A stretch of DNA of 64,000 nt from Planctomycetota bacterium. GTDB lineage: Bacteria > Planctomycetota > Planctomycetia > Gemmatales > Gemmataceae. Under the pieces are notes generated by a model, which was given only the letters and a program-made list of their open reading frames with translations, had not been told where the DNA came from and made no database searches. Position 1 is the first letter of the stretch. Every line of letters begins with the position of its first letter. Positions 1 to 64,000 of the stretch are shown piece after piece. The stretch covers positions 1 through 64,000 of the forward strand of contig JACPPF010000178.1 of the NCBI GenBank assembly GCA_016191165.1, in the 5' to 3' direction. Position numbers and translations under genes: made by a program.

Positions 1-123
1 ATACTGCAAACCGAAATTGCCGCCTGGTCAACCCGTGTTAACCAGAAGCAACGAGCCGTCGATTGGCAATTCACCATCGACAAAGCGCGACGTAAATTGA
101 AGCGGCTCTATCCCAAAATTTAG
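1..123 (+). CDS. IS630-family transposase, C-terminal fragment (cut by window edge)
   Basis: Frame 1 is open from the first base to a TAG at 121-123 and gives 40 residues containing the segments AAWSTRVNQ, VDWQFTIDKAR and LKRLYPKI. This resembles the C-terminus of IS630/Tc1-type DDE transposases, where a W-x-F-x(3)-A-R-x-K-L-x-x-L-Y-P ending is typical. The catalytic DDE part would lie left of the window. The family call rests on this tail only. Whether the full gene is intact cannot be seen. Confidence 0.7.
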   Translation: MLQTEIAAWSTRVNQKQRAVDWQFTIDKARRKLKRLYPKI

Positions 124-139
124 TCTGGACAGGGCACTA
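1..139 (+). mobile_element. Right end of an IS630-type insertion sequence
   Basis: The transposase tail ends at 123 and the next few bases (TCTGGACAGGGCAC, 124-137) look like a short terminal sequence before a TA dinucleotide at 138-139. IS630 elements insert at and duplicate TA, so the boundary is placed there by inference. The left end, needed to confirm the inverted repeat, is outside the window. Bases 140-303 hold no recognisable gene. Confidence 0.5.
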
Positions 140-303
140 GCTTGGGTGTGTGATTTCGAATATGAGCTTATGGTCGGGAGCTAGTCCGCCGCCGCACCGT
201 TATCCGGCCCGTCCGGGATGGGGGATAGCCCTTCCACGGGCGACTGTGTTGGAGTTTTTTCACGTCGTAATCGTTGTACCGTCCTGGGCGAACGGTGGCG
301 AAT

Positions 304-909
304 TCACCTATCGGCCCGAGCCAATTCCGCCAGCACGAACTGCGACCAGGTTTCGAATTCATCCGTGGCTTGCAGCAACTCGGCGATCGGGGCAAAGCCC
401 GTGTTTGCCAGATCTGCCTCGCGCCGCTGTACGCTGGGTTCGTCGAGTTCAAAAAGATGCACGATGCCGAGATGGACCTGGCCGACGGGCGTCGAATCGT
501 CGTTGATGAAACCTAGGCAAGTCTCGCGATAGCCGCTGCCGAGGGATACCTCCTCCGTCACCTCGCGAATCATGCCCTCGCGGTAGGGATGGGCGCCTTC
601 GGCGTGATCGATCGGATTGATGTGTCCGCCAATGCCGATTGAACGCAGCGCGCGCAAACGCTTTTCACCGCCCCCCTGTCCGCGCGTGTATTGGAAAACT
701 TGATCGCCATGCTTCAGGACCACATAGGGGATCAGTTGCTTGAAGGTCGGATCGTCCTCCGCCCGTGAGCGTGGCAGGAACGAGAAATGGGCGGGATCGA
801 GCACATTCGGAAGATAGGTGTCCACATCGCGATTGAGTCCCTGGAACAACCCTGCTTCGTGGAGGATGTGCGTCGGGATGACCAGGACCTGTTCGTCATT
901 TGGCGTCAC
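304..909 (-). CDS. NUDIX hydrolase-like protein
   Basis: A 201-residue protein. A NUDIX-type box is visible in the middle: a Gly-Gly start (GIGGHINP), then about 20 residues later REVTEEVSLG, fitting G-x(5)-E-x(7)-REVxEE with a somewhat long first spacer. NUDIX enzymes cleave nucleoside diphosphates linked to a second group; the substrate here is unknown. I chose the GTG at 909 because GAGGA lies 8 bases upstream and the reading frame further upstream belongs to the neighbouring gene. The start overlaps the 3' end of the preceding gene by 14 bases, so the two are probably translated together. Confidence 0.65.
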   Translation of the reverse strand: MTPNDEQVLVIPTHILHEAGLFQGLNRDVDTYLPNVLDPAHFSFLPRSRAEDDPTFKQLIPYVVLKHGDQVFQYTRGQGGGEKRLRALRSIGIGGHINPIDHAEGAHPYREGMIREVTEEVSLGSGYRETCLGFINDDSTPVGQVHLGIVHLFELDEPSVQRREADLANTGFAPIAELLQATDEFETWSQFVLAELARADR

Positions 910-1954
910 GTTTTTTTTCCTCGGCACTCCAGACCGCGTTTCCGTGAACGAGCATTCCCAGGGCGGTCCACGGTTCGCCGACCGCGACGATGCCCGCAGC
1001 CGCGGCGGCTTTCTCGCGCTGCACCGGGCTGACCGGTGGCACCACGAAATCCAGCCAGCGCGACAGGAGCACCAAACCCGAGACCAGGACCAGTAGCAGG
1101 ATGGCAAGCCGAATCGTGTGATGGCTATCTCGCCGCCGAAAGACGCCGTCCAGGTCTTGCTGCGTGCCATGCTCGACCGCGCGCTGAAGAGCCGACTCGT
1201 AGGTCCCATCCGGATAGTCGGCCGCCTGTTCCTCGGTCGTGTAGTTTTCCAGGATCAACTCATCAAGCCGGGGCACCACCAGCACGTCAAACCCCAAATC
1301 CTGGCTAAAAGCGAAGCTCGTGGGCCAAAGACGCAAGCGCGTGGCCTCGGGCAGGAGGAGCCAAAGGCCGGACACCAGGCGGAGATCGCCTTGCGGGCGT
1401 TCAAAGACGAGTTTGCCGCCGTCAACCAAGATTTGCGCGCCGCCGAGCAGGGCGGGGCTTTCGGAGTTCTCGGCTGTGCGTTCAAAGTCCGGGGATTCCG
1501 GGTCTTCGCCTTCGCGAAGCGCTGACGCCTTGATGCGTTTGAGCACCGCTTGCACCTGGGCGAAGGTGCGTGGCTCAAAGGCTTCCTGGGGAATTTGAAT
1601 GGTTGGCAAGGGGCCGGTCGCGTCCCAGGTTGGCGAGACCTTTTCCGCCAGAAGAAACGGATCGCGAATCCAGGCCTCATAGGCCTTGCTTTCCACGACC
1701 AGGAAATGAAACCACAGGCCGGCAACCTCGACGTCGTCCTTGACGCGCACCACGGCGACGTGGTTGGCGCCGATCGGCTGCGCGAAAACCGCGAGCGGGC
1801 AACGCATGCCATCGACGCGGTCGCCGAAGCCTCGGATGATGTCGAAGGCCTCCGGCGCCCAGGCGTCGCCGAAGTCGGGCGAACGCACGACCGCGACGGG
1901 ATCCTCATGATCCCGCCGTGAAAAGACCGCCTGGCTCAGAGCAAGGTTTGGCAT
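896..1954 (-). CDS. Membrane-anchored hypothetical protein
   Basis: A 352-residue protein I do not recognise. It has a long soluble N-terminal region (about 1-278), one clear membrane segment around residues 281-301 (ILLLVLVSGLVLL) and a short tail rich in charged residues. The soluble part mixes beta-rich stretches with acidic residues and has no obvious catalytic motif. The ATG at 1954 has no strong ribosome site. Its 3' end overlaps the NUDIX-like gene, suggesting an operon. Function unknown. Confidence 0.6.
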   Translation of the reverse strand: MPNLALSQAVFSRRDHEDPVAVVRSPDFGDAWAPEAFDIIRGFGDRVDGMRCPLAVFAQPIGANHVAVVRVKDDVEVAGLWFHFLVVESKAYEAWIRDPFLLAEKVSPTWDATGPLPTIQIPQEAFEPRTFAQVQAVLKRIKASALREGEDPESPDFERTAENSESPALLGGAQILVDGGKLVFERPQGDLRLVSGLWLLLPEATRLRLWPTSFAFSQDLGFDVLVVPRLDELILENYTTEEQAADYPDGTYESALQRAVEHGTQQDLDGVFRRRDSHHTIRLAILLLVLVSGLVLLSRWLDFVVPPVSPVQREKAAAAAGIVAVGEPWTALGMLVHGNAVWSAEEKKRDAK

Positions 1955-1968
1955 GAAATGAATAGCAC

Positions 1969-2042
1969 GCCCCGGGATGAGCGCAGCGATTCCCGGGGGT
2001 AATGCAAAACCCCGGGAATCGCTGCGCTCATCCCGGGGCTTG
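1969..2042. repeat. REP-like palindrome pair, copies 1a and 1b
   Basis: Two hairpins in opposite orientation, stems at 1970-1977/1991-1998 and 2010-2017/2031-2038. Both stems are CCCCGGGA with TCCCGGGG. The loop of the first is TGAGCGCAGCGAT and the second carries its reverse complement. Read from its own 5' side, copy 1b is preceded by AAG. Same family as the elements at 21.8, 28.0, 30.6, 33.6, 34.2, 47.2 and 53.1 kb. Confidence 0.9.
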
Positions 2043-2045
2043 GTC

Positions 2046-3077
2046 CTACAACCCGAAGTCGCCCGAGATGCGGCGCCAGCAGCTGTGAATGTGGTTGGCG
2101 GGATTTCGCCCCGAATCGGGTTGCACGTTCAGGAATTCGACCAGAAACGATGGCCCCTGCACCCGGTACGTGAATCCCTTGCCAGGTGCTGGCGAACCGG
2201 TGAAGGCGAAATAAATCTTGTCCAGGCCGCCTTCACGCACCAGCTTCAATTCCTGGGCCGCGACGTCGGCAGGCATCCGCCCCGTGTAGCTTTTTATCAG
2301 GTTGAGAAGCATGCCCTTCTGTTCCTTCGTCATCTTGGCCGCGGCTAGACCGACCGGATCGCCGACCTTTGGCTTTTTGAGCAAAGCGCCGGGTTCGCCA
2401 AAATGTTTTGGTTGATACGCAACTTTTTTCTGATCCTCCTCCAGGGATTTGAACAGATTGCGCGCGAAATCCTCGGCCTCCGGGAGGATGCGTTTGCCCT
2501 TGTTCGGCCCGCTTTTGATTTCGGCGGGATTGGCGCCGAAGAAGCATGGCGAGGCGGACACCACCTGCGTGCCTTCCATGGTGAAGTTCATCGAGAGATG
2601 ATGGCCTTCCAGACGCCAGCCCCACCGGCCGGTCTTGGAAGGCGTTCCGAAGATCGTGAAGAAATACCAGCCGGGATTGCGCACCATCGCGCTTTTGGGC
2701 CCTTCCTGCTCGAGCAGAATGGCTTCCAGGCTCATGATCGTCGCCACGGCGATGTTGCCGGACTGGCTGGTGCTCGCCTTCAGCAGCGCGAGAGCCGCGG
2801 CTTTTTGGGCGGCGGTCATCTCTTCAAGAGGTAGGCCCTTGCGAGTAGATTTGCGCGTCTTCTTGTTCTGGAGCGGGATGAAATGCCAGTTGAATCGCTC
2901 GGGGCTATCGAAGGCGAAGGTCGCCTGCCTTTTCTGGTCGGCGGTCAGGGTTTCGATGAACCCATTGGCGGCCGACACCATGTTCGCTCCGCTGCTGTCG
3001 GCTTGCTGCGCGACAAAAGCGATGCCCGTGATGATGGTGAATACGATCAGCGTCAGCGTCAGTTTGATTGTTTTCAT
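2046..3077 (-). CDS. Secreted DUF3500 family protein
   Basis: A 343-residue protein with a hydrophobic N-terminal signal (MKTIKLTLTLIVFTIITGIAF). The rest fits DUF3500: the early F(A)FDSPERFNWHFIPL segment, the repeated short K-A-A-A-L-A-L-L type helices, and the central GRWGWRLEGHHLSMNF motif with paired histidines. The family is common in planctomycetes and its biochemical role is not established. Start ATG at 3077 follows a G-rich ribosome site. It runs toward the REP pair at 1969-2042 and overlaps nothing else. Confidence 0.8.
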   Translation of the reverse strand: MKTIKLTLTLIVFTIITGIAFVAQQADSSGANMVSAANGFIETLTADQKRQATFAFDSPERFNWHFIPLQNKKTRKSTRKGLPLEEMTAAQKAAALALLKASTSQSGNIAVATIMSLEAILLEQEGPKSAMVRNPGWYFFTIFGTPSKTGRWGWRLEGHHLSMNFTMEGTQVVSASPCFFGANPAEIKSGPNKGKRILPEAEDFARNLFKSLEEDQKKVAYQPKHFGEPGALLKKPKVGDPVGLAAAKMTKEQKGMLLNLIKSYTGRMPADVAAQELKLVREGGLDKIYFAFTGSPAPGKGFTYRVQGPSFLVEFLNVQPDSGRNPANHIHSCWRRISGDFGL

Positions 3078-3178
3078 GCTCCGCCCCCTTTTCGTGGAAT
3101 GGGTTTCCAGATGGAGACATGATAGCGTTTCAGGCAGTCCTGGGGAGCGGGGCGCGACAGCTTTTCGCCGAGCGAGAG

Positions 3179-4024
3179 TTAAACCGCAAGCGCCGGGACC
3201 CGACGCGGGGCATGGCCATTGGTGGCCGGCTTCACCCACGGCGGCAGCCCGCTGTTTGCGTCCAGAATTTGCGCATACTCGGCCAGCGATTCGACGACCA
3301 GCTCAGGGCAGAAGGTGTAGTTCGCGAGGTCCCCGCGCTTGGTGCCGCCGGACAGGACGAGAATGGTGTGGAAGCCCAGCTGGACGCCGCCGAGGATATC
3401 GGTTTCCATGGTGTCGCCGATCATGATAGTTTCATCGGTGCGCAGGCCGATCTCCTTGCGAGCGGCGCGCATCATGATCGGGCTGGGTTTGCCGACGGAA
3501 AACGCCTTGACGCTTGTGGCGGTTTCGAGCATGGCGACCATGGCGCCGCACCCTGGCCGGATGCCATGTTCGGTCGGGCAGCTGGGGTCGAGGTTGGTCG
3601 CGATCAATTTGGCGCCGTGATGGATCATGCGCACCGCCGACTCGACGAGTTCGAGATTGAACGTGCGTCCTTCGCCGACGATGACATAGTCGGGATCGCG
3701 ATCAACGACGGAGTAGCCGTTGACGTGCAGCGCGTTCAGCAAGCCGCCTTCGCCGATCACAAACGCGGTGCCGCCCGGCTTTTGCAGCGCCAGGAAGCGC
3801 GCGGTTGCCATGGCGCTGGTGTAGACGTGCTCCTCCTCGACCTCGATGCCAAGGCGAGTGAGCTTGGTCGCCACATCGCGCCGCGTTCGCTGGCTGTTGT
3901 TCGTCAAGAGGCGGAACGGAATCTCGCGCGCGCGCAGGTCCTGAATGAACGTGTCCGCGCCGGCGATCAAATCGTGGCCCCGGTAAAGGACGCCATCCAT
4001 GTCGATCAAATATCCATGCTTCAT
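3179..4024 (-). CDS. HAD-superfamily IIA sugar/nucleotide phosphatase, NagD-like
   Basis: A 281-residue protein. The HAD motifs are all present: DMDGVLYRG at residues 8-16 (nucleophile Asp8, acid Asp10), LLTNNSQ (motif II Thr), the conserved Lys in SVGKPSPIMM (motif III) and MIGDTMETDILGG (motif IV acids). The long cap after TNNS and the GKP sequence place it in class IIA with NagD and 4-nitrophenylphosphatases. It probably dephosphorylates a sugar- or nucleoside-monophosphate in the cytosol. I chose ATG 4024 because AGGGAG lies six bases upstream; a GTG six codons earlier (4042) is an alternative. A candidate MITE sits 30 bp upstream. Confidence 0.85.
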   Translation of the reverse strand: MKHGYLIDMDGVLYRGHDLIAGADTFIQDLRAREIPFRLLTNNSQRTRRDVATKLTRLGIEVEEEHVYTSAMATARFLALQKPGGTAFVIGEGGLLNALHVNGYSVVDRDPDYVIVGEGRTFNLELVESAVRMIHHGAKLIATNLDPSCPTEHGIRPGCGAMVAMLETATSVKAFSVGKPSPIMMRAARKEIGLRTDETIMIGDTMETDILGGVQLGFHTILVLSGGTKRGDLANYTFCPELVVESLAEYAQILDANSGLPPWVKPATNGHAPRRVPALAV

Positions 4025-4053
4025 CGGCAGCTCCCTATCCACTGTTTATTCGG

Positions 4054-4150
4054 TAGTGTCTCAGTTTGACGGTAGACCTCACGCTTCGCGTGAGGAAATT
4101 CTCACGTTTCGCGTGAGGTCTACCATGCGCCGAAGCAAAGTGAGACACGA
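4054..4150. mobile_element. Candidate MITE (about 97 bp)
   Basis: The ends form imperfect 15-bp inverted repeats: TAGTGTCTCAGTTTG on the left and the complement of TCGTGTCTCACTTTG on the right. Inside is a second perfect 13-bp palindrome, 4071-4083 with 4112-4124. Similar direct repeats, GTTTATTCGG (4044-4053) and GTTTATTCCGG (4152-4162), flank it and may be a target duplication. There is no coding capacity. It lies just upstream of the NagD-like gene. Confidence 0.55.
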
Positions 4151-4162
4151 CCGTTTATTCCG

Positions 4163-4489
4163 GGCATAAGCGCCCGCGAAGGCCCGCGTTCGGCTCGCAC
4201 AAGGGTTCAATCCGTTCCGTTTGTGGAGAGGTGGCACACGCCGAAAGAGAGGAGGACGATGGCGTGTTGAAAGAATGAGCAAAAGGCGTGCCGGTTGGAA
4301 GTGAATTCAAGTCGCGGGTGATAACCGCTTTCGTGTTTGCGGGTTCGAGTTATTTGAAAACAGCGTGAAGACTGAATGGAAAGCACGAACGGCAGGCAGC
4401 GCTGCGCACCGGTTGGGCATCGCGGGACGGCGGCGTTGACATTCTTGAAACGTGAACGGGTACGCCGGTAACCGGCTTTTTGTGGGCCC
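4163..4489. other. Intergenic stretch with no recognised feature
   Basis: About 330 bases between the candidate MITE and the MarR stop codon. I see no convincing reading frame with a ribosome site, no RNA-like fold and no T-rich terminator. It probably contains the NagD-side promoter remnants and transcript ends of the MarR gene. Confidence 0.4.
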
Positions 4490-4939
4490 CTATCTCACGT
4501 CCAGCAGACTGTGCAACTTGTTGAGCGAACGAATCAGGTCTTCCTGGTCGTCGTCGGAAAGATGGCTCAACTGTTCAACGATTCGGCCAACGCGCTTGTC
4601 CTGGTAATCAAGGAGGGCCTTTTCGCCGTTTGCGGTCAAGTCGACGTCGATCTTGCGCTTGTCGCGCGAATTGATGCGACATTGAATCAACGGCCGGTCG
4701 CGGTTCTCAAGGGAGCGGATGACGCGCGACATCTGCGCTGGCAAGACACCCAGGACGCGCTGGATGTCGCCAACGATCAGGGTGCCGTTCGCCTGAAGCA
4801 GGGACAGGGTCAGGAATTCGATTTCCTTGAGATCGCCCGCGCGGCGTCGGCCCCGCAAGGTTGACAGGCAGATCTGGGTGACCACCTGGAACAGTTCGTG
4901 CGCAAGATCCTCGACGCGGTGGCTGATGCCAGTAGCCAT
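4490..4939 (-). CDS. MarR-family transcriptional regulator
   Basis: A 149-residue protein with the MarR winged-helix layout: N-terminal dimer helix, then LTLSLLQANGTLIVGDIQRVLGVLPAQMSRVI as helices of the HTH, then RDKRKIDVDLTANGEKALLDY as the wing and start of the last dimer helix (the DxR-x(3)-V-x-LT-x-x-G signature). Such proteins repress nearby or distant genes and release DNA on binding small phenolic or oxidising ligands. GAGG stands seven bases before the ATG. The AT-rich stretch 5040-5100 upstream likely holds its promoter. Ligand and targets unknown. Confidence 0.85.
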   Translation of the reverse strand: MATGISHRVEDLAHELFQVVTQICLSTLRGRRRAGDLKEIEFLTLSLLQANGTLIVGDIQRVLGVLPAQMSRVIRSLENRDRPLIQCRINSRDKRKIDVDLTANGEKALLDYQDKRVGRIVEQLSHLSDDDQEDLIRSLNKLHSLLDVR

Positions 4940-5116
4940 GAACGTGCCTCGTCGCCGATTCCCGGAGGCCCCAGTGCGTGGGTGGGGTGCTGAGGTGGGA
5001 ACTGCGACTCAGGTTCCGTGCTTGTCTCTACTTCATCATAAACCTTCACAAGATGGGGTCAATTACTAAATTGGAATGTTTGCGTAAAATGGATAGTTTA
5101 TGTTAAACTGTGACGA

Positions 5117-6127
5117 TTATGCCGATTGTAGTTGCAAAACCCTCCCGCGCCGGACGGCGTGGACGTTTCCCGGGAAGTCCCAGGCTGGCAAGACTCCGTG
5201 CACCAGTTCCGCCAGGTGTTGCCAGCATTTGAAATCCATGTCGGCGCCGGGCCAGCCCTCGCGCGTCCAGAGTTGGCGGAACATCTCGCGAATTTCGTTA
5301 GGCGAATGCGCCTGGAGCCGATCCAGGGCGAACACTACGACGGTCCCCGCCCGCGGCAATTCGGCCTCGGCGAGCAATCGCTGGGCATGGCGTTCGACAT
5401 CTTCGGCCAGTTCTCGCGCCTGTTGGGCCAGTTGAGCCAGGACCTCCACGATGCGCGGGTTGTATTCTTGTTCCAATGAAGGCAATAACTCCAGGCGGAG
5501 CCGATTGCGGGTGTAGGCTGGATCGCGATTACTCGAATCGACGCGATAGGGAATCTGCCTTTCGTCGAGATATTCGATGACCGCCCGCCGACGCACCTCC
5601 AGAAGTGGGCGAACCAACAGCACGCCCGGGCGAAGGTCGCGGCAATCGGACATGCCGGCCAGACCGTGGACCCCGGTGCCGCGCAGAAGGCGGAAGAGGA
5701 CCGTCTCCGCCTGATCGTCCGCGGTGTGTCCAGCGGCGACCCAGCTGGCCTGCTCCGAGATCGCCAGTTCCCCAAGCCAGCGGTAGCGTTCCCGCCGGGC
5801 GATGCTTTCCAGGTTGCCGTGCTCCGCTTCGGCGCGCGCGGCCATGTCGATGCGCGTGCTGCAAACCCTCACGCGCGGATCGTCCCTCCCTTGCCAAAGA
5901 GCGGGCAAACCTTGAACAAAGGCTTCATCCGCATCGCTTTCCGGTCCGCGCAGTTGATGATTGACATGGGCGAGGATCAGTCGTTCGAGGCAGCCTTGAT
6001 TTAACAACTGATGGAGCAAGTGTGCCAGCGCGACGCTGTCCGGCCCGCCCGAGACGGCGATGATTCCCGTGGAGGCTTGCAGAGATTTCCGGTTCAGAAA
6101 CTCCGCGACCTGGGTCAACAGGCTCAT
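5117..6127 (-). CDS. tilS: tRNA(Ile)-lysidine synthase TilS
   Basis: A 336-residue protein that ligates lysine to C34 of tRNA-Ile(CAU) with ATP, so that it reads AUA codons. The P-loop SGGPDS is at residues 26-31. Further hallmarks are LILAHVNHQLRG, the GHTADDQAETVLFRLLRGTG helix and VRPLLEVRRR, all conserved in the PP-loop domain. It is shorter than E. coli TilS (about 430) because the C-terminal domains are reduced, as in many bacteria. The ATG overlaps the trpC stop by four bases, so translation is probably coupled. Essential in most bacteria. Confidence 0.93.
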   Translation of the reverse strand: MSLLTQVAEFLNRKSLQASTGIIAVSGGPDSVALAHLLHQLLNQGCLERLILAHVNHQLRGPESDADEAFVQGLPALWQGRDDPRVRVCSTRIDMAARAEAEHGNLESIARRERYRWLGELAISEQASWVAAGHTADDQAETVLFRLLRGTGVHGLAGMSDCRDLRPGVLLVRPLLEVRRRAVIEYLDERQIPYRVDSSNRDPAYTRNRLRLELLPSLEQEYNPRIVEVLAQLAQQARELAEDVERHAQRLLAEAELPRAGTVVVFALDRLQAHSPNEIREMFRQLWTREGWPGADMDFKCWQHLAELVHGVLPAWDFPGNVHAVRRGRVLQLQSA

Positions 6128-6909
6128 GGCTCGCCTCGCAGCTCGCGCAACTTTTGACCGATGTCCGGCGTGCGCATGAAAGTCTCGCCGATGAGCACCG
6201 CCTTGACACCCGCCTGTTCCAGCCGCAGCATGTCCGCGCGCGTGCGAATGCCGCTTTCGGATACCAGACAGCAGTCGGCCGGGATGTCGTTGATTAGGTC
6301 AAGCGTGTGGTCCAGACTGGTGACGAACGTCCGCAGATTCCGATTGTTGACGCCGACGAGTTTCGCGCCCGCATCGAGCACGCGCGGCAAGTTCGCGCGC
6401 TCGTAGATTTCGACCAGGGCTTGCATGTTCAGCCGTTCAATTTCGCGTAACAGAGCCGGCAGTTCCTTCGCATCGAGAATCTCCGCAATCAACAGCACCG
6501 CATCGGCGCCGGCGACGCGGGCCTCGAGCACCTGATAGCGATCGAGAATGAAGTCCTTGCGCAGGATCGGCAGCGCAACGGCCTGGCGGACTGCGCTCAA
6601 ATACGCCAGCTTCCCCTGGAAAAACGGCTCATCGGTGAGAACGCTGATCGCGCTGGCGCCGTTGGCCTCGTAGATTCGCGCGATGGCGGCCGGATCGAAG
6701 TCCTCGCGCAAGACGCCCGCGGACGGCGATGCCTTCTTGACCTCGGCAATAATTCCCGGCGAGGGAGCTTTTTCCAGCGACGCCCGAAAATCGCGCACCA
6801 TCGGCGCGTCGTCCAGCCGGGCCACGAGCGCCCGCTCCGGGACTTCCTCCCGTCGCCGTGCGATCTCTTGCCGTTTCGCTGCGACGATGCGTTCGAGAAT
6901 ATCGCTCAT
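6124..6909 (-). CDS. trpC: Indole-3-glycerol phosphate synthase
   Basis: A 261-residue TIM-barrel enzyme of tryptophan biosynthesis that closes carboxyphenylamino-deoxyribulose phosphate to indole-3-glycerol phosphate. Signatures: IIAEVKKASPSAG (residues 53-65, with the catalytic Glu/Lys pair), LRKDFI at 116-121, GVNNRNLRTF, and SESGI plus VLIGETFM for phosphate binding near the end. The ATG at 6909 follows GAGG by seven bases; a longer N-terminal reading is possible but has no ribosome site. No other trp genes are adjacent. It is coupled to tilS instead. Confidence 0.94.
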   Translation of the reverse strand: MSDILERIVAAKRQEIARRREEVPERALVARLDDAPMVRDFRASLEKAPSPGIIAEVKKASPSAGVLREDFDPAAIARIYEANGASAISVLTDEPFFQGKLAYLSAVRQAVALPILRKDFILDRYQVLEARVAGADAVLLIAEILDAKELPALLREIERLNMQALVEIYERANLPRVLDAGAKLVGVNNRNLRTFVTSLDHTLDLINDIPADCCLVSESGIRTRADMLRLEQAGVKAVLIGETFMRTPDIGQKLRELRGEP

Positions 6910-7022
6910 GCCCCGACCTCGCAGCCGCTGCGTGTTTTTTTTTCGCGTCTGCAATAAACTGGTTACGTCGTTGGAATTTGTCCACGCCCAAAGTCTATGT
7001 TATCCAAAAAAAAGGACGCGCC

Positions 7023-8228
7023 GTGAATGATTGGGGCCGCGAACTGCAATGGAATGCCATCGCCTATGCCATGGTTGCGGCAGGCGGGGTTCTGGCAATT
7101 CTGGGCCTGTGGCTTTACTTTCCCGGCTTGCGCGCACGCTGGCTGCCACTGCCGCGCTTGCGGCCTGGCCGATGGGCGGGTTATGATGTCTTCCTCGCGT
7201 TCTGCGTGGAGATTGGCTTTCCGGCGTTAATTGTCCTCTTGCTTGTACTCATCGGCTTCTTCACCCCGTTGATCGGATCGCCTCCGGATCAGAACGCTCC
7301 GAAAGTTGAGCAGACGGTATACTCTTTCCGGGCCAGGAATATCAGCAGTCCGCTCGCGCTGACGGTGACCCTGGGCATGATCCTGGCCATGATGTTCGCC
7401 CGTGCAGGCGCGCGGCCTCAGCAATACGGGCTATCCTGGGCGCGCGGGCCGGCCAACATCGCTCTGGGGATTGCCGCGTTTGTGGTGGCTCGCCCGGTTA
7501 TCATCGGTATCTTCGCGCTGGCGGTCCTGGTTTACCAGGACGAATCGCAGGCCCTCAAACGGTTCGGGCAGCAAAATCCTCCCGCATGGGAATGGCTGCT
7601 ATTCGGCTTCCAAACCACGATCGCGGCCGCGATCCTGGAAGAGATCCTCTTCCGTGGCCTTCTTCAAGGCTGGCTCCGGCGGGCTTCTTTGATTGGGCAC
7701 GCATTAGCTCTGATCTGGACCATGTTTCTTGCCGCCGACGCGCTGGTTTCGGTCGATGCCCAGACCAAGGCGGTGTCCATCCATTGGTCGGCTCTTGCGC
7801 CGATCGCCGCCGCTGGCTTGGGCATTGCGGGGTACGTCTTTTGGATGTCGCGTTTGCGGAGAGAATTTGACCTGACCGACGAAGAATTTCGCGATTGGCA
7901 AGTTCAACCGCGCGGCATGTCGCTCGAACCCGGCGAGTTGACGGAGGAGCAGACCGCCCAGAAGCGCCGGGAGTTGCGCACCGAAAATGAACGGCGCAGC
8001 CAACGCTGGGCCGACGCCAACGCCAAGCTGGCGATCCTTGGCTCGGCACTGCTGTTCGCGGTGTTTCACCCCTGGCCCGGCGCTCTGGCGCTGTTTCCGA
8101 TGGGTTTGCTGCTGGGCTGGCTGAGCTGGCGCACGCAGAGCCTGGTGGGGCCGATCACGTTTCACGCCCTGTTCAATCTCACGACGTTCATCGCTTTCTA
8201 CGGTAGCGTGCTCACGGCGCCGCGTTGA
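7023..8228 (+). CDS. CPBP-family intramembrane metalloprotease
   Basis: A 401-residue polytopic membrane protein. The Abi/CPBP motifs are visible: EEILFRGLLQGWLRR (motif 1, Glu-Glu and Arg), FAVFHPWPGA (motif 2 His) and ITFHALFNL (motif 4 His and Asn). These form the metal site of Rce1-like proteases, which cleave prenylated or other membrane substrates; bacterial targets are mostly unknown. A hydrophilic stretch of about 70 residues (RREFDLTDEEFRDW and on) is inserted between motif 1 and motif 2, which is unusual. GTG 7023 was chosen because AGGA stands six bases upstream. Divergent from trpC; its end overlaps the convergent ygfZ by 17 bases. Confidence 0.85.
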   Translation: MNDWGRELQWNAIAYAMVAAGGVLAILGLWLYFPGLRARWLPLPRLRPGRWAGYDVFLAFCVEIGFPALIVLLLVLIGFFTPLIGSPPDQNAPKVEQTVYSFRARNISSPLALTVTLGMILAMMFARAGARPQQYGLSWARGPANIALGIAAFVVARPVIIGIFALAVLVYQDESQALKRFGQQNPPAWEWLLFGFQTTIAAAILEEILFRGLLQGWLRRASLIGHALALIWTMFLAADALVSVDAQTKAVSIHWSALAPIAAAGLGIAGYVFWMSRLRREFDLTDEEFRDWQVQPRGMSLEPGELTEEQTAQKRRELRTENERRSQRWADANAKLAILGSALLFAVFHPWPGALALFPMGLLLGWLSWRTQSLVGPITFHALFNLTTFIAFYGSVLTAPR

Positions 8229-9135
8229 ACGGCAAGGTGCGAACGATCGCCGTGCGCCCGTCTGCTATCAACTGCGTGTCCGGATCCCAGTTGCCGCGGC
8301 GCAAATAAGCCAGCGCAATCACCTGGCCGAGCCTTGGTGAAAACACCGAGGAGGTGATGTGCCCCACCTCGTCACCCGCGCGGAACAGTTTCGTACCTGA
8401 TGCGAGCGCTTCGCCTTCCGCGATGGTAACGCCCATCAGAAGGCGATTGACTTGCCCGCGGTCGCGCGCCATGACGATGGTTTCCTGGCCGAGATAGCAG
8501 CCCTTGGTGTAGCAGATCGCCTGCTTGGTGCGATTCACCTCCACCGCGAACCGAGCCTCGTCGATGTCGATGCCGAATTCGGGCAGGCCGGCCTCCATGC
8601 AGATTACGCGATAGGTTGCGGAATCGGACTCGAAGGCGCCGAGGTCAATCAGCCGTTGCTTGAGCGGGCCGAATTCATCCGCGGCGCAGAACAGGTCGAT
8701 GCCGTCTATCGCGAGCGCTTCCGGCGCCAGCCGGCGAGCCTGTCCCAGGGGCACAAGCGCGGCGGCTCGCTCAAGGACCGCGGTGTCGGAACCAACCAGC
8801 CGCACCAGCGAGAGTTCTCGCGTCCGATCCGTCACCTCCGCCCGTTCACTGATGAGGTAATGGTTGAGGTGTTGCATAACCTTCTCGCCCTGCCCCGCAG
8901 CAAGGTCCAGCAAAAGGAAGTTGCTCTCACGATGAAAGATCCAGACGTGCGCGATGACGCGCGCCTTGTTCGTCGTCAAGAATGCCTCGCGCGTTTCGCC
9001 CACGGGAAGATTTTTTACATCCTGCGTGCAAAGATTGGTCAGGAACTCGCGGGCGTCGGGGCCTGCGACCTCGATCTTGGCGCGGTCGCTCAGGTCGAAG
9101 AATCGCATTCCATCGTTGTTCTTCATTGTTTTCAT
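8212..9135 (-). CDS. ygfZ: YgfZ/GcvT-like folate-binding protein
   Basis: A 307-residue member of the GcvT/YgfZ fold. The diagnostic YgfZ sequence KGCYLGQE is at residues 211-218 with the conserved cysteine. YgfZ proteins bind tetrahydrofolate and support assembly or repair of iron-sulfur enzymes such as MiaB. The glycine-cleavage-specific residues of GcvT are not evident, so I prefer YgfZ. Two in-frame starts compete: ATG 9135 and ATG 9126. The AGGGA motif is better spaced for the second. Divergent from the sensor gene at 9387. Confidence 0.82.
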   Translation of the reverse strand: MKTMKNNDGMRFFDLSDRAKIEVAGPDAREFLTNLCTQDVKNLPVGETREAFLTTNKARVIAHVWIFHRESNFLLLDLAAGQGEKVMQHLNHYLISERAEVTDRTRELSLVRLVGSDTAVLERAAALVPLGQARRLAPEALAIDGIDLFCAADEFGPLKQRLIDLGAFESDSATYRVICMEAGLPEFGIDIDEARFAVEVNRTKQAICYTKGCYLGQETIVMARDRGQVNRLLMGVTIAEGEALASGTKLFRAGDEVGHITSSVFSPRLGQVIALAYLRRGNWDPDTQLIADGRTAIVRTLPFNAAP

Positions 9136-9386
9136 TCCCTACGGAATCGGGTTTTGGCCGTCCGATTCTGAGCGCCAGCGAAAGGCCAACCGGTGTCCTT
9201 CGCAGGTGCTCAGGCTCCGACAAATGTCGGCCCGGCTCCTGGCAAGATAGGGAATTTGGCGCAAGTCGCATTCGATCCGGGCACTTTATCTATCTTGCTC
9301 GCGGTTTGCCGTTCCTGTTATACTTCGCGCGAATTCGCCGCGGAGCATGCTCCGCGCCTCAAAGGCAACACACGAGTAATACGGAC

Positions 9387-11984
9387 ATGACTCGACCATC
9401 CTTTCGCTTTCCGCTGGCGGAGACGCTGGCGGTCGTCGGCATCACCTTCGGCGCCTGGCTGATTCACAACACGTTTCGGCCTTTCGCCGACACGCCCAAT
9501 TACGCGCTGCTCGCGGTCGGGGCCCTGGATATCTTGCTGTGTTTTGCCTGGCTTGGCTACCTGCTGCGCGGCCGACTGCGCGCGGCCCAGCCTTTGCCGA
9601 AGTCGTGGATCGTCATCGGCGTCCTGCTGATCGCGGGACTCCTCGGCTGGATCACGGCACTGTTTGTCGATTCGGATCGCGCCGTGGCCGAGCAGCAGCT
9701 CCATCAAGAATATCTTGCCCAGATCGCCAAGTTGGAAACCAGCGTGCGTCATTTCAGCGATGTCATCACGCCTGCCCCGGATCGAGGCGCGTGGCAGACC
9801 GGTCACGAGCAATACCTTCGGCTGTCCGATCAACTGCACGCTTCGCTGCGCGCCAAAGGGGCCTGGGATGCCGAGTTGAAGCGTGTTGACGAGCAGGTCA
9901 AGCAGATGCACCGAACGTTCCTGTTGCTGGCGGCGGAGACCATTCCGGATCAGCGCCTGAAATGGCGCGGCGAGTACCAACAGGCGCGCGATCGCGCGGT
10001 GCAGACGGCGGCGTCGCTGCATACCGCGCTTGCCAGGGCGGAGCGCGACCTGGCCGCGACTTATCGCGCACGCTGGCATGGCGTTGGCGCCGCGGCGTTG
10101 ACGGGGGTCATCCTGGTCGTCGGGTGCCTGCTGTTCTGGCTCGTGTTCGATCGCGAACTGCGGCGAAGCTGGCGCTCCCTCGCCCGGCTCGCCGGCGAGG
10201 AAGCGCGGTTCCGCGCCCTGGTCGAAAATCACGCCGAACCAATTGCGATTCTCGATGACGCCGCCAATTTTCTTTACGCCAATATGGCATGGCAAACGGC
10301 CTTTGGCTATTCGGTCGCCGAGCTGCACAGCCATAATCTGCTTGCGCTCATCCATGAACAGGATCGCATTGCCGTGCAGGCCGCCCTCACCGCCAACCAT
10401 CCCGGCGCCACGACGCCGTGCCGGTTGAGCGCGGATTATGGCGTCTGGCACGATGTCGAAATTCAGTGCCAACCATTGGCTGACGCGGGAACAGTGCAGG
10501 TTCGCATTCGCGATCTGCGCGAAACGTCCGACGTGCCGATGCACCCGCAGCCCGAACTCCTGCCGGACACAGCGGAGAAGTGGCAAGCCGCCGAAGCGCG
10601 CCTGGCCGAGGTGGAAAGCGAATGCGCTAATCTGCGCGAACGGGAGGTGCGCGCCAATCAGGAATTACAGCAAGCGTGTTTGCTTCTGGATTCGCATCAG
10701 CTAGCTAACTCGGACGGCGTGCTGGTGCTGTCCACCAGCGGTGAGGTCCTGTCGTGGAATCAGGCCTTCGCTCGCTTGTGGAAACTTTCGGATGTAACCT
10801 TGAATGGTCACGGCTGGCCAACCATTGCCGCGCACATGGAGACGCAAGTTTCGTCGGGCTGGGCCGAGTTTCAACGTGCCGCGGGTGCGACGGCGAGCAA
10901 CGGCAATGACGCAAATTGGGAGATGGCGCTCGAGGGCGGCCGGCATCTGGAGGTCCGCGTTCAGGCCGTGCGTGCAGGATCGGCCCAGCGTGCGGATGCC
11001 GTCCAGTTTCACTTCCGCGATGTGACCGCCAACAAGGACCTGCACGTCCAACTTCGGGAACATGAACAAGCTCGCAAAACCCTGGAGAACCGCGCCCGCG
11101 AGCAGGAGAAGCGAGCCAAACAGCTTGAAAAAGAACTCAAGGAACGCGACCACCAGCGCGAGGAAATGGAAGAAACGCTGCGCGACCACCAGGACCGCCT
11201 GCATCAAATGCACCGCCAGCACGAATCGGCCTCCGCTTCCCTCAAGGTCAGCCAGGACGCAACACGCCGACTGGCCAGCGGCGTTGCCAGCGATTTCAAC
11301 AGCCTTCTCTCGGTCATCCTCGGCAACAGCGAGGTGCTGCGCGACACGTTGCCGCGCGATCATGTCGCCCAGAATTACCTGAACGACATCCACGACGCCG
11401 CGAGTAAGTGTACCGACCTGTCGCAGCGTTTGATCGCCTACAGTGGCAGCCATCTATTGCAGATGGTTCCGGTCGAGCTGGCGAATTTTCTTGAAGGTCT
11501 CGACGGCAAGCTCCGTAACGAGCTGGGCTACAACGTGCAACTCAAATCGGAGGCCGACGGCAAACAGCTGTGGGCCAAGCTCGATCCGCATCCTTTGGAA
11601 CAGGCGATCCTGCACCTGGCCAACCAGGCGCGCCAGCAGATGCCGCAGGGGGGCACGCTGACCATTCACGCCAGCCGCGTCCAGTTATCGCGCGGTCAAC
11701 TGGCGCACGCCGACATGGCGCCCGGCGCCTACATCCAGATTCGGCTCAGCGACAGCGGCGCGGGCCTGGACGACAACGCCATCACCCATCTGTTTGAGCC
11801 GTACCATCCCATCGCTCCGGGCCAAAAGGGCGATCTGTCCCTGGCGACCGCCCAGGGCATCCTGCGTCAAAGCGGCGGCTGCATCGAGGTCGCCAGTGAA
11901 CCAGGTCTCGGAACCGAGTGGACCATCCTGGTTCCTGAAACCAGCGATAGGCCGAGCGAGAAGACGCTCCGGGTAAGTGCGTGA
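9387..11984 (+). CDS. Membrane PAS sensor with degenerate histidine-kinase domain
   Basis: An 865-residue protein: three membrane segments near 11-29, 38-60 and 73-93, an extracytoplasmic helical region, a fourth segment about 229-250, a PAS domain about 265-385, a second PAS-like domain about 440-550, a charged coiled coil about 550-625, then DHp- and ATPase-like domains. In this kinase class the phosphorylated site reads GVAHDFNN. Here it reads GVASDFNS, with Ser635 in place of His. The N-box Asn is Gln747 (LANQARQQMPQGG), and the G2 box GTGLGLA reads KGDLSLA, while the G1 box DSGAG is kept. It is therefore likely a pseudokinase used for sensing or dimerisation. No receiver domain follows. 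Start ATG chosen by length and signal topology. Confidence 0.82.
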   Translation: MTRPSFRFPLAETLAVVGITFGAWLIHNTFRPFADTPNYALLAVGALDILLCFAWLGYLLRGRLRAAQPLPKSWIVIGVLLIAGLLGWITALFVDSDRAVAEQQLHQEYLAQIAKLETSVRHFSDVITPAPDRGAWQTGHEQYLRLSDQLHASLRAKGAWDAELKRVDEQVKQMHRTFLLLAAETIPDQRLKWRGEYQQARDRAVQTAASLHTALARAERDLAATYRARWHGVGAAALTGVILVVGCLLFWLVFDRELRRSWRSLARLAGEEARFRALVENHAEPIAILDDAANFLYANMAWQTAFGYSVAELHSHNLLALIHEQDRIAVQAALTANHPGATTPCRLSADYGVWHDVEIQCQPLADAGTVQVRIRDLRETSDVPMHPQPELLPDTAEKWQAAEARLAEVESECANLREREVRANQELQQACLLLDSHQLANSDGVLVLSTSGEVLSWNQAFARLWKLSDVTLNGHGWPTIAAHMETQVSSGWAEFQRAAGATASNGNDANWEMALEGGRHLEVRVQAVRAGSAQRADAVQFHFRDVTANKDLHVQLREHEQARKTLENRAREQEKRAKQLEKELKERDHQREEMEETLRDHQDRLHQMHRQHESASASLKVSQDATRRLASGVASDFNSLLSVILGNSEVLRDTLPRDHVAQNYLNDIHDAASKCTDLSQRLIAYSGSHLLQMVPVELANFLEGLDGKLRNELGYNVQLKSEADGKQLWAKLDPHPLEQAILHLANQARQQMPQGGTLTIHASRVQLSRGQLAHADMAPGAYIQIRLSDSGAGLDDNAITHLFEPYHPIAPGQKGDLSLATAQGILRQSGGCIEVASEPGLGTEWTILVPETSDRPSEKTLRVSA

Positions 11985-12026
11985 GACGGCCCAGGCGAGC
12001 GCTCGCGAAGTTTTTTTGAAAGCCCC

Positions 12027-12056
12027 TTGAACTGGGAAACATCCTTGTGCTAGAAT
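12027..12056 (+). promoter_or_regulatory. Putative sigma-70 promoter of the aroF leader
   Basis: TTGAAC (12027-12032), 18-base spacer, TAGAAT (12051-12056). Transcription would start near 12063, about 100 bases before the leader peptide. The match is good for a planctomycete housekeeping promoter but is by eye only. Confidence 0.5.
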
Positions 12057-12162
12057 TCTTTCATTGGGTCGCGCTATCGTGGCGTGACGTACTAGAGCCT
12101 GCTTGCGGCTGACTTGGTTGCCAGTCGCAGGGAGGGAGGCCCTAGTGGAAGGAGGTGGTCTA

Positions 12163-12198
12163 GTGAGTAGTGGTAACCAGAGGTGGCTGCTCGGATAG
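12163..12198 (+). CDS. Leader peptide of aroF attenuator (11 residues)
   Basis: GTG start followed by codons for the peptide MSSGNQRWLLG and TAG. A perfect Shine-Dalgarno, AAGGAGG, lies at 12149-12155 with seven-base spacing, far better than that of most genes in this window. The Trp codon (12184-12186) lies inside the 5' arm of a strong hairpin. The peptide precedes an intrinsic terminator and then DAHP synthase, the first step of aromatic amino acid synthesis. I infer a Trp-sensing (or Trp/Leu-codon) attenuation leader. It contains only one Trp and no Phe or Tyr, so the sensed signal is not certain. Confidence 0.6.
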   Translation: MSSGNQRWLLG

Positions 12199-12229
12199 CG
12201 GCCGACGGGCTGCCGTCGGAAGCAGCCAC
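12183..12229 (+). promoter_or_regulatory. Leader hairpin overlapping the Trp codon
   Basis: GTGGCTGCT (12183-12191) pairs with AGCAGCCAC (12221-12229); inside, CCGACGG (12202-12208) pairs with CCGTCGG (12213-12219). A ribosome stalled at the Trp codon would cover the 5' arm and free the 3' sequence. A short pairing between GGGCT (12207-12211) and AGCCC (12242-12246) of the terminator could act as antiterminator, but it is weak. Confidence 0.55.
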
Positions 12230-12238
12230 AATCTTGTA

Positions 12239-12280
12239 AGGAGCCCCGGCGCGTATCTCGCCGGGGCTCCTCTTTTTTTT
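12239..12280 (+). terminator. Intrinsic terminator/attenuator before aroF
   Basis: A 13-bp perfect stem, AGGAGCCCCGGCG (12239-12251) with CGCCGGGGCTCCT (12259-12271), loop of seven bases, followed by C and eight T. This is the clearest rho-independent terminator in the window. It lies between the promoter and aroF with no gene before it except the leader peptide, hence the attenuator reading. A stable small RNA of about 215 nt ending here is the alternative. Confidence 0.85.
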
Positions 12281-12330
12281 GTTGTTGGGTTATCGCCCGT
12301 ATTTCGCAACGGTTGTTTTCTTGGCAAAAA

Positions 12331-12384
12331 CCGCTTGCGGATTAGCGTTCGCCGGTCGCCGCCCGGGCGCTAGGCCGCAAGCGG
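12331..12384. repeat. Inverted repeat of the CGCTTGCGG-TTAGCG type
   Basis: CCGCTTGCGGATTAGCG (12331-12347) pairs with CGCTAGGCCGCAAGCGG (12368-12384) with one mismatch. Related half-sites occur at 43970-43992, 44958-45005 and 53825-53872. Its right arm ends directly beside the aroF ribosome site (AGGAGAGAG), so folding could affect initiation. Confidence 0.7.
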
Positions 12385-12398
12385 CAGGAGAGAGTCCC

Positions 12399-13412
12399 AT
12401 GATCGTCGTCATGAAACCCGATTCGACGCAGAAGCAGATCGACCACGTCGTCGAGCTGATTGAAGGGATGGGGCTGCGCAGCCACATCATTGTCGGCACC
12501 GATCGCACCGTCGTCGCCGCGCTTGGCGAGAAACGCGACGGCGCCAAGCAAGCTCTGGAAACGGGGGAGGGTGTGGAAAAAGTCGTGCCGATTCTGGCGC
12601 CCTACAAGATGGCATCCTTCGAGGTCAAGAAGGAACCGACCTGCGTCGAGGTGCTCAAGCTCAAGGTCGGCGCGGGCCGCATCGGCGTCATCGCCGGGCC
12701 TTGCTCGGTTGAAAGCCGGGAGCAGATTCTCGAAGTCGCCCATGCCGTGCGCGAGGCCGGCGCAACGGGTCTGCGCGGCGGCGCCTTCAAGCCGCGCACC
12801 AGCCCGTACAGTTTTCAGGGACTCAAGGAAAAAGGTCTGGAACTCCTGGCCGAGGCGCGCGACGCCACGGGGCTGGCGGTCGTCACCGAAGTGATGGCGC
12901 CGGAACATGTGCCCCTGCTTGCCAAATACACCGACGTCATGCAAGTCGGCGCCCGCAACATGCAGAACTACCCGTTGCTCGAAGCGGTCGGCGAGTCGGG
13001 CAAAGCCGTCCTGCTCAAACGCGGGCCGTCCGCCACCATGGACGAATTCCTCCTGGCTGCCGAATATATCCTCAAGACGGGCAACGCGAACGTGATGTTA
13101 TGCGAGCGCGGCATCCGCACGTTTGAGGACCATACGCGGTTCACGTTGCCGCTGGCGACCGTTCCTTTCCTGCATCAAACCACGCACCTGCCGGTGGTCG
13201 TCGATCCCAGTCACGGGACGGGCAAGGCGAGCCTGGTGACGCCGATGGCGGTCGCGTCGATCGCCGCGGGAGCGGATGGAATCATCATCGAGGTGCATCC
13301 CAATCCCGAAAAGGCGCTCAGCGACGGATACCAGTCGCTTACTTTCCCCGCGTTTCGCGAGTTGATGGCCGAGTGCCGCAAGATCGCGACGGCGCTGGGC
13401 AGGAAGATCTGA
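12399..13412 (+). CDS. aroF: 3-deoxy-7-phosphoheptulonate (DAHP) synthase
   Basis: A 337-residue enzyme of the type I-beta (AroF/KDO8PS-like) group. It condenses PEP and erythrose 4-phosphate in the first shikimate step. Residues 1-70 form the small ferredoxin-like regulatory domain seen in Thermotoga-type enzymes ([18 protein letters not shown]). The barrel follows with IAGPCSVES (98-106), [37 protein letters not shown] and [10 protein letters not shown], which supply PEP, phosphate and metal ligands. The N-terminal domain usually mediates feedback by Tyr or Phe. ATG 12399 follows AGGAGAGAG. A leader peptide and terminator precede it, so expression is probably controlled by attenuation. Confidence 0.95.
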
Positions 13413-13430
13413 AAAAGGCGCGAATGCAGA

Positions 13431-13476
13431 GCGAGCGGCGGGGTTTATCCCCGCCGGGACCAGCCCGGCGGCTCGC
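13431..13476. repeat. Palindrome between convergent genes
   Basis: CGGCGGGG (13436-13443) pairs with CCCCGCCG (13449-13456), enclosed by GCGAGC (13431) and GCTCGC (13471). It lies between the aroF and phosphatase stop codons and may serve as a two-way transcription stop, but it lacks a T-run. Confidence 0.5.
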
Positions 13477-13501
13477 GGAGTCATTTCATTGCCGAACCTG
13501 T

Positions 13502-15154
13502 TTACGCCAGCCGCCCCAGGCAGACCAGCGTGATATCATCATGCTGATCGCAGCCGGCGGCATGGTGTTTGATGGCTTGCATGATGCGTTCGCCCAGCTG
13601 GCCGGGCGCCAGGCTGACATCGCGCAGGATCGCCTTCAAGGGCCCGGTGCCGAACTGGCGCGCATCCACATCCATGGCCTCGCTAACGCCATCGCTGAAT
13701 AGGATGACGCAGTCGCCCGGCTGGAGGATCACTTGTTGGGCGACATAGGGGTAGCATTCCACGACGCCGATGGGCGGCCCCGTGTGCTCCTCGGAACCAA
13801 CGTCCTCGACCTTGCCGGTGGAACCACAACGCAGGAGTGGCGCCGGGTGACCGGCGTTGGTAACGGTGAGCGTGTGGGTTGCCGGATCGAGCGTCAACGC
13901 CGCCAGGGTCACGAAACGGTCGGTTGCCACCAGGATTTGCATCACGTCGTTGACTTGCTGAATGGCCACGTCAAGCCGCGGTTCTGTGCGCAGGCTGGCA
14001 CGCGCCTCGGCGCTGAAACGAGCCATCACGAGCGCCGCGGGAACGCCCTTGCCCGCCACGTCGCCAACCAGGATGCCGAGACGGCCGTTCGGGAGGGCAA
14101 TGAAATCGTAGTAGTCCCCACCGACGGCCTGAGCCGATTCATTGCACGCGAAGAACTGGTAGCCCTCCAGGGCGGGCAACTGGGCGGGCAGAAAGCTGCG
14201 CGTCACCTGGCGTGCGAGCTCCAGATCGCGTTTGTACGCTTCATTCACCAGGGCGTGCTGGTGGAACTGGGCGTTGGCCAACGCAATTGATGCCTGATTG
14301 GCCACGCCAACGAGAAACGTCAAGTCCTCTTCGGTGAATTTCTTCTTGGCGTTTCGGCTATCCAGAAGCAACACGCCGATCGCCCGGCCATCGTCGGACA
14401 TCAGAGGCGCCGCCATCACGGATTGAATCGCCTGCCCGATGATGCTGTCACTGTCGGGAAACTGAAGGGTGGGCTCGCGGCTCAGCAAGCCCTGCTTTGT
14501 TTTCAGACACTGCCTGACGATGCTCCGGCTGAATTCCGTGGCGACACTTTCTTCGACGTGTCGTGTTTTTAGCACGCGCGGCACCAGGCCGCTGGTGGCC
14601 GGATCCATTTCGATCAAGAAACCACGATCGGCCTGTCTGAAATGGGCAAGCAGGCTATCGACGACTTCCGGCAAGAGCGCGTTCAGATCGAGCGTGTTGA
14701 CGAGTCGATTGCCGATCTCCAGCAGCAATTTGAGTTTCTCGGCGGTCTGGGTGAACACGCTGTCGCTATCGTGGCTGAGGGCGTAGCCGATGTCGGAGGA
14801 ATCGGGTTCTGGAATCTCCGGCGGCAGCGTTTCATAGAAGACCAGCGTGAAATCGCAAATACGGATGACGTCGCGATCCTTCAGCGGCGTTCTTGACAGG
14901 TGAGAAATCATGTTCTGGTTGACGAAGGTATGGTTGTGGCTCGCCTTGCCCTCGCCGTTGCCGTCGGCGATGAAGTAGGAGGCGCCATCCGAGGTGATGA
15001 CGGCATGCTTTTGACTAATCGTCTTATGCTTCTCGGGGTCGGCGCCCACGAGCACGATATCGCAATGTTTGTCGCGGCCCAGGATGATCCTGGGCTTGGT
15101 CAAATGCCAGCAATGGCCTTGATCGGGACCTTTGGCAACATGAAGGTAGGGCAT
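13502..15154 (-). CDS. FHA-GAF-PP2C (SpoIIE-type) serine phosphatase
   Basis: A 550-residue cytosolic signalling protein. An FHA domain occupies about 1-110 (RIILGRDKHCDIVL, then ISQKHAVI), which binds phosphothreonine. A GAF domain spans about 135-290 (ending FLVGVANQASIALANA). The PP2C/SpoIIE domain follows with AVGGDYYDFI, GDVAGKGVPAALVMARF and FSDGVSEAMD, carrying the metal-binding aspartates, and ends HDDITLVCL. These RsbU-like enzymes usually dephosphorylate anti-anti-sigma factors. No anti-sigma gene is nearby, but Ser/Thr kinases at 15-22 kb and 36 kb could supply phosphothreonine. ATG 15154 was chosen for its GGAGG at five bases. Confidence 0.92.
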   Translation of the reverse strand: MPYLHVAKGPDQGHCWHLTKPRIILGRDKHCDIVLVGADPEKHKTISQKHAVITSDGASYFIADGNGEGKASHNHTFVNQNMISHLSRTPLKDRDVIRICDFTLVFYETLPPEIPEPDSSDIGYALSHDSDSVFTQTAEKLKLLLEIGNRLVNTLDLNALLPEVVDSLLAHFRQADRGFLIEMDPATSGLVPRVLKTRHVEESVATEFSRSIVRQCLKTKQGLLSREPTLQFPDSDSIIGQAIQSVMAAPLMSDDGRAIGVLLLDSRNAKKKFTEEDLTFLVGVANQASIALANAQFHQHALVNEAYKRDLELARQVTRSFLPAQLPALEGYQFFACNESAQAVGGDYYDFIALPNGRLGILVGDVAGKGVPAALVMARFSAEARASLRTEPRLDVAIQQVNDVMQILVATDRFVTLAALTLDPATHTLTVTNAGHPAPLLRCGSTGKVEDVGSEEHTGPPIGVVECYPYVAQQVILQPGDCVILFSDGVSEAMDVDARQFGTGPLKAILRDVSLAPGQLGERIMQAIKHHAAGCDQHDDITLVCLGRLA

Positions 15155-15247
15155 GGGATCCTCCTTACGAGGCATCCGAGCCTGAGCGCCAGCGAAGGGC
15201 CAAACCCCGCCCTGTGCTGGCGCCCGGGCCGGAACATTGAGCTCGGA

Positions 15248-15682
15248 TCACTGGGCTCGCTTCCATTCCAGGGTCATGAAGCCCTTCTCCTTGCGAAAGC
15301 GGTCCGGGCGGGCTTTGCCGGCCTCCGAGAAGCAGGACTTGCGCGTGTCCCCCTTGATCTCGTAGATGCCACGCAGGAGGACCTTGTCGGGAGCGTCCTT
15401 GCCATAGACATCGATGGTTTTGATTTTCTTGGTGGGATCGATCTTGAAATAGAGATCGACGGTAATGCTCCCGGTTTTGAGGGTGAACTTGTTGCCTTCA
15501 ATGACGAGGCTTGTCAAACTCAACTCGACATCCGTGGGCGATTTGCCATCGAACCCCTGGGAGGCGACGGCTTCCCATTTGCCCTGAAAGCGCTTGAGTT
15601 CCTTCTTGACGGCCTCATCCTCTGGCTGGGCGGCCGCAAGGCATGTGAAAGAGGCCAGCGCGAGGAAAGGGAGTAGACGCAT
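15248..15682 (-). CDS. Secreted TIGR03067-domain protein
   Basis: A 144-residue protein with a signal peptide (MRLLPFLALASFTCLAAA). The rest matches the planctomycete TIGR03067 pattern: LKRFQGKWEAVASQGFDGK at the start, FTLKTGS, IDPTKKIKTIDV, then GIYEIKGDTRKSCF and a final LEWKR. These lipocalin-like small beta-barrels are abundant and of unknown function. The same domain occurs inside the giant kinase just upstream (residues about 450-565 there). GGAG stands six bases before the ATG. Confidence 0.85.
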   Translation of the reverse strand: MRLLPFLALASFTCLAAAQPEDEAVKKELKRFQGKWEAVASQGFDGKSPTDVELSLTSLVIEGNKFTLKTGSITVDLYFKIDPTKKIKTIDVYGKDAPDKVLLRGIYEIKGDTRKSCFSEAGKARPDRFRKEKGFMTLEWKRAQ

Positions 15683-15990
15683 GTTTTTCTCCAGCAACAA
15701 GGCGCGAGGTGATTTTTCGAACAGTCTACCACGACCTGGCGCGATTCACCAGAAGAAAACGAGGTTAAAACTTTGAAATGCGCGGGACCACCAGTTAGCA
15801 CGTCAGCGCTGGTTTGGCGATCTCGTTCCCAAGCCCCGTTTGGGAACGCACGGTGGGAAGCTCCGCTTCCCCAGCACGACCTGTTGCAAAGGGCCTGGTA
15901 TCGCAACGAAGCTGCGCCTCGACGCAAGTGCCATGAGTCAGGGGGACTCGGCTTCCACCCTTTCACGGGCTTGCGGTTGTAGATCTGCGT
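15683..15990. other. Intergenic region with CGTTCCCA palindromes
   Basis: About 308 bases without a gene. At 15826-15851 CGTTCCCAA pairs with TTGGGAACG, and just after it GGGAAGC pairs with GCTTCCC. The same motif class (CGTTCC...GGAACGCAC) is found in the tandem repeat at 52.1 kb. Nothing else is recognisable. Confidence 0.6.
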
Positions 15991-18900
15991 TCAGCCGGGC
16001 CCCGCCGCGTTCAGGAGGGTGGCGGTCTGCTTGCGCCACTCCCTGAACTCCTGGGTCTTCTGCCATTTTTCGTAGGCCGCGCCGGGTCCGATGAATTCGA
16101 CCTGGGCGCCGAGGTCCCTGCCGCCTTTGCCGGTTCCCTTGCCTGCGCTGTCCTTGGCGAGGCGAAAGTCGGCGAGCTGAAGCGTCGGCGGGTCGATCTT
16201 GCCGAGGTGAACACGGTTGCCGTTCTCGAAGATTGCCGCTGCGACACGCGATTTGCTGTCCGTGATCTTCCAGAACTCGTGCCACTTCGCCATGTTCGGA
16301 AGGGGGGCGCGAGCAGGTTGCCAGTTGCTGCCGTCGAAGCAGGACAGCATCCCGAACCCGCCCGGGAGATTGTACAGGTTCTCCTTTTCGGACCAACGAA
16401 AAGCTCGCCGCATGAGCCCGAGGGCGTCGCTGTCGGACATGTCCCGGAACATCAAGTTGATGCCCAGCAACCCGACGCCCTTCGGCGAGGAAACGTAGCA
16501 ATAATTCCGGGACGTTTCGAATACGATCAGGGGCTCCTTCAACTCGTCATCCACGGGATTTTCCCGGCAATTCATGCGAAACACGCAGACGTGAGCGCGT
16601 GCGACGAACGTGGAATCGGCCAGTCGCAACGTCCGGCGTGCGATCTTGGTGAACCCGAGGCCGTCGTTTGCCAGGAGGATGTTGGCGTAATTGGTGGCAT
16701 GGAGAACCGAGTTTTTTACGTTGTGGAAACCCTCCTGGTCCAGGGCGGACTGAAAGTTGGCGAAACTGACGATCAGACAATTAGCAACGTCAACCTTGTT
16801 CGCGAAGATCGCGACCCCCGCGTCGGCACAGGCATGGAGGAGCCGGCAATTGGCCAGGCGCAGATGTCCCTGACAAGACACGATCGTGCCCCCATGCTTC
16901 GGATCGGTGGTCTCAAGATTCAATCCCTCCAGGGACAGGTTGGCCTGCGCTCGCACGTACACGTGGTTCGCGTCGGCGTTCTTGAACCGGATCGCTGGGC
17001 TGCAACCTGGGCCAGCGCGCAGATTCAGCGATTTGTCCGCCAGATCGAGTGGACCGGACTCAAACGGCCCGTCGCCGCGGATTTCGATGGTGTCGCCGGA
17101 CTGGGCTGCGGTGACGGCGGCGGCGAGCGTGGCGTGCTGTGACTCGGCTCGCGGGGCTTTCGCCAGCACGAGGAAGGGTTGCGTGTTGGCGGCGGCTTTC
17201 GCCATCAACTGCTCCGTCTTCTTGAGCCACTCCTGATACGCCGGCGTCTTTCTCCAGCGTTCATACGCTTCGCCGGGGCCGACCAAATCGACCTCCGCGC
17301 CGAGGTCCTTCCCGCTTTTGCCGGCGCCCTTGCCGGGGCTGCCCTTGGCGAGGCGGAAGTCGGCGGGCGTAAGCTTGTCAAGGTCAGACGATTCGGCCAC
17401 TTTGACCAGGTTACCCCCCTCGAACACGGGATTCGCGAGGATTCCCGCCGGTTCCTTTATTCCGAAAATTGTGCGCCACTCATCATACGTCACAGCCAGC
17501 TGTGGATACGTCGCGCCAGGCTGTACAAAGGCTTGCATGAACAAGCGATTCTTGGAATGAAGAATGGACTGTTCGCTCCAGCGCAGGTACTTCTTGATCA
17601 AGACTTGGGCGAGCGCATTCTGATACGGGACGCCTTTCGCTGAATCCCAACCGATGCGGGCCAATTCATGATCTAGCGCGAACACCGAATCGGTGCAAGA
17701 AATGCCGTGGTTGCCAAGGGCAGGCCTTTTGCTCGTCGCCAGAGCTTGTAGATTCGAGAAAGTGAACAGCAGATGATACCCGAGCAAAGTGCAGGATGAG
17801 ATGTTAAGAGACGTGTTTTCCGCATCATCGATAATGCCAAAAAAACATACATCCCGCTTTGCCGCGAGAATCGAATTCCTGACCGTGACGTTCACGGTTC
17901 GGTTGGAGTACTGGTGAATGGCGGCATGGCGCCGGCTGACGAGTTGGGTGTTGATGATTTGCGCCTCATCCGATCCACGCACGGCGATGACCCCGGTTCC
18001 GCTTTCGTCAATCAAACGGCAATTGGCCAAAAAGAACGGAGCGCGTGCTTCGAGCACGAAGCCTGGCCCAGCGGCCGTGCGGCGAAGCTCAAGGCCCTCC
18101 AGCGCGACGACGCCCGTCGCAAAAATCATGTTCTGATTCTTGTCCGGATTTGCAGCGCTTAACGTGATCAAGGGACGAAGGCCGGACGCCGCCCGGATGA
18201 CCAGCGGCTTGTCAATCAAAAGCGGCTGCGTCACAAACGGCCCGTTTCGCTGAATCTGGATCGTGTCGCCGGACTGGGCGGCTTTGACGGCGGCGGCGAG
18301 CGTCGCATGCTGCGACTCCGTTCGCGGGCCCTTCGCCAGCACGACGAAGGGTTTCGTCTCGGCGGCCGGCGTCGGCGCCAACTCCTTGATCTCGATCTTG
18401 CGGAAGTGGACTACCGTATCGGGCGCGTTGGCGCCGAGCACCTGTAGGGCTAAATGTCCCTTGCGGTGCGCGGCGTCCAGGTCCACATGGTCGTTGATTA
18501 CTTTCCCACCGACGAGAGTCGTGATTCGATTGCCACGGGCGACGAGTTCAAATTCGGTCCAGGTGTCGGGGTTGACTTTCTGGCGTTGTGCGGCGAGAAG
18601 CCTGCCATCGGGGCGCAATGTGTCGTAAAGCACACCAGTGTAGTTCGGCGAAAGATTGGCTTCATAACCTATCGGCAAGCCTTTTGCGATGGGGTTAGCA
18701 CGACAGCGAAAAAAGATCCCGCTGTCGGCCTTTTCGCTGATCTTGAACGTAGTACGAAGGTGGAAATCCTCGACTTCGCCGCGGTCGGAGTACAAATGGC
18801 TCGTTTGGGGTCCGCGGCCAACCAGCAAGCCATCCTTTACAGTCCAGTTCTTCATTTGCTCGGGCGGTGCCTTCCATCCCTTGAAGTCCTTGCCGTTGAA

Positions 18901-21741
18901 GAGCTTCACCCAGCCGGGCTCCTCGGGCGGCAGCTCCTTGATCTCGATGTTCTTGAATTGCGCATTCCCTGCACCATTGCTCACATCCAGCAGGAGATGC
19001 CCTGCTTTCTGAGCGAGTTCTGGAGCCACGTTGACGGATCTGCTTAACCCGTTAACGATGACGTAAATGCGGTTGCCGCTGGCCTCTATTTCCAGCTTGA
19101 ACCAACTTTGATGATCCAACGCAACTTTCTGCGAGTTGATTTCCTTCCCATCGCAAAACAGCTTGATGGTTAGCTCTTTTTCCTGGCTGATGAACTCGGC
19201 AAGGTAACCCTTCGGCTTTGCCGGGTCCGCGTCGTGTCGAAAATGGACCCGGAGATTGCCGTTCAACTTAATGTCCGCACGAAGCCTGAAATCCCGATAA
19301 TCGCCACGCTGGCTCCGCAATGCTGTTTTGGACGACGAAGCGCCGACCAACATCTCATTGCCGACGATCCAAGCTTTCGGGTCGTACGGATTCATTTTCC
19401 AACCGGTCAGGTCCTTGCCGTTGAAGAGCTTCACCCAGCCGGGCTCCGTCGGCGCCAGCTCCTTGATCTCGAGCTTCTTGAACGCGAACCCTCCTTGATC
19501 TGGCGAGGAGACCTGCAGAGCGATCCGGCCCTTGCGGTAGGTCGCCTTGTCATCGGTGTATTCGATCTGGGTTTTGCCCTCGAACTTGATCTCGATGCGG
19601 TTGCCGCGGGCGATGATTTCCACGGGCCGATAGTCGCCGCCGGGCGGGGCTCGGTAGGTTGGATTGGCGAGGAGGCTGGGCTTCGGGTTGTCGGCGGTCG
19701 TGAGCATGAGGGCGTACGGGTTGAACTTCCCGCGTGTGCCGGTATCCACCTGGTAGCCGGCGGGCAAGCCGTTCTTCAGAAGCTCCTTGCCGCAGCGGAA
19801 GAAGATGGCGCTGTCGACGCCGGCGCCGCACATGAACTCGGCCTTGAGGTGGAAGTCGGCGTAGTCGTCGCGCTCGGTGAAGACGTAGGTCTGCCCCGGT
19901 CCCGACCCGCGGAGCAGCCCGATTTTCTTGTCGATTTGCCAGGCGCCAAGGATGAGGCCGTGGGACTCTTTGCCGTTGAAGAGTTGCACCCAGCCGGACT
20001 TAGAGGGCGTCGTCGGCGGTTTCAGTCCGCCCGCACCTGGCCTGATTTGGCGAAGCGTGGCCAGCACGCAACCGCGTGAAGTGAACGTCATGGGCCGTTC
20101 CGTGTTCGCAGCCGCTGTCCAGCAAATGCGAATCGTATCGCCATCGACCAATTGATAGATTCCGTGCGACGCGACTTCCTTGCCATTGACATCAGTCAGA
20201 ATCGTGTCGATCGTCTTGGGACTCCGACTCGGGTCCAGGTGAAACGTGCCGCGGGCCAATTCTTTACCCTCGCGAAGCAACACGACGGCCGCGCCGTTGA
20301 TGACGACAATGTCGCCGACCTTTCGTTCCGGCACCTGAGGCTCGCCATCGAGTTCCGAGGCGATCACTTGCCAGGTTCCGTCGAGCTCGCTCAGGTCGGC
20401 CACGCTGCGGGGATCGCGGAAGAACCGAGTCAGCCCGGTCATCTCGGTAACCAAAACGCCCGCGCCCAGGGTCAGGACGATCAGCGCCACCGCCAAACCC
20501 CGACGCCATCCTGACGAGCCGGGCGCGGGAGCGACCGGAGTCGGCGCGAGGGCCACCGGCGCTTCACTCCGGTCGCTTGCGCTCGCGGCTGGTTGAATTG
20601 CGCGCCCCGCCTGTACATCCGCCAGCCGTTGCCCCAGCAACTCCGCCACTTCCTTCGCCGTCTGAAAGCGATCCGCCGGCGTCTTCGCGTGCAGCTTGGC
20701 GATGATGTCGCACAGCCAGTCGGGAATCTCGTTGTTGACCTCGCGAATCGGCCGCGGCGCCGCATCGATGACGCGCTTCAGCACGGCATGCGTTCCCGAG
20801 GCGCGAAACGGCGGATGGCCGGTGCACATCGCGTACAGCACGGTGCCGAGGCTGAAGAGGTCCGAGCGATGATCGATCGCCAGGCCTTCCGCCTGCTCCG
20901 GCGACATGTACATCGGCGTGCCCGCTACAGTTCCCGATTGCGTGATACTCGCGTCGTCGACGGCGCGGGCCAGACCGAAGTCGGTGATCTTGACGCGCTC
21001 GACGCCGTTCTCCAGGAGGATGTTCGCCGGCTTGATGTCGCGATGCACCAGGCCCTGCTTGTGGGCGGCGGCGAGGCCTTCCGCGATTTGCATGCCGATG
21101 CGCAGGATTTCCTTCAGCGACAGCGGGCCCTGCTTGTCGAGCTTGTCTTGCAGCGAGATGCCGTCGATCAATTCCATCACGAGGTAGGGCGGCTGCGCTT
21201 CGTCCTGGACGCTGTAGATGGCGACGACATGTTCATTCTTCACGGCGGCGGCGGTCCGGGCCTCGCGAATGAAGCGACTCCGCGCCGAACCGACGGCAGC
21301 ATAAGCGGGTGACAGAACCTTGATGGCGACGACGCGATGCAATTTCTCGTCGAACGCCTTGAGCACGGTGCCGAAGCCGCCTTTGCCGACCACTTGAAGA
21401 ATGTGGTAATGCTCCAGTCGGCCGAGCGCATCGGGTCGGGTGGACGGGACCAGAAACGCGAGGTCTTCGGAACACGATGAAGTCAAGTCAGCTTGGGTCT
21501 TGGGGCCATTGGTCGGACCGGCGGCCCCTGGTTCCAGTGCCTGGGTGGCCTCACTTGGCCTGCCGCCGGTGGATGGCAGGATCGGTTCCTGCAAGAAACT
21601 GCCGGGATCGTCGTGCGACCTCAATAGGCGTTCAACCCGCCGGCGCAGCTCCGTATCACCGGCGCACGCGCTTTCGAGGAATGCCAATCGCTCGCTCGCG
21701 GGTTTCTCGAGGGCGAGGTTGAATAGTGTTTCTTCGTTCAT
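15991..21741 (-). CDS. Giant receptor-type Ser/Thr kinase with DUF1080 and beta-helix ectodomain
   Basis: A 1916-residue protein. The kinase domain is at about 112-375: glycine loop GKGGFGTV, Lys141 in VAIKV, HRDIKPANI (catalytic Asp235), DFG 254-256, GTPMYMSPEQAEG. A membrane segment lies near 414-432. The outer part holds a TIGR03067 domain (450-565), three DUF1080/concanavalin-like domains (about 583-763, 767-940, 942-1125; each begins GWV(K/Q)LFNGK), and two tandem beta-helix units (about 1130-1510 and 1525-1915). The two units are clear duplicates: each starts ESQHATLAAAV-AAQSGDTI and ends with FRLAK-S-GKG-GK and a Y-x-W-x-K-T tail. It probably senses a polysaccharide outside the cytoplasm. 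The N-terminus starts MNEETLFNLALEKPASER, typical of planctomycete kinases, which fixes ATG 21741. Confidence 0.9.
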   Translation of the reverse strand: MNEETLFNLALEKPASERLAFLESACAGDTELRRRVERLLRSHDDPGSFLQEPILPSTGGRPSEATQALEPGAAGPTNGPKTQADLTSSCSEDLAFLVPSTRPDALGRLEHYHILQVVGKGGFGTVLKAFDEKLHRVVAIKVLSPAYAAVGSARSRFIREARTAAAVKNEHVVAIYSVQDEAQPPYLVMELIDGISLQDKLDKQGPLSLKEILRIGMQIAEGLAAAHKQGLVHRDIKPANILLENGVERVKITDFGLARAVDDASITQSGTVAGTPMYMSPEQAEGLAIDHRSDLFSLGTVLYAMCTGHPPFRASGTHAVLKRVIDAAPRPIREVNNEIPDWLCDIIAKLHAKTPADRFQTAKEVAELLGQRLADVQAGRAIQPAASASDRSEAPVALAPTPVAPAPGSSGWRRGLAVALIVLTLGAGVLVTEMTGLTRFFRDPRSVADLSELDGTWQVIASELDGEPQVPERKVGDIVVINGAAVVLLREGKELARGTFHLDPSRSPKTIDTILTDVNGKEVASHGIYQLVDGDTIRICWTAAANTERPMTFTSRGCVLATLRQIRPGAGGLKPPTTPSKSGWVQLFNGKESHGLILGAWQIDKKIGLLRGSGPGQTYVFTERDDYADFHLKAEFMCGAGVDSAIFFRCGKELLKNGLPAGYQVDTGTRGKFNPYALMLTTADNPKPSLLANPTYRAPPGGDYRPVEIIARGNRIEIKFEGKTQIEYTDDKATYRKGRIALQVSSPDQGGFAFKKLEIKELAPTEPGWVKLFNGKDLTGWKMNPYDPKAWIVGNEMLVGASSSKTALRSQRGDYRDFRLRADIKLNGNLRVHFRHDADPAKPKGYLAEFISQEKELTIKLFCDGKEINSQKVALDHQSWFKLEIEASGNRIYVIVNGLSRSVNVAPELAQKAGHLLLDVSNGAGNAQFKNIEIKELPPEEPGWVKLFNGKDFKGWKAPPEQMKNWTVKDGLLVGRGPQTSHLYSDRGEVEDFHLRTTFKISEKADSGIFFRCRANPIAKGLPIGYEANLSPNYTGVLYDTLRPDGRLLAAQRQKVNPDTWTEFELVARGNRITTLVGGKVINDHVDLDAAHRKGHLALQVLGANAPDTVVHFRKIEIKELAPTPAAETKPFVVLAKGPRTESQHATLAAAVKAAQSGDTIQIQRNGPFVTQPLLIDKPLVIRAASGLRPLITLSAANPDKNQNMIFATGVVALEGLELRRTAAGPGFVLEARAPFFLANCRLIDESGTGVIAVRGSDEAQIINTQLVSRRHAAIHQYSNRTVNVTVRNSILAAKRDVCFFGIIDDAENTSLNISSCTLLGYHLLFTFSNLQALATSKRPALGNHGISCTDSVFALDHELARIGWDSAKGVPYQNALAQVLIKKYLRWSEQSILHSKNRLFMQAFVQPGATYPQLAVTYDEWRTIFGIKEPAGILANPVFEGGNLVKVAESSDLDKLTPADFRLAKGSPGKGAGKSGKDLGAEVDLVGPGEAYERWRKTPAYQEWLKKTEQLMAKAAANTQPFLVLAKAPRAESQHATLAAAVTAAQSGDTIEIRGDGPFESGPLDLADKSLNLRAGPGCSPAIRFKNADANHVYVRAQANLSLEGLNLETTDPKHGGTIVSCQGHLRLANCRLLHACADAGVAIFANKVDVANCLIVSFANFQSALDQEGFHNVKNSVLHATNYANILLANDGLGFTKIARRTLRLADSTFVARAHVCVFRMNCRENPVDDELKEPLIVFETSRNYCYVSSPKGVGLLGINLMFRDMSDSDALGLMRRAFRWSEKENLYNLPGGFGMLSCFDGSNWQPARAPLPNMAKWHEFWKITDSKSRVAAAIFENGNRVHLGKIDPPTLQLADFRLAKDSAGKGTGKGGRDLGAQVEFIGPGAAYEKWQKTQEFREWRKQTATLLNAAGPG

Positions 21742-21819
21742 GCTGCACCCGAACCGGCCTTTGACATCTCTAAAGTTCAATGCGGAAAAAGGGCTGACGA
21801 AGCATCACTAATTCTTGAA

Positions 21820-21853
21820 AAGCCCAGGGATGAGGTACCCCGAATCCCTGGGA
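21820..21853. repeat. REP-like palindrome, copy 2 (variant loop)
   Basis: AAG, then CCCAGGGA (21823-21830) paired with TCCCTGGG (21845-21852). The loop begins TGAG but then differs from the family (TGAGGTACCCCGAA). It lies between the sigma factor and the kinase. Confidence 0.7.
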
Positions 21854-22405
21854 TCAATCGCCGCGCACTTCGGAATGCAGCCAGGCGCGGGCGAAAGCCC
21901 AGTACCGATCGGCGGTAGCGGGCGAGATGCCCAGGACCTTCGCAGCGTCGTCGCCGGTGAGTCCGGCGAAATAGCGCAACTCCACGAGTCTCGCCTTGAC
22001 CGGATCCTGTGCCGCCAGTTTGCTCAATGCTTCATCGAGTGAAAGCAACTCCTGACACTTCTCAGGCGCAACCATGTCTTCCAACGGCTCGCGGATGCGG
22101 TCGCCGCCATGTTTGACGGCGCTCTTGCGGCGTGCAACATCGATGAGAATCCGACGCATCGCCTCGGCCGCGGCAGCGAAGAAGTGGGCGCGATTCTGCC
22201 AGCGTGGCTCGGCGTCGTCGCCGAGAAGCCGCAGGTACGCCTCATGCACAAGGGCCGTCGGTTGCAGGGTTTGTCCCGGCTGCTCGTTGGCCAACCGGGA
22301 TTTGGCGAGCTTGCGCAATTCCTCGTAAACCAGGGGTAACAGCTGGGCCGCGGCGTTCGCGTCGCCCTGATCGATGGCCTTCAGCACCTGGGTGATTTCG
22401 GTCAT
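21854..22405 (-). CDS. ECF-type sigma factor (planctomycete TIGR02999-like)
   Basis: A 183-residue sigma-70 family protein. Region 2 is at about 15-95 (LLPLVYEELRKLAKSRL, PTALVHEAYLRLL, RAHFFAAAAEAMRRILIDVARR). Region 4 is at about 120-180 (VELRYFAGLTGDDAAKVLGISPATADRYWAFARAWL), the HTH that reads the -35 box. The phrase HEAYLRL and the DVARRKSA joint are typical of the Rhodopirellula-type ECF group encoded next to large Ser/Thr kinases. No anti-sigma is present. The kinase gene starts 112 bases downstream on the same strand, so phosphorylation by it may control activity. Confidence 0.92.
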   Translation of the reverse strand: MTEITQVLKAIDQGDANAAAQLLPLVYEELRKLAKSRLANEQPGQTLQPTALVHEAYLRLLGDDAEPRWQNRAHFFAAAAEAMRRILIDVARRKSAVKHGGDRIREPLEDMVAPEKCQELLSLDEALSKLAAQDPVKARLVELRYFAGLTGDDAAKVLGISPATADRYWAFARAWLHSEVRGD

Positions 22406-22453
22406 GAGCTGTCAAAGTAACGCGTCAGCCAGTTTGCGCTGGCCATTGGCCAT

Positions 22454-23836
22454 TTACCCAAGCAAATCGCGAATCGCGTCTCCCCGTGGCAGGATGGGGA
22501 TCGGTCGGCCGGTGCGGTCGTGGAGGTGGTCTGTCGGGTCGATGCCGAAGCGGCGGTAGATGGTTGCCAGGAGGCAGTTGCTGTCCATCGGTTTTTCGAC
22601 CGGGTGTTCGCCGCGTGAATTGGTGGCGCCGATCACCTGGCCCATGCGCAGCCCGCCACCAGACAGGAACACGCTCATCGCGCGCGGCCAATGGTCGCGG
22701 CCCGGTCGGCCGGTGGGGTCGGGGTTGTTCAACCTTGGCGTACGGCCAAACTCGCCGCAGAACAGGAAGAGCACGCGCTGATCGAGCCCGCGCGCGAACA
22801 GGTCTTCGATTAGCGCCGACATGGCGTGATCGAGCACCGGCAGTTTGATGCGCATGGCGTCGAAGATATGGGCGTTGACCGAGTGATCGTCCCAGTTGGA
22901 CGTCCGGCTGGTTGCCACGGGCAGCCGATAGGTCGCCTGGCATTGCACGAACCGAACGCCGGCCTCGACCAGACGGCGGCAGGTAAGCAGGCTCTTGCCC
23001 CAGTGGGTATTGCCGTAGCGCTGACGGATCAACGTCGGCTCGCGGGAGAGATCGAAGGCGTCGCGCGTGCGCCGGCTCGACAGGATTTCGACCGCCCGGC
23101 GATGATGGCGATCCCAGGTGTCGAGCGTGCCCGAGCGATCAACCGATCGGCGAAAGCCGTCGATCTGCCCAAGCAGGTCGGCGCGATGCCGCAATCGCAG
23201 AGTGGAATCGGCGGCAAGTCGCACGCCCTGGCTGGCATTCTCGACGGGGTAGATCGGGATCGGGTCGTAGGTGTTGTTGCCACTTGCGGAAATCGGGTTA
23301 TTGGCGTTGAGCATGAACGGCGCGTAGGCCTTGCCGAGGTAGGCGGGGCCGCCGCCGTAGAACTGGGTATTCCCGACGAACACGGGCAGGTCGTGGGGTT
23401 GCCGGCTTTCGAGATGGCGTGCGACGATGGAGCCGATTTCCGGGTTTTCGGAATTGGGCAGGTTGGCGGCGAGCGATGAATGGCCTGTCAAGAAGCGATG
23501 CGTGCCGCCGGAGTGTTCGCCGCGTTCGTGAAACAGATTGCGCAGCAGCGTGTATCGGTGGGCCATCCGCGCCAGGCGCGGGAAATGTTCGCAGATGTCG
23601 ATGCCCGGGACGTTGGTGCGCGTTGGGCGAAATTCGCCGCGAATTTCCGCAGGCGCCGCCGGCTTCAGGTCGAACGTTTCCAGATGGCTCGGGCCGCCGT
23701 TGGCCCAGAAGAGGATGACGGAGAAGTCGCGATCGGCCTGGCTTTGCGCGAGCAAGCGTGCGAGATTCGGGGCCGCTCCGGTGCAGAGCGCGCCCAAACT
23801 CAAACCGCCGATCTTGAGCCAGGTGCGACGATTCAT
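22454..23836 (-). CDS. DUF1501 secreted protein
   Basis: A 460-residue DUF1501 protein of the alkaline-phosphatase/sulfatase-like fold. The N-terminus NRRTWLKIGG is a twin-arginine export signal. Family marks are SVILFWANGGPSHLETFDLKP, RGEFRPTRTNVPGIDICEHFPRLAR, GEHSGGTHRFLTGH, WDDHSVN, and the C-terminal CGEFGRTPR and GRDHWP motifs with conserved His and Asp. In planctomycetes these genes usually follow a DUF1549/DUF1553 cytochrome-like gene; none is adjacent here. Function unproven. ATG 23836 was chosen because the Tat motif then begins at residue 2. Confidence 0.9.
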   Translation of the reverse strand: MNRRTWLKIGGLSLGALCTGAAPNLARLLAQSQADRDFSVILFWANGGPSHLETFDLKPAAPAEIRGEFRPTRTNVPGIDICEHFPRLARMAHRYTLLRNLFHERGEHSGGTHRFLTGHSSLAANLPNSENPEIGSIVARHLESRQPHDLPVFVGNTQFYGGGPAYLGKAYAPFMLNANNPISASGNNTYDPIPIYPVENASQGVRLAADSTLRLRHRADLLGQIDGFRRSVDRSGTLDTWDRHHRRAVEILSSRRTRDAFDLSREPTLIRQRYGNTHWGKSLLTCRRLVEAGVRFVQCQATYRLPVATSRTSNWDDHSVNAHIFDAMRIKLPVLDHAMSALIEDLFARGLDQRVLFLFCGEFGRTPRLNNPDPTGRPGRDHWPRAMSVFLSGGGLRMGQVIGATNSRGEHPVEKPMDSNCLLATIYRRFGIDPTDHLHDRTGRPIPILPRGDAIRDLLG

Positions 23837-23949
23837 GAAAATCGCTTTCTCAAACAGGTCAAGAACCTTTCCGCCACTATAAACACCCGTGGCGTCCAAT
23901 GCAAGGCGCGCGCCTTGTTTTTTACGGGTTCGCCGCTTGCGGCTTAGAA

Positions 23950-24032
23950 GCTGTTTCAGAACCCTTCAAACTAGCCCGAAGCGTAAGCGAGGGGCGTCCC
24001 TCGCTTACGCTTCGGGCTAGTATTGAAACAGC
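23950..24032. repeat. Nested perfect inverted repeat (83 bp)
   Basis: The inner 23-bp arms (23971-23993 and 23998-24020) begin CTAGCCCGAAGCG and are perfectly complementary with a four-base loop. Outside them GCTGTTTCA (23950-23958) pairs with TGAAACAGC (24024-24032). It lies between divergent genes. The perfection suggests a recent or maintained mobile palindrome. Confidence 0.85.
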
Positions 24033-24089
24033 ATTTTTGGCGTTTGCCCAGCGCCGCGCGAAACCGCAAGCGCCATGGAGAGTTCAATC

Positions 24090-25181
24090 GTGCGAACCGC
24101 CCTGGTTGGTTGCGGAAAGGTCGGTCAGATCCACGCCGCCGCGTTGCGCAAATTGCCCGAGTCCGATTTCGTCGCCGTTTGCGATCAGGACATGAAGCGC
24201 GCGACGGCGTTCGCCGAGCGTTTTGGCGTCCAGCCATTTGCTAATTTAACCGACCTTCTGCGCGACGCGAAACCGCAAGCGATCCTGGTTTGCACACCGC
24301 ATCCGCTGCACGCCGCGCCGGTGATCGAGGCGGCCCGCGCGGGTGTGTCCGCGCTGGTGGAAAAGCCGCTCGCTGCAAGTCTGACCGATTGCGACGCCAT
24401 GCTTGCCGCGGCGCGTCAGTTCGGCACGAAGCTCGGCGTCATCAGCCAGCGCCGCTTCTACGAGGCGGTTCGCCGCGTGAAGGACGCCATCGACGCCGGC
24501 AAGATCGGCAAGCCAATCCTGGGTGTTTTCGCCATGTTCAGCTGGCGTGATCAGGCGTATTACCTGTCCGATCCGTGGCGCGGCAAATGGGACACCGAGG
24601 GCGGCGGGGTCCTCGTCAATCAATCGCCACACCAACTTGACCTTCTCCACTGGTTCCTGGGCGAAATCGACGAAATCAGCGGCTACTGGGCGAATCTCAA
24701 TCATCCGTACATCGAGGTCGAGGACACCGCGCTGGCGATGATTCGCTTCAAATCCGGCGCCCTGGGTTCCATTGTCACCAGCCTGTCGCAACGCCCGGGC
24801 ATCCATGCCAAGGTTCACGTTCACGGCTCCAACGGGGCGTCAGTCGGCGTGGAGACCGATCGCGGAGCGACCTTCGTCGCCGGCGTTTCCGAGATTGCCG
24901 ACCCGCCGCTCAATGATCTCTGGACCATCCCGGGCGAGGAAGAAAAGCTGGCGGCGTTCCAGGCCGACGATCGCGCCCGCTTCGCCCAGGTCAAAGCAAC
25001 GACGCATTACCACGCCTTGCAGATCCAGGATTTCTTGCAAGCCGTGCGCGACAATCGCCGGCCCGCGGTCAGCGGCGACGATGGTCGCGTCGTGGTCGAG
25101 ATGTTCACGGCCATCTACCGCTCGAACCGCGAGCGCCGGCCGATCCGGTTTCCGGTGGAAGCCCCATCAACGGAACACTAA
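24090..25181 (+). CDS. Gfo/Idh/MocA family NAD(P)-dependent oxidoreductase
   Basis: A 363-residue two-domain dehydrogenase. The Rossmann part starts TALVGCGKVGQIHAAAL and reaches the diagnostic VEKPLA. The C-terminal beta-sheet domain contains GGGVLVNQSPHQLDLLHWFLG, where Lys of EKP and the His-x(2)-Asp pair are the usual catalytic residues. Likely oxidises a sugar or inositol derivative; the substrate cannot be told. ATG 24075 is in frame but has no ribosome site, whereas GTG 24090 has GGAGAG seven bases ahead, so I prefer GTG. The stop codon lies inside a repeat that starts at 25175. Confidence 0.88.
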   Translation: MRTALVGCGKVGQIHAAALRKLPESDFVAVCDQDMKRATAFAERFGVQPFANLTDLLRDAKPQAILVCTPHPLHAAPVIEAARAGVSALVEKPLAASLTDCDAMLAAARQFGTKLGVISQRRFYEAVRRVKDAIDAGKIGKPILGVFAMFSWRDQAYYLSDPWRGKWDTEGGGVLVNQSPHQLDLLHWFLGEIDEISGYWANLNHPYIEVEDTALAMIRFKSGALGSIVTSLSQRPGIHAKVHVHGSNGASVGVETDRGATFVAGVSEIADPPLNDLWTIPGEEEKLAAFQADDRARFAQVKATTHYHALQIQDFLQAVRDNRRPAVSGDDGRVVVEMFTAIYRSNRERRPIRFPVEAPSTEH

Positions 25182-25252
25182 TCTTCACTAATCGGCGCTA
25201 AAGAGCGATTTAGGTGTTTATAATTAGTGACGATCAGCGCGGATTAGTGTTG
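25175..25252. repeat. CACTAATC-type inverted repeat overlapping a stop codon
   Basis: CACTAATCGGCGCT (25186-25199) pairs with AGCGCGGATTAGTG (25236-25249) with one mismatch. Further ACTAATC/ATTAGTG half-sites lie at 25177 and 25223. The TAA of the oxidoreductase gene is part of the left end. Confidence 0.75.
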
Positions 25253-25293
25253 TCAAGATTCTCGTAGCAACGATTCCACCTTGGGAGGAAATC

Positions 25294-26304
25294 ATGTTCT
25301 ACTTCGTTCTGGTGGTGGTTCTGTTATGTGTCGTGCCGGTGTCGGCGATGGCCCAGGACAAAGTGGTCCTGGTCATTCACGGAGGCGCCGGGGCGATCGA
25401 ACGAGCGAAGATGACGCCGGAAATGGAGAAGCAATACCGCGCCGCCCTCACGCTGGCCTTGAAGAAAGGCCACGCCGCCCTCGCCAAGGGGACCAGCCTC
25501 GACGGCGTCGAAGATGCGATCAAGGTCCTGGAAGATTCGCCGCTCTTCAACGCGGGCAAGGGCGCCGTCTTCAATCGCGAAGGCCGGCAGGAACTCAACG
25601 CCTCCATCATGGACGGCAAGACCAAACGCGCCGGCGCCATCGCGGGCATCAATCGCATCAAGAACCCAATCTCCGCTTGCCGGGTCATCATGGAAAAATC
25701 GGAGCACGTGTTCATGATCGGCGAAGGCGCCGAACGCTTTTGCCGCGACAACGGTGTCGTAATGGTCAACCCGCTTTACTTCTGGACCGATAGCGCCTGG
25801 AAGCAACTTCAGAAAGCCGACGAGCGGGCCAAGAAAAAAACAGGTCTCCCCTCTCCCTCGGGGAGAGGGGCCGGGGGTGAGGGAGGCCACTTCGGCACCG
25901 TCGGCGCCGCGGCGCTCGACAAGAGCGGCAATCTCGCCGCCGGCACCTCCACGGGCGGCATCAACTACGTGCGCGCAGGACGGGTGGGCGATTCGCCGAT
26001 CATCGGCGCCGGCGCCTACGCCGAAAACGAAAGCTGTGCGGTCTCGTGCACCGGCAAGGGCGAGTTCTTCATCCGCTTCACGGTCGCCTCGGACATCGCC
26101 GCCCGCATGAAATACCGCGGCGACTCGCTCAAAAAAGCCGCCGACGATGTGCTGGCAGGACTGCCAAAACTCCCCGGCGGCACGGGCGGCATCATCGCCC
26201 TCGACCGCCAGGGCAACGTCGCCATGCCGTTCAACTCCAACGGCATGTACCGCGGCACCATCACGCAGGCGGGCAAGGTGTGGGTCGCGATCTATGACAA
26301 GTGA
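25294..26304 (+). CDS. Isoaspartyl peptidase / L-asparaginase (Ntn hydrolase)
   Basis: A 336-residue secreted precursor with a signal peptide (to about residue 20). Plant-type asparaginases cleave themselves before a threonine which becomes the nucleophile. Here it is Thr202 in HFGTVGAAALD, followed by LAAGTSTGG and GRVGDSPIIGAG for substrate binding. Earlier HGGAGAIER and SPLFNAGKGAVFN also match. Just before the cleavage site, residues 184-198 (GLPSPSGRGAGGEGG) are the translation of a CCCTCTCCC/GGGAGAGGG palindrome inserted in frame. The usual MTNK after STGG reads INYV. The ribosome site GGGAGGAA is strong. Probably active in the periplasm on isoaspartyl dipeptides or asparagine. Confidence 0.9.
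   Translation: MFYFVLVVVLLCVVPVSAMAQDKVVLVIHGGAGAIERAKMTPEMEKQYRAALTLALKKGHAALAKGTSLDGVEDAIKVLEDSPLFNAGKGAVFNREGRQELNASIMDGKTKRAGAIAGINRIKNPISACRVIMEKSEHVFMIGEGAERFCRDNGVVMVNPLYFWTDSAWKQLQKADERAKKKTGLPSPSGRGAGGEGGHFGTVGAAALDKSGNLAAGTSTGGINYVRAGRVGDSPIIGAGAYAENESCAVSCTGKGEFFIRFTVASDIAARMKYRGDSLKKAADDVLAGLPKLPGGTGGIIALDRQGNVAMPFNSNGMYRGTITQAGKVWVAIYDK
25847..25884. repeat. CCCTCTCCC palindrome inside a coding region
   Basis: CCCCTCTCCC pairs with GGGAGAGGGG, followed by CCGGGGGTGAGGG. The same sequence occurs in intergenic DNA at 35190-35291. Here it is in frame in the isoaspartyl peptidase gene. Confidence 0.85.
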
Positions 26305-26540
26305 ATTCCTATCGCGGGGTAAGTGAATAGTCGTATTCGCGTCGCAAGTCCTTGTAGTATAGACACATACCGCGATTTTTTCGCGGACTTCTCACGGAAC
26401 GGGGGTGGTATCCCGACCGGAAAGATTAGTAACGGAGTGGGTTGGTAAAGATGGATTGCGTCGGCGGGACAAGAATGAACGAAAATATTCGCGTCTACAA
26501 AAATCGATGTTCCGGAGGGAAGGGCAGCAAAGTTCCTCAC
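26292..26540 (-). pseudogene. Truncated PIN-domain toxin (VapC-like) remnant
   Basis: The GTG at 26540 overlaps the antitoxin stop by four bases (GTGA). The first 24 residues, including the segment TSIFVDANIFVH, match the start of PIN toxins, with the first catalytic Asp in place. After that (below about 26469) the frame runs 58 codons with no PIN features, no later acidic residues, and no continuation in the other frames. The toxin gene is therefore probably deleted after its first helix. Confidence 0.6.
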
Positions 26541-26746
26541 GACTCCAACGCGCTGAATTCAGGATCCTCGGCGATTTTGCGCAGAATTTCGGGATCGCCC
26601 GTCCAACGTAGTCGGCCATAACTTTCTTGGACTCGGCTGGTTTTGGGGATAATACGGATGGTAAGCCGCTCGTTTTCCTTGAGCGGCAACGGCCTATCGA
26701 GCTTGAGTACGCCGTTTTCATACGTGGCTTCGACTTCCAGTGACAT
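26537..26746 (-). CDS. DUF104 (AF2212-like) antitoxin, orphan
   Basis: A 69-residue protein. Its first half, VEATYENGVLKLDRPLPL followed by KENERLTIRI, is the beta-strand pattern of DUF104/AF2212 antitoxins. The second half (GRLRWTGDPEILRKIAEDPEF) is the toxin-binding tail seen in planctomycete members. The usual partner is a PIN ribonuclease directly downstream; only its first 24 codons remain. ATG 26746 has GGAG eight bases upstream. It is divergent from the cysteine desulfurase gene at 26823. Confidence 0.75.
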   Translation of the reverse strand: MSLEVEATYENGVLKLDRPLPLKENERLTIRIIPKTSRVQESYGRLRWTGDPEILRKIAEDPEFSALES

Positions 26747-26822
26747 GGGTTCGACTCCAGAAGGTTCGAATCGCGACAATTGGATTATAGCCCCGAGGCG
26801 AACACGGGAGAAGACATCCGAC

Positions 26823-27977
26823 ATGAGCGTCCCGCCGATCTACCTCGACTACAACGCCACCACGCCCATCGACCCGGCCGTGCTTGATGCGATGCTGCCG
26901 TTCGTGCGCGAGCACTTCGGCAACCCGTCCAGCATGCACGCCTACGGCAAGGCGGCGCACGATGCCATTGACATCGCTCGTGCGCAGGTCGCGGCCCTGA
27001 TCGGCGCCGAGCCCGCCGAGATCGTCTTCACCGGCGGCGGGACCGAGGCGTCCAATCACGCCATCAAGGGGGCGGTCTACGCGCGCATGTCCGGCTTCTT
27101 CGCCCGCTGGTTCACGTCGCCTCACATCATTACCAGCACCATCGAGCATCCCGCCACCCTGCAAACGTGCGCCTTCCTGCGCAAGCTGGGCTGCAAGATC
27201 ACCCACGTCGGCGTCGATCGCTACGGCTCCATCAATCCCGACGCGGTCGAACATGCCATCGGCGGTAACACCACGCTCGTCAGCATCATGCACGCCAACA
27301 ACGAGGTCGGCACGCTCCAGCCGATCCGCGAAGTCGCTCGGGCCGCGAAAGCGCGCGGCGTCCTCGTCCACACCGACGCGGCCCAATCGCTCGGCAAAGT
27401 CGCGGTCGATGTCAACGAACTCGGCGTCGATCTGCTCTCCATCGCGGGGCACAAGCTCTACGCTCCGAAAGGCGTCGGCGCGCTGTACGTTCGCCAGGGC
27501 GTCAAGCTGGAGCCGTTCATTCACGGCGCGGGGCACGAGGCCGGCCGGCGCGCGGGGACCGAGAATGTGCCCTACATCGTCGCCCTGGGCAAGGCGTGTG
27601 AGATGGCCCAGCAATCCCTATCGACGGCGACCGCTCGGCTCAAGACGCTGCGCGATCGGCTCTTCGACCGCTTGCACTCCGCCCTGGGCGATCGCGTCGT
27701 CGTCAACGGCCATCCGCATGAGCGATTGCCGAACACGTTGAACGTCAACTTCCTGGGACACATCGGCGCGGAGTTGCTGGCGAAAGTGCCGGGCATCGCG
27801 GCGTCGACCGGGTCGGCGTGCCACGAGGGGTCGATCACGCTGTCGCCGGTGTTGTGCGCGATGGGTGTGCCGCCGGAAATCGGGAAAGGGGCGCTGCGCC
27901 TGACGGTGGGCCGGTTCACCACGGAAGATGAGATCGACCGGGCCGCTGATCTCCTCATCAAGGAAGCCCAGGGGTGA
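26823..27977 (+). CDS. Cysteine desulfurase (NifS/IscS type)
   Basis: A 384-residue PLP enzyme that takes sulfur from cysteine for iron-sulfur clusters or thiolation. It begins IYLDYNATTP. Lys211 in SIAGHKLYAPKG binds PLP, HTDAAQ (183-188) packs on the ring, and Cys333 in STGSACHEG is the persulfide carrier. GGGTEASNHA and RAGTEN complete the family set. The residues after Cys and the short-form spacing fit group I (NifS/IscS). No iscU or iscA is adjacent. The stop codon TGA falls inside a REP-like palindrome, whose first bases encode the last residues (EAQG). Confidence 0.92.
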   Translation: MSVPPIYLDYNATTPIDPAVLDAMLPFVREHFGNPSSMHAYGKAAHDAIDIARAQVAALIGAEPAEIVFTGGGTEASNHAIKGAVYARMSGFFARWFTSPHIITSTIEHPATLQTCAFLRKLGCKITHVGVDRYGSINPDAVEHAIGGNTTLVSIMHANNEVGTLQPIREVARAAKARGVLVHTDAAQSLGKVAVDVNELGVDLLSIAGHKLYAPKGVGALYVRQGVKLEPFIHGAGHEAGRRAGTENVPYIVALGKACEMAQQSLSTATARLKTLRDRLFDRLHSALGDRVVVNGHPHERLPNTLNVNFLGHIGAELLAKVPGIAASTGSACHEGSITLSPVLCAMGVPPEIGKGALRLTVGRFTTEDEIDRAADLLIKEAQG

Positions 27978-27998
27978 GCGCAGCGAACCTCTGGGCCT
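27964..27998. repeat. REP-like palindrome, copy 3, overlapping a stop codon
   Basis: AAG, then CCCAGGGG (27967-27974) pairs with CCTCTGGG (27988-27995), with one G-T wobble. The loop is TGAGCGCAGCGAA, and its TGA is the stop codon of the desulfurase gene. Confidence 0.85.
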
Positions 27999-28001
27999 CA
28001 C

Positions 28002-29714
28002 TCAAAACTCCATCGCCCGCAGGTTGCGCAAGCCGATGCGCATCGGGTACCAGGTCGCCAGGCCGCCCGCCAGGATCCCGATCGGCAGGCTCACCCACAC
28101 GAACCACGGAATCTCCGCGATCGGGATCGCCGTCTCCGGCGTTCGCGCGTGCAACAATTGAATCGGCCCGGCCACGGTGATGATCACCACGCCCAGCAAC
28201 ATCAAACCCGCGATCAGGTTCACCGTCCCGCCGAAGCCGACCGCGATCTTCGACGGATCGGTCTCGCGAAAGTTTGGCAGCACCGCCCCCAGCCCCACGC
28301 TCAACCCGCTGAACCCCACCGCCAGCAGTCCAACCGCCAGCATGTGCGCTACCACGACGAGCCACGCCATGCCGAGCATCAGGTTGCTGAACACGATCAA
28401 GAATTCGCCCGCAAGGAGGCAACCCAGAACCGAGAAGATAAACTTCCCCATCATGAGCCGCGAGCGATCGAGAGGCAAAAGGCCCAGGATCCAGAACTTG
28501 GTCCCCTCCAGGCTCAGCATTGGGAAGATGAATCGGCCCGTGTAGGCGCACATCAAGAACGACGTGGCGATCAGCGTGAGAATGCTGATGCCGATCTTGA
28601 ACGAACGCCCAATGTCCTGCTCGTAGAAGCGGCGCATCAGCAGGAAGTAGAACGTGCCGATGCCGAGGAAGATAAGGATCTGCGCCCACTGGGCCGGGTC
28701 GCGGCGGAAGGCGCGGAAATCCTTGACGATCAACATGCGCATCTGCTCGTCGAGAAAGAACAGCGGCCAGGTCAGCAGGCGATCAAGCCAGTGCCCGCCG
28801 AAGCGCTGGCGGAGCGCCCCGCCGGAGGCCATGCGGTTGTACCCGCGGCGATAGAATTTCCGCGCCAGCCAGACGGTGACGAGGTAAGCGAAGAGCCCAT
28901 AGCTCCACACCAGCCCGAGATTGTACGCCATCAGGTCCGGCCGGCGCATGGCCGCGTACTTGATGCCGCGCGATACCCAGTGAAAGGGCACGAGCCGGCC
29001 GCCGAGAAAACCGACTTCGCTCAACAGGCTCTCAAACCAGGTGCGCGAGCCAAAGCCAAGCTCGCGCGCCTGGCGTATCCACACCACCATCCAGACGATG
29101 CCGCCGAGGATTACCAGGGCGATCAGCCCGATCAACAGTTGCTTGCGCAGTCGGGGTAAAAGGTTGACGATGAACAAACACGCCAGCGCGCCGATCGAGC
29201 CGGGGATCAAGAGAAAACCCAGAAAGAACAACGGCACGACCGCATAGTAGTACCACGGGGCTATCCCCTCCACCTCCAACCCATAGGCGAGAAGCAACGG
29301 GCTTCCCAGGAGGACAAACGCCCAGCTACTGAAGGCGACCGCGCCTTGAAACTTGTAGGAAAAAACCTGATCGTCCGGGATCGGCGTCGATAACAGGAAC
29401 CCGGTCTCCGAACTGGCGAACAGGCTGCTGTAAAGGATGATGCCCGTTGAGAAAATCAGCAGGATGGTCAACGTGAAAAAGAAGGCGTCGAAGAGATACT
29501 CGATCAGCGTGCCGTTGAGCGGAATCCGCCAGGTGGGCTGGGTCTTGAGTTGATGGAATCCGTACCAGCTCACCGCAAAGAGGAACGCCCAGATCAGAGC
29601 GCAGCTGTAAGCGATGGTGGCCACGCGCCACCACGACTGCGACAACAGCACCGACAGCGCGTTGCGAAACAGGCGCCAGCGTAGATTCTGAAAAAGCAGC
29701 GCGGGGGAACTCAT
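28002..29714 (-). CDS. ABC-type exporter permease subunit
   Basis: A 570-residue protein with about 12 strongly hydrophobic segments and few charged loops (for example LILLIFSTGIILYSSLF, IALVILGGIVWMVVW). I see no ATPase motifs, so it is the membrane part for the ATPase encoded directly upstream. ABC-2 type permeases of this size act in export, but nothing shows the cargo. The ATG at 29714 has GGGAGG four bases before it. Gene order on this strand is hypothetical (31418), ATPase (30551), permease. Confidence 0.85.
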   Translation of the reverse strand: MSSPALLFQNLRWRLFRNALSVLLSQSWWRVATIAYSCALIWAFLFAVSWYGFHQLKTQPTWRIPLNGTLIEYLFDAFFFTLTILLIFSTGIILYSSLFASSETGFLLSTPIPDDQVFSYKFQGAVAFSSWAFVLLGSPLLLAYGLEVEGIAPWYYYAVVPLFFLGFLLIPGSIGALACLFIVNLLPRLRKQLLIGLIALVILGGIVWMVVWIRQARELGFGSRTWFESLLSEVGFLGGRLVPFHWVSRGIKYAAMRRPDLMAYNLGLVWSYGLFAYLVTVWLARKFYRRGYNRMASGGALRQRFGGHWLDRLLTWPLFFLDEQMRMLIVKDFRAFRRDPAQWAQILIFLGIGTFYFLLMRRFYEQDIGRSFKIGISILTLIATSFLMCAYTGRFIFPMLSLEGTKFWILGLLPLDRSRLMMGKFIFSVLGCLLAGEFLIVFSNLMLGMAWLVVVAHMLAVGLLAVGFSGLSVGLGAVLPNFRETDPSKIAVGFGGTVNLIAGLMLLGVVIITVAGPIQLLHARTPETAIPIAEIPWFVWVSLPIGILAGGLATWYPMRIGLRNLRAMEF

Positions 29715-29780
29715 GCCACCTCCCTGGCGAAGCCGCTCGCGGCTTCGCGCTCGCAAAAAAACACCCGATTCGTTCCGATC

Positions 29781-30551
29781 TCAAGCCGGCGCGAACGCGC
29801 CCTCCGGCGTCGCGGCGGGCGCCGGTTTCTGTTCCTCCTCGGTCATCTTGAGGAACACCTCTTCCAGGGTGCCGTGCAGTTCGGCGCTGTGTCTCAACTC
29901 GTCCAGCGTGCCGCAGCCGATGAGCCGGCCCTGGTGGATAACGCCAATGCGATCGGACAACTCCTGGGCAATGTCGAGCGAATGCGTCGAGAGAAACACG
30001 GTCGCCCCGCGTTTCGTCTCGGCCCGCAGAACATCCTTGAGCAAGCGAATGCTGCGCGGGTCGAGTCCCACCGTTGGCTCATCGACAATCAGCACTTCCG
30101 GCTCATGCAGCAGCGCGGCCGCGAATACCGTGCGCTGCCTCATGCCGTGCGAATAGTTCTGCGTCAAATCGTCCACGAACGGTTGCAGCGTGAACAGATC
30201 GATCATCTGCTGGATGCGCCGCGCGGAATGCTCCTTCGGCATGTGATACATGTCAGCGATGAATTGCAACACCTCGCGCCCCGTCAGCTTTTCGTAGAGG
30301 AACGGCGTATCGGGCACATAGCTGATGCGGCGGCGCGCGTCCTCGCCGTGCGTTTCGAGATCGAAGCCCGCAATGCGGATGGCGCCGAAGGTCGGAAACA
30401 AAAGGCCGCACATCATCTTGATGGTCGTCGTTTTGCCCGCGCCGTTGGGGCCGAGGAAGGCGAACAGCTCCCCTTTCGGAATGGTCAGGTGAAGGTCCTT
30501 GACCGCCGGCTTGTTGCCGTATTGCTTGCTGACGTGAATGAGTTCGATCAT
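29781..30551 (-). CDS. ABC transporter ATP-binding protein
   Basis: A 256-residue nucleotide-binding subunit. Walker A is GPNGAGKTT (34-42). The Walker B region reads VLIVDEPTVGLDP and the switch His is in FLSTHSLD. The signature is YSHGMRQR rather than LSGGQ, a change frequent in ABC-2 export ATPases. It ends with a proline- and alanine-rich tail. It drives the permease encoded 67 bases downstream. ATG 30551 was preferred to an earlier in-frame start because GGAAGA stands just upstream. Confidence 0.92.
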   Translation of the reverse strand: MIELIHVSKQYGNKPAVKDLHLTIPKGELFAFLGPNGAGKTTTIKMMCGLLFPTFGAIRIAGFDLETHGEDARRRISYVPDTPFLYEKLTGREVLQFIADMYHMPKEHSARRIQQMIDLFTLQPFVDDLTQNYSHGMRQRTVFAAALLHEPEVLIVDEPTVGLDPRSIRLLKDVLRAETKRGATVFLSTHSLDIAQELSDRIGVIHQGRLIGCGTLDELRHSAELHGTLEEVFLKMTEEEQKPAPAATPEGAFAPA

Positions 30552-30561
30552 GTTTTCTTCC

Positions 30562-30594
30562 AAGCCCCAGGATGAGCGCAGCGATTCCTGGGGG
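30562..30594. repeat. REP-like palindrome, copy 4
   Basis: CAAG, then CCCCAGGA (30565-30572) and TCCTGGGG (30586-30593) around TGAGCGCAGCGAT. It lies between the hypothetical gene and the ATPase gene of the exporter operon. Confidence 0.9.
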
Positions 30595-30605
30595 TCCGCA
30601 TTTCA

Positions 30606-31418
30606 TTATTCGGGCGCCCGCCGCACGATCATCTCGCTGCCGAAATGGGCCGCCTCCTGTTGCAAGACCAATCCATCGGCGCGGCGCACCCAGGTGCTGG
30701 CGGTGACTTCCTTGCCCGGCTCCTGGTATTCGATCTTGTAGCAAGCGACCTGTTTGCCGTGCCAGTTCAACGCATCGGTCTTGACGCGGGCGATGTAAAC
30801 CGGCACGCTAAAGGACTTCAGCAACGCCAGGCCGCCGAATTTCTCACGCATGTTTCGCATCGGATCGAATGGCGGAATCGTCCAGGTCTGTCCGTCGTGG
30901 AGGTTGCGCAGGCGATTGACCAGGGCCATCGAGTTCACGGAGCTGCCCTGTTGGCCCATGTCGATTTCGCCCAGGTCGAATAGCTTGGTCTCCATGCCAT
31001 TGTAAAAGACCCGCGGCCTGAGGGTTTGTGCCTCGACCTTGCCGCGAATTTCAAACGTGTCGCCCTTGGCGATGGTGATGCTGAACTTGAACGCCCGCAG
31101 TTCGCCCGCTTCCGTGACGCGATTGGAACGTTCGACCTGGCGGATCGACGGCATCTTTTCGTTGAAGAGCAGGTTGGTCTGAAAGTCGAAGGTATGATCC
31201 GGCCCGCGCACGATGCGCGACGTGGCCGAGCCGATACGGTTGCCGTCGTGGTAGACGAACCACAGAATGGTCGGCGTGCCGATCTCGTCGGTGAAGTTGG
31301 GCATGTAGGAAGGCGAGGCGTCGGCCAGCATCATGGGCACAACCTCGCGCTCGATGAGCCACGCGGTCATGGCAAGCCAGAAGGCGAGGATCGCCCCGGA
31401 GATCAGACGTGGGGGCAT
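30606..31418 (-). CDS. Membrane-anchored hypothetical protein of the ABC exporter operon
   Basis: A 270-residue protein with an uncleaved-looking N-terminal hydrophobic segment (GAILAFWLAMTAWLI) and a beta-rich outer domain. The pattern FEIRGKVEAQ, ETKLFDLGE and ACYKIEYQEPGKEVTASTWV resembles lipoprotein-carrier-like or DUF3108-like beta sheets, but I cannot assign a family. It is the first gene of the exporter operon and may chaperone or modify the exported molecule. ATG 31418 was chosen because the signal anchor then lies at the N-terminus. Confidence 0.6.
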   Translation of the reverse strand: MPPRLISGAILAFWLAMTAWLIEREVVPMMLADASPSYMPNFTDEIGTPTILWFVYHDGNRIGSATSRIVRGPDHTFDFQTNLLFNEKMPSIRQVERSNRVTEAGELRAFKFSITIAKGDTFEIRGKVEAQTLRPRVFYNGMETKLFDLGEIDMGQQGSSVNSMALVNRLRNLHDGQTWTIPPFDPMRNMREKFGGLALLKSFSVPVYIARVKTDALNWHGKQVACYKIEYQEPGKEVTASTWVRRADGLVLQQEAAHFGSEMIVRRAPE

Positions 31419-31550
31419 GTCGGTTTCTCTCGTTGTACGCGCTTGCGGCCAAACCAAATCGCCGCTTGCGATGCGCACCATTTCAAGGTATTGTCAACGT
31501 TCTACGGTTGCAACGGCAAACGACTGGTTCCAACGCAAAGGACAAGATCG

Positions 31551-33545
31551 ATGCAAAAAGTAATACCCTGCCTGCTGATGTGCGGTTTCATGGCCCTGGT
31601 TGCCGATTGCCAGCCGGCGCTGGCGCAAAAGAAGAAGACCAAGAAGGGCAAATTCGCCCCGCCCGGTAGCCTGACGCCGAGCGCCGAGGTGATGAAGCAG
31701 ATCGCCGACAAGACTGACCATCTGGCAGACAAGATCGCCGAGCTGCGCAAGAACCCCAAACATCACGCACTGTTGCCCGATGTCGAAATCTACCTGCGCG
31801 GCGCGAAGAACATCGTGCGTTTCAAGGAGTTCTACAACAAAAACAGCGGCCAATGGACGCTCAACGCTCTTGATGAAGGCCTGCGCCGCGCCGACCAGCT
31901 ATCCCAAGGGGCGACACCATGGACGACGCTCGCCAGGTCCAACGTCCTTCGCGCCTATCGCTCGCAAATCGACGGCACCGCCCAACCCTACGGCGTCACC
32001 TATCCCAACGGCTACGGCAAGGATGTGGACAAGAAATGGCGCGTCGATATCGTCCTGCATGGCCGCAACTCGACGTTGACCGAGGTGTCGTTCCTCAACC
32101 AGCACAACGGCACGAAGAAGCCGATGCCCGGGCAGGACTGGGTGCAAATCGACATCTTCGGGCGAGGCAACAACGCGTACAGGTGGGCGGGCGAAACGGA
32201 TGTCTTCGAGGCGATGGAGGCGTTTTTCGCGAACGAGGCGAAGATGGGCCGACGCGATTTGCCGGACCGTCGCAAAGTCGTCCTGCGCGGCTTCTCGATG
32301 GGCGGCGCGGGAACCTGGCATCTGGGCCTGCACCGTCCTGACAGGTGGTGCGTCATGGGCCCAGGCGCCGGCTTCACCACGACGCATGGCTATGCGTGGA
32401 AAGGGACGAAGGAGTTGCCCGATTATCAAGAGAAATGCCTGCGAATCTATGACGCCATCGACTACGTCGAAAACGCGCGGATGATTCCGATCGTCGCTTA
32501 TTCCGGCGGCAAGGATGCGCAAAAGCTGGCGGCCGACAACATCGAGAATCGCTTGAAGGAGCTGAAGATCGACGCGATGACGCATATCGTCGCGCCCGGG
32601 CTTGGGCACACGTTTCCGCCGGAGTGGTTCAAGAAGGCGAACGCAATTTGGGGCGAACACGCGGGCAAGGATCGGCCGGCCTTCTCGGGGAATCCTATCC
32701 ATTTCGTCACTTACACAGCCAAGTTTGGCGACGCCCGCGAAATCCTGGTTCAGGGACTTGAGCGCCACTACGAAAAAACCGTCGTCGACGCACACCGCAC
32801 CGACAAGGGCTGGACAATCACGACCAGAAATGTGCGGGCATTCTCACTGTTCACCAACGGCTCGATGAACCACCGGCTTGATAACCAGGAAATCAAAACC
32901 CCCGCTGACAAGGCGTTCATCAACTTCCTGAAGGATTCCGGGAAATGGCGACCGGTTTCGTCCAAAGAATCGTTGGAATGGTTGACGTCGGGTCGCCACA
33001 AATCCTCCTGGCTCCACGGTCCCATCGATGATGCCTTCACGCACGCCTTCACCTGCGTCCTCGGCAGCGGCGACACCTGGCATCCCGCCACGCAGAAGTT
33101 TGTCGATGCCAAGGTCAAGGCGTTCAAGTACGACTGGGCCAAGCACTGGCGCGGCGAGTTGCCGACCATTGGCGACTATGCCGTGACGCCGAACGAGATC
33201 ATGAACAAGAACCTGATCTTGTTCGGCGATCCGAGTTCCAACCTGACGCTGGCGCAAATCCTGCCGAAGTTGCCGCTCAAGTGGACCAAGGACACGATCG
33301 AGTTCGGCGGCAAGAAGTACAAGGCGTCCGAGCATGTGCCGGTGATGATCTTCCCGAACCCGCTCAATCCACGCAAATACGTGGTCCTGAACACGGGGAT
33401 GACGATCCCGTCGGAGGATTACGTCAAAACCAACGCGCTGCTCTACCCGCGCCTGGGTGATTACGCTATTTTACGGATGACCGGCGGCAGCGGTTTTGAA
33501 GTGGCGATGGCGGGGTTGTTCGATGAGTTCTGGAAGGTGAAGTAG
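31551..33545 (+). CDS. Secreted alpha/beta hydrolase (prolyl oligopeptidase-like)
   Basis: A 664-residue exported protein. The signal peptide ends near residue 25 (ALAQ), followed by a Lys-rich stretch. A helical region about 40-130 leads into the hydrolase core: VDIVLHGRN, then nucleophile Ser249 in RGFSMGGAGTWHLG, and the late His in APGLGHTFPPEW. The last 250 residues form a beta-rich accessory part (KWTITTRNVRAF-like strands, then GDYAVTPNEIM). Probably a peptidase or esterase with an unknown substrate. AAGGA lies eight bases ahead of the ATG. Divergent from the exporter operon. Confidence 0.85.
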   Translation: MQKVIPCLLMCGFMALVADCQPALAQKKKTKKGKFAPPGSLTPSAEVMKQIADKTDHLADKIAELRKNPKHHALLPDVEIYLRGAKNIVRFKEFYNKNSGQWTLNALDEGLRRADQLSQGATPWTTLARSNVLRAYRSQIDGTAQPYGVTYPNGYGKDVDKKWRVDIVLHGRNSTLTEVSFLNQHNGTKKPMPGQDWVQIDIFGRGNNAYRWAGETDVFEAMEAFFANEAKMGRRDLPDRRKVVLRGFSMGGAGTWHLGLHRPDRWCVMGPGAGFTTTHGYAWKGTKELPDYQEKCLRIYDAIDYVENARMIPIVAYSGGKDAQKLAADNIENRLKELKIDAMTHIVAPGLGHTFPPEWFKKANAIWGEHAGKDRPAFSGNPIHFVTYTAKFGDAREILVQGLERHYEKTVVDAHRTDKGWTITTRNVRAFSLFTNGSMNHRLDNQEIKTPADKAFINFLKDSGKWRPVSSKESLEWLTSGRHKSSWLHGPIDDAFTHAFTCVLGSGDTWHPATQKFVDAKVKAFKYDWAKHWRGELPTIGDYAVTPNEIMNKNLILFGDPSSNLTLAQILPKLPLKWTKDTIEFGGKKYKASEHVPVMIFPNPLNPRKYVVLNTGMTIPSEDYVKTNALLYPRLGDYAILRMTGGSGFEVAMAGLFDEFWKVK

Positions 33546-33557
33546 AAATGAACCTGC

Positions 33558-33651
33558 CAAGCCCCGCCATGAGCGCAGCGATTGGCGGGGGTTAAGGGGG
33601 TACTACTACCCGGATTCACCCCCAGGAATCGCTGCGCTCATCCTGGGGCTT
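33558..33651. repeat. REP-like palindrome pair, copies 5 and 6
   Basis: Copy 5: CAAG, CCCCGCCA (33562-33569), loop TGAGCGCAGCGAT, TGGCGGGG (33583-33590). Copy 6 is inverted: stem CCCCAGGA (33620-33627) with TCCTGGGG (33641-33648), then CTTG. The stems differ at two to three positions but both arms change together. The pair stops 12 bases before the transposase ATG. Confidence 0.92.
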
Positions 33652-33662
33652 GCGAGGTTGTC

Positions 33663-34196
33663 ATGCCCACCGAAGGCAAACGCTGGCGCCACGTCGTCAT
33701 CTCCACGCTCAATAGCTGGCTCCCCGGCGATCCGCGCGGCTTTCGGACCGTCGATCACAAGATTCATTCGTCGGGCGATTACAAGAACCCGCCGCCGCCA
33801 GGTGAACACGCTGGGTTGCACCGCTACAACAAAAAAATCAGCGGCGATCCCGTCATGGTCAACGAAGAATTGCGTGAAACGATCGGCATGGTCATGGTCA
33901 ACGAGATGAATCGGCTTTCGCACCGCATCCTGGCGATCGCCGTGGCAGCGACACACTGCCATTTGCTCGTCGAACTGCCGGATGATCTGAAAGAGATTCG
34001 CAAGATCATCGGTGAATGTAAACGCAAGGCGTCTGTTGCGGTTCGCAAGCATTTGCCTGGGCGTGTGTGGGCCCACGACGGAAAATACGGAAAGGTGGAC
34101 ACGGTGGAACATCATCGAAACACCTTCAACTACATTTTGAACCAGGAAGGCGCATGGGTTTGGTCGTATAAGAAGGAAGGTGGCGAAGAGGGATAA
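33663..34196 (+). CDS. Y1-type (HUH) transposase, REP-associated (RAYT-like)
   Basis: A 177-residue protein of the IS200/IS605 Y1 class. The HUH metal site is His98-Cys99-His100 (AATHCHLLVEL). The candidate nucleophile is Tyr157 in FNYILNQ, where the Y-x(3)-Q spacing to Gln161 equals the Tyr127/Gln131 arrangement known for the IS608 TnpA. The segment GRVWAHDGKYGKV precedes it, as in REP-associated tyrosine transposases. Such enzymes cut single-stranded DNA at hairpins. The gene lies between two REP pairs, 5/6 upstream and 7 downstream, which is the arrangement of RAYT loci. All catalytic residues seem present, so it may be active. ATG 33663. Confidence 0.82.
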   Translation: MPTEGKRWRHVVISTLNSWLPGDPRGFRTVDHKIHSSGDYKNPPPPGEHAGLHRYNKKISGDPVMVNEELRETIGMVMVNEMNRLSHRILAIAVAATHCHLLVELPDDLKEIRKIIGECKRKASVAVRKHLPGRVWAHDGKYGKVDTVEHHRNTFNYILNQEGAWVWSYKKEGGEEG

Positions 34197-34216
34197 CCGG
34201 GGTTCACCCCAGTTCA

Positions 34217-34250
34217 CCCCCAGGAATCGCTGCGCTCATCCTGGGGCTTG
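34217..34250. repeat. REP-like palindrome, copy 7
   Basis: Inverted copy: CCCCAGGA (34218-34225), reverse-complement loop, TCCTGGGG (34239-34246), CTTG. It lies 20 bases after the transposase stop and is identical to copy 6 over the whole hairpin. A short half-copy, CACCCCAGTTCACCCCC, precedes it. Confidence 0.92.
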
Positions 34251-34263
34251 TGGAGGCACGTTC

Positions 34264-35181
34264 ATGCGGTATGCGATCATCTTGCTTTTGACGTCCATGG
34301 TGGCGAATGCTCAGACCATTGTCCCCAAGGACGCCAAGCTCGAAAAACTCTGGAGCGAGGGCGAGTTCACCGAAGGCCCCGCCTATGGCCCCGACCATTG
34401 CGTCTATTTCTCCGACATCGGCAATCGCATCATGCGTTTCGATCCGAAGTCCGGCAAGACGACCGAATACCGCAAACCCAGCGGGCGCGCTAACGGCCTG
34501 ATCTTTGACCACAAAGGCCGACTCATCGCCGCCGAGGGCGCGAACACCGGCGGGAAACGCCGCATCTCCATCACCGACGCCGACGGCACCATCCGCACCC
34601 TGGCCGACAAGTGGATGGGCAAACGCTTCAATAGCCCCAATGACCTCACCATCGACCGCAAAAATCGGATCTACTTCTCCGACCCACGCTACGTCGGCAA
34701 CGAGCCGCGCGAGATCAAAACCGAAAGCGTTTACCGCATCGATCCCAACGGCAAAGTCACTCAGATCATCACTGACGTGCAGAAACCCAACGGCATCATC
34801 CTCGCGCCCGAAATGAACATCCTCTACCTGGCCGACAACCACGGCAAGGGCAACCGCTACCTGCTCGCCTATCCGCTCAAGGACGATGGCACCGTCGGCA
34901 AGAAGAAAATCTTGCACGACTTCGCACCCGATCGCGGTATCGACGGCATGACCATCGACATCAAGGGCAATATCTACGCCACCGCCGGGCAGGGCAAAGC
35001 CGGCGGCGTCTACATCTTCACGCCTGCCGGCAAAAAGATCGGCTTCATCCCGACGCCCGAAACGCCGTCCAACTGCGTCTTCGGCGGCGCGGACCGCCGC
35101 ATGCTCTACATCACCGCCGGGCGGTGCCTGTATCGCATTCATCTCACGATCGACGGGTTCGCGGTTTACTGGCCCAAATAG
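34264..35181 (+). CDS. SMP-30/gluconolactonase-like secreted enzyme
   Basis: A 305-residue protein with a short signal peptide (MRYAIILLLTSMVANA). It folds as a six-bladed propeller, recognised by SEGEFTEGPAYG (metal-binding Glu), RANGLIFDHKGRLIAAEG, FNSPNDLTIDRKNRIYFSDPRY (Asn and Asp ligands), KPNGIILAP and GIDGMTIDIKGNIYAT. SMP-30 proteins hydrolyse sugar lactones using a divalent metal. Secretion suggests action on lactones outside the cytosol. It follows copy 7 of the REP element by 14 bases. Confidence 0.9.
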   Translation: MRYAIILLLTSMVANAQTIVPKDAKLEKLWSEGEFTEGPAYGPDHCVYFSDIGNRIMRFDPKSGKTTEYRKPSGRANGLIFDHKGRLIAAEGANTGGKRRISITDADGTIRTLADKWMGKRFNSPNDLTIDRKNRIYFSDPRYVGNEPREIKTESVYRIDPNGKVTQIITDVQKPNGIILAPEMNILYLADNHGKGNRYLLAYPLKDDGTVGKKKILHDFAPDRGIDGMTIDIKGNIYATAGQGKAGGVYIFTPAGKKIGFIPTPETPSNCVFGGADRRMLYITAGRCLYRIHLTIDGFAVYWPK

Positions 35182-35189
35182 CGAATTTC

Positions 35190-35291
35190 TCCCCTCTCCC
35201 TCCGGGAGAGGGGCCGGGGGTGAGGGTGCGACTCCGGCCGTTTATGAGTGCTCGCCCTCACCCCCAACCCCTCTCCCAGAGGGAGAGGGGA
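35190..35291. repeat. CCCTCTCCC/GGGAGAGGG palindrome pair
   Basis: Hairpin 35191-35200/35204-35213 and an opposite copy 35268-35277/35281-35290, each with the CCGGGGGTGAGGG-type arm. The element lies between SMP-30 and the NYN gene and includes the region just before the latter's AAGGAGG. Confidence 0.85.
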
Positions 35292-35311
35292 GCAACCACA
35301 AGGAGGTCCCC

Positions 35312-36193
35312 ATGCCCGAAAACGATTCCTCGCTCGCCGTCTTCATCGACTTCGAGAACCTCGCTCTGGGCTTCCAGAACCGGCGCGATCGCTTTGACAT
35401 CGTCCGCGTGCTGGAACGCCTGGTCGAGAAAGGCAAGGTCGTCGTCAAGAAGGCCTACGCCGACTGGAGCCGATTCGCGCCGTACACGCAGTCGATGCAC
35501 GAGGCTGCCATCGAGCTAATCGAGATTCCCAAGCGCTCGCAGACGGGCAAAAACTCGGCCGACATTCGCCTCGTGGTTGACGCGATCGACATGGCCTACG
35601 CCAAGGAGCACATCGACACCTTCGTCATCGTCTCCGGCGATTCCGATTTCTCACCGCTGGTCTCGAAGCTCAAGGAGAACGGCAAGCACGTCATCGGCCT
35701 GGGAATGCAGGATTCCACGTCGGAACTGCTGCGCGACAACTGCGACGAGTTCATCTACTACGAAGACCTCGGCAAAGCGCCGACTCTGGCGCCGACCCTT
35801 CCCACGGGCTTGCCGGAAAACAAGCGAAAGGCGTTCGCGCTTTTGATGGAATCCTTGCTGGCGCTGCGGCGTGAGAACAAGGAGAAGCTCGGCGCGTCGA
35901 TGATCAAGGATACCATGAAACGCAAGAAGCCATCGTTCAACGAATCGTATCACGGCTACCGCACCTTCAGCGAATTATTGCTCGATGGGCAGAAAGAAGG
36001 GCTGCTGGAGCTGGTGATCGACGAGCGTAGCCGGACCTACGTGGTGACGCGTTTCGGCTCTGAGCTGTCGCAGGCGGGGCCGGTGATTCCGGTGGCGAAG
36101 CGGCGCCGACGCCGACGCGCCCGCCCACGCAACGGGAATGGGCGAGCGGCCGAGACGCCCGAAACACCGCCACCGGCCGGCGGCGACGCATGA
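35312..36193 (+). CDS. NYN-domain (LabA-like) protein with OST-HTH domain
   Basis: A 293-residue protein. The PIN-like NYN nuclease domain is at 8-155: VFIDFENLA (Asp13), KNSADIRLVVDAIDMAY (Asp84) and IVSGDSDFSPLV (Asp110, Asp112), giving the acidic metal site. An OST-HTH/LOTUS domain follows at about 165-255 (KRKAFALLMESLLAL, SMIKDTMKRKKPSFN, YRTFSELLLDGQKEGLLEL). The C-terminus is very basic (RRRRRRARPR) and may bind RNA. It is likely an RNA-processing or RNA-binding factor; LOTUS domains bind structured or G-rich RNA. A perfect AAGGAGG precedes the ATG. Confidence 0.88.
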   Translation: MPENDSSLAVFIDFENLALGFQNRRDRFDIVRVLERLVEKGKVVVKKAYADWSRFAPYTQSMHEAAIELIEIPKRSQTGKNSADIRLVVDAIDMAYAKEHIDTFVIVSGDSDFSPLVSKLKENGKHVIGLGMQDSTSELLRDNCDEFIYYEDLGKAPTLAPTLPTGLPENKRKAFALLMESLLALRRENKEKLGASMIKDTMKRKKPSFNESYHGYRTFSELLLDGQKEGLLELVIDERSRTYVVTRFGSELSQAGPVIPVAKRRRRRRARPRNGNGRAAETPETPPPAGGDA

Positions 36194-36207
36194 TGGCTGA
36201 AAAACCT

Positions 36208-36268
36208 ACCAGCCCGCGGCGCAACCAAGGGACTTCTTGATCTGCCCTTGCTTGCGCGGCGGGCTGGT
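36208..36268. repeat. Inverted repeat CCAGCCCGC...GCGGGCTGG
   Basis: ACCAGCCCGC (36208-36217) pairs with GCGGGCTGGT (36259-36268), with further pairing of GCGCAA and CAAGGG inside. It lies between the NYN gene and the kinase start. There is no T-run. Confidence 0.75.
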
Positions 36269-36287
36269 AAAACCTCGGGAGCCTTGC

Positions 36288-37601
36288 TTGTCGCCGGTCG
36301 ATGATTTTCTGCGGAACGTGCTGCGCAGCGGCTTGCTCGATCGCGAGCAGTTGCAGAAGTCGCTGCGCACGTTGCCCAGGGACCGCCGCGAGGATGTCAA
36401 CGCAATCAAGGAACACCTCATCCAGCAAAAAGCGCTGACCCGTTTTCAAGTATTCAAGATTTCCCAGGGCATCACACTCGGGCTCACGCTCGGGCCCTAT
36501 CGTCTGCTGGTCCCCCTTGGGCGCGGCGGCATGGGCACGGTCTATCTGGCAATCGACTCTCGCAGCGGACAATACATCGCGCTCAAGATCCTCCCCCCGA
36601 AGGTCGCACGCCAGGAGGAGCGGCTGCTGGCCCGTTTTCGCCGTGAGATGGAACTGTCGCAGAAGATTCAGCACCCTCACCTGGCCCGCACGATCGAGGC
36701 GGGCGCCTTTCTGAACATTCACCACATCGCGATGGAATTCATTCCCGGGCAGACGCTCTATCGCGTCGTGATGGACGAGGGCCCGCTGCCGATCGGGCGG
36801 GCGGCCCACCTGTTCGCCGAGGTCGCGGCCGCGCTGGGGCAGGCGCACGCTCAGGGCGTCATTCATCGCGACATGAAACCTTCCAACATCATGGTCACGC
36901 CGCACGATCACGCCAAGGTCCTCGACCTGGGCCTGGCCTATACCGAGGGGGAAGTCGTCGAGGACATCGATGTCGTTGGCGGCAAGGGTTACATCGTCGG
37001 CTCGATCGACTACATGGCCCCGGAGCAAACGCGCGATTCGACCGCCGTGGACGCGCGCGCCGACCTGTATGCGCTTGGATGTTGTCTCTATTTCGCGCTG
37101 ACGGGCAAACCGCCATTTCCGGATGGGCCCCTGATGGCGCGAGTCCGTGCCCATCGCGCCGAAGTTCCCGCATCCTTGCACGATCGCAATCCGGACGTGC
37201 CCGAAACATTCGCGGCCATCGTTCACAGGCTGCTCGCCAAAAACCCGGCCGATCGCTTCGCCTCGGCGGGCGAACTCGTGAAGGTGCTGGAAGCGTGGAG
37301 CGTGGCGCCGACCCAGGCGCTCGAAGCGCCAGGCGATCCGGCCGTTGAAGAGGAGATTCGCAAACTCACCGACGGCTGGATGGTTGCCGAGACGGCCGTC
37401 AAGGACGCCTCCGAGGACGCGCTCCTGTTTCGCATTGACGCGGAAGTCAAGTCGGCCGGTCCGGAGTTTTTGTCGCGGTCGATCTTCGACGAGATCGATC
37501 GCGTGCAGCCGCACGTCTGGCTGTTGGCGGTGGTCGTGATCTGGGTCGTGGTGCTGATGTGCTGCATTCTCGGCACGTGCGTGGCATCGTTTGCGAAATA
37601 G
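36288..37601 (+). CDS. Ser/Thr protein kinase with C-terminal membrane anchor
   Basis: A 437-residue protein. The region 1-65 is helical and includes RNVLRSGLLDREQLQ, common in planctomycete kinases. The kinase domain follows at about 71-335: GRGGMGTVYLA, Lys100 in IALKIL, HRDMKPSNIM (catalytic Asp195), DLG in place of DFG (213-215), and GSIDYMAPEQ. A membrane segment (VWLLAVVVIWVVVLMCC) closes the protein, so the kinase faces the cytosol at the C-terminal anchor. The start is TTG 36288, with GGGAG six bases upstream; it lies after the preceding palindrome. An earlier TTG at 36237 would put the palindrome inside the gene. Confidence 0.87.
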   Translation: MSPVDDFLRNVLRSGLLDREQLQKSLRTLPRDRREDVNAIKEHLIQQKALTRFQVFKISQGITLGLTLGPYRLLVPLGRGGMGTVYLAIDSRSGQYIALKILPPKVARQEERLLARFRREMELSQKIQHPHLARTIEAGAFLNIHHIAMEFIPGQTLYRVVMDEGPLPIGRAAHLFAEVAAALGQAHAQGVIHRDMKPSNIMVTPHDHAKVLDLGLAYTEGEVVEDIDVVGGKGYIVGSIDYMAPEQTRDSTAVDARADLYALGCCLYFALTGKPPFPDGPLMARVRAHRAEVPASLHDRNPDVPETFAAIVHRLLAKNPADRFASAGELVKVLEAWSVAPTQALEAPGDPAVEEEIRKLTDGWMVAETAVKDASEDALLFRIDAEVKSAGPEFLSRSIFDEIDRVQPHVWLLAVVVIWVVVLMCCILGTCVASFAK

Positions 37602-37670
37602 ATTCTCACCTCTCAACTTCTGCGCACCACGCGAAGAACTTTTGGGGCAGCCGACATCGAGCCTTTGTGT

Positions 37671-37797
37671 CTCGCAAAGACGCAAAGGACGCAAAGAAAG
37701 ACAAGACAACGGAAGACGAGAAGCACAAACTGAGAGGGGACAACAACAGTTGATTCCCTCTCTTTGAATTCCTTTGCGTCCTTGGCGCCTTTGCGAG
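37671..37797. repeat. Imperfect 127-bp inverted repeat, MITE-like
   Basis: The 26-base ends at 37671-37696 (starting CTCGCAAAGACGCAAAGG) and 37772-37797 are complementary with few mismatches. The middle has no reading frame. It fills most of the space between the kinase and the DtxR gene. Confidence 0.65.
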
Positions 37798-37860
37798 AAC
37801 TCGAGCTCTGGGCAATCGGCTTTCCGGTTGCGGATCGACCGCGTTGGGTTTGTGGAGAAA

Positions 37861-38529
37861 TCAGTCGGCGGCCAGCTCGCCGCGCAGCCCGCTCAGGCCT
37901 TCGCTGCCCACGTGGAGGGTGCGGTCGCCGATTTGCAGGTCGAACATGTCGTCAAGCGGTTGATAGCCGAGGAACTGCACGATCGTGCCGGGGATGAGTC
38001 CAAGCGTCTGCCAGTGCCGAAGGCGATCGGGGTTGTCGTCCTGCACTTCGCGGATCAGCACGCGCTGCCCGGCGCGGAACTGGTGCAGCGGCTGGAGATC
38101 GCGGTGTTGCAGATCGCCGAGTGCGGTCGGAATTGGATGGCCATGCGGATCCTCAACCGGCTCGCCCAGATGGGCGGCAATCGCCTGTTCGAGGCGCGGC
38201 GAAATCGCGTGTTCGAGGGCGTCGGCCTCGGCATCGACCTCGCTCCAGTCCAGGCCGAGGACGCGCGTCAGGAAAAGCTCGACCAGGCGATGCCGGCGGA
38301 TGACGCGCCGCGCCTGGGCGACGCCTTCTTCGGTGAGCGTGGCGCCGGACCCGACGTCGTAGCGAATCAGCCCCGCCGCTTCGAGCCGCTTGAGCATGCC
38401 CGTCACGGACGGCGCCTTGACCTTGAGCCGCGAGGCGATATCGATGGGCGACGCCAGCTGATCGGCCCCGCCCAGGCTGTGAATGGCTTTGAGGTAATCC
38501 TGCACCGCGGGTGTGATTGGGTCCGCCAT
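37861..38529 (-). CDS. DtxR/MntR-family metal-dependent regulator
   Basis: A 222-residue repressor. The winged helix is at 1-70 (SVTGMLKRLEAAGLI). The dimer/metal domain spans 70-140 (RRHRLVELFLTRVLG, ADALEHAISPRLE), and the FeoA/SH3-like domain follows (155-222, LGLIPGTIVQFLGY). In DtxR the iron site uses Met10 and Cys102. Here the equivalents are Asp (QDYLKAI, residue 11) and Asp (EADALEH), as in manganese-sensing MntR, while the His79/Glu83-type residues of DtxR are kept. Mn2+ preference is therefore likely but not proven. No metal transporter is next to it. Confidence 0.87.
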   Translation of the reverse strand: MADPITPAVQDYLKAIHSLGGADQLASPIDIASRLKVKAPSVTGMLKRLEAAGLIRYDVGSGATLTEEGVAQARRVIRRHRLVELFLTRVLGLDWSEVDAEADALEHAISPRLEQAIAAHLGEPVEDPHGHPIPTALGDLQHRDLQPLHQFRAGQRVLIREVQDDNPDRLRHWQTLGLIPGTIVQFLGYQPLDDMFDLQIGDRTLHVGSEGLSGLRGELAAD

Positions 38530-38647
38530 CGTATCGCTTCGCCAGGGTGTGAGGGTCGCGCAGCGCGGGCCCCGCCATTATATGAGTTAATTCGAGCCGC
38601 GCCCCGCTTGCGGTTTCGCGGCCCCGGCCGGGTCGGAGGCAAACTCA

Positions 38648-39301
38648 TCAGCCCGCCTGCGCCACCGCCCAGGTAATCCACAGCGACAGGCCAAACCCGA
38701 AGCGCAAACCCATCTGCACGATCACCCACCACAGCGTAAGGTTGAGCAGATCGCCCACTTCCAGAAGGGCTTTCTCAACCTCCTCGGCGACCATTCGACG
38801 TGGATGGATCCACCCAAACGTCACGACCCGGACCACGTGTGCCGTGCGCGAGCGCAGCCAGAACTCGGCTTGATCGAAGTATTTCTCCAGCATCGCGTTA
38901 TCGATCTGCCCGACCAAATAGAGGGTGTAGCAATCAAAGCCGATCATCGCGGCGCCAAGCGGCGCCACGATGAACAAAGCGGGCCAATACTCCAGGAGGC
39001 GATCGACCGTCAAGGCGTTGCCCTCGACACCCGCCTCGGGAAAAAGGAACCGAGACGCTAGGACCTGGACGATCAGCAGCGTCAATGCAATCACCAGCGG
39101 CAGGAACATCGACAGATTCCAGAAAATGGTCCGATATTCGCTGACGAGTTTGAGCAAGTGCGGCCAGCGTTTCGGCCCCGCGACGACAAGCTGGCCCACG
39201 GACTGATACTGCCGCAGTCGGCGGACCAGCCCGGCGAAAAACATGAGCGCGAAATAGAAGTCAAGGAAATGAATCAGGTTGAGCGAGAGGATCGCGTTCA
39301 T
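38648..39301 (-). CDS. Polytopic membrane protein of the MoxR operon
   Basis: A 217-residue protein with four to five membrane segments (FLDFYFALMFFAGL, FLPLVIALTLLIVQV, PALFIVAPLGAAMIG, LTLWWVIVQMGLRFG). I do not recognise a family. It is the last gene of the run that starts with moxR at 46031, about 70 bases after the VWA gene. ATG 39301 was chosen over an upstream in-frame start because the first hydrophobic segment then starts near residue 10. Function unknown. Confidence 0.6.
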   Translation of the reverse strand: MNAILSLNLIHFLDFYFALMFFAGLVRRLRQYQSVGQLVVAGPKRWPHLLKLVSEYRTIFWNLSMFLPLVIALTLLIVQVLASRFLFPEAGVEGNALTVDRLLEYWPALFIVAPLGAAMIGFDCYTLYLVGQIDNAMLEKYFDQAEFWLRSRTAHVVRVVTFGWIHPRRMVAEEVEKALLEVGDLLNLTLWWVIVQMGLRFGFGLSLWITWAVAQAG

Positions 39302-39369
39302 AATATTCCGGGCCTTGCGCCATTTGGCCGCGGAGCTTGCTTCGCGAGACAAGTCCCGCGGCTAAGAAC

Positions 39370-41790
39370 CTACGGCAACTCCACCAACTTGCGCCATACC
39401 CATTCGACGCTCAGCAGGCCGAGCAGGATGCCCAAAAGCCACCACACCATCGGGACATCCTGCCAGGGTTTGCTGTCCTCAGAATGTTCGTGGCGTTCGA
39501 TGCGTTGTGCGAGGCGCTCCACGATCTCTTCGACATTTTCAGGAGTGTAGATTCGGCCATCCGAGAATTCCGCGATATTTCGCATGAGGGACCAGTCGGC
39601 GGAAAGATCGAGCAATTCCTTTTGCTCGCGGGGCAGGACGCGAAACAGATCGCGTTCCTTGTCCGGTGCTTTCTTGTCATCGCCCGGTTCCGCGATCTGG
39701 CTGCGGTATTGCGGGATGTCGAGTTCGACGCGATAGGTCCCCGGCGCCAGGTCGCGAACTTTGGTTTCAAACAGGTTTGGCTTCTGTTTAGTTGCGCCCA
39801 AGGGAACGCTGGCGACCAGCACGTCGGGGCCATTTTTGTTTTTTCGCAGCAACTTCGCCCGCACTAGCGCTGGATCCTGCAACGGCGGCAGGGCGGCGTT
39901 GAGGCGAGCCGCGACATCGACCTCGTCGCCAACGGAGTAGACCGGTTCGCGCGCACCAAAGCGGATGTGGTGATTACCCGCGGGGAGCAGCTTGTCCGCC
40001 GCCGCGGCTCGAGCCAGCTGGCCCCAGAAGCGATGGTGATAGGTATCGCCGACGCGAAACCGCCAGCGCCAGGTACTATCCAGGCCGACGAAGACCACCC
40101 GGCCAAGCCCGTAGTTTTGCTGAACGAGGATTCCCTTATCTTCTTTACCCCCTGGATTCATCGATTTGCCATCCACGACCGGGGCCAGCAAGACCGTCGC
40201 CGCCGGTCGGCGCTTGCCGACGATGCCCCAGTAGTGCTTGGGCAATTGTTTCCAGATGTCGTCCTCGGGCCGTTCCCCCAGTTGCAGGAATGGCGTTAGT
40301 TTTCCTTCCAGCGTGGTTCGCAGCGTAAAACCGGCTTTCGGGCCGATTTCTCGGGGTTCGGATACGGGGAGCATTTTGCTGAATGGGTCAGTCCCCGCGG
40401 CGTCGGCCCGCGTGAACGCCAGCGGCAGAGATCGCTTCCCAACGAGGAACACCAGCGTGCCGCCACGCTCGGCGACGTATTTTTCCAGGCGCTTGCGATC
40501 CGCCAGCGGCACCTGTTCCGGGGACACGTCGCCCAGGAAGATGCAATCGTAATCCAGTAATGGGTCAATCTTTTTGTTCTCGGCCTTCGGCTCCGGCAAC
40601 TTCGTTTTGGCCAGCCCGGCTTTCTCCAACTCTTGGGTCTTGATCACGCCAATGCGCGGCTGCACGAAAACGACGCGATCCAGCGCGATCGTCTTGTCGC
40701 GCAGGAAAGCATTGGCGAGATAGTGGTACTCCCAGCGCGCCTCACCATCAACCAGCAACGTCTTTACGCGGTCATCGGTCACGCGCACCACCCGTTGGGT
40801 CGAGTTGTTTTGAAGCGTGATTTCCTCGCCGGTCTTGCTCCTGGCATGAATCGTCAACGTATGCGCCCCCGCTTGATCCATCTTGGCCTGGAACTGAATG
40901 GCATAATTCCGGTCTTCTCCACCATGCTTGATCGTCTGGCGGTGTTCCTTGAGGGCGGGCTTGCCGTTGATCTGCATTTCGACCGTCAGGGCTTGCGCCT
41001 TCATGCCGGTGACGTTGCAGTGGATCGTTACGGGAATCGTCGTATCCAGGAATTCGCGTGTCGGCGCGTCGACCTTGACGATGGCCAGATCCGCGGGCGG
41101 ATCCTTTGGACCAATGACGACGGGGTAGATCGGTATTCTCGTCTTGCCAAGCTCCCTGGCATGTTGCACGGGCGATACACCGGTGTGGTGCCGGCCGTCA
41201 GTCAAAAGGATGATGCCCAAAAGCGGCTGCGCGCGCGTGGAATTCAGGCGCGCGAGTGACTGATTCAAATCGGTCCCCTGAATGTCGCGTGCAACATCAA
41301 CCTTCTGCAAATGTTCGGCAACCTGGGCCGGCGAAAGATCGAATGCCGACTCGTGAAAACCGACCATCTCGACCTCGTGCCGGTGGGCCAATCGCTGAAT
41401 CAGGTCATGGCCTTCCGGGGACAGAATTTGCCTGGCGAGGGCCTTGCGGGTCAGCGTGCCGGGGCGGTCGATCACGTCCATGCTTGAGGACAAATCGACC
41501 GCGATGCGCACCCGGCCTGGCGTTTCCTTGACCCGCACGTTATGCCAGTAGGGTTGCCAGCCGATCACGAGCCACAAGATGCAAAGGACCGCCAGGCGCA
41601 GCAGCAAGAGGCCGGCCGCGTGAGGGCGCGCGATCAGGCGAAGCTCGTACCAGGCCAGGCAGAGGACAAGCGCCAGCGGGACGCACAAAAGCAGCGCCAG
41701 CAATCCGACCTGCCACACCAGAGCGAATTCGCTCCAGCGCGGTGCGACGATCAGAAAGTCGGTGCCGGAGTCGAGCGGGAACTTGAACAT
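39370..41790 (-). CDS. Large VWA-domain membrane protein (BatA/B-like)
   Basis: An 806-residue protein. Two or three N-terminal membrane segments (VGLLALLLCVPLALVLCL, LLLRLAVLCILWLVI) are followed by a von Willebrand A domain with the metal site RIAVDLSSSMDVID and GTDLN and LTDGRHHTG. A glutamine-amidotransferase-like region (LVDGEARWEYHYLANA, YDCIFLGD) and beta domains follow, with a final membrane segment (WWLLGILLGLLSVEWVW). Such proteins work with MoxR and DUF58 partners in envelope stability. It follows the BatA-like gene by three bases and starts with a strong GAGGGGGG site. Confidence 0.85.
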   Translation of the reverse strand: MFKFPLDSGTDFLIVAPRWSEFALVWQVGLLALLLCVPLALVLCLAWYELRLIARPHAAGLLLLRLAVLCILWLVIGWQPYWHNVRVKETPGRVRIAVDLSSSMDVIDRPGTLTRKALARQILSPEGHDLIQRLAHRHEVEMVGFHESAFDLSPAQVAEHLQKVDVARDIQGTDLNQSLARLNSTRAQPLLGIILLTDGRHHTGVSPVQHARELGKTRIPIYPVVIGPKDPPADLAIVKVDAPTREFLDTTIPVTIHCNVTGMKAQALTVEMQINGKPALKEHRQTIKHGGEDRNYAIQFQAKMDQAGAHTLTIHARSKTGEEITLQNNSTQRVVRVTDDRVKTLLVDGEARWEYHYLANAFLRDKTIALDRVVFVQPRIGVIKTQELEKAGLAKTKLPEPKAENKKIDPLLDYDCIFLGDVSPEQVPLADRKRLEKYVAERGGTLVFLVGKRSLPLAFTRADAAGTDPFSKMLPVSEPREIGPKAGFTLRTTLEGKLTPFLQLGERPEDDIWKQLPKHYWGIVGKRRPAATVLLAPVVDGKSMNPGGKEDKGILVQQNYGLGRVVFVGLDSTWRWRFRVGDTYHHRFWGQLARAAAADKLLPAGNHHIRFGAREPVYSVGDEVDVAARLNAALPPLQDPALVRAKLLRKNKNGPDVLVASVPLGATKQKPNLFETKVRDLAPGTYRVELDIPQYRSQIAEPGDDKKAPDKERDLFRVLPREQKELLDLSADWSLMRNIAEFSDGRIYTPENVEEIVERLAQRIERHEHSEDSKPWQDVPMVWWLLGILLGLLSVEWVWRKLVELP

Positions 41791-41793
41791 GCG

Positions 41794-43962
41794 TCACCCC
41801 CCTCGCGCCAGGGCCATGCGGCGGGTCATCCAGACTTCCATGCACAACAACCCGAGCACCGCGGTCAATAACAGCCACCAGAGCTCCTCGCTCCGTTCGT
41901 CGTCACCGATGATCGACGCCAGGGCTGATTCCTCGTCCAACCAGGCGATCGGCAACCGATCGCGAACCTTGCGCAGGTCAAACTCGGTACAGGGTGTCAA
42001 ATCCGACTCACGCAAATCCGGCGCGACCACGAATGGCCAGGCAGCGCCATCGGATGCGCGAACCCAATAAACTCCCACGGCGCCTGTGTTGGCATGGGTC
42101 CAGGGCCAGGCCTTGACCTCCAGGGTCAGATTGTCCTCCGGCGTCTTGATCTTCAACTGGCGGGTCGCCGCGTCGGCAAGTTGCAGCCGGATCGGTTCGC
42201 CCCGGCGCAGCATCGCCCGCGTTTCCCCGGCGCCGGCGAGGTAATGGATCAATTCATTGACCAGAACGGGAAACTCCGCGCCGCCTGGAAACGTCGAACC
42301 CCAGCGGCGATCCAGCGGCACGGTACAAAGCATCACGCGCCCCTTCTTGTAGGGCATCTCGATCAGGAATGGATCGCCATTGGCAAAGCGCGCGATTGGA
42401 ACAGAGTGAGATTGCCGCGCGATTTGAACCTGCCACCATTTCTCGAAACGAACGGACTTCATTCCCGCCTCCGGCCCCGTGCGAAACAGCTCCAGGGCCG
42501 GATGCTGAAACGAGCGCACGTCCGGCAGCGTGCCATCGGCGGCTGTGTCCACTTCAAGGAGCTGAGCGGGAAGCCAGCCCTTGCCGTCGCGATGAAGTTG
42601 GTGGTTGTAGAACGCCCGCGTCTGCCTCATGCGCTCGCCGAGTGCGATCAGCACGGCGCCGCCCTCCGCGAGAAAACGCTCGATCGCTTCGTTCTGCGCT
42701 GGCTCCAGGCGGGGCACATCCGCCAACACGAGGACGCTGGTCGCGCCTGGCGCGGTCAAGTTCTTTTGAAACTTCTCCACGCCGACCGCCGGCGCCGACA
42801 GCGCTCGTTGCAAGAAAAACGTGCTGCTGTCAGGGCCAAGCTTCCGGTCGCCATCGACGAGCAGGACGCGCAGATCTTTGACCACTTCAACGACGGCATG
42901 TTGCTCATTGTCGGCGGCGAGCACATCTGGGGCTTCGGATTGAAGAATGAACGAAACGACGTGCCGGCCCTCCCTGGCAAAACGCAACGCATGGTTCAGC
43001 GGAATCTGTCCAGTTTTCAAGTCGGCCTTGTCGGGCAACACAAATTCGTGAACGGCCTTGCCGTCAAGCGCCAGCGTCACCTTGCCCGGTCGGGCGTACT
43101 TGTCGAACCCATCCACCCGTACCGCGCTGCGCAGCGTGATTTCCTGCCCCACCTTGACGACATTGCGCGACGCGACGACGGGCGCCATCGAAAAATTCGG
43201 GACACGCTTCGGCAACGCGCCGCCGACGCCGATCAGCCGCACCGACGGTACGGCGTCGCCTGCCTGCCGTGCTGTCGCAGCGTCCGCGCGCCATTGCTGG
43301 CCAAGCATCTCGAGCGTCGCCAGGGTGGGCGGATCGGCGAATCCGAACAATTGCTTATCAGTGAATACGATTATTTCTTTCCTGGCCGCCCGGCTGCGCG
43401 ATTGCAAAAAAGTCCACGCCTCGGCCAGCGCCGCCGGAAGATCGGGGTTGCCTCGCGCCGTGGGAAGCTGGTCCAGCTTCGCCTGCACTTCGTCGCGATC
43501 ACTGGAGAATTCCTGGTGCCCTCGCAGGGGCGGCTGGCGAGCGATCACGATGGCAAAGCGGTCTCCCGGCGCGGCTTGCCCGACAATATTTTTCGCCGCG
43601 CGCACGGCCTCCGACCACGGCGAAGCCCGGGCGCCGATGCGGGCGTCCATGCTAAAGGATCCGTCGAGCACCAACACGACATCGCGCGTCGAACGGTCCT
43701 GGAGACCGCCGAGCAAACCGCTGGTCGAGATCGGGGTCGCCAGCGCCAGCACGATCAGGGCGATCATCCCCAGACGCATGAGCAGCAGCAGGATTTCGTC
43801 CAGCCAGCGCCGGCGCTGGATCGAAATGCTCTCGGGCAAAAATTGCATCGCGCCCCAATCGATGACCTCAAACCGCCGTCGCTTCAGAAAATGCAACACG
43901 AGCGGCACCGCCAGCGCGAGCAGGCCAAACAGGATCACCGGGTTGTCGATGCGAAAGTTCAT
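41794..43962 (-). CDS. BatA-type aerotolerance/VWA membrane protein
   Basis: A 722-residue protein. It begins with the BatA N-terminal domain (MNFRIDNPVILFGLLALAVPLVLHFLKRRR) and a second membrane segment (LLLLMRLGMIALIVLALATP). The VWA fold follows, with DVVLVLDGSFSMDAR for metal binding and IIVFTDKQLFGF. A DUF4159/GATase-like region (VLIALGERM, GRVMLCTVPLDRRWG) and a C-terminal membrane segment close it. The metal motif D-x-S-x-S appears as DGSFS, with G at the second position. Part of the moxR-DUF58-batA-vwa operon. Confidence 0.87.
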   Translation of the reverse strand: MNFRIDNPVILFGLLALAVPLVLHFLKRRRFEVIDWGAMQFLPESISIQRRRWLDEILLLLMRLGMIALIVLALATPISTSGLLGGLQDRSTRDVVLVLDGSFSMDARIGARASPWSEAVRAAKNIVGQAAPGDRFAIVIARQPPLRGHQEFSSDRDEVQAKLDQLPTARGNPDLPAALAEAWTFLQSRSRAARKEIIVFTDKQLFGFADPPTLATLEMLGQQWRADAATARQAGDAVPSVRLIGVGGALPKRVPNFSMAPVVASRNVVKVGQEITLRSAVRVDGFDKYARPGKVTLALDGKAVHEFVLPDKADLKTGQIPLNHALRFAREGRHVVSFILQSEAPDVLAADNEQHAVVEVVKDLRVLLVDGDRKLGPDSSTFFLQRALSAPAVGVEKFQKNLTAPGATSVLVLADVPRLEPAQNEAIERFLAEGGAVLIALGERMRQTRAFYNHQLHRDGKGWLPAQLLEVDTAADGTLPDVRSFQHPALELFRTGPEAGMKSVRFEKWWQVQIARQSHSVPIARFANGDPFLIEMPYKKGRVMLCTVPLDRRWGSTFPGGAEFPVLVNELIHYLAGAGETRAMLRRGEPIRLQLADAATRQLKIKTPEDNLTLEVKAWPWTHANTGAVGVYWVRASDGAAWPFVVAPDLRESDLTPCTEFDLRKVRDRLPIAWLDEESALASIIGDDERSEELWWLLLTAVLGLLCMEVWMTRRMALARGG

Positions 43963-44028
43963 GTTCTGGCCGCTTGCGGCTTAGCGTTCGCCTGGCGTCA
44001 CGCGAGCACATCCCGTTTCCTGTCGAGG

Positions 44029-44940
44029 TCAAAACCGCCGCGCCTGGCGTTTCATCAGATACGCCCCCAGGGCGCGATCGATGGGCGTGTCGGTTCTCAC
44101 TAAATGATAGTCGATTTGCAAATTCGATGCCTGGACGCGCAGGGTTTGGCGAAACTCGTCGAAGTTCTTGAGGTACGCCGCGCGCACCGCGACCGGATCG
44201 ACCAGCCGCAGTTGACTGAGGAATTCGAGATGGCGGAACTGGGTGCGCTGGGTGAACGGGAACTCAATCTCCTCCGGCGCCAGGATGTGGAAAAGCAGGA
44301 TTTCGTGCCGGCGATGGCGCAAATGGCGCAGGGCGTGAATCAGGTGACTCACCTGGTCGAAGCAATCGGAGAAGATCAGCAACATGCCGCGCGCGCGAAT
44401 TTGGCCCGCCAGCCGATCCCAGATGGGCGCGAGGTTGGTTTCGCCGCCGGGCACGGTCTTTTCCAGCGTGTGCAGGATTTGCATGAGCTGTTTGGATGTC
44501 GAGCGCGGCGGCAGCAGCGCGCGCATCTGGTGATCGTGAACGGCCAGGCCGACCGAATCGCGTTGATGCAGCATCAAATACGCCAGCGACGCGGCCAGGT
44601 ACTGGGCATACTGGAATTTGCTGATGCCGCCCCGCGGGTTCGCGCCGCGGTACGCCATGCTGCCCGACGCATCGACGAGCAGGTGCGCGTGCAGGTTGGT
44701 TTCTTCCTCGTGCTCCTTGATGTAGTAGCGATCGGTCTTGCCGTAGACGCGCCAGTCGATGTGGCGAATCTCGTCCCCGGGATAATACTGGCGATGCTCG
44801 GCAAATTCGACGCTGAACCCCTTGTAGGGACTTTTATGCACGCCGCTCAGGAACCCCTCGACGACGTTGCGCGCGATCAGGCTGAGCCGGCCGTACTTGG
44901 CGAGCGTGGTGGGGTCGAATGCTGACGCGGCGGCGGACAT
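44029..44940 (-). CDS. DUF58 domain protein
   Basis: A 303-residue soluble protein of the DUF58 family, which has a VWA-like fold. Diagnostic are GVHKSPYKGFSVEFAEHRQYYPGDEIRHIDWRVYGKTD and HLLVDASGSMAY (MIDAS-like). DUF58 proteins act with MoxR ATPases as likely chaperones for VWA partners. ATG 44940 was preferred to a longer frame reaching into the moxR gene, because the family starts here. The two genes are separated by 68 bases that include a TTGCGTTTAGCG inverted repeat. Confidence 0.9.
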   Translation of the reverse strand: MSAAASAFDPTTLAKYGRLSLIARNVVEGFLSGVHKSPYKGFSVEFAEHRQYYPGDEIRHIDWRVYGKTDRYYIKEHEEETNLHAHLLVDASGSMAYRGANPRGGISKFQYAQYLAASLAYLMLHQRDSVGLAVHDHQMRALLPPRSTSKQLMQILHTLEKTVPGGETNLAPIWDRLAGQIRARGMLLIFSDCFDQVSHLIHALRHLRHRRHEILLFHILAPEEIEFPFTQRTQFRHLEFLSQLRLVDPVAVRAAYLKNFDEFRQTLRVQASNLQIDYHLVRTDTPIDRALGAYLMKRQARRF

Positions 44941-45008
44941 CGGTTTGCCCTGAATTGCTTTGCGTTTAGCGCGTCCATGGCGCCGGGCGAGCGCGAAACG
45001 CGAAGCGG

Positions 45009-46031
45009 TTATGCGATACGCGCCGCTGCCGTCTCTTGCGGCAGCGGAATCTCCTTCAGCAGCCGGTCGATGATGTGATCCGTCGTGATGCCCTCGGCGT
45101 CGGCGTGAAACGTGGTGATGAGCCGATGCCGCAGGACGGGGTAGGCGATTTCGCGTATGTCGTGCGTGGACACGTGCAGGCGGCCTTGCAGTAGCGCGCG
45201 GGCCTTGCCGGCCAGGATCAGATACTGGCTGGCGCGCGGGCCGGCGCCCCACGAGACCAGTTCAGGCAAGAACTTCGGCGTTCCAGGCTCCTTCGGGCGG
45301 GTGGCGCGCACCAGATCGGCGGCATACTGAAACACATGCTCCGCGACGATCACCTGCCGGACCAGATCCTGCAAGGCCAGAATCTTCTGCGCTGTCAACA
45401 CCCGCGAGACCGCCGGCTGCTTCCCCGCCGTTGTTTGCCGCATGATCGCCAGCTCCTCCGACCGGGTCGGATAGGTGACTGCGATCTGAAACATGAACCG
45501 ATCAAGCTGCGCCTCCGGCAGCGGATACGTCCCCTCCTGCTCGATCGGATTCTGTGTCGCAAGCACAAAGAACGGCGGCGGCAAGGGATATGTCTGCCCG
45601 CCCGCCGTGACGTGGTACTCCTGCATTGCCTCCAAAAGGGCCGCCTGGGTCTTGGGGGGCGTACGGTTGATCTCGTCCGCCAGAATCATGTTCGCAAACA
45701 ACGGCCCGGGCAGGAACACGAATTTTCTCTGATGCGTGGCCGGGTCGTCTTGAAGGATGTCGGTCCCCGTGATGTCCGCGGGCATCAGATCGGGCGTGAA
45801 CTGGATGCGCTTGAACGACAGGTCGAGAATCTTGGCCAGCGTGCTCACCAGCAGGGTCTTCGCCAGGCCCGGCACTCCGACCAGCAGGCAGTGCCCACGG
45901 CTGAACAGGCCGATCAAGAGTTGCTCGATGACCTTGTCCTGCCCCACGATGACCTTGCCGAGTTGCTCGGTGAGCGTGCGGAAGCTGTCGCGCAGTTCCG
46001 CGATCATCATTTCTTCAGCGGAGGTCGGCAT
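45009..46031 (-). CDS. moxR: MoxR-family AAA+ ATPase
   Basis: A 340-residue ATPase. Walker A is GVPGLAKT (52-59) and Walker B is [16 protein letters not shown]. Sensor 1 is [24 protein letters not shown], and the lid contains [16 protein letters not shown] with arginine finger and sensor 2. MoxR proteins are chaperone-like ATPases that activate VWA proteins. It heads the operon with DUF58, two VWA proteins and a membrane protein. The promoter is probably in the 211 bases shared with the divergent esterase. Confidence 0.95.
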
Positions 46032-46242
46032 AGGGTAACTCGCGTCGGCGAGCCGGGAGCGTCAGCGACCGGAGTATGCGCAGGTGGGGTGCGTACGGTC
46101 ATCTTGCATTAAAATATGAAATCGGGTCCAATAAGACATCCGGGGTATCGACGAACAGGCTGAAACATCGACGAATTTCCCCGGTATTACCATAGTACAA
46201 CTCACGGCGAGCAAGCTCGCCAGCTTAATGAAGAAGGTTGTC

Positions 46243-47148
46243 ATGCAATTCGCACTTTTCCTGATCGCGGCATTCAACCTTGGGCAAGCCGAGCCGCTCG
46301 CCGCTGGGGATCATTTGCGCCATCTGACCGTGGACAAGGTCAAACGCCGGCACTGGATTCACGTCCCGCCCACGTACGACGCCAAGAAACCTTATCCCGT
46401 CGTGCTTGCCCTGCATGGCGCCATGATGGACGGCAAGCTCATGGAAGCGTTCACCGGCCTCAGCAAGTCGGCGGACGCGCATGGCTTCATCGTCGTCTAT
46501 CCGAACGGCACCGGGCCGGGGGGACTCCTGCTCACCTGGAACGCTGGCCAATTTCCGGGCGAAAAAAACAACAAAAGCGACGACGTCAAATACCTCGGCA
46601 AGGTGCTCGACGATGTCGAAGGCGTGTTCAAGGTGGACAAGAAGCGCGTCTACGTCACCGGGCTTTCCAACGGCGCGATGATGTCCTATCGGCTTGCCTC
46701 GGAAATCTCTGAACGCTTCGCCGCCATCGCTCCCGTCGCCGGCACGCTTGCCCTCGACAAGTTCGCCCCAAAGCGGGCGGTGCCTATCATCCATTTTCAC
46801 GGCACCAACGACACTCTCGTGCCGTTTCAGAGCGCCAACAAAAAAGGACTCACGATCGGCTTCGTGCGTTTCCGCTCGGTCCCGGACACGATCAAGATTT
46901 GCCTCGACGCCTACGGGTGCAGTGACAAGGCAATTGAGACCGAGATCGCGATGAAGACCGACAAGCTCCGGGTATTGCGCAAGGATTATAATGGCGGCAA
47001 AGCGGACGTGGTGCTTTACACAATCGAAGGCGGCGGCCACACCTGGCCCGGCTCCACGCTCGCGCCAGCGTTCCTCGGGCTGTCCACGCGGAATGTGTCC
47101 GCCAATGACGCGATGTGGGAGTTCTTCAAAAAACACCGTTTGAAATGA
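46243..47148 (+). CDS. PHB-depolymerase-like secreted esterase (CE1 type)
   Basis: A 301-residue exported protein. The signal peptide covers about 1-16. The alpha/beta hydrolase core has VVLALHGA (oxyanion), nucleophile Ser142 in TGLSNGAMMSYRLA, and the late His in EGGGHTWPGS. The LSNGAM box and the GGGHTWPG box are typical of LpqC/PHB-depolymerase and feruloyl-esterase families (carbohydrate esterase 1). It probably cleaves polyester or feruloyl-sugar esters outside the cytosol. ATG 46243 is preferred to 46228 because AAGAAGG stands in front of it. Confidence 0.88.
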   Translation: MQFALFLIAAFNLGQAEPLAAGDHLRHLTVDKVKRRHWIHVPPTYDAKKPYPVVLALHGAMMDGKLMEAFTGLSKSADAHGFIVVYPNGTGPGGLLLTWNAGQFPGEKNNKSDDVKYLGKVLDDVEGVFKVDKKRVYVTGLSNGAMMSYRLASEISERFAAIAPVAGTLALDKFAPKRAVPIIHFHGTNDTLVPFQSANKKGLTIGFVRFRSVPDTIKICLDAYGCSDKAIETEIAMKTDKLRVLRKDYNGGKADVVLYTIEGGGHTWPGSTLAPAFLGLSTRNVSANDAMWEFFKKHRLK

Positions 47149-47157
47149 TTCCGCGAA

Positions 47158-47237
47158 GCCCAGGGGTGAGCGCAGCGAACCCTTGGGCTCCACCGCGCCC
47201 ATTTCCCGGAGTTCGCTGCGCTCACCCCTGGCTTGCC
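47158..47237. repeat. REP-like palindrome pair, copies 8 and 9
   Basis: Copy 8: AAG, CCCAGGGG (47159-47166), loop TGAGCGCAGCGAA, CCCTTGGG. Copy 9 is inverted (47208-47234), with the stem partly decayed (GCCAGGGG with CTCCGGG). It lies between the convergent esterase and carA genes. Confidence 0.85.
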
Positions 47238-47239
47238 CA

Positions 47240-48358
47240 TCATTCCATCATCTTCCGAAACTCCTCAAACAAATACGTGCTATCATGCGGCCCCGCGGAC
47301 GCTTCTGGGTGGTATTGCACGCTGAAAACCGGATAGCGCATGTGGCGCATGCCTTCGAGCGTGTTGTCGTTCAGGTTGATGTGCGTCACCTCAACGTCAG
47401 CGGGCAGCGTCGTGGGATCGACGGCGAAACCGTGGTTCTGCGTGGTGATCTCGACCTTGCCGGTTTTTTGATTGAGGACCGGTTGATTGGCGCCGCGATG
47501 CCCGAACTTTAACTTGAAGGTCTTGGCGCCGAACGCGAGGCCCAATAGTTGATGCCCCAGGCAGATGCCGAAGATGGGCTTCTTGCCGAGGAGTTGGCGG
47601 ATGGTGTCCACGGCATATCCGAGCGGTTCGGGATCGCCGGGCCCGTTGGAGACGAAGACGCCGTCGGGGTCCAGAGCAAGAATGTCCTTTGCACTGGTCG
47701 AGCCGGGGACGCCGGTCACCTCGCAACCCATCTCCACCAGGCAGCGTGGGATGTTCCACTTCATGCCGAAATCGAGCGCGACGACGCGGTGGGGCCTTTT
47801 GCTCCGCGTCAGCACCTGCGTGATGAACGGGCTATTGAAACCGTCCTTCCAGGCGGAGGCCTGCGGCGGCATGACGGTGCGGGCCAGGTCGCGTCCGACG
47901 ATGCTGGGACAATCAAGCGCCTTTCGCACGAGGGATTGGTCATTCAAATCGATGGTGGAAAGCACGCCGCGCATGGCGCCGCGCACGCGGATGCGCCGCA
48001 CCAGGGCGCGGGTGTCGATGCCTTCCAGCCCGAGGATGCCGTGCTCCGCGAGGTAGCCGTCGAGTGTTTGGTGGGAGCGAAAATTGCTGGGGATGCGGGT
48101 GCATTCGCGGACGATGAAGCCATCGACCTGGGGCAACTTCGACTCGCGATCCTCGTCGTTGATCCCGTAGTTGCCGATGAGCGGATAGGTCATGGTTACG
48201 ATTTGTCCCGTATAGGATGGATCGGTAAGAACTTCCTGGTATCCGGTCATGCTGGTGTTGAAGACGACCTCGCCGGAGGTTTCGCCTTGGGCGCCGAAGC
48301 CGCGTCCGCTGAAAACGGTCCCGTCTTCGAGCGCGAGCTTTGCGGGGATGCTGGCCAT
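47240..48358 (-). CDS. carA: Carbamoyl-phosphate synthase small subunit
   Basis: A 372-residue glutaminase subunit which hydrolyses glutamine and channels ammonia to CarB for pyrimidine and arginine synthesis. The first half is the CarA-specific domain (VVFNTSMTGYQEVLTDPSY). The GATase I part has Cys266 in FGICLGHQLLGLAFG and the His350-x-Glu352 pair in QYHPEASAGP. No carB is adjacent. It is preceded, 51 bases upstream on the same strand, by an ABC permease gene, so it may be transcribed with that importer. Confidence 0.96.
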   Translation of the reverse strand: MASIPAKLALEDGTVFSGRGFGAQGETSGEVVFNTSMTGYQEVLTDPSYTGQIVTMTYPLIGNYGINDEDRESKLPQVDGFIVRECTRIPSNFRSHQTLDGYLAEHGILGLEGIDTRALVRRIRVRGAMRGVLSTIDLNDQSLVRKALDCPSIVGRDLARTVMPPQASAWKDGFNSPFITQVLTRSKRPHRVVALDFGMKWNIPRCLVEMGCEVTGVPGSTSAKDILALDPDGVFVSNGPGDPEPLGYAVDTIRQLLGKKPIFGICLGHQLLGLAFGAKTFKLKFGHRGANQPVLNQKTGKVEITTQNHGFAVDPTTLPADVEVTHINLNDNTLEGMRHMRYPVFSVQYHPEASAGPHDSTYLFEEFRKMME

Positions 48359-48409
48359 CGATGGTCCTCGCCGGGGTTGTTTTACTCCATGATATGGAAC
48401 GCGATCCGT

Positions 48410-49396
48410 TTAGCCGCTCGCCCTGGGCGAGCGTGCATAACGAAAAAACAGCGCGCGCCAGCCGACACCGCGGCGCATCTGCTCATCGAAGATCACACAC
48501 AGAAGCAGCGCTCCGCCGACGACCGTGGGCTCCAGGGTGCTGGGGATTTCCCACATATTGGTCAAGTTCGGCAGCAAACGCATGATCGCCGTGCCGATGA
48601 GGATGCCCAGCGTCGAGCCTTCACCGCCGCGCAGACTGCAGCCGCCCAGCACGGCGCCGGCGATGGCGTACAGTTCCAGCGTTTCGCCCGTCTTGGGGGG
48701 TTCGACCGAGTTGTAATGGACGACATGCATGAGGGCGTAAATCGATGCGAACATCGAACAGAGGACATAGGCGAGGATCTTGTAGAAATTGGTGTTGATC
48801 CCGGAATAGGCCGCGGCACGCTCGTTGCTGCCGATGGCGTAGAAATACCGTCCGTGGACGGTCAGGTGCAGGAACACGCTGGCGAGGGCGAACAAGATCA
48901 GCAGGAACCAGAGATAGATCGGTATTTCCAGCACCGAGCCGCGGCAGAAATCGGTGATTGGCTTGACGTGGGTCACGATGAAAGGAACCTCGTCGTCCAT
49001 CACCCAGCGTGCGGCTCCGCGATAGAGAAACAGGCCGCACAAGGTGACGACGAATGCCTGAACGCGAAAGTAGGTAACCAGGAAACCATTGACGAAACCA
49101 ACCAAGGCTCCCAACATCATCACGAGCACAGCCGCCACGGGTATGGGTAAAGGATATTCCTCGTTCAGAACCAGCTTGCAAAAGACACAGGCGCACAGGC
49201 CGACGACGGACCCGATGGACAAATCCACGCCCCCGGCAATGATGAGCAATCCGGCGCCGAGGCACAAGATACCTTCCAGACCGATGCGTTGCCCTAGGTT
49301 TCGCCGATTGTCAGCCCAGCTGTCCGGATCCAGCGCGAGCAGGATCAGGCCATAAAGGGCAAGCATGAAGAGGAAGATGCCCAGGAGCTTTTTCAT
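48410..49396 (-). CDS. Sugar-type ABC transporter permease (RbsC-like)
   Basis: A 328-residue protein with about nine membrane segments. GGVDLSIGSVVGL and the loop LRGGEGSTLGILIG, which contacts the ATPase, are those of the ribose/xylose/AI-2 permease family (BPD_transp_2). It starts with an ATG overlapping the ATPase stop by four bases. Together with the upstream ATPase and solute-binding protein it makes a complete high-affinity importer. Substrate unknown but likely a monosaccharide or related polyol. Confidence 0.92.
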   Translation of the reverse strand: MKKLLGIFLFMLALYGLILLALDPDSWADNRRNLGQRIGLEGILCLGAGLLIIAGGVDLSIGSVVGLCACVFCKLVLNEEYPLPIPVAAVLVMMLGALVGFVNGFLVTYFRVQAFVVTLCGLFLYRGAARWVMDDEVPFIVTHVKPITDFCRGSVLEIPIYLWFLLILFALASVFLHLTVHGRYFYAIGSNERAAAYSGINTNFYKILAYVLCSMFASIYALMHVVHYNSVEPPKTGETLELYAIAGAVLGGCSLRGGEGSTLGILIGTAIMRLLPNLTNMWEIPSTLEPTVVGGALLLCVIFDEQMRRGVGWRALFFRYARSPRASG

Positions 49397-50928
49397 GTAC
49401 GGACGCCTCCGGTCGCCAGGTGCATGATCGCCTCCTCGGAGAGCGCCGCGCGCTCGAGTTCGCCGGCCACCGCGCCCTGGTGCATGACGAGAACCCGATC
49501 ACTCATGCCGAGAATCTCTTCGAGATCGCTGGAGATCATCAGCACGGCCGCGCCTTGCCGGGCCAGTTCATCCATCAGGGCGTAGATCTCGCTCTTGGCG
49601 CCGACGTCGATGCCGCGCGTCGGCTCGTCGAGGATCAACAGGCGCGGCGTCCGGCTGAGCCATTTCGCGAGGACTACCTTTTGCTGATTACCGCCGGAGA
49701 GGTTGCCAACGATCTGCGTCGTGCCCGGGGTGCGCACCCGGAAGCGATCGCACATAACCTGCGCGAGCCGGGCCTCCTGCCGGAAATGAACGAATCCGAA
49801 ACGGCTGACGTCCTGAAGCACCGCGATGCTGATGTTGTGCTTGACGTTGTCGTCCAGGATCAAGCCGTCGATGCGGCGATCTTCCGGAATGAGGAAGATG
49901 CCCGCGCGAATGGCGTCAGCCGGCCTTCCAAGCCGGATCGGTTTCCCATCGATCGCGATCGTCCCGGCAATCGACCGACGCACGCCAAACAAGGTTTCGG
50001 CCAGTTCCGTGCGACCTGAACCCATCAGGCCGGCCATGCCAACGATTTCCCCGGCGCGAATTGCAAACGAGATGCCCGGTTGCCGGGCGGACCAGCGGAG
50101 GCCCTGGACCTGGACGCGCGGCGCATCCACCTGGCCGGTTGCGCGGCCCGGCTCGCCAGAGGATGCTTCATGGCGCTGACGATGGAAAAATTGCTTCAAT
50201 TCGCGGCCCACCATCAGGTTGACGATGGCCTGATGGCAAATGTCGGCACGCGGCAGTTCGCCGGCGTTTCTCCCATCGCGCAGGACGACAACCCGATCCG
50301 CGATCTTCTCAACTTCCTTGAGGCGATGGGAGATGTACAGGATGCCGATACCGTCGTCCTTGAGTTCGCCAAGCACCGCGAAAAGGCGTTCCGTCTCACT
50401 TTCGGTGAGGCTGGATGTGGGTTCGTCGAGAATCAACACGCGTGACGACAGCGACAACGCCCGGGCGATTTCGACCAGTTGTTGCTGGCCAATGGACAGG
50501 TCGCGGACGAGGGCGCGCGTGTCGGTCGTTAGCCCGAGCCGGCGAGTGATCCGGGCCGAGTCGTCATGGATGCGGCGGCGGTCGATGAAGCCGAGGATAC
50601 CGCCCCAGGTTGGTTCGCGGCCCAGGTAGATATTGCCGGCGACATCGAGATGTCCCGCGAGATTGAGTTCCTGGTGGATCAGCACGATGCCAAGGTGCTC
50701 CGCTTCCTTGACACCACGGATCGAAACGGGACGGCCGTCCAGAGCGATCGTCCCGGCATCTGGCTGGTGGACCCCGGCGAGAATCTTCATGAGGGTGGAT
50801 TTGCCGGCTCCGTTCTCGCCGACCACCGCGAGGATTTCACCCGGAGCCAACTCAAGGTTGACCTTGGCAAGCGCTTGCACGCCGGGAAACGCCTTGGAGA
50901 CCCCGGTAACGGTAAGAAGAGGTGGCAT
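49393..50928 (-). CDS. Sugar-type ABC transporter ATP-binding protein, duplicated
   Basis: A 511-residue RbsA-like protein with two nucleotide-binding halves. The first half has GENGAGKST (37-45), LSIGQQQLVEIARAL and LILDEPTSSL. The second half has the degenerate Walker A (LMGSGRTELAE) and a complete LSGGNQQKVVLAKWL with LLILDEPTRGIDVG. This half-degenerate arrangement is normal for the family. It lies 23 bases downstream of the solute-binding protein and overlaps the permease by four bases. Confidence 0.95.
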   Translation of the reverse strand: MPPLLTVTGVSKAFPGVQALAKVNLELAPGEILAVVGENGAGKSTLMKILAGVHQPDAGTIALDGRPVSIRGVKEAEHLGIVLIHQELNLAGHLDVAGNIYLGREPTWGGILGFIDRRRIHDDSARITRRLGLTTDTRALVRDLSIGQQQLVEIARALSLSSRVLILDEPTSSLTESETERLFAVLGELKDDGIGILYISHRLKEVEKIADRVVVLRDGRNAGELPRADICHQAIVNLMVGRELKQFFHRQRHEASSGEPGRATGQVDAPRVQVQGLRWSARQPGISFAIRAGEIVGMAGLMGSGRTELAETLFGVRRSIAGTIAIDGKPIRLGRPADAIRAGIFLIPEDRRIDGLILDDNVKHNISIAVLQDVSRFGFVHFRQEARLAQVMCDRFRVRTPGTTQIVGNLSGGNQQKVVLAKWLSRTPRLLILDEPTRGIDVGAKSEIYALMDELARQGAAVLMISSDLEEILGMSDRVLVMHQGAVAGELERAALSEEAIMHLATGGVRT

Positions 50929-50951
50929 AAGTTCGTCGGTTCGTCGATTCG

Positions 50952-52016
50952 CTATCGCGCCGGCGTGACCTCGCCCATGTCGGTTTGGTCCTTGCCTGCC
51001 AGCACGTCCAGCACTCCCTGGCGGCGCTCGATCGCGTTGGTCGCGCCCATCTGGCCGACGAAAATTGCGACTTCGCCTCCGTTGGGAATTGCTTTTTTCA
51101 CGAGGTCCCCGGCCGAGCGCCCGGCGCGGTAATTGTGCGTGCCGATGTAGCAGAGCCGGGCGGACGAATCCGGCAGGTCGTTGTCCACCATCACGAGCTT
51201 GATTTTTGGCGCCACTTCGGTTTTGAAGAAGTCCTGGGCATTCTTCGGCTCGTTGGGGCTGACCGCGATCCCCTTGACGCCGCTACTGATCAAATCCTGG
51301 ATGATGTTGCGCTGGGTGGCGGGGGAACTATCCTGCGGCTTGCGGAAGATGAGCTGCACGCCGAATTCCTTGGCTGCGCGCTGGGCGCCTTTCTCGGCAA
51401 AGGTCCAGAACTCGAAGGCGTTGTTGGAGACGAAAGCAACCTTGGGTTTTCCGGTTTGATCGCCCGGGTCGATCTTTTGATTGAGAATCTTGTCCACGTC
51501 GGCCTTGAACTTGTCCACGCCGTCCTTGGTGACGACCTTGTGCTCGACGAAGATCGAGTTGTTCTTGGTGATGTTGGGGATCGATTTGAGGAAATCGTCA
51601 TTGCCCTTGGTGAGGAGGATCGCGAGAATCTTGATCGATTGGAAGCCGAATTGCTCCGGATCCTGGACCACGGTTCCCTCAATGCTGCCATCCTTGATTC
51701 CCTCAAGGGTTTGCTTGTTTTCATCGAACGCGACGATCGCCACCTTTTTGCCAGAGCCGCGCACGGCACGCAGGAGCGCCGGCGGATTGTATTCCCAGAG
51801 ACCCACCAGGCAGGCGACCTTGGGCCGCTTGAGGAGCAGATCTTCGGCATGGGTCTGGCATTTGGTGGCACTGCCTTCGTCGGTCTTGGTGGCGATCAAC
51901 TTGTAGCCGTTGCCCAGATCGAGATCAGCCGAAGTGCCGCCGCCGCGATTGCAGCCCGCCAGCGTGACGGCAGCGCCGATGATACCCAGGATGGCGAAGC
52001 AGGATCGCGATAACAT
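50952..52016 (-). CDS. Solute-binding lipoprotein with circularly permuted domain order
   Basis: A 354-residue lipoprotein (LAGC lipobox, Cys22) for the RbsA/RbsC-like importer. In the usual order this family begins KPKVAFVSNNAF...FWTFAEKGA and ends with the DLGNGYKL...VVTKDGV half. Here the order is swapped: after the lipobox come residues 30-178 (DLDLGNGYKLIATKTDEGSAT, LLKRPKVACLVGLWEYNPPALL, VAIVAFDEN), then a linker (NQKIDPGDQTG), then residues 190-354, which start KPKVAFVSNNAFEFW and end IERRQGVLDVLAGKD...GEVTPAR. The new ends lie in the loop after the IERRQGVLDVLA helix. The frame is open throughout, so it is a true permutation unless the assembly is wrong. Confidence 0.85.
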   Translation of the reverse strand: MLSRSCFAILGIIGAAVTLAGCNRGGGTSADLDLGNGYKLIATKTDEGSATKCQTHAEDLLLKRPKVACLVGLWEYNPPALLRAVRGSGKKVAIVAFDENKQTLEGIKDGSIEGTVVQDPEQFGFQSIKILAILLTKGNDDFLKSIPNITKNNSIFVEHKVVTKDGVDKFKADVDKILNQKIDPGDQTGKPKVAFVSNNAFEFWTFAEKGAQRAAKEFGVQLIFRKPQDSSPATQRNIIQDLISSGVKGIAVSPNEPKNAQDFFKTEVAPKIKLVMVDNDLPDSSARLCYIGTHNYRAGRSAGDLVKKAIPNGGEVAIFVGQMGATNAIERRQGVLDVLAGKDQTDMGEVTPAR

Positions 52017-52139
52017 GGAGAGACTCTCGACGAGGAACGGAAAGACTCAGGATGCTCTGAAGTTATCCCAAATGCCGCATGAAGCAAGCCCTGCCGCGAA
52101 AAAGCGGTGCAAAATCGCCTGGCGGCTCGCCTCATCATT

Positions 52140-52385
52140 TTCCTCGTTCCGAGGCTCCGCCTGGGAACGCACTACCCGCGAGGCTCTGCCTCGCGTCCAT
52201 CTGGCGGAAGCGATTCCGGGTTCGTGAGGCAGACCCCGCAACGTCGTGCGTTCCCAGGCAGATTCCTCGTTCCGAGGCTCCGCCTGGGAACGCACTGCCC
52301 GCGAGACTCTGCCTCGCGTCCATCTGGCGGAAGCGATTCCGGGTTCGTGAGGCAGAGCCCGCAACGTCGTGCGTTTCCAGACAGA
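52140..52385. repeat. Two tandem 123-bp repeats
   Basis: Unit 1 starts at 52140 and unit 2 at 52263, both beginning TTCCTCGTTCCGAGGCTCCG. They differ at only a few positions. Each unit contains palindromes (CGTTCC/GGAACG, GCGAG..CTCGC). It fills most of the space between the binding-protein start and the secreted hypothetical gene. The rest (52017-52139, 52386-52438) holds no gene that I can see. Confidence 0.85.
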
Positions 52386-52438
52386 GCCAGGGAACGAGAT
52401 CGGGAATTTATTTCGCTGGTTGTCCTTGGCCACTCGCT

Positions 52439-53056
52439 TCAACGTTTGGTCGGCCGATCCAAGGGGATCACCGGCGGCATGGCGCTTTCCTCGGGTGGGT
52501 TTCGCAATTGACCATAGCGTAGATGCTCGAAAGGATCGGGCAGATTCAGCGGCAAAAACGGCACCGGCTCGTCCCGGCTTGGGCTCAGGTCCTTGAGCGC
52601 CACGGCGACACTGGCCTCGAAAGAGGGATCGCCCAGCGAGGCGCGATCGGCCTTGGGCTGCGCCAGGATCGGCAGCGGCGCCGGCGCGCTGGCATCCCGC
52701 GACGGTAAACGAAGCAGCGGTTGCGTCGGCAGTTCGATTATTGCCGGCAGCGGTGTGTCATCGCGAAATCCCGCCAGCGGCACGCCTGCGCGAAGCGGAG
52801 GAGGCGTCACCACCTTGCGTGGTAAAATCGGCAACCGCGCCGGCAGCCCCGCATAGGGCTTGAGCGGCGCCGCGATTCGCGTCACCACGCCCGACGCGGG
52901 CCACGCCACCGGCTTGGCGGTAAAACTCCCCCCAGGCGATACCCCCGCCGGCGCGACCAGTTCGGCAATGCGCTTTTCCACCTTCTCCCCCGCGCCTTGC
53001 GAAAACGCGGGCGAGCTGAGCACGGTCATACACAAAATGGCTGATAGGTATTTCAT
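52439..53056 (-). CDS. Secreted proline-rich hypothetical protein
   Basis: A 205-residue protein with a signal peptide (MKYLSAILCMTVLSSPAFS). The rest is rich in Pro, Ala and Leu with repeated PLPLLRLP-like turns and no hydrophobic core pattern, suggesting a mainly disordered or wall-associated protein. It ends ESAMPPVIPLDRPTKR. I do not recognise a family. A REP copy lies between it and the YdjY gene upstream on the same strand. Confidence 0.6.
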   Translation of the reverse strand: MKYLSAILCMTVLSSPAFSQGAGEKVEKRIAELVAPAGVSPGGSFTAKPVAWPASGVVTRIAAPLKPYAGLPARLPILPRKVVTPPPLRAGVPLAGFRDDTPLPAIIELPTQPLLRLPSRDASAPAPLPILAQPKADRASLGDPSFEASVAVALKDLSPSRDEPVPFLPLNLPDPFEHLRYGQLRNPPEESAMPPVIPLDRPTKR

Positions 53057-53072
53057 CTTGTTTTGTCCCTAT

Positions 53073-53104
53073 CCCAGGGGTTCGCTTCGCTCGCCCCTGG
53101 GCTT
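53073..53104. repeat. REP-like palindrome, copy 10 (variant loop)
   Basis: Inverted orientation: CCCAGGGG (53073-53080), 13-base loop, CCCCTGGG (53094-53101), CTT. Read in the forward sense the loop is CGAGCGAAGCGAA, one or two changes from the family. Confidence 0.75.
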
Positions 53105-53109
53105 CCTGG

Positions 53110-53802
53110 TTATTTCTTTTTCACTTCGATCACCAACTTCACGGGGGTGCCGGTCTTGGGCAGCACCTTGGTGTTCACCTCGAGCTTCATGAACTTTTCA
53201 AAGTCAATCGTCAAATTGGTTTGCAACACGGTCTCCGCGGTCACGGGGAAAATCGACATCAAGGTGCCGGAATGATCGGCGCCGTAGACCTTGGCGTCCT
53301 TGTTGGGATCGGGTTGGACCATCTTGGAGCCGGTGAAACGCCATTCGATGTTCTTCGGGAAGGGCTTGCCGCTGCGCTTGTCAACCATCACCTTGTCCAG
53401 CGTGACCTTGCGAGGGAATCCCGTGGGATCGGGGAGGATGAGGAAGACGTTGAGTGCCGGCCCTTTGGGTTCGCCCGGTCCCATCACGGGCGTTCCCGCC
53501 TTGAGTCCGAGCGATTCGAGCGCCTTGTGAACGTCGCTTGGCTTGATCGAGTCGTCCAGGGTCACGATCGTCTCGTGCGCCTTCTTCCCCTTGGGGTGGG
53601 CCCAGGTCGCGATCACTTCGAGCGGATAAATCTCCCCTTTCAGGTGGGGCAACTTGCGTAGTGCGATCAGGACATCGATCGTGACGGTTTTCTTTTCTTT
53701 ATCGACAACCAGCTTGCCGGGCCCCGGCTTCGTCTCCTGGGACGGAAGCCGCGCCGCCGAGGCGACAAGAAGGCATGACAGGACGAAAAAAAATCGCTTC
53801 AT
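53110..53802 (-). CDS. Secreted YdjY-domain protein
   Basis: A 230-residue protein with signal peptide (MKRFFFVLSCLLVASAARLPS). The domain is recognised by VVDKEKKTVTIDVLIALRK, YPLEVIATWAHPKGKKAHETIVTLD and the conserved DVHKALESLGLKAGTPV. YdjY proteins occur with ferredoxin-like or cytochrome systems in some bacteria; their role is not known. GGAG stands six bases before the ATG. The PQQ-propeller gene ends 75 bases upstream of the start. Confidence 0.85.
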   Translation of the reverse strand: MKRFFFVLSCLLVASAARLPSQETKPGPGKLVVDKEKKTVTIDVLIALRKLPHLKGEIYPLEVIATWAHPKGKKAHETIVTLDDSIKPSDVHKALESLGLKAGTPVMGPGEPKGPALNVFLILPDPTGFPRKVTLDKVMVDKRSGKPFPKNIEWRFTGSKMVQPDPNKDAKVYGADHSGTLMSIFPVTAETVLQTNLTIDFEKFMKLEVNTKVLPKTGTPVKLVIEVKKK

Positions 53803-53824
53803 GGGGAACTCCATTTGATAACCC

Positions 53825-53872
53825 TGCTTGCGTTTAGCGTAAGCGCGGCGCCGTGCGGGCGCTAAACGGGGC
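53825..53872. repeat. TTGCGTTTAGCG-type inverted repeat
   Basis: TGCTTGCGTTTAGCG (53825-53839) pairs loosely with CGCTAAACGGGGC (53860-53872). Same class as 12331-12384 and the sites at 43970 and 44958. It separates the YdjY and PQQ-propeller genes. Confidence 0.55.
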
Positions 53873-53876
53873 ACGG

Positions 53877-55313
53877 TCATTTCTCACCAACACACACCAC
53901 GGCGGTCGCCTTGCCCGCGTAGGGCCCTTGCAGGTTGCACGTTGCGACATACAGGCGACCGCCCTGCACGACCGGACCGCCGTAGATCATTCCGGGCGCC
54001 TGGACGGCCTTGTCCTGGCCCAGGTCCAGCTTCCATTTCGCCGCGCCGGTGCGCAGGTCCATGGCGTGGAGGACGCCGCGCAAGTCGCCGGCGTACACCG
54101 TGTCCTTCGCGATGGCGGCCGGAGCGAAGAGCGGCATCTTGGCGTCGTAGATCCACTGCCGATCGCCGGTCGCGACGTCGAAGGCGCGAACCTTGCCGTC
54201 GGTCGAGGTCACGACCGCCGAGCCGTTGGCAAGGGCCGCGCACGCGATCGTGCCGCCGGTGACGGTTTTGGTCCAGCGCGGCTTGCCCGATTTCAGATCG
54301 AATGCCGCGACGAGGCCCTTGGCGCCTTTCAGAATGTTGTAGTCAAAAGCGATGGTGCTGCCCGTGACAATGACGGTGTCGCCCAGGACCGACGGCCCGC
54401 CCCAGGGGTTGAGCTTGAGCGGCGCCTGCCAGACGATGGCGCCGGTTTTCGCGTCGAGGCAGTAAAGCGCCCGGCTGCCGACCTGCTCCTTGTCGAGGAA
54501 CGCGGAGGCGACGAGCACCTTGTCGCCGATGACGTTGACCGGGGCATCGACGTGCCACTTGTCCTTGCCCTGCTGCCAGGCGCGCTTCGGCTCGGCTTTG
54601 GGAAGCTGATCTTCGCTCGGCGGCATCGCGAACATCGGGTTTTGCTTTTTCTCGATCAGGTACTTCGCTTCCAGCGCCTGCCAGGCCTTGGCCATCAGTT
54701 TTTGCAGGGTCGGAAGATCGTAGGCTTTGCCGTTGATGGCAGCGTGATCGATTTCCACGCACAGGACGCCCGCCGCCCCGCCGCCGATGTAGGCCTTGCC
54801 GTCCACGATGGTCGGCGAGCCTTCGAGATGCACGAGGTCTCCCGGAACCGAATGCCGCCAGAGCGGAGCGCCCAGGGTTGCTTCGAGGCAATAGAGCACC
54901 GCACCGTTGGTCTGGTGCATGCCGTCGCCGAAGACGAGATAGTTCTTGAACACGCCCGGCGAGCTGACGGTGGGCAACTTCAGGTAGGGCGTCGATTTCG
55001 ACCACAGCACGCGCGACTTGATGTTGGCGTCGGTGGCCAGGCATGCGAAGTTGCCGGTGTTGAACGCGCCGAGGCCTGAAACGTAAAGGCGATTACCGAC
55101 AGGGACCGGCGAGGCGATGTAGTTATCCTTGGACTTGAGCGCCCAGAGCACCTTGGGCGACGCGGGGCCGGCGCCGCCGTCGGACGCGGTGCGCTGCGGG
55201 TTGGCGCGGTAGGTGGACCAGGGAGCGGGGGATTGGGCGTGGACGCTGGCGACTGGGAAAAAGGCCACCGTAAAGGCCAAGGACCACAGCAGGGATACCT
55301 TGAGTTCGATCAT
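53877..55313 (-). CDS. PQQ-like beta-propeller secreted protein
   Basis: A 478-residue protein with a signal segment (MIELKVSLLWSLAFTVAFFPVASVHA). It contains about seven propeller repeats with the marks GKPRWTKTVTGGTIA, KTGAIVWQAPL, DVATGDRQWIYDA, LRTGAAKWKL, each ending in a Trp-docking G-x-x-x-W. No catalytic residue for PQQ enzymes is evident, so it is probably a scaffold or binding protein. A long insert (residues about 210-260) with AAINGKAYDLPTLQKLMAKAWQ breaks the propeller. It lies upstream of the YdjY gene on the same strand. Confidence 0.82.
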   Translation of the reverse strand: MIELKVSLLWSLAFTVAFFPVASVHAQSPAPWSTYRANPQRTASDGGAGPASPKVLWALKSKDNYIASPVPVGNRLYVSGLGAFNTGNFACLATDANIKSRVLWSKSTPYLKLPTVSSPGVFKNYLVFGDGMHQTNGAVLYCLEATLGAPLWRHSVPGDLVHLEGSPTIVDGKAYIGGGAAGVLCVEIDHAAINGKAYDLPTLQKLMAKAWQALEAKYLIEKKQNPMFAMPPSEDQLPKAEPKRAWQQGKDKWHVDAPVNVIGDKVLVASAFLDKEQVGSRALYCLDAKTGAIVWQAPLKLNPWGGPSVLGDTVIVTGSTIAFDYNILKGAKGLVAAFDLKSGKPRWTKTVTGGTIACAALANGSAVVTSTDGKVRAFDVATGDRQWIYDAKMPLFAPAAIAKDTVYAGDLRGVLHAMDLRTGAAKWKLDLGQDKAVQAPGMIYGGPVVQGGRLYVATCNLQGPYAGKATAVVCVGEK

Positions 55314-55357
55314 CGATTGTTTCTCTTGGAATTCGTTCGCCTGATGCATCTGTTAAA

Positions 55358-55747
55358 TCACGGATCCGGTGACACCATAGCAACCGAATCATTTGACAAC
55401 CATTGCTCAATCCTATCAATCAAAGTCAGTTCCACGGAACGAGACCGTTCCGGATGCACGGTCCCGCTTGTACCAAATACGAGGACAATTTTGATTCGTC
55501 TTCCATGCCACGTTTTTTGAACAAACGGAGGATCGCTCGGCTCAACAAGGAATCGCCCTTGCCACGGCCGCACGTCGTCCGCAGGGCGGCCAAGCAATGC
55601 AACGACGTTTGTTTCAGACATACCCACGTCGATCGTCGAGAAATTCCGCACCGTGATCTGATCCCTCCAAAACAGTGGCGCCACGACCAACAGGAGAAGG
55701 AGGATCAGGGTAAAGACGCCGCTCACAATCCACCAACGGCGTTTCAT
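55358..55747 (-). CDS. Small membrane-anchored SmpA/BamE-like hypothetical protein
   Basis: A 129-residue protein with one N-terminal membrane segment (WIVSGVFTLILLLLLVV). The outer part contains FSTIDVGMSETNVVALLGRPADD, the typical small BamE/SmpA-like turn that opens such domains. The end is short and hydrophilic. The family assignment is loose. Its stop lies 44 bases from the PQQ-propeller start. Confidence 0.55.
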   Translation of the reverse strand: MKRRWWIVSGVFTLILLLLLVVAPLFWRDQITVRNFSTIDVGMSETNVVALLGRPADDVRPWQGRFLVEPSDPPFVQKTWHGRRIKIVLVFGTSGTVHPERSRSVELTLIDRIEQWLSNDSVAMVSPDP

Positions 55748-55786
55748 CGTTGTCTCTTTGAAAAAATGTTTCGTTGGTTATTTCTT

Positions 55787-56287
55787 TTACACGGGCACGC
55801 CCGAGCGAAGGAAATAGACCATCGCCCAAATGCGATCGGTTTCGCCGCGGTCAATTACCTCGACCGGCTTCAAGCCGCCGAAGGCCGGATTGGGATTTTG
55901 CAGCCATCGCCCAAGCGCGTCGCTGATGATGACTTCTTCGATGGCATTGGTGAGCCGCGATATTTCGTTTAGGCGGCGCGCCACCGCTTCGGTGGGGGTA
56001 ACGCCGCTTTCCAGGGTCGCCAAGGTTCGGACTGAAAGACCAAGTAATCGGGCAAACACTGGCTGACCGAGTTGCAATCGTTTCCGAAGCTCAAGGGCCA
56101 GATTTTCGTTTGGCACGACGGCTTTTGCGCTTGCGGCATGCGGCATGGTCTTGGCTTTGCGGCGTTTTTTGGCCTTTTTTTTGGCCTGAATTTGAATGGC
56201 CATGAGCAGACTCGCTTTCAAGGGCTTTTGCTCCCAATATTTTTCCATTATCGCAGCCTGGATCCTCGGAGGCAAGCAATTTTGCAT
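55787..56287 (-). CDS. Xre/MbcA/ParS-type antitoxin of a RES-Xre module
   Basis: A 166-residue protein with a basic N-terminus (KKKAKKRRKAK). The HTH is LRKRLQLGQPVFARLLGLSVRTLATLESG, and the toxin-binding helix domain follows (VARRLNEISRLTNAIEEVI and AFGGLKPVEVIDRGETDRIWAMVYFLRSG). This is the typical partner of RES toxins: it neutralises the toxin and represses the operon. The start is unclear. ATG 56287 is used, while a TTG six bases earlier and later ATGs at 56248 and 56200 are possible. It follows the toxin gene by about 16 bases, so gene order is toxin then antitoxin. Confidence 0.82.
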   Translation of the reverse strand: MQNCLPPRIQAAIMEKYWEQKPLKASLLMAIQIQAKKKAKKRRKAKTMPHAASAKAVVPNENLALELRKRLQLGQPVFARLLGLSVRTLATLESGVTPTEAVARRLNEISRLTNAIEEVIISDALGRWLQNPNPAFGGLKPVEVIDRGETDRIWAMVYFLRSGVPV

Positions 56288-56303
56288 GTCCAATTACATG
56301 CAT

Positions 56304-56885
56304 TTAGGCGTGCAAATTTTCAGCGCGGAACACCCGGAATGAACTGCTGGCCTCAAGGTTTGCCGGGAATACCAAAAGATTGTGCCCTTTTGGATCTGCC
56401 GCGGACGGCACGATCATTCCCTCCCTTTTCCCTTCGTGGACTGCTCGGCCGATCGTCTGGGTGATCGGTTCGTGGCCCGCTCTTGCTTCTTGGCGCCAAT
56501 CAACCGTGAGGATTCGCTCTTCGGAAACCTGGAGCCGACGACGAACGCCGCCGTCGCAAAAATCGAGAACCACCCGAAGCGCCGACTCGATTGCCACAAA
56601 CGTCCGTGGCATCGCATCCTCGATCGGAATGCCATAATAACGATGGTGAGCCAATGTTTCCGCCATTGCTATCTCTGGAGTCAACGAGGCATACACGACG
56701 GCGATGCCAATCGGGTTCCAGCGTCCGCCGTTCCGTCGGCTACCTTCCCCTGTGAGCAAGTCGGCTTCCGTTGCGTAATGAGGCGTAGTCGACCGATAGG
56801 CAATCCCGGAGAACGATTTGGCCACGGGAAGCAGCCGTGTCAATCGGTCCTTGAGTTGCGCGAGGGTTGGTCCAGGGTTGGCCAT
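56304..56885 (-). CDS. RES-domain toxin
   Basis: A 193-residue protein. RES toxins are ADP-ribosyltransferase-like and deplete NAD+. The three name-giving residues are seen: Arg31 in AYRSTTPHYA, Glu76 in AMAETLAHHRYYG, and a Ser in ASSSFRVF near the end. GGRWNPIGIAVVYAS is the other family block. The gene starts five bases after the FG-GAP gene ends and precedes its antitoxin. RES-Xre modules generally place the antitoxin first, so the reversed order is notable. Confidence 0.87.
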   Translation of the reverse strand: MANPGPTLAQLKDRLTRLLPVAKSFSGIAYRSTTPHYATEADLLTGEGSRRNGGRWNPIGIAVVYASLTPEIAMAETLAHHRYYGIPIEDAMPRTFVAIESALRVVLDFCDGGVRRRLQVSEERILTVDWRQEARAGHEPITQTIGRAVHEGKREGMIVPSAADPKGHNLLVFPANLEASSSFRVFRAENLHA

Positions 56886-56890
56886 CGCAA

Positions 56891-58933
56891 CTACTCCGCC
56901 CCCGCCGCCTTTTCTCCCTCGTCAATCCGGCTGCGCATGGGTGAATCGCCGAGCGTGATGTTCTTGGTCAGCACGGTCCCGCTGGAGAGGCGCACGTTGA
57001 CGCGATATTGCCCGGGCGTCAGCGTGAAGCGGGCCAGCGGGGCTTGCTGGCCGCCGCGGCCTTCGCCGCCGCAAATCTGGCGCGTGGCGAGGCGCTTGCC
57101 GTCCTTGTCGTGTAGATCGACTCTACTGCCGATTATGCCAGTATTGGACGCGACTTGCAAAGTCAGTGGCACCCGTTTGCCCGCGACTTCGGGATTGGCC
57201 AACAAAACCACGGAGTCCTGACCCTCGTTGTTGAAGATCATGTCGAGCACGCCGCGGTTTTTGAGATCGACCAGGCTGACGGCTTGCGTGTTGAAGATTT
57301 TCTGCGTCAGGCCGATGGCCTCGGAGGCGTCCTCGAAGGTGCCGTCCCCCTTGTTGCGGAAGTAGCGGTTGCTCCCCTTGAGACAGCCGATGACGAGATC
57401 GAGATGGCCATCGTTGTCGATGTCGCCGATGGCGGCGCTGGTGGCCCAATATTTGGACTTGGCGAGTCCGGCCTTTTCGGTCGCATCCGTGAACTTGCCT
57501 TTGCCGTCGTTTTTGAAGAGCAGCACGCCCGTTTTCTGCGGGATGAGTAGATCGGGATGACCGTCGCCGTCGAAGTCGCCGAAGATCGGGTTGATCTTGC
57601 CCGGCGCGAAGGCGATGCCTGAATCCTTGGCTTCGATGAAGACGGCATCGCCTTTCTCGTTTTTGCTGGACAGGACGAGGATGCCCTTGCCGGCGCCGTA
57701 GAGGAAGTCAGGTCGGCCGTCGCCGTTGACGTCGCAGACGGTGAGTGAATCGCCCTTGAGGTCGGCGCCGATGCCTTTTTCGCCCAGGCCGACCTTGCTT
57801 GACACATCTTCAAACGCCGGGGGGAATTTGCCCTTCGGGTCGGCGGGCGCCTTGGCGCCGACGTTGCGATACAGGCGTAAGCCGTGGTAGCCATGGGCAA
57901 CCAGCAGATCCGGTTTGCCGTCGCCATCGTGATCGAGCCAGGCGGCGGCGGTAATGGCGCCGCCGGGCATCGGCGGCAGCAGATGGCTGTCGTCGCGCAT
58001 GGTCTTGCCAAGGTTGGTGAAGAGCCGCAGGCCGGTCGGCGTGGCAAGCAGGAGGTCGGCCTTGCCGTCGCCGTTGAAATCGGCCCAGACGGCCGAGCGG
58101 GCGCCGGAAACGCCGGTCAGCATGGTCTCGCTCATCGAGTCGCCGTTGTTTTGCAAGAGGACGACTTTCTTGCCGCCGATCAGGCAGAGGTCTTGCTTGC
58201 CATCGCCGTCGAAGTCGACGACGGAAATCGCCTGAGCTTCGGGATCGACCCGGCCCACCGGGGAGATGTGCGTGAAGCCGGGCATGCCCAGCAAACGGCG
58301 GAAATCTTCGCCGCCCCAGCCGAGGAAGTCGCGCTTCGGATTATAGTCCTGGATTTTCAGACTAACTTTGAGCCGTTGAATCTTCGCCCGGCAATTGTGC
58401 AGGTCTTCCTTGTTGCCGTCCACCATGCACGGAGCCATGGTCTCCTGGCCTTGCAGCATCTGGTCGACGATGGACGCGAGCTTTTCGGGATTGCCGCAGA
58501 AGCTGCGCAGGAGGAACGGTTCGGCATGGCTATGGTTCCACCATTCGCCGCCGCCGTAGGCCTGATACCACCAGCCGCCGATGCAGGTTTCGGAGGCGCC
58601 GCCGTTGTAGAAGAAGACGGCGGTCTTGCCTGGCTCGGCCCAGTCCATCTGCGGCTTCCATTCGTTGGCGCGCAGTCCGCCGCGGCCGATGTTGTGCTTG
58701 ATGAATTCCTGGGCGTGCTTGCCCTTGATGTCGCGGACCTTGCGGTAGATGATGATATTCTTGGTCTTGTCCACCGATTCGACGCGCATGAGCACGATGG
58801 TGCTCGATTGCTGCACGATGGCGCCGAGGCTCATGGGGGCTTCGACGTAGGCGTGGCTGGCCTGGGTCATCCATGCCCACGCGATGGCAACCGACAGGAC
58901 GATTGATACGAGTACGAAAGAATGTCGTTGCAT
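56891..58933 (-). CDS. FG-GAP/VCBS repeat secreted protein
   Basis: A 680-residue exported protein with a signal segment (VLVSIVLSVAIAWAW). About residues 240-560 form calcium-type FG-GAP repeats: VVDFDGDGKQDLCLIG, WADFNGDGKADLLLATPTG, WLDHDGDGKPDLLVAHGY, DVNGDGRPDFLYG, FGDFDGDGHPDLLIP, IGDIDNDGHLDLVIG. These bind Ca2+ and build a propeller. The C-terminal region (LASNTG-like turn, then LRVNVRL-type strands) is the UnbV/ASPIC-like domain. The N-terminal 220 residues, with Cys and Trp pairs (CIGGWWYQAYGGGEWW), are unusual. GAGGAG precedes the ATG. Likely cell-surface adhesion or matrix. Confidence 0.87.
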   Translation of the reverse strand: MQRHSFVLVSIVLSVAIAWAWMTQASHAYVEAPMSLGAIVQQSSTIVLMRVESVDKTKNIIIYRKVRDIKGKHAQEFIKHNIGRGGLRANEWKPQMDWAEPGKTAVFFYNGGASETCIGGWWYQAYGGGEWWNHSHAEPFLLRSFCGNPEKLASIVDQMLQGQETMAPCMVDGNKEDLHNCRAKIQRLKVSLKIQDYNPKRDFLGWGGEDFRRLLGMPGFTHISPVGRVDPEAQAISVVDFDGDGKQDLCLIGGKKVVLLQNNGDSMSETMLTGVSGARSAVWADFNGDGKADLLLATPTGLRLFTNLGKTMRDDSHLLPPMPGGAITAAAWLDHDGDGKPDLLVAHGYHGLRLYRNVGAKAPADPKGKFPPAFEDVSSKVGLGEKGIGADLKGDSLTVCDVNGDGRPDFLYGAGKGILVLSSKNEKGDAVFIEAKDSGIAFAPGKINPIFGDFDGDGHPDLLIPQKTGVLLFKNDGKGKFTDATEKAGLAKSKYWATSAAIGDIDNDGHLDLVIGCLKGSNRYFRNKGDGTFEDASEAIGLTQKIFNTQAVSLVDLKNRGVLDMIFNNEGQDSVVLLANPEVAGKRVPLTLQVASNTGIIGSRVDLHDKDGKRLATRQICGGEGRGGQQAPLARFTLTPGQYRVNVRLSSGTVLTKNITLGDSPMRSRIDEGEKAAGAE

Positions 58934-58994
58934 CGGGAAATCTCCTCTTATGATTCACATGCGACGCTTTGGCGGTTGAGTTTTTTTGCTTCTT

Positions 58995-59426
58995 CTACAC
59001 AGTCACTTCCACGGGCTCCGAGACGGCCTCAATTCCGTTGTATTCGTAAATCGCTTGAACGACGTAGGTTCCTGGCGGGATCGGTCCATCGGGCATGGTC
59101 GCGAAAAGATGCACGCTGGCGGTAAACTTTTCGCCGGGAACAAGGCGCAAGACCGCTTTCTCCGCCGCAGGCGCGAAGCGATCGCCAAAGTGACCTTGCG
59201 ATACCTTCTTGCCGCGTGAATCACACACAACCAGGTTGAGGTATTGGAGCCCGGTCATGCGGTGTTCGATTTCCAGCGGCGTATTGGAGAGGTTCTCCAA
59301 CTCGATTTCGGCCGTGTAGGGAACGACGCCGTGCCTGCCGATCAATTCCCTGCGGTGGAGACGACACGCGAGCGGCTGCGCCGGGGCGGGCAATCGGGCG
59401 GTCTTCAGCGTCAAAGTGTTCGACAT
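58995..59426 (-). CDS. Hypothetical beta-sandwich protein
   Basis: A 143-residue protein without a signal peptide. The pattern GVVPYTAEIELENLSNTPLEIEHRMTG, LNLVVCDSRGKKVSQGHFGD and PPGTYVVQAIYEYNGIEAVSEPVEVTV is that of an immunoglobulin-like domain, similar to BsuPI-type inhibitor folds. No catalytic residues. GGAG lies six bases before the ATG. It is 15 bases from the following gene's stop, so the two small genes are likely co-transcribed. Function unknown. Confidence 0.55.
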   Translation of the reverse strand: MSNTLTLKTARLPAPAQPLACRLHRRELIGRHGVVPYTAEIELENLSNTPLEIEHRMTGLQYLNLVVCDSRGKKVSQGHFGDRFAPAAEKAVLRLVPGEKFTASVHLFATMPDGPIPPGTYVVQAIYEYNGIEAVSEPVEVTV

Positions 59427-59441
59427 GACAAGCTCCTTGGA

Positions 59442-59945
59442 TCAGCGGCAGCGAAAGACCACATACGATTCGCCGTAACTCGCTGGGCCTTCCACCAGTG
59501 ACTCTAGTGTCATGTTGGCTTGCGGCCGCTTGCCGCTTTTCGAGCATAACACGCTCGCGTAATCCAGACGGTCGCCGCGTGTCGTGGCGATCGGATTGAT
59601 CAGGGTCGCGGAATGAATGGGGCCTCCGTTCAGATCATACCAAACCACGACATCTCCCGCGACGGCAGTTGCCTCGGGCTCCACGCGAGTGTAGAAATCG
59701 TTCAGGATCGTGCTCACATCCTTACCTGAGTAGGGTGAAACAGGGCCGCCGGGCGCATCGATTCCGCCAAAGCTCAATCCGTGACAGAAGAAAAACTGCC
59801 CATCGTCGGCGCGAAACGCCTCAATTCGGTTGCCGCTGGTCAACTCGATTTCAATCTTGATCCCGGGCACGGGGACCGCGTATGGCAACACGTCCGGCTC
59901 CAGGTCCCGGATCGTATCCCATCGAAAGATGGATGTCTTATCCAC
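59442..59945 (-). CDS. Hypothetical protein, possibly NlpC/P60-like
   Basis: A 167-residue protein starting with GTG, AGAGG nine bases upstream. It contains FFCHGLSFGG early and AVAGDVVVWYDLNGGPIHSATLINP later. A Cys-His element followed by G-D-V-V-V-W and a His-Ser is reminiscent of NlpC/P60 peptidases (Cys near the N-terminus, His after a GD-hydrophobic strand). The match is only pattern-level. No signal peptide is seen. Its neighbour downstream is a small beta-sandwich protein, which may be a partner or inhibitor. Confidence 0.45.
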   Translation of the reverse strand: MDKTSIFRWDTIRDLEPDVLPYAVPVPGIKIEIELTSGNRIEAFRADDGQFFFCHGLSFGGIDAPGGPVSPYSGKDVSTILNDFYTRVEPEATAVAGDVVVWYDLNGGPIHSATLINPIATTRGDRLDYASVLCSKSGKRPQANMTLESLVEGPASYGESYVVFRCR

Positions 59946-59990
59946 GGGGGCGGGCCTCTTTCGACGATCCTTGGCTCCAGCAAGTGAAAC

Positions 59991-62900
59991 CTATTTCTGC
60001 CCCAGTTTTTCCTTCGCCGCGTCGGCCCACGGCGTGTTCGGGAATTCGCGCACCAGGCGTTCGAACTGCCGGGTCGCTTGCCGGGGCTGATTCAAATTGA
60101 CATAGGCCTTGCCCGCTTCAAAAAGGGCGGCGGCACGTAGTTCCGGGTAGTCATAAGTGGATGGGATTACCAGGAAGGCGTTGGCGGCGTCAAGAAAGCG
60201 TTTTTGCTCGACCCGGCACAGGCCGATCTGCAACTGGGCCTTGGCGGCGAGCTCGGTCGCGGTTCGCGCCACGACCTGGCTATAGGCGCTGGCGGCGCCG
60301 TCGTAGTTCTTCTGCTGCTGCAGCGCCCAGCCGATGCCATAGCGGGCGTCATCGATCGACGCGCTATTTGGAAACTGATTGACGATGCGTTCGTAGGCGC
60401 CGCGGCTTTCGTCCCAGCTCTTGGTCAGAGCATAGGCGTACCCGAGCCGCAACAGGCCGCGATCGGTCAGGCCGGCGACGTTGTTCCACGACGGATGATC
60501 GCGCAGGATCATCAGGCGTTTGATCGCCTCGGGGTATTGTTGATTCTGGATGAGCACCTCGCCGGCGCGGTAATGGGCCCAGCCGAGCAGCGGGCTCTTG
60601 GTGTTGGAAGCGACCGCGTCGAATTGCTGGAGCGCGCCTTTGATGTTGCCCTTGGCAGCATGAATTCCGCCCATGCGCAGACGCACCTTTTCCGTCAGGT
60701 CGAGCCCGGGTTCCTTGTCGAGGACTTCGTTCAAGAGTTGCACGGCGGCATCGTGTTCATTGCGCTGCGCGAGCAGCTCAGCCAGCTCGAAACGCGCTTC
60801 CGTCGCCAGGGCGATGTCGCCCGCCTGGTCGATCAGCCGTTTGTATAGATCGCGGGCACGCTTTTCGGACGGCTGAAGCGGCAGCTTGTCGATGGCCACT
60901 TCGGGCAATGGCAGATTCTTGGACGACGCATTCAGCTTCTTCCGCATCATCTCGATGGCGGCCGCGCGAGCGCCCTCGATCTCTGATTCCGACAAGAGCC
61001 GGGCGCACCACGCTGCCTCATACAACATGCGGCCCCGCGCTTCGGCAGCGACCGCCTTGCCCTTGCCCTGCTCGGCCTGCGCTTCGAGATAGGTCGCGGC
61101 ATCGCGGATGAACTTGTAGCCTTCCTGCGTTAACCTTTGCGCGTTGGCGATTTCCTCCGGTTTGGTACCGCCCGAGCGGACCTTGCTGGCCATCTGCAAA
61201 CGCTGCTGGCCTTCTTCTTTGAGGCACTGACCGATTCGCAAGGCCGCCTCCGTGGCTTCGATGCGCTGAAGGCCCATCTTGACAACGGAATCAAACAGGC
61301 TGCGTGCCTCGGGCAACTTGCCGTGCTCGCGCAGCGCGACACCGTGGTGGTAGCGCAACAGCGCGATCATCGTTTGCCCGTTCTTTTGATCCTTGGCCAG
61401 ATGGCTTTCCAGGAAATCGCGATTCTTGGCGAAGACCTCGACGGCTTCTTTCGCGTTGTTCTGAGCGCGGAGGTAGGTCGCCAGCTGCAGGATCGCCTGC
61501 GGCGCGGCCGCGGTTTGTTTGAGTGGGTCGCTGGTGAATTTGCGCAGGTCATTGATTCCGCCGTTCATGTCGCCTGATTGGGCGATGCATTTGGCGCGCT
61601 CAAACAGGGCGTGCGCGACGGAGGACGGCCGTTTGCTGAATTCTTTCATGATCCGATCGTAGGTGGCGCGCGCCTCCTGGAATTTCTTGGCCCGTTCCGC
61701 AGGCTGGGCAACGAGACTGGCGAGTCGTTGCTGGCACAGGCCGAGCTTGAGCAGGGCGTCCGGCACATTTTCATCCTTGGGTTGACCGCTGATGAAAGCG
61801 CCCAGCGCGTCGGCGGCGGCCTTGAGCTGTTCCTCCATCTTGCCCGCGGCAAGTGCGTCGTCCGGGACCGTGCTCGGCGTTTGCCGCAGGTGGCAGTCGG
61901 CGATCAAAAAGGAGGTCAGGCCGAGGTCGCCGCCGCGTTCGGCGAGCGGGATGCTCGACAGCGCCTTGAGCGCCCCGGGCAGGTCCCCCTTGCGATAGAG
62001 CGTCAGGCCAAGGCTGTATCGGGCGACCTGGATTTTCGGGAATTCCGGGTACTTCTCGATGACCTTGCGAAAGCGCGTGGCCGTCTCGTCGAACAGCAGC
62101 GCGATCTGTTTTGCGCGCTCGGCCTGATTGGGGTTCTTCTCGGCTGCCAGGATGCGGAAGTAGCTGTTCTCGGCATAGGCGAACAGAACGGCCGGCAGCA
62201 GCGTGCTCTGCGGGAAGCGTTCCTGGAACTTCACGCACGCCGCGTCGGAGCCGTTGTAATCGCCCGCCAGATGCAGGGCGCTGGTCCAGCGCTGCATGAT
62301 TTCCTCTTCGCGATCGATAAGAATTTTATCGTTCAGTAATTGATTGTAGACGGCGGCCGCTTCTTTGTTTTGCCGGATGCGTTGCATCTGGTCGGCGATT
62401 TCGAGCTGAATTTCGCCGCGGCGCGTCTTGGCGTCCGGGTCCTTGTCGCCGAGATTCTTGGCCCGGTCGCTTGCCGAGCGCAAGGTGTTGAGGGCGGTGT
62501 TGATGGCCTGGTCGTGCGCCTGTTTGTTGGTCTTCTCGTCCGGGGCGGCGCCGGCCTGCGCCTTGCCCAGCCAGAATAGCACTTGATCGGACAGCCGTGG
62601 GTCGCGATCCACCAACGGCGCCAGCGTCTTGATCGCCGGGCCGTATTCTTTCATCTGCACCTCGCAATAACCGAAGCGTATCTCGGCCTCGATCCGCAGC
62701 GGCGACTGGGGTTGCTGTTTCACGAACTCCGCGAACCGCGTCTTCGCATCGACGAATTTTCCGCCTTCATAGTGGAGCACCCCCAGGTAGAACGTGGCAC
62801 GCGCGACATGGTCCGGCAGCGATTCCTTCACGAGCGCTTCCAGCCGGGCGCGAATCCGCGGATCATTCTTGAATTTTTGCGGTTGCTTGAGCAAGTTGAT

Positions 62901-63791
62901 CGCGTCGGTCTTCGCCTTGGCGTAATCGGCAATCGTGCCTTCGTAATTGGCGGTCGCCTCCGCGCGCTCGTCCGCGAGATGATGAGTGCGCGCCAGCAAA
63001 TAGCGGGCATGATTGCCGAACACGTCATCATCGAACGGCGCGAGCAGTGACAGCGTCTTCTGCCCGGCGACGTTGTCTTTCAAGAGGACGCTGGCGTAGC
63101 CGTGATAATAACGGCCGAGGTTCTTGTAGCGACTCTTGGTCCAGAGCGGATCGCCGACGAACACCAGCGCGCTCGCTTGCGCGTCCTTCGGTTTGCCGGC
63201 GCGCAGTTGCATCTCGGCGAGATCGCAGCGGGCGCGGGCCACCCATTCGGCATCGAGGGTCAACTTGTCGCCGTCCGTCGGGTTTTCGACGCGGGCCAGC
63301 AGCGTCGTGATGGCGCTCGTGAATGCCGGGATCGCCTCGGCAAAACGCGCCTTCGCGTCGGCGTTCCACTTGGCGGCCTCCTGCGGCTTGGCCTGAGCTT
63401 GCGAAAGGTTTCGCAGACCCATGCCGCGCAGGGCGATGCCGGCGTAGTAACCCGCGAAAGCGCGGTCGGCGAAGTCCTTGGTCGCCGCCAGGGCTTGCAG
63501 GAGGTCGCGCGCCTCCTCGTATTTTTGTTCCGGCCCTTCGATCAATGCCAGCGCCAGGCCATACCGAGCGGCGGGAGCGGTCTTGTGGCCGCCGTACTTG
63601 CCAAGAAACTCGCGGAACTTCGCCGTGGCGAAGGTGTAATTCTGGTCGTTGTAGGCCTTGCGAGCCGTGTTGAGCAAAATGGCGGCCTGCTGATCGTCCT
63701 TGATCTGCGCCCGGGCCAGCGAGCCGGACCGGGCCAGCACCAGGGCGACAAGGCACACGAAGCCAAGACGGGGAATGATTGTCAATTTCAT
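59991..63791 (-). CDS. Very large secreted TPR-repeat protein
   Basis: A 1266-residue exported protein with a signal peptide (MKLTIIPRLGFVCLVALVLARSGSLARAQ). Nearly all the rest is TPR-like helix pairs, with many A-x-x-x-x-G-x-x-x-Y and small-hydrophobic positions (for example ATFYLGVLHYEGGKFVDAKTRF, LLRLGYAYALTKSWDESRGAY). It ends with a BamD/YfgL-like repeat block (AALFEAGKAYVNLNQPRQATRQFERLVREFP). TPR proteins of this size in planctomycetes are probably periplasmic scaffolds. ATG 63791 was chosen for the signal peptide; an upstream frame to 63989 lacks one. Confidence 0.85.
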   Translation of the reverse strand: MKLTIIPRLGFVCLVALVLARSGSLARAQIKDDQQAAILLNTARKAYNDQNYTFATAKFREFLGKYGGHKTAPAARYGLALALIEGPEQKYEEARDLLQALAATKDFADRAFAGYYAGIALRGMGLRNLSQAQAKPQEAAKWNADAKARFAEAIPAFTSAITTLLARVENPTDGDKLTLDAEWVARARCDLAEMQLRAGKPKDAQASALVFVGDPLWTKSRYKNLGRYYHGYASVLLKDNVAGQKTLSLLAPFDDDVFGNHARYLLARTHHLADERAEATANYEGTIADYAKAKTDAINLLKQPQKFKNDPRIRARLEALVKESLPDHVARATFYLGVLHYEGGKFVDAKTRFAEFVKQQPQSPLRIEAEIRFGYCEVQMKEYGPAIKTLAPLVDRDPRLSDQVLFWLGKAQAGAAPDEKTNKQAHDQAINTALNTLRSASDRAKNLGDKDPDAKTRRGEIQLEIADQMQRIRQNKEAAAVYNQLLNDKILIDREEEIMQRWTSALHLAGDYNGSDAACVKFQERFPQSTLLPAVLFAYAENSYFRILAAEKNPNQAERAKQIALLFDETATRFRKVIEKYPEFPKIQVARYSLGLTLYRKGDLPGALKALSSIPLAERGGDLGLTSFLIADCHLRQTPSTVPDDALAAGKMEEQLKAAADALGAFISGQPKDENVPDALLKLGLCQQRLASLVAQPAERAKKFQEARATYDRIMKEFSKRPSSVAHALFERAKCIAQSGDMNGGINDLRKFTSDPLKQTAAAPQAILQLATYLRAQNNAKEAVEVFAKNRDFLESHLAKDQKNGQTMIALLRYHHGVALREHGKLPEARSLFDSVVKMGLQRIEATEAALRIGQCLKEEGQQRLQMASKVRSGGTKPEEIANAQRLTQEGYKFIRDAATYLEAQAEQGKGKAVAAEARGRMLYEAAWCARLLSESEIEGARAAAIEMMRKKLNASSKNLPLPEVAIDKLPLQPSEKRARDLYKRLIDQAGDIALATEARFELAELLAQRNEHDAAVQLLNEVLDKEPGLDLTEKVRLRMGGIHAAKGNIKGALQQFDAVASNTKSPLLGWAHYRAGEVLIQNQQYPEAIKRLMILRDHPSWNNVAGLTDRGLLRLGYAYALTKSWDESRGAYERIVNQFPNSASIDDARYGIGWALQQQKNYDGAASAYSQVVARTATELAAKAQLQIGLCRVEQKRFLDAANAFLVIPSTYDYPELRAAALFEAGKAYVNLNQPRQATRQFERLVREFPNTPWADAAKEKLGQK

Positions 63792-64000
63792 CGGTGAGAT
63801 CTCTCTTCTTGGGGCAGGAATGCCAGTCGTCCGAAATAACGGCTCCGCCATTACACAGCACTCTCGGTTGCCGCAAGGGGCAACCCGGCGCCGCGGCCGC
63901 GATTCATGCGGAAGGACCGTTCCAAAGGCACGCGCGGAAAAAACTCCCGGCAGCAGGGGGGATGGTGGGCAATCGTTACAATCGAACATTGTCGCAGGCT

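Follow-up and report, generated by a model that had tools for sequence, protein, structure and literature searches.

On the minus strand of the window, by which we mean the whole 64,000-nucleotide stretch of planctomycete DNA analyzed here, positions 50952-52016 carry an uninterrupted open reading frame (354 aa plus stop) for a circularly permuted sugar-binding lipoprotein of the CUT2 (RbsB/Peripla_BP_4) type. Residues 1-22 (51951-52016, minus strand) constitute a signal peptide with the lipobox LAGC, whose Cys was found to be invariant across 16 permuted relatives; Cys22 is probably lipid-modified. Then follow, all on the minus strand, what is ordinarily the C-terminal half (residues 38-174; 51495-51905; positions 1-133 of the C profile, 160 bits), the joint where the old C- and N-termini meet (residues 175-190, DKILNQKIDPGDQTGK; 51447-51494), what is ordinarily the N-terminal half (residues 191-341; 50994-51446; positions 1-149 of the N profile, 212 bits), and a new C-terminal tail, KDQTDMGEVTPAR (50955-50993), which corresponds to the beginning of the interdomain linker of normal proteins (KDLKDMGELTPA.. 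in L006).

The swapped order, the open frame and the lipobox in front had all been proposed in an earlier note made from the sequence alone, and each was borne out. Normal binding proteins match the protein as two exchanged stretches, and PF13407 (Peripla_BP_4) does likewise, scoring 178.8 bits against a curated cut-off of 35.1, with residues 199-341 aligned to profile positions 8-149 in the best stretch. Comparisons with Pfam, NCBIfam and the PDB agree that, in RbsB-type proteins, the counterpart of residues ~190-341 is the N-terminal half and that of residues ~38-178 the C-terminal half. Against the Thermotoga maritima glucose-binding protein (2qvc, 2h3h), residues 195-340 align with its positions 7-151 and residues 43-170 with its positions 160-293, confirming the proposed homology of residues 30-178 to the usual C-terminal half. 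The protein lacks the normal N-C order of CUT2 binding proteins and is therefore a permuted variant. Residues F203-W204, D278, D280, N327, R331, N77, D98-E99 and Q118 are invariant in its permuted relatives.

The joint and the neighboring genes

Residue 190 marks the start of the strand KPKVAFVSNNAF, and NQKIDPGDQTG lies directly ahead of it, exactly as had been claimed. The start of the joint (KILNQ) resembles the C-terminus of normal proteins from the same genus (KILGQ/EILGK), its end (QTGKPKVAF) resembles their old mature N-terminus (SQSGKPKVAF), and about six residues in the middle (KIDPGD) are new. At the other break, the remainder of the interdomain linker (TDLDLGNG in L008) now forms the mature N-terminus (..ADLDLGNG). 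Residues 22-187 and 190-342 of L008, a protein of 344 residues, are both retained in the permuted protein; thus, nothing was lost and only the cut point has moved, as in a strict circular permutation.

No relics of a duplicated copy were found in the flanks of the permuted gene. Upstream of it, at 52140-52385, a partly palindromic 123-bp repeat stands twice in tandem, the copies being 96% alike; this repeat has 55 matches across the whole genome and none at the corresponding locus of G002, a genome of the same genus that also carries the permuted gene. Being dispersed and absent from that locus, the repeat is not a shared cause of the permutation.

The importer genes that adjoin the gene downstream were described as normal, and they are: an RbsA-like sugar ABC transporter ATPase of 511 aa with two ABC_tran domains (49393-50928, minus strand) is followed by an RbsC-like permease of 328 aa with a BPD_transp_2 domain (48410-49396, minus strand). 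Such a pair, a double-ABC ATPase with a BPD_transp_2 permease, next to the binding-protein gene is the setting of a CUT2 system. On the opposite side, 52439-53880 encodes a pair of neighboring proteins that match nothing in Pfam; G001, G002 and G006 conserve both in the corresponding slot. Further along, 55787-56885 encodes an Xre/MbcA/ParS antitoxin-like protein and, next to it, a RES-domain protein; together they look like a RES-Xre toxin-antitoxin pair.

Fold and structural relatives

Structure prediction from 16 permuted homologues yielded a confident AlphaFold (AF2) model (pLDDT 87, pTM 0.83), which suggests an ordinary two-lobed type I fold, inferred in its details. Foldseek ranked PDB 5er3, a solute-binding protein of Rhodopirellula baltica SH 1 released in 2015, first (321 columns, TM 0.79 by target); normal binding proteins matched across only ~153 columns, which is what an order-dependent search would be expected to give for a permuted chain. 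In sequence, 5er3 is collinear with the protein across the joint, in a single stretch covering residues 37-343 (E 1e-63), at about 37% identity. The half order itself is thus not new, being already present in a solved structure. The closest well-studied normal relatives by sequence, the T. maritima glucose-binding protein (2h3h, 2qvc, 3c6q) together with 5hqj, have the normal order.

In the predicted model, the N-lobe strands from E192-196 to E289-293 keep their normal order. The new ends had been placed just after the IERRQGVLDVLAG helix, and there they lie, in what is normally the interdomain linker; the cut itself is probably inside the C-lobe, after its first helix, rather than between the lobes. 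This placement draws on the AlphaFold model and on the known lobe layout of RbsB-type proteins, to which we take the segments of the permuted protein to conform.

Our literature search, which covered few subscription journals, found no paper on permutation in 5er3 or in planctomycetes, none on repeated permutation in the CUT2 binding-protein family, and only one relevant published precedent, TpMglB-2 (Tp0684) of Treponema pallidum. TpMglB-2 (PDB 5jx2, 6bgc), classified as "Type Ic / Cluster Bc", binds glucose and changes conformation (PMC4990184). It too is a naturally circularly permuted type I sugar-binding lipoprotein with adjoining importer genes. However, its cut lies inside the N-lobe, which puts the three leading N-lobe strands at the C-terminal end and creates a fourth hinge crossing (PMC4990184), whereas the protein described here appears to have an intact N-lobe order and a cut in the C-lobe. 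The two are weak structural matches (TM about 0.36-0.40 by Foldseek), and, as modeled, our protein falls outside Type Ic / Cluster Bc. Brautigam et al. suggested that the altered topology of TpMglB-2 may relate to membrane tethering (PMC4990184).

Two orders in one genus and repeated order changes

Seven genomes of the window's genus were compared. The permuted form is present in G000 and G002 and the normal form in G001, G005 and G006; the same-genus search found no matching gene in G003 or G004. A gene row comprising FG-GAP, PQQ, two unknown genes, the binding protein, the ATPase and the permease is conserved in G000, G001 and G006, and hence accompanies both orders. G002 keeps the same row up to the end of its contig inside the ATPase gene, and G005 retains the binding protein, ATPase and permease. 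At least two of the three normal forms in the genus therefore occupy the same conserved operon slot, and the ATPase is 71-78% identical to the gene adjoining the normal and permuted orthologues of the genus.

A search for relatives with the same order led to the second permuted species of the genus, whose protein shares 82% aa identity with that of the window. Between these two genes (G000 and G002), dN is 0.12 and dS 1.07, and the resulting dN/dS of about 0.12 indicates purifying selection. Normal orthologues from the genus are 68-70% (N half) and 60-62% (C half) identical to the permuted protein; permuted proteins of other lineages are only 41-55% and 37-48% identical, respectively. When separate trees were built from the halves, each half placed the two permuted proteins, L001 and L002, with the same normal proteins of the genus. 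The simplest reading is a change from normal to permuted within the genus, because the proteins in the neighboring rows of the tree, L009 and L012, are normal.

A match is present in 93 of 102 genomes of the order; the best matches listed include permuted forms from five genomes in three lineages, the remainder being normal. Three circular arrangements besides the normal one were found across the class and phylum. The first, cpA, is the arrangement of the protein at 50952-52016 (C-half, then N-half), and it is also present in single-contig genomes. In cpB, the cut falls inside the C-half near profile position 54, giving the order C[54-134]-N-C[1-54] with the lipobox kept; its members are L039 (G250), L040 (G419), L127 (G597), L128 (G672), L211, L226 and L229, one of which is predicted to fold well (pLDDT 86.6, pTM 0.82), and L084 and L085 may represent another, distant example. 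In cpC (L124 of G671 and L126 of G737), the cut falls inside the N-half near position 120, before the strand VMIFVG, giving N[121-149]-C-N[1-120]. The cpB and cpC cuts each lie within a helix-to-strand loop. One protein, L195 of Opitutia bacterium UBA7876, shows a non-circular swap (C[1-106]-N-C[107-134]), known from one metagenome assembly.

A careful tree of 76 rejoined proteins requires 10 order changes (bootstrap range 10-11), and its starred branches force at least seven changes for cpA, two for cpB and one for cpC. The sequences of cpB, cpC and several of the cpA lineages come from metagenome-assembled genomes, and for several lineages from a single one. Trees of the halves alone give 10 and 11 changes. 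The widest tree, to which named Verrucomicrobiota, Armatimonadota, Omnitrophota and others were added, gives 14 changes, although the scan behind it used permuted queries, so that the proportion of permuted forms should not be taken as a census. In this tree, cpA members sit near the root, and the directions of the deepest changes are therefore ambiguous. Several origins are nevertheless evident, and the sequences point to some ten or more changes of order, with several different cut points, within a single protein family.

These results also bear on how the earlier suggestion should be worded. The analysis supports natural circular permutation as the reading of this ABC solute-binding lipoprotein; its supposed rarity has to be qualified, with the same order found in 5er3 and in many planctomycete, verrucomicrobial and armatimonad genomes. 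The unusual feature is the repeated origin of the swap, once within the window's own genus.

Alternative explanations

The occurrence of cpA in several phyla and near the root of the widest tree might suggest that the permutation happened once, long ago, and then spread by descent or by horizontal transfer, the adjoining normal copies being reversions or replacements. We consider this highly unlikely. Approximately unbiased (AU) tests rejected a single clade of all cpA proteins (p = 1.6e-5), of the five Gemmatales cpA proteins (p = 2.65e-7) and of L001-L004 (p = 8.3e-5), and the trees of the separate halves agree with this. From one permuted lineage to another, the junctions vary in length and sequence, and both orders share one operon slot in the window's genus. 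Some of the deep changes could be returns to the normal order, but such reversions would themselves be permutation events. On the evidence here, a permuted ancestor shared with the lineage of 5er3 is likewise rejected, with the qualification that 5er3 was placed in its separate permuted lineage through its Pirellulaceae relatives, which entered the one-clade test in its stead.

An error of assembly or binning, in which neighboring or repeated pieces of a metagenome-assembled genome were misjoined, would fit the multi-contig state of G000 and G002 and the tandem repeat just upstream of the gene. It is nonetheless very improbable: G002 has the same order and joint at 82% aa identity without the repeat, single-contig genomes and a crystal structure show an equal order, the frame and lipobox are clean, and the joint fits both old termini. 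That two different binding proteins each contributed a half, an origin that Brautigam et al. considered for a poorly conserved part of Treponema MglB-2 (PMC4990184), is hardly credible here, given that the half trees agree on the same-genus normal partners of L001 and L002 and that both halves closely resemble the normal proteins of the genus, at the identities given above. That the gene is a non-functional rearrangement left in the operon is just as hard to reconcile with the low dN/dS between the two permuted species, the intact frame and signal peptide, the confidently predicted fold and the conserved importer genes.

Proposed origin and significance

The explanation that we favor with considerable confidence is that the gene encodes a working component of a CUT2 importer, permuted in situ within the genus, likely by tandem duplication and trimming, as one of some ten or more order changes in the family. 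The gene would have been duplicated in tandem within the operon, the two copies fused in frame, and the first N-half and last C-half then lost; this would have tied the old termini together with a short linker and created new ones in the loop that follows the first C-lobe helix. Duplication, fusion and trimming is the standard model of permutation (PMC3320104). Here, this route is the most likely one, as judged from the clean joint alone; no duplicated or fused intermediates (tandem or double copies) were found among the loci fetched. The protein would bind a monosaccharide in its cleft and hand it to the adjacent RbsA/RbsC-type importer. In this it would resemble 5er3 and, more loosely, TpMglB-2. 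Because the lipobox Cys is invariant in the 16 permuted relatives, the N-terminal lipid anchor would now sit on the C-lobe and no longer on the N-lobe.

As a rule, natural circular permutations come to light late, after long divergence, and their origins are argued from distant pairs. The recurrent permutation of DNA methyltransferases and the saposin/swaposin case provide precedents both for permutation in nature and for an origin by duplication (PMC3320104). Those are different proteins; in the present case, a before-and-after pair stands in one genus and one operon slot. With permuted and normal orthologues in a single slot, the mechanism of permutation (duplication and trimming versus fission and fusion) becomes testable, and recurrent changes at several cut points make it testable which loops tolerate new ends. 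The permuted proteins also provide natural templates for permuted binding proteins in biosensors, and they are a caution for users of annotation pipelines and order-dependent searches, which split such proteins or misread them.

More speculatively, and at present rather doubtfully, the CUT2 lipoproteins of planctomycetes and neighboring phyla may constitute a permutation hot spot, with at least ten events, at least three cut points and changes in both directions over time, selected through an anchor that, once moved to the other lobe, alters how the protein meets its importer. The same-genus pair would make this tethering idea testable, by asking whether a moved lipid anchor changes import.
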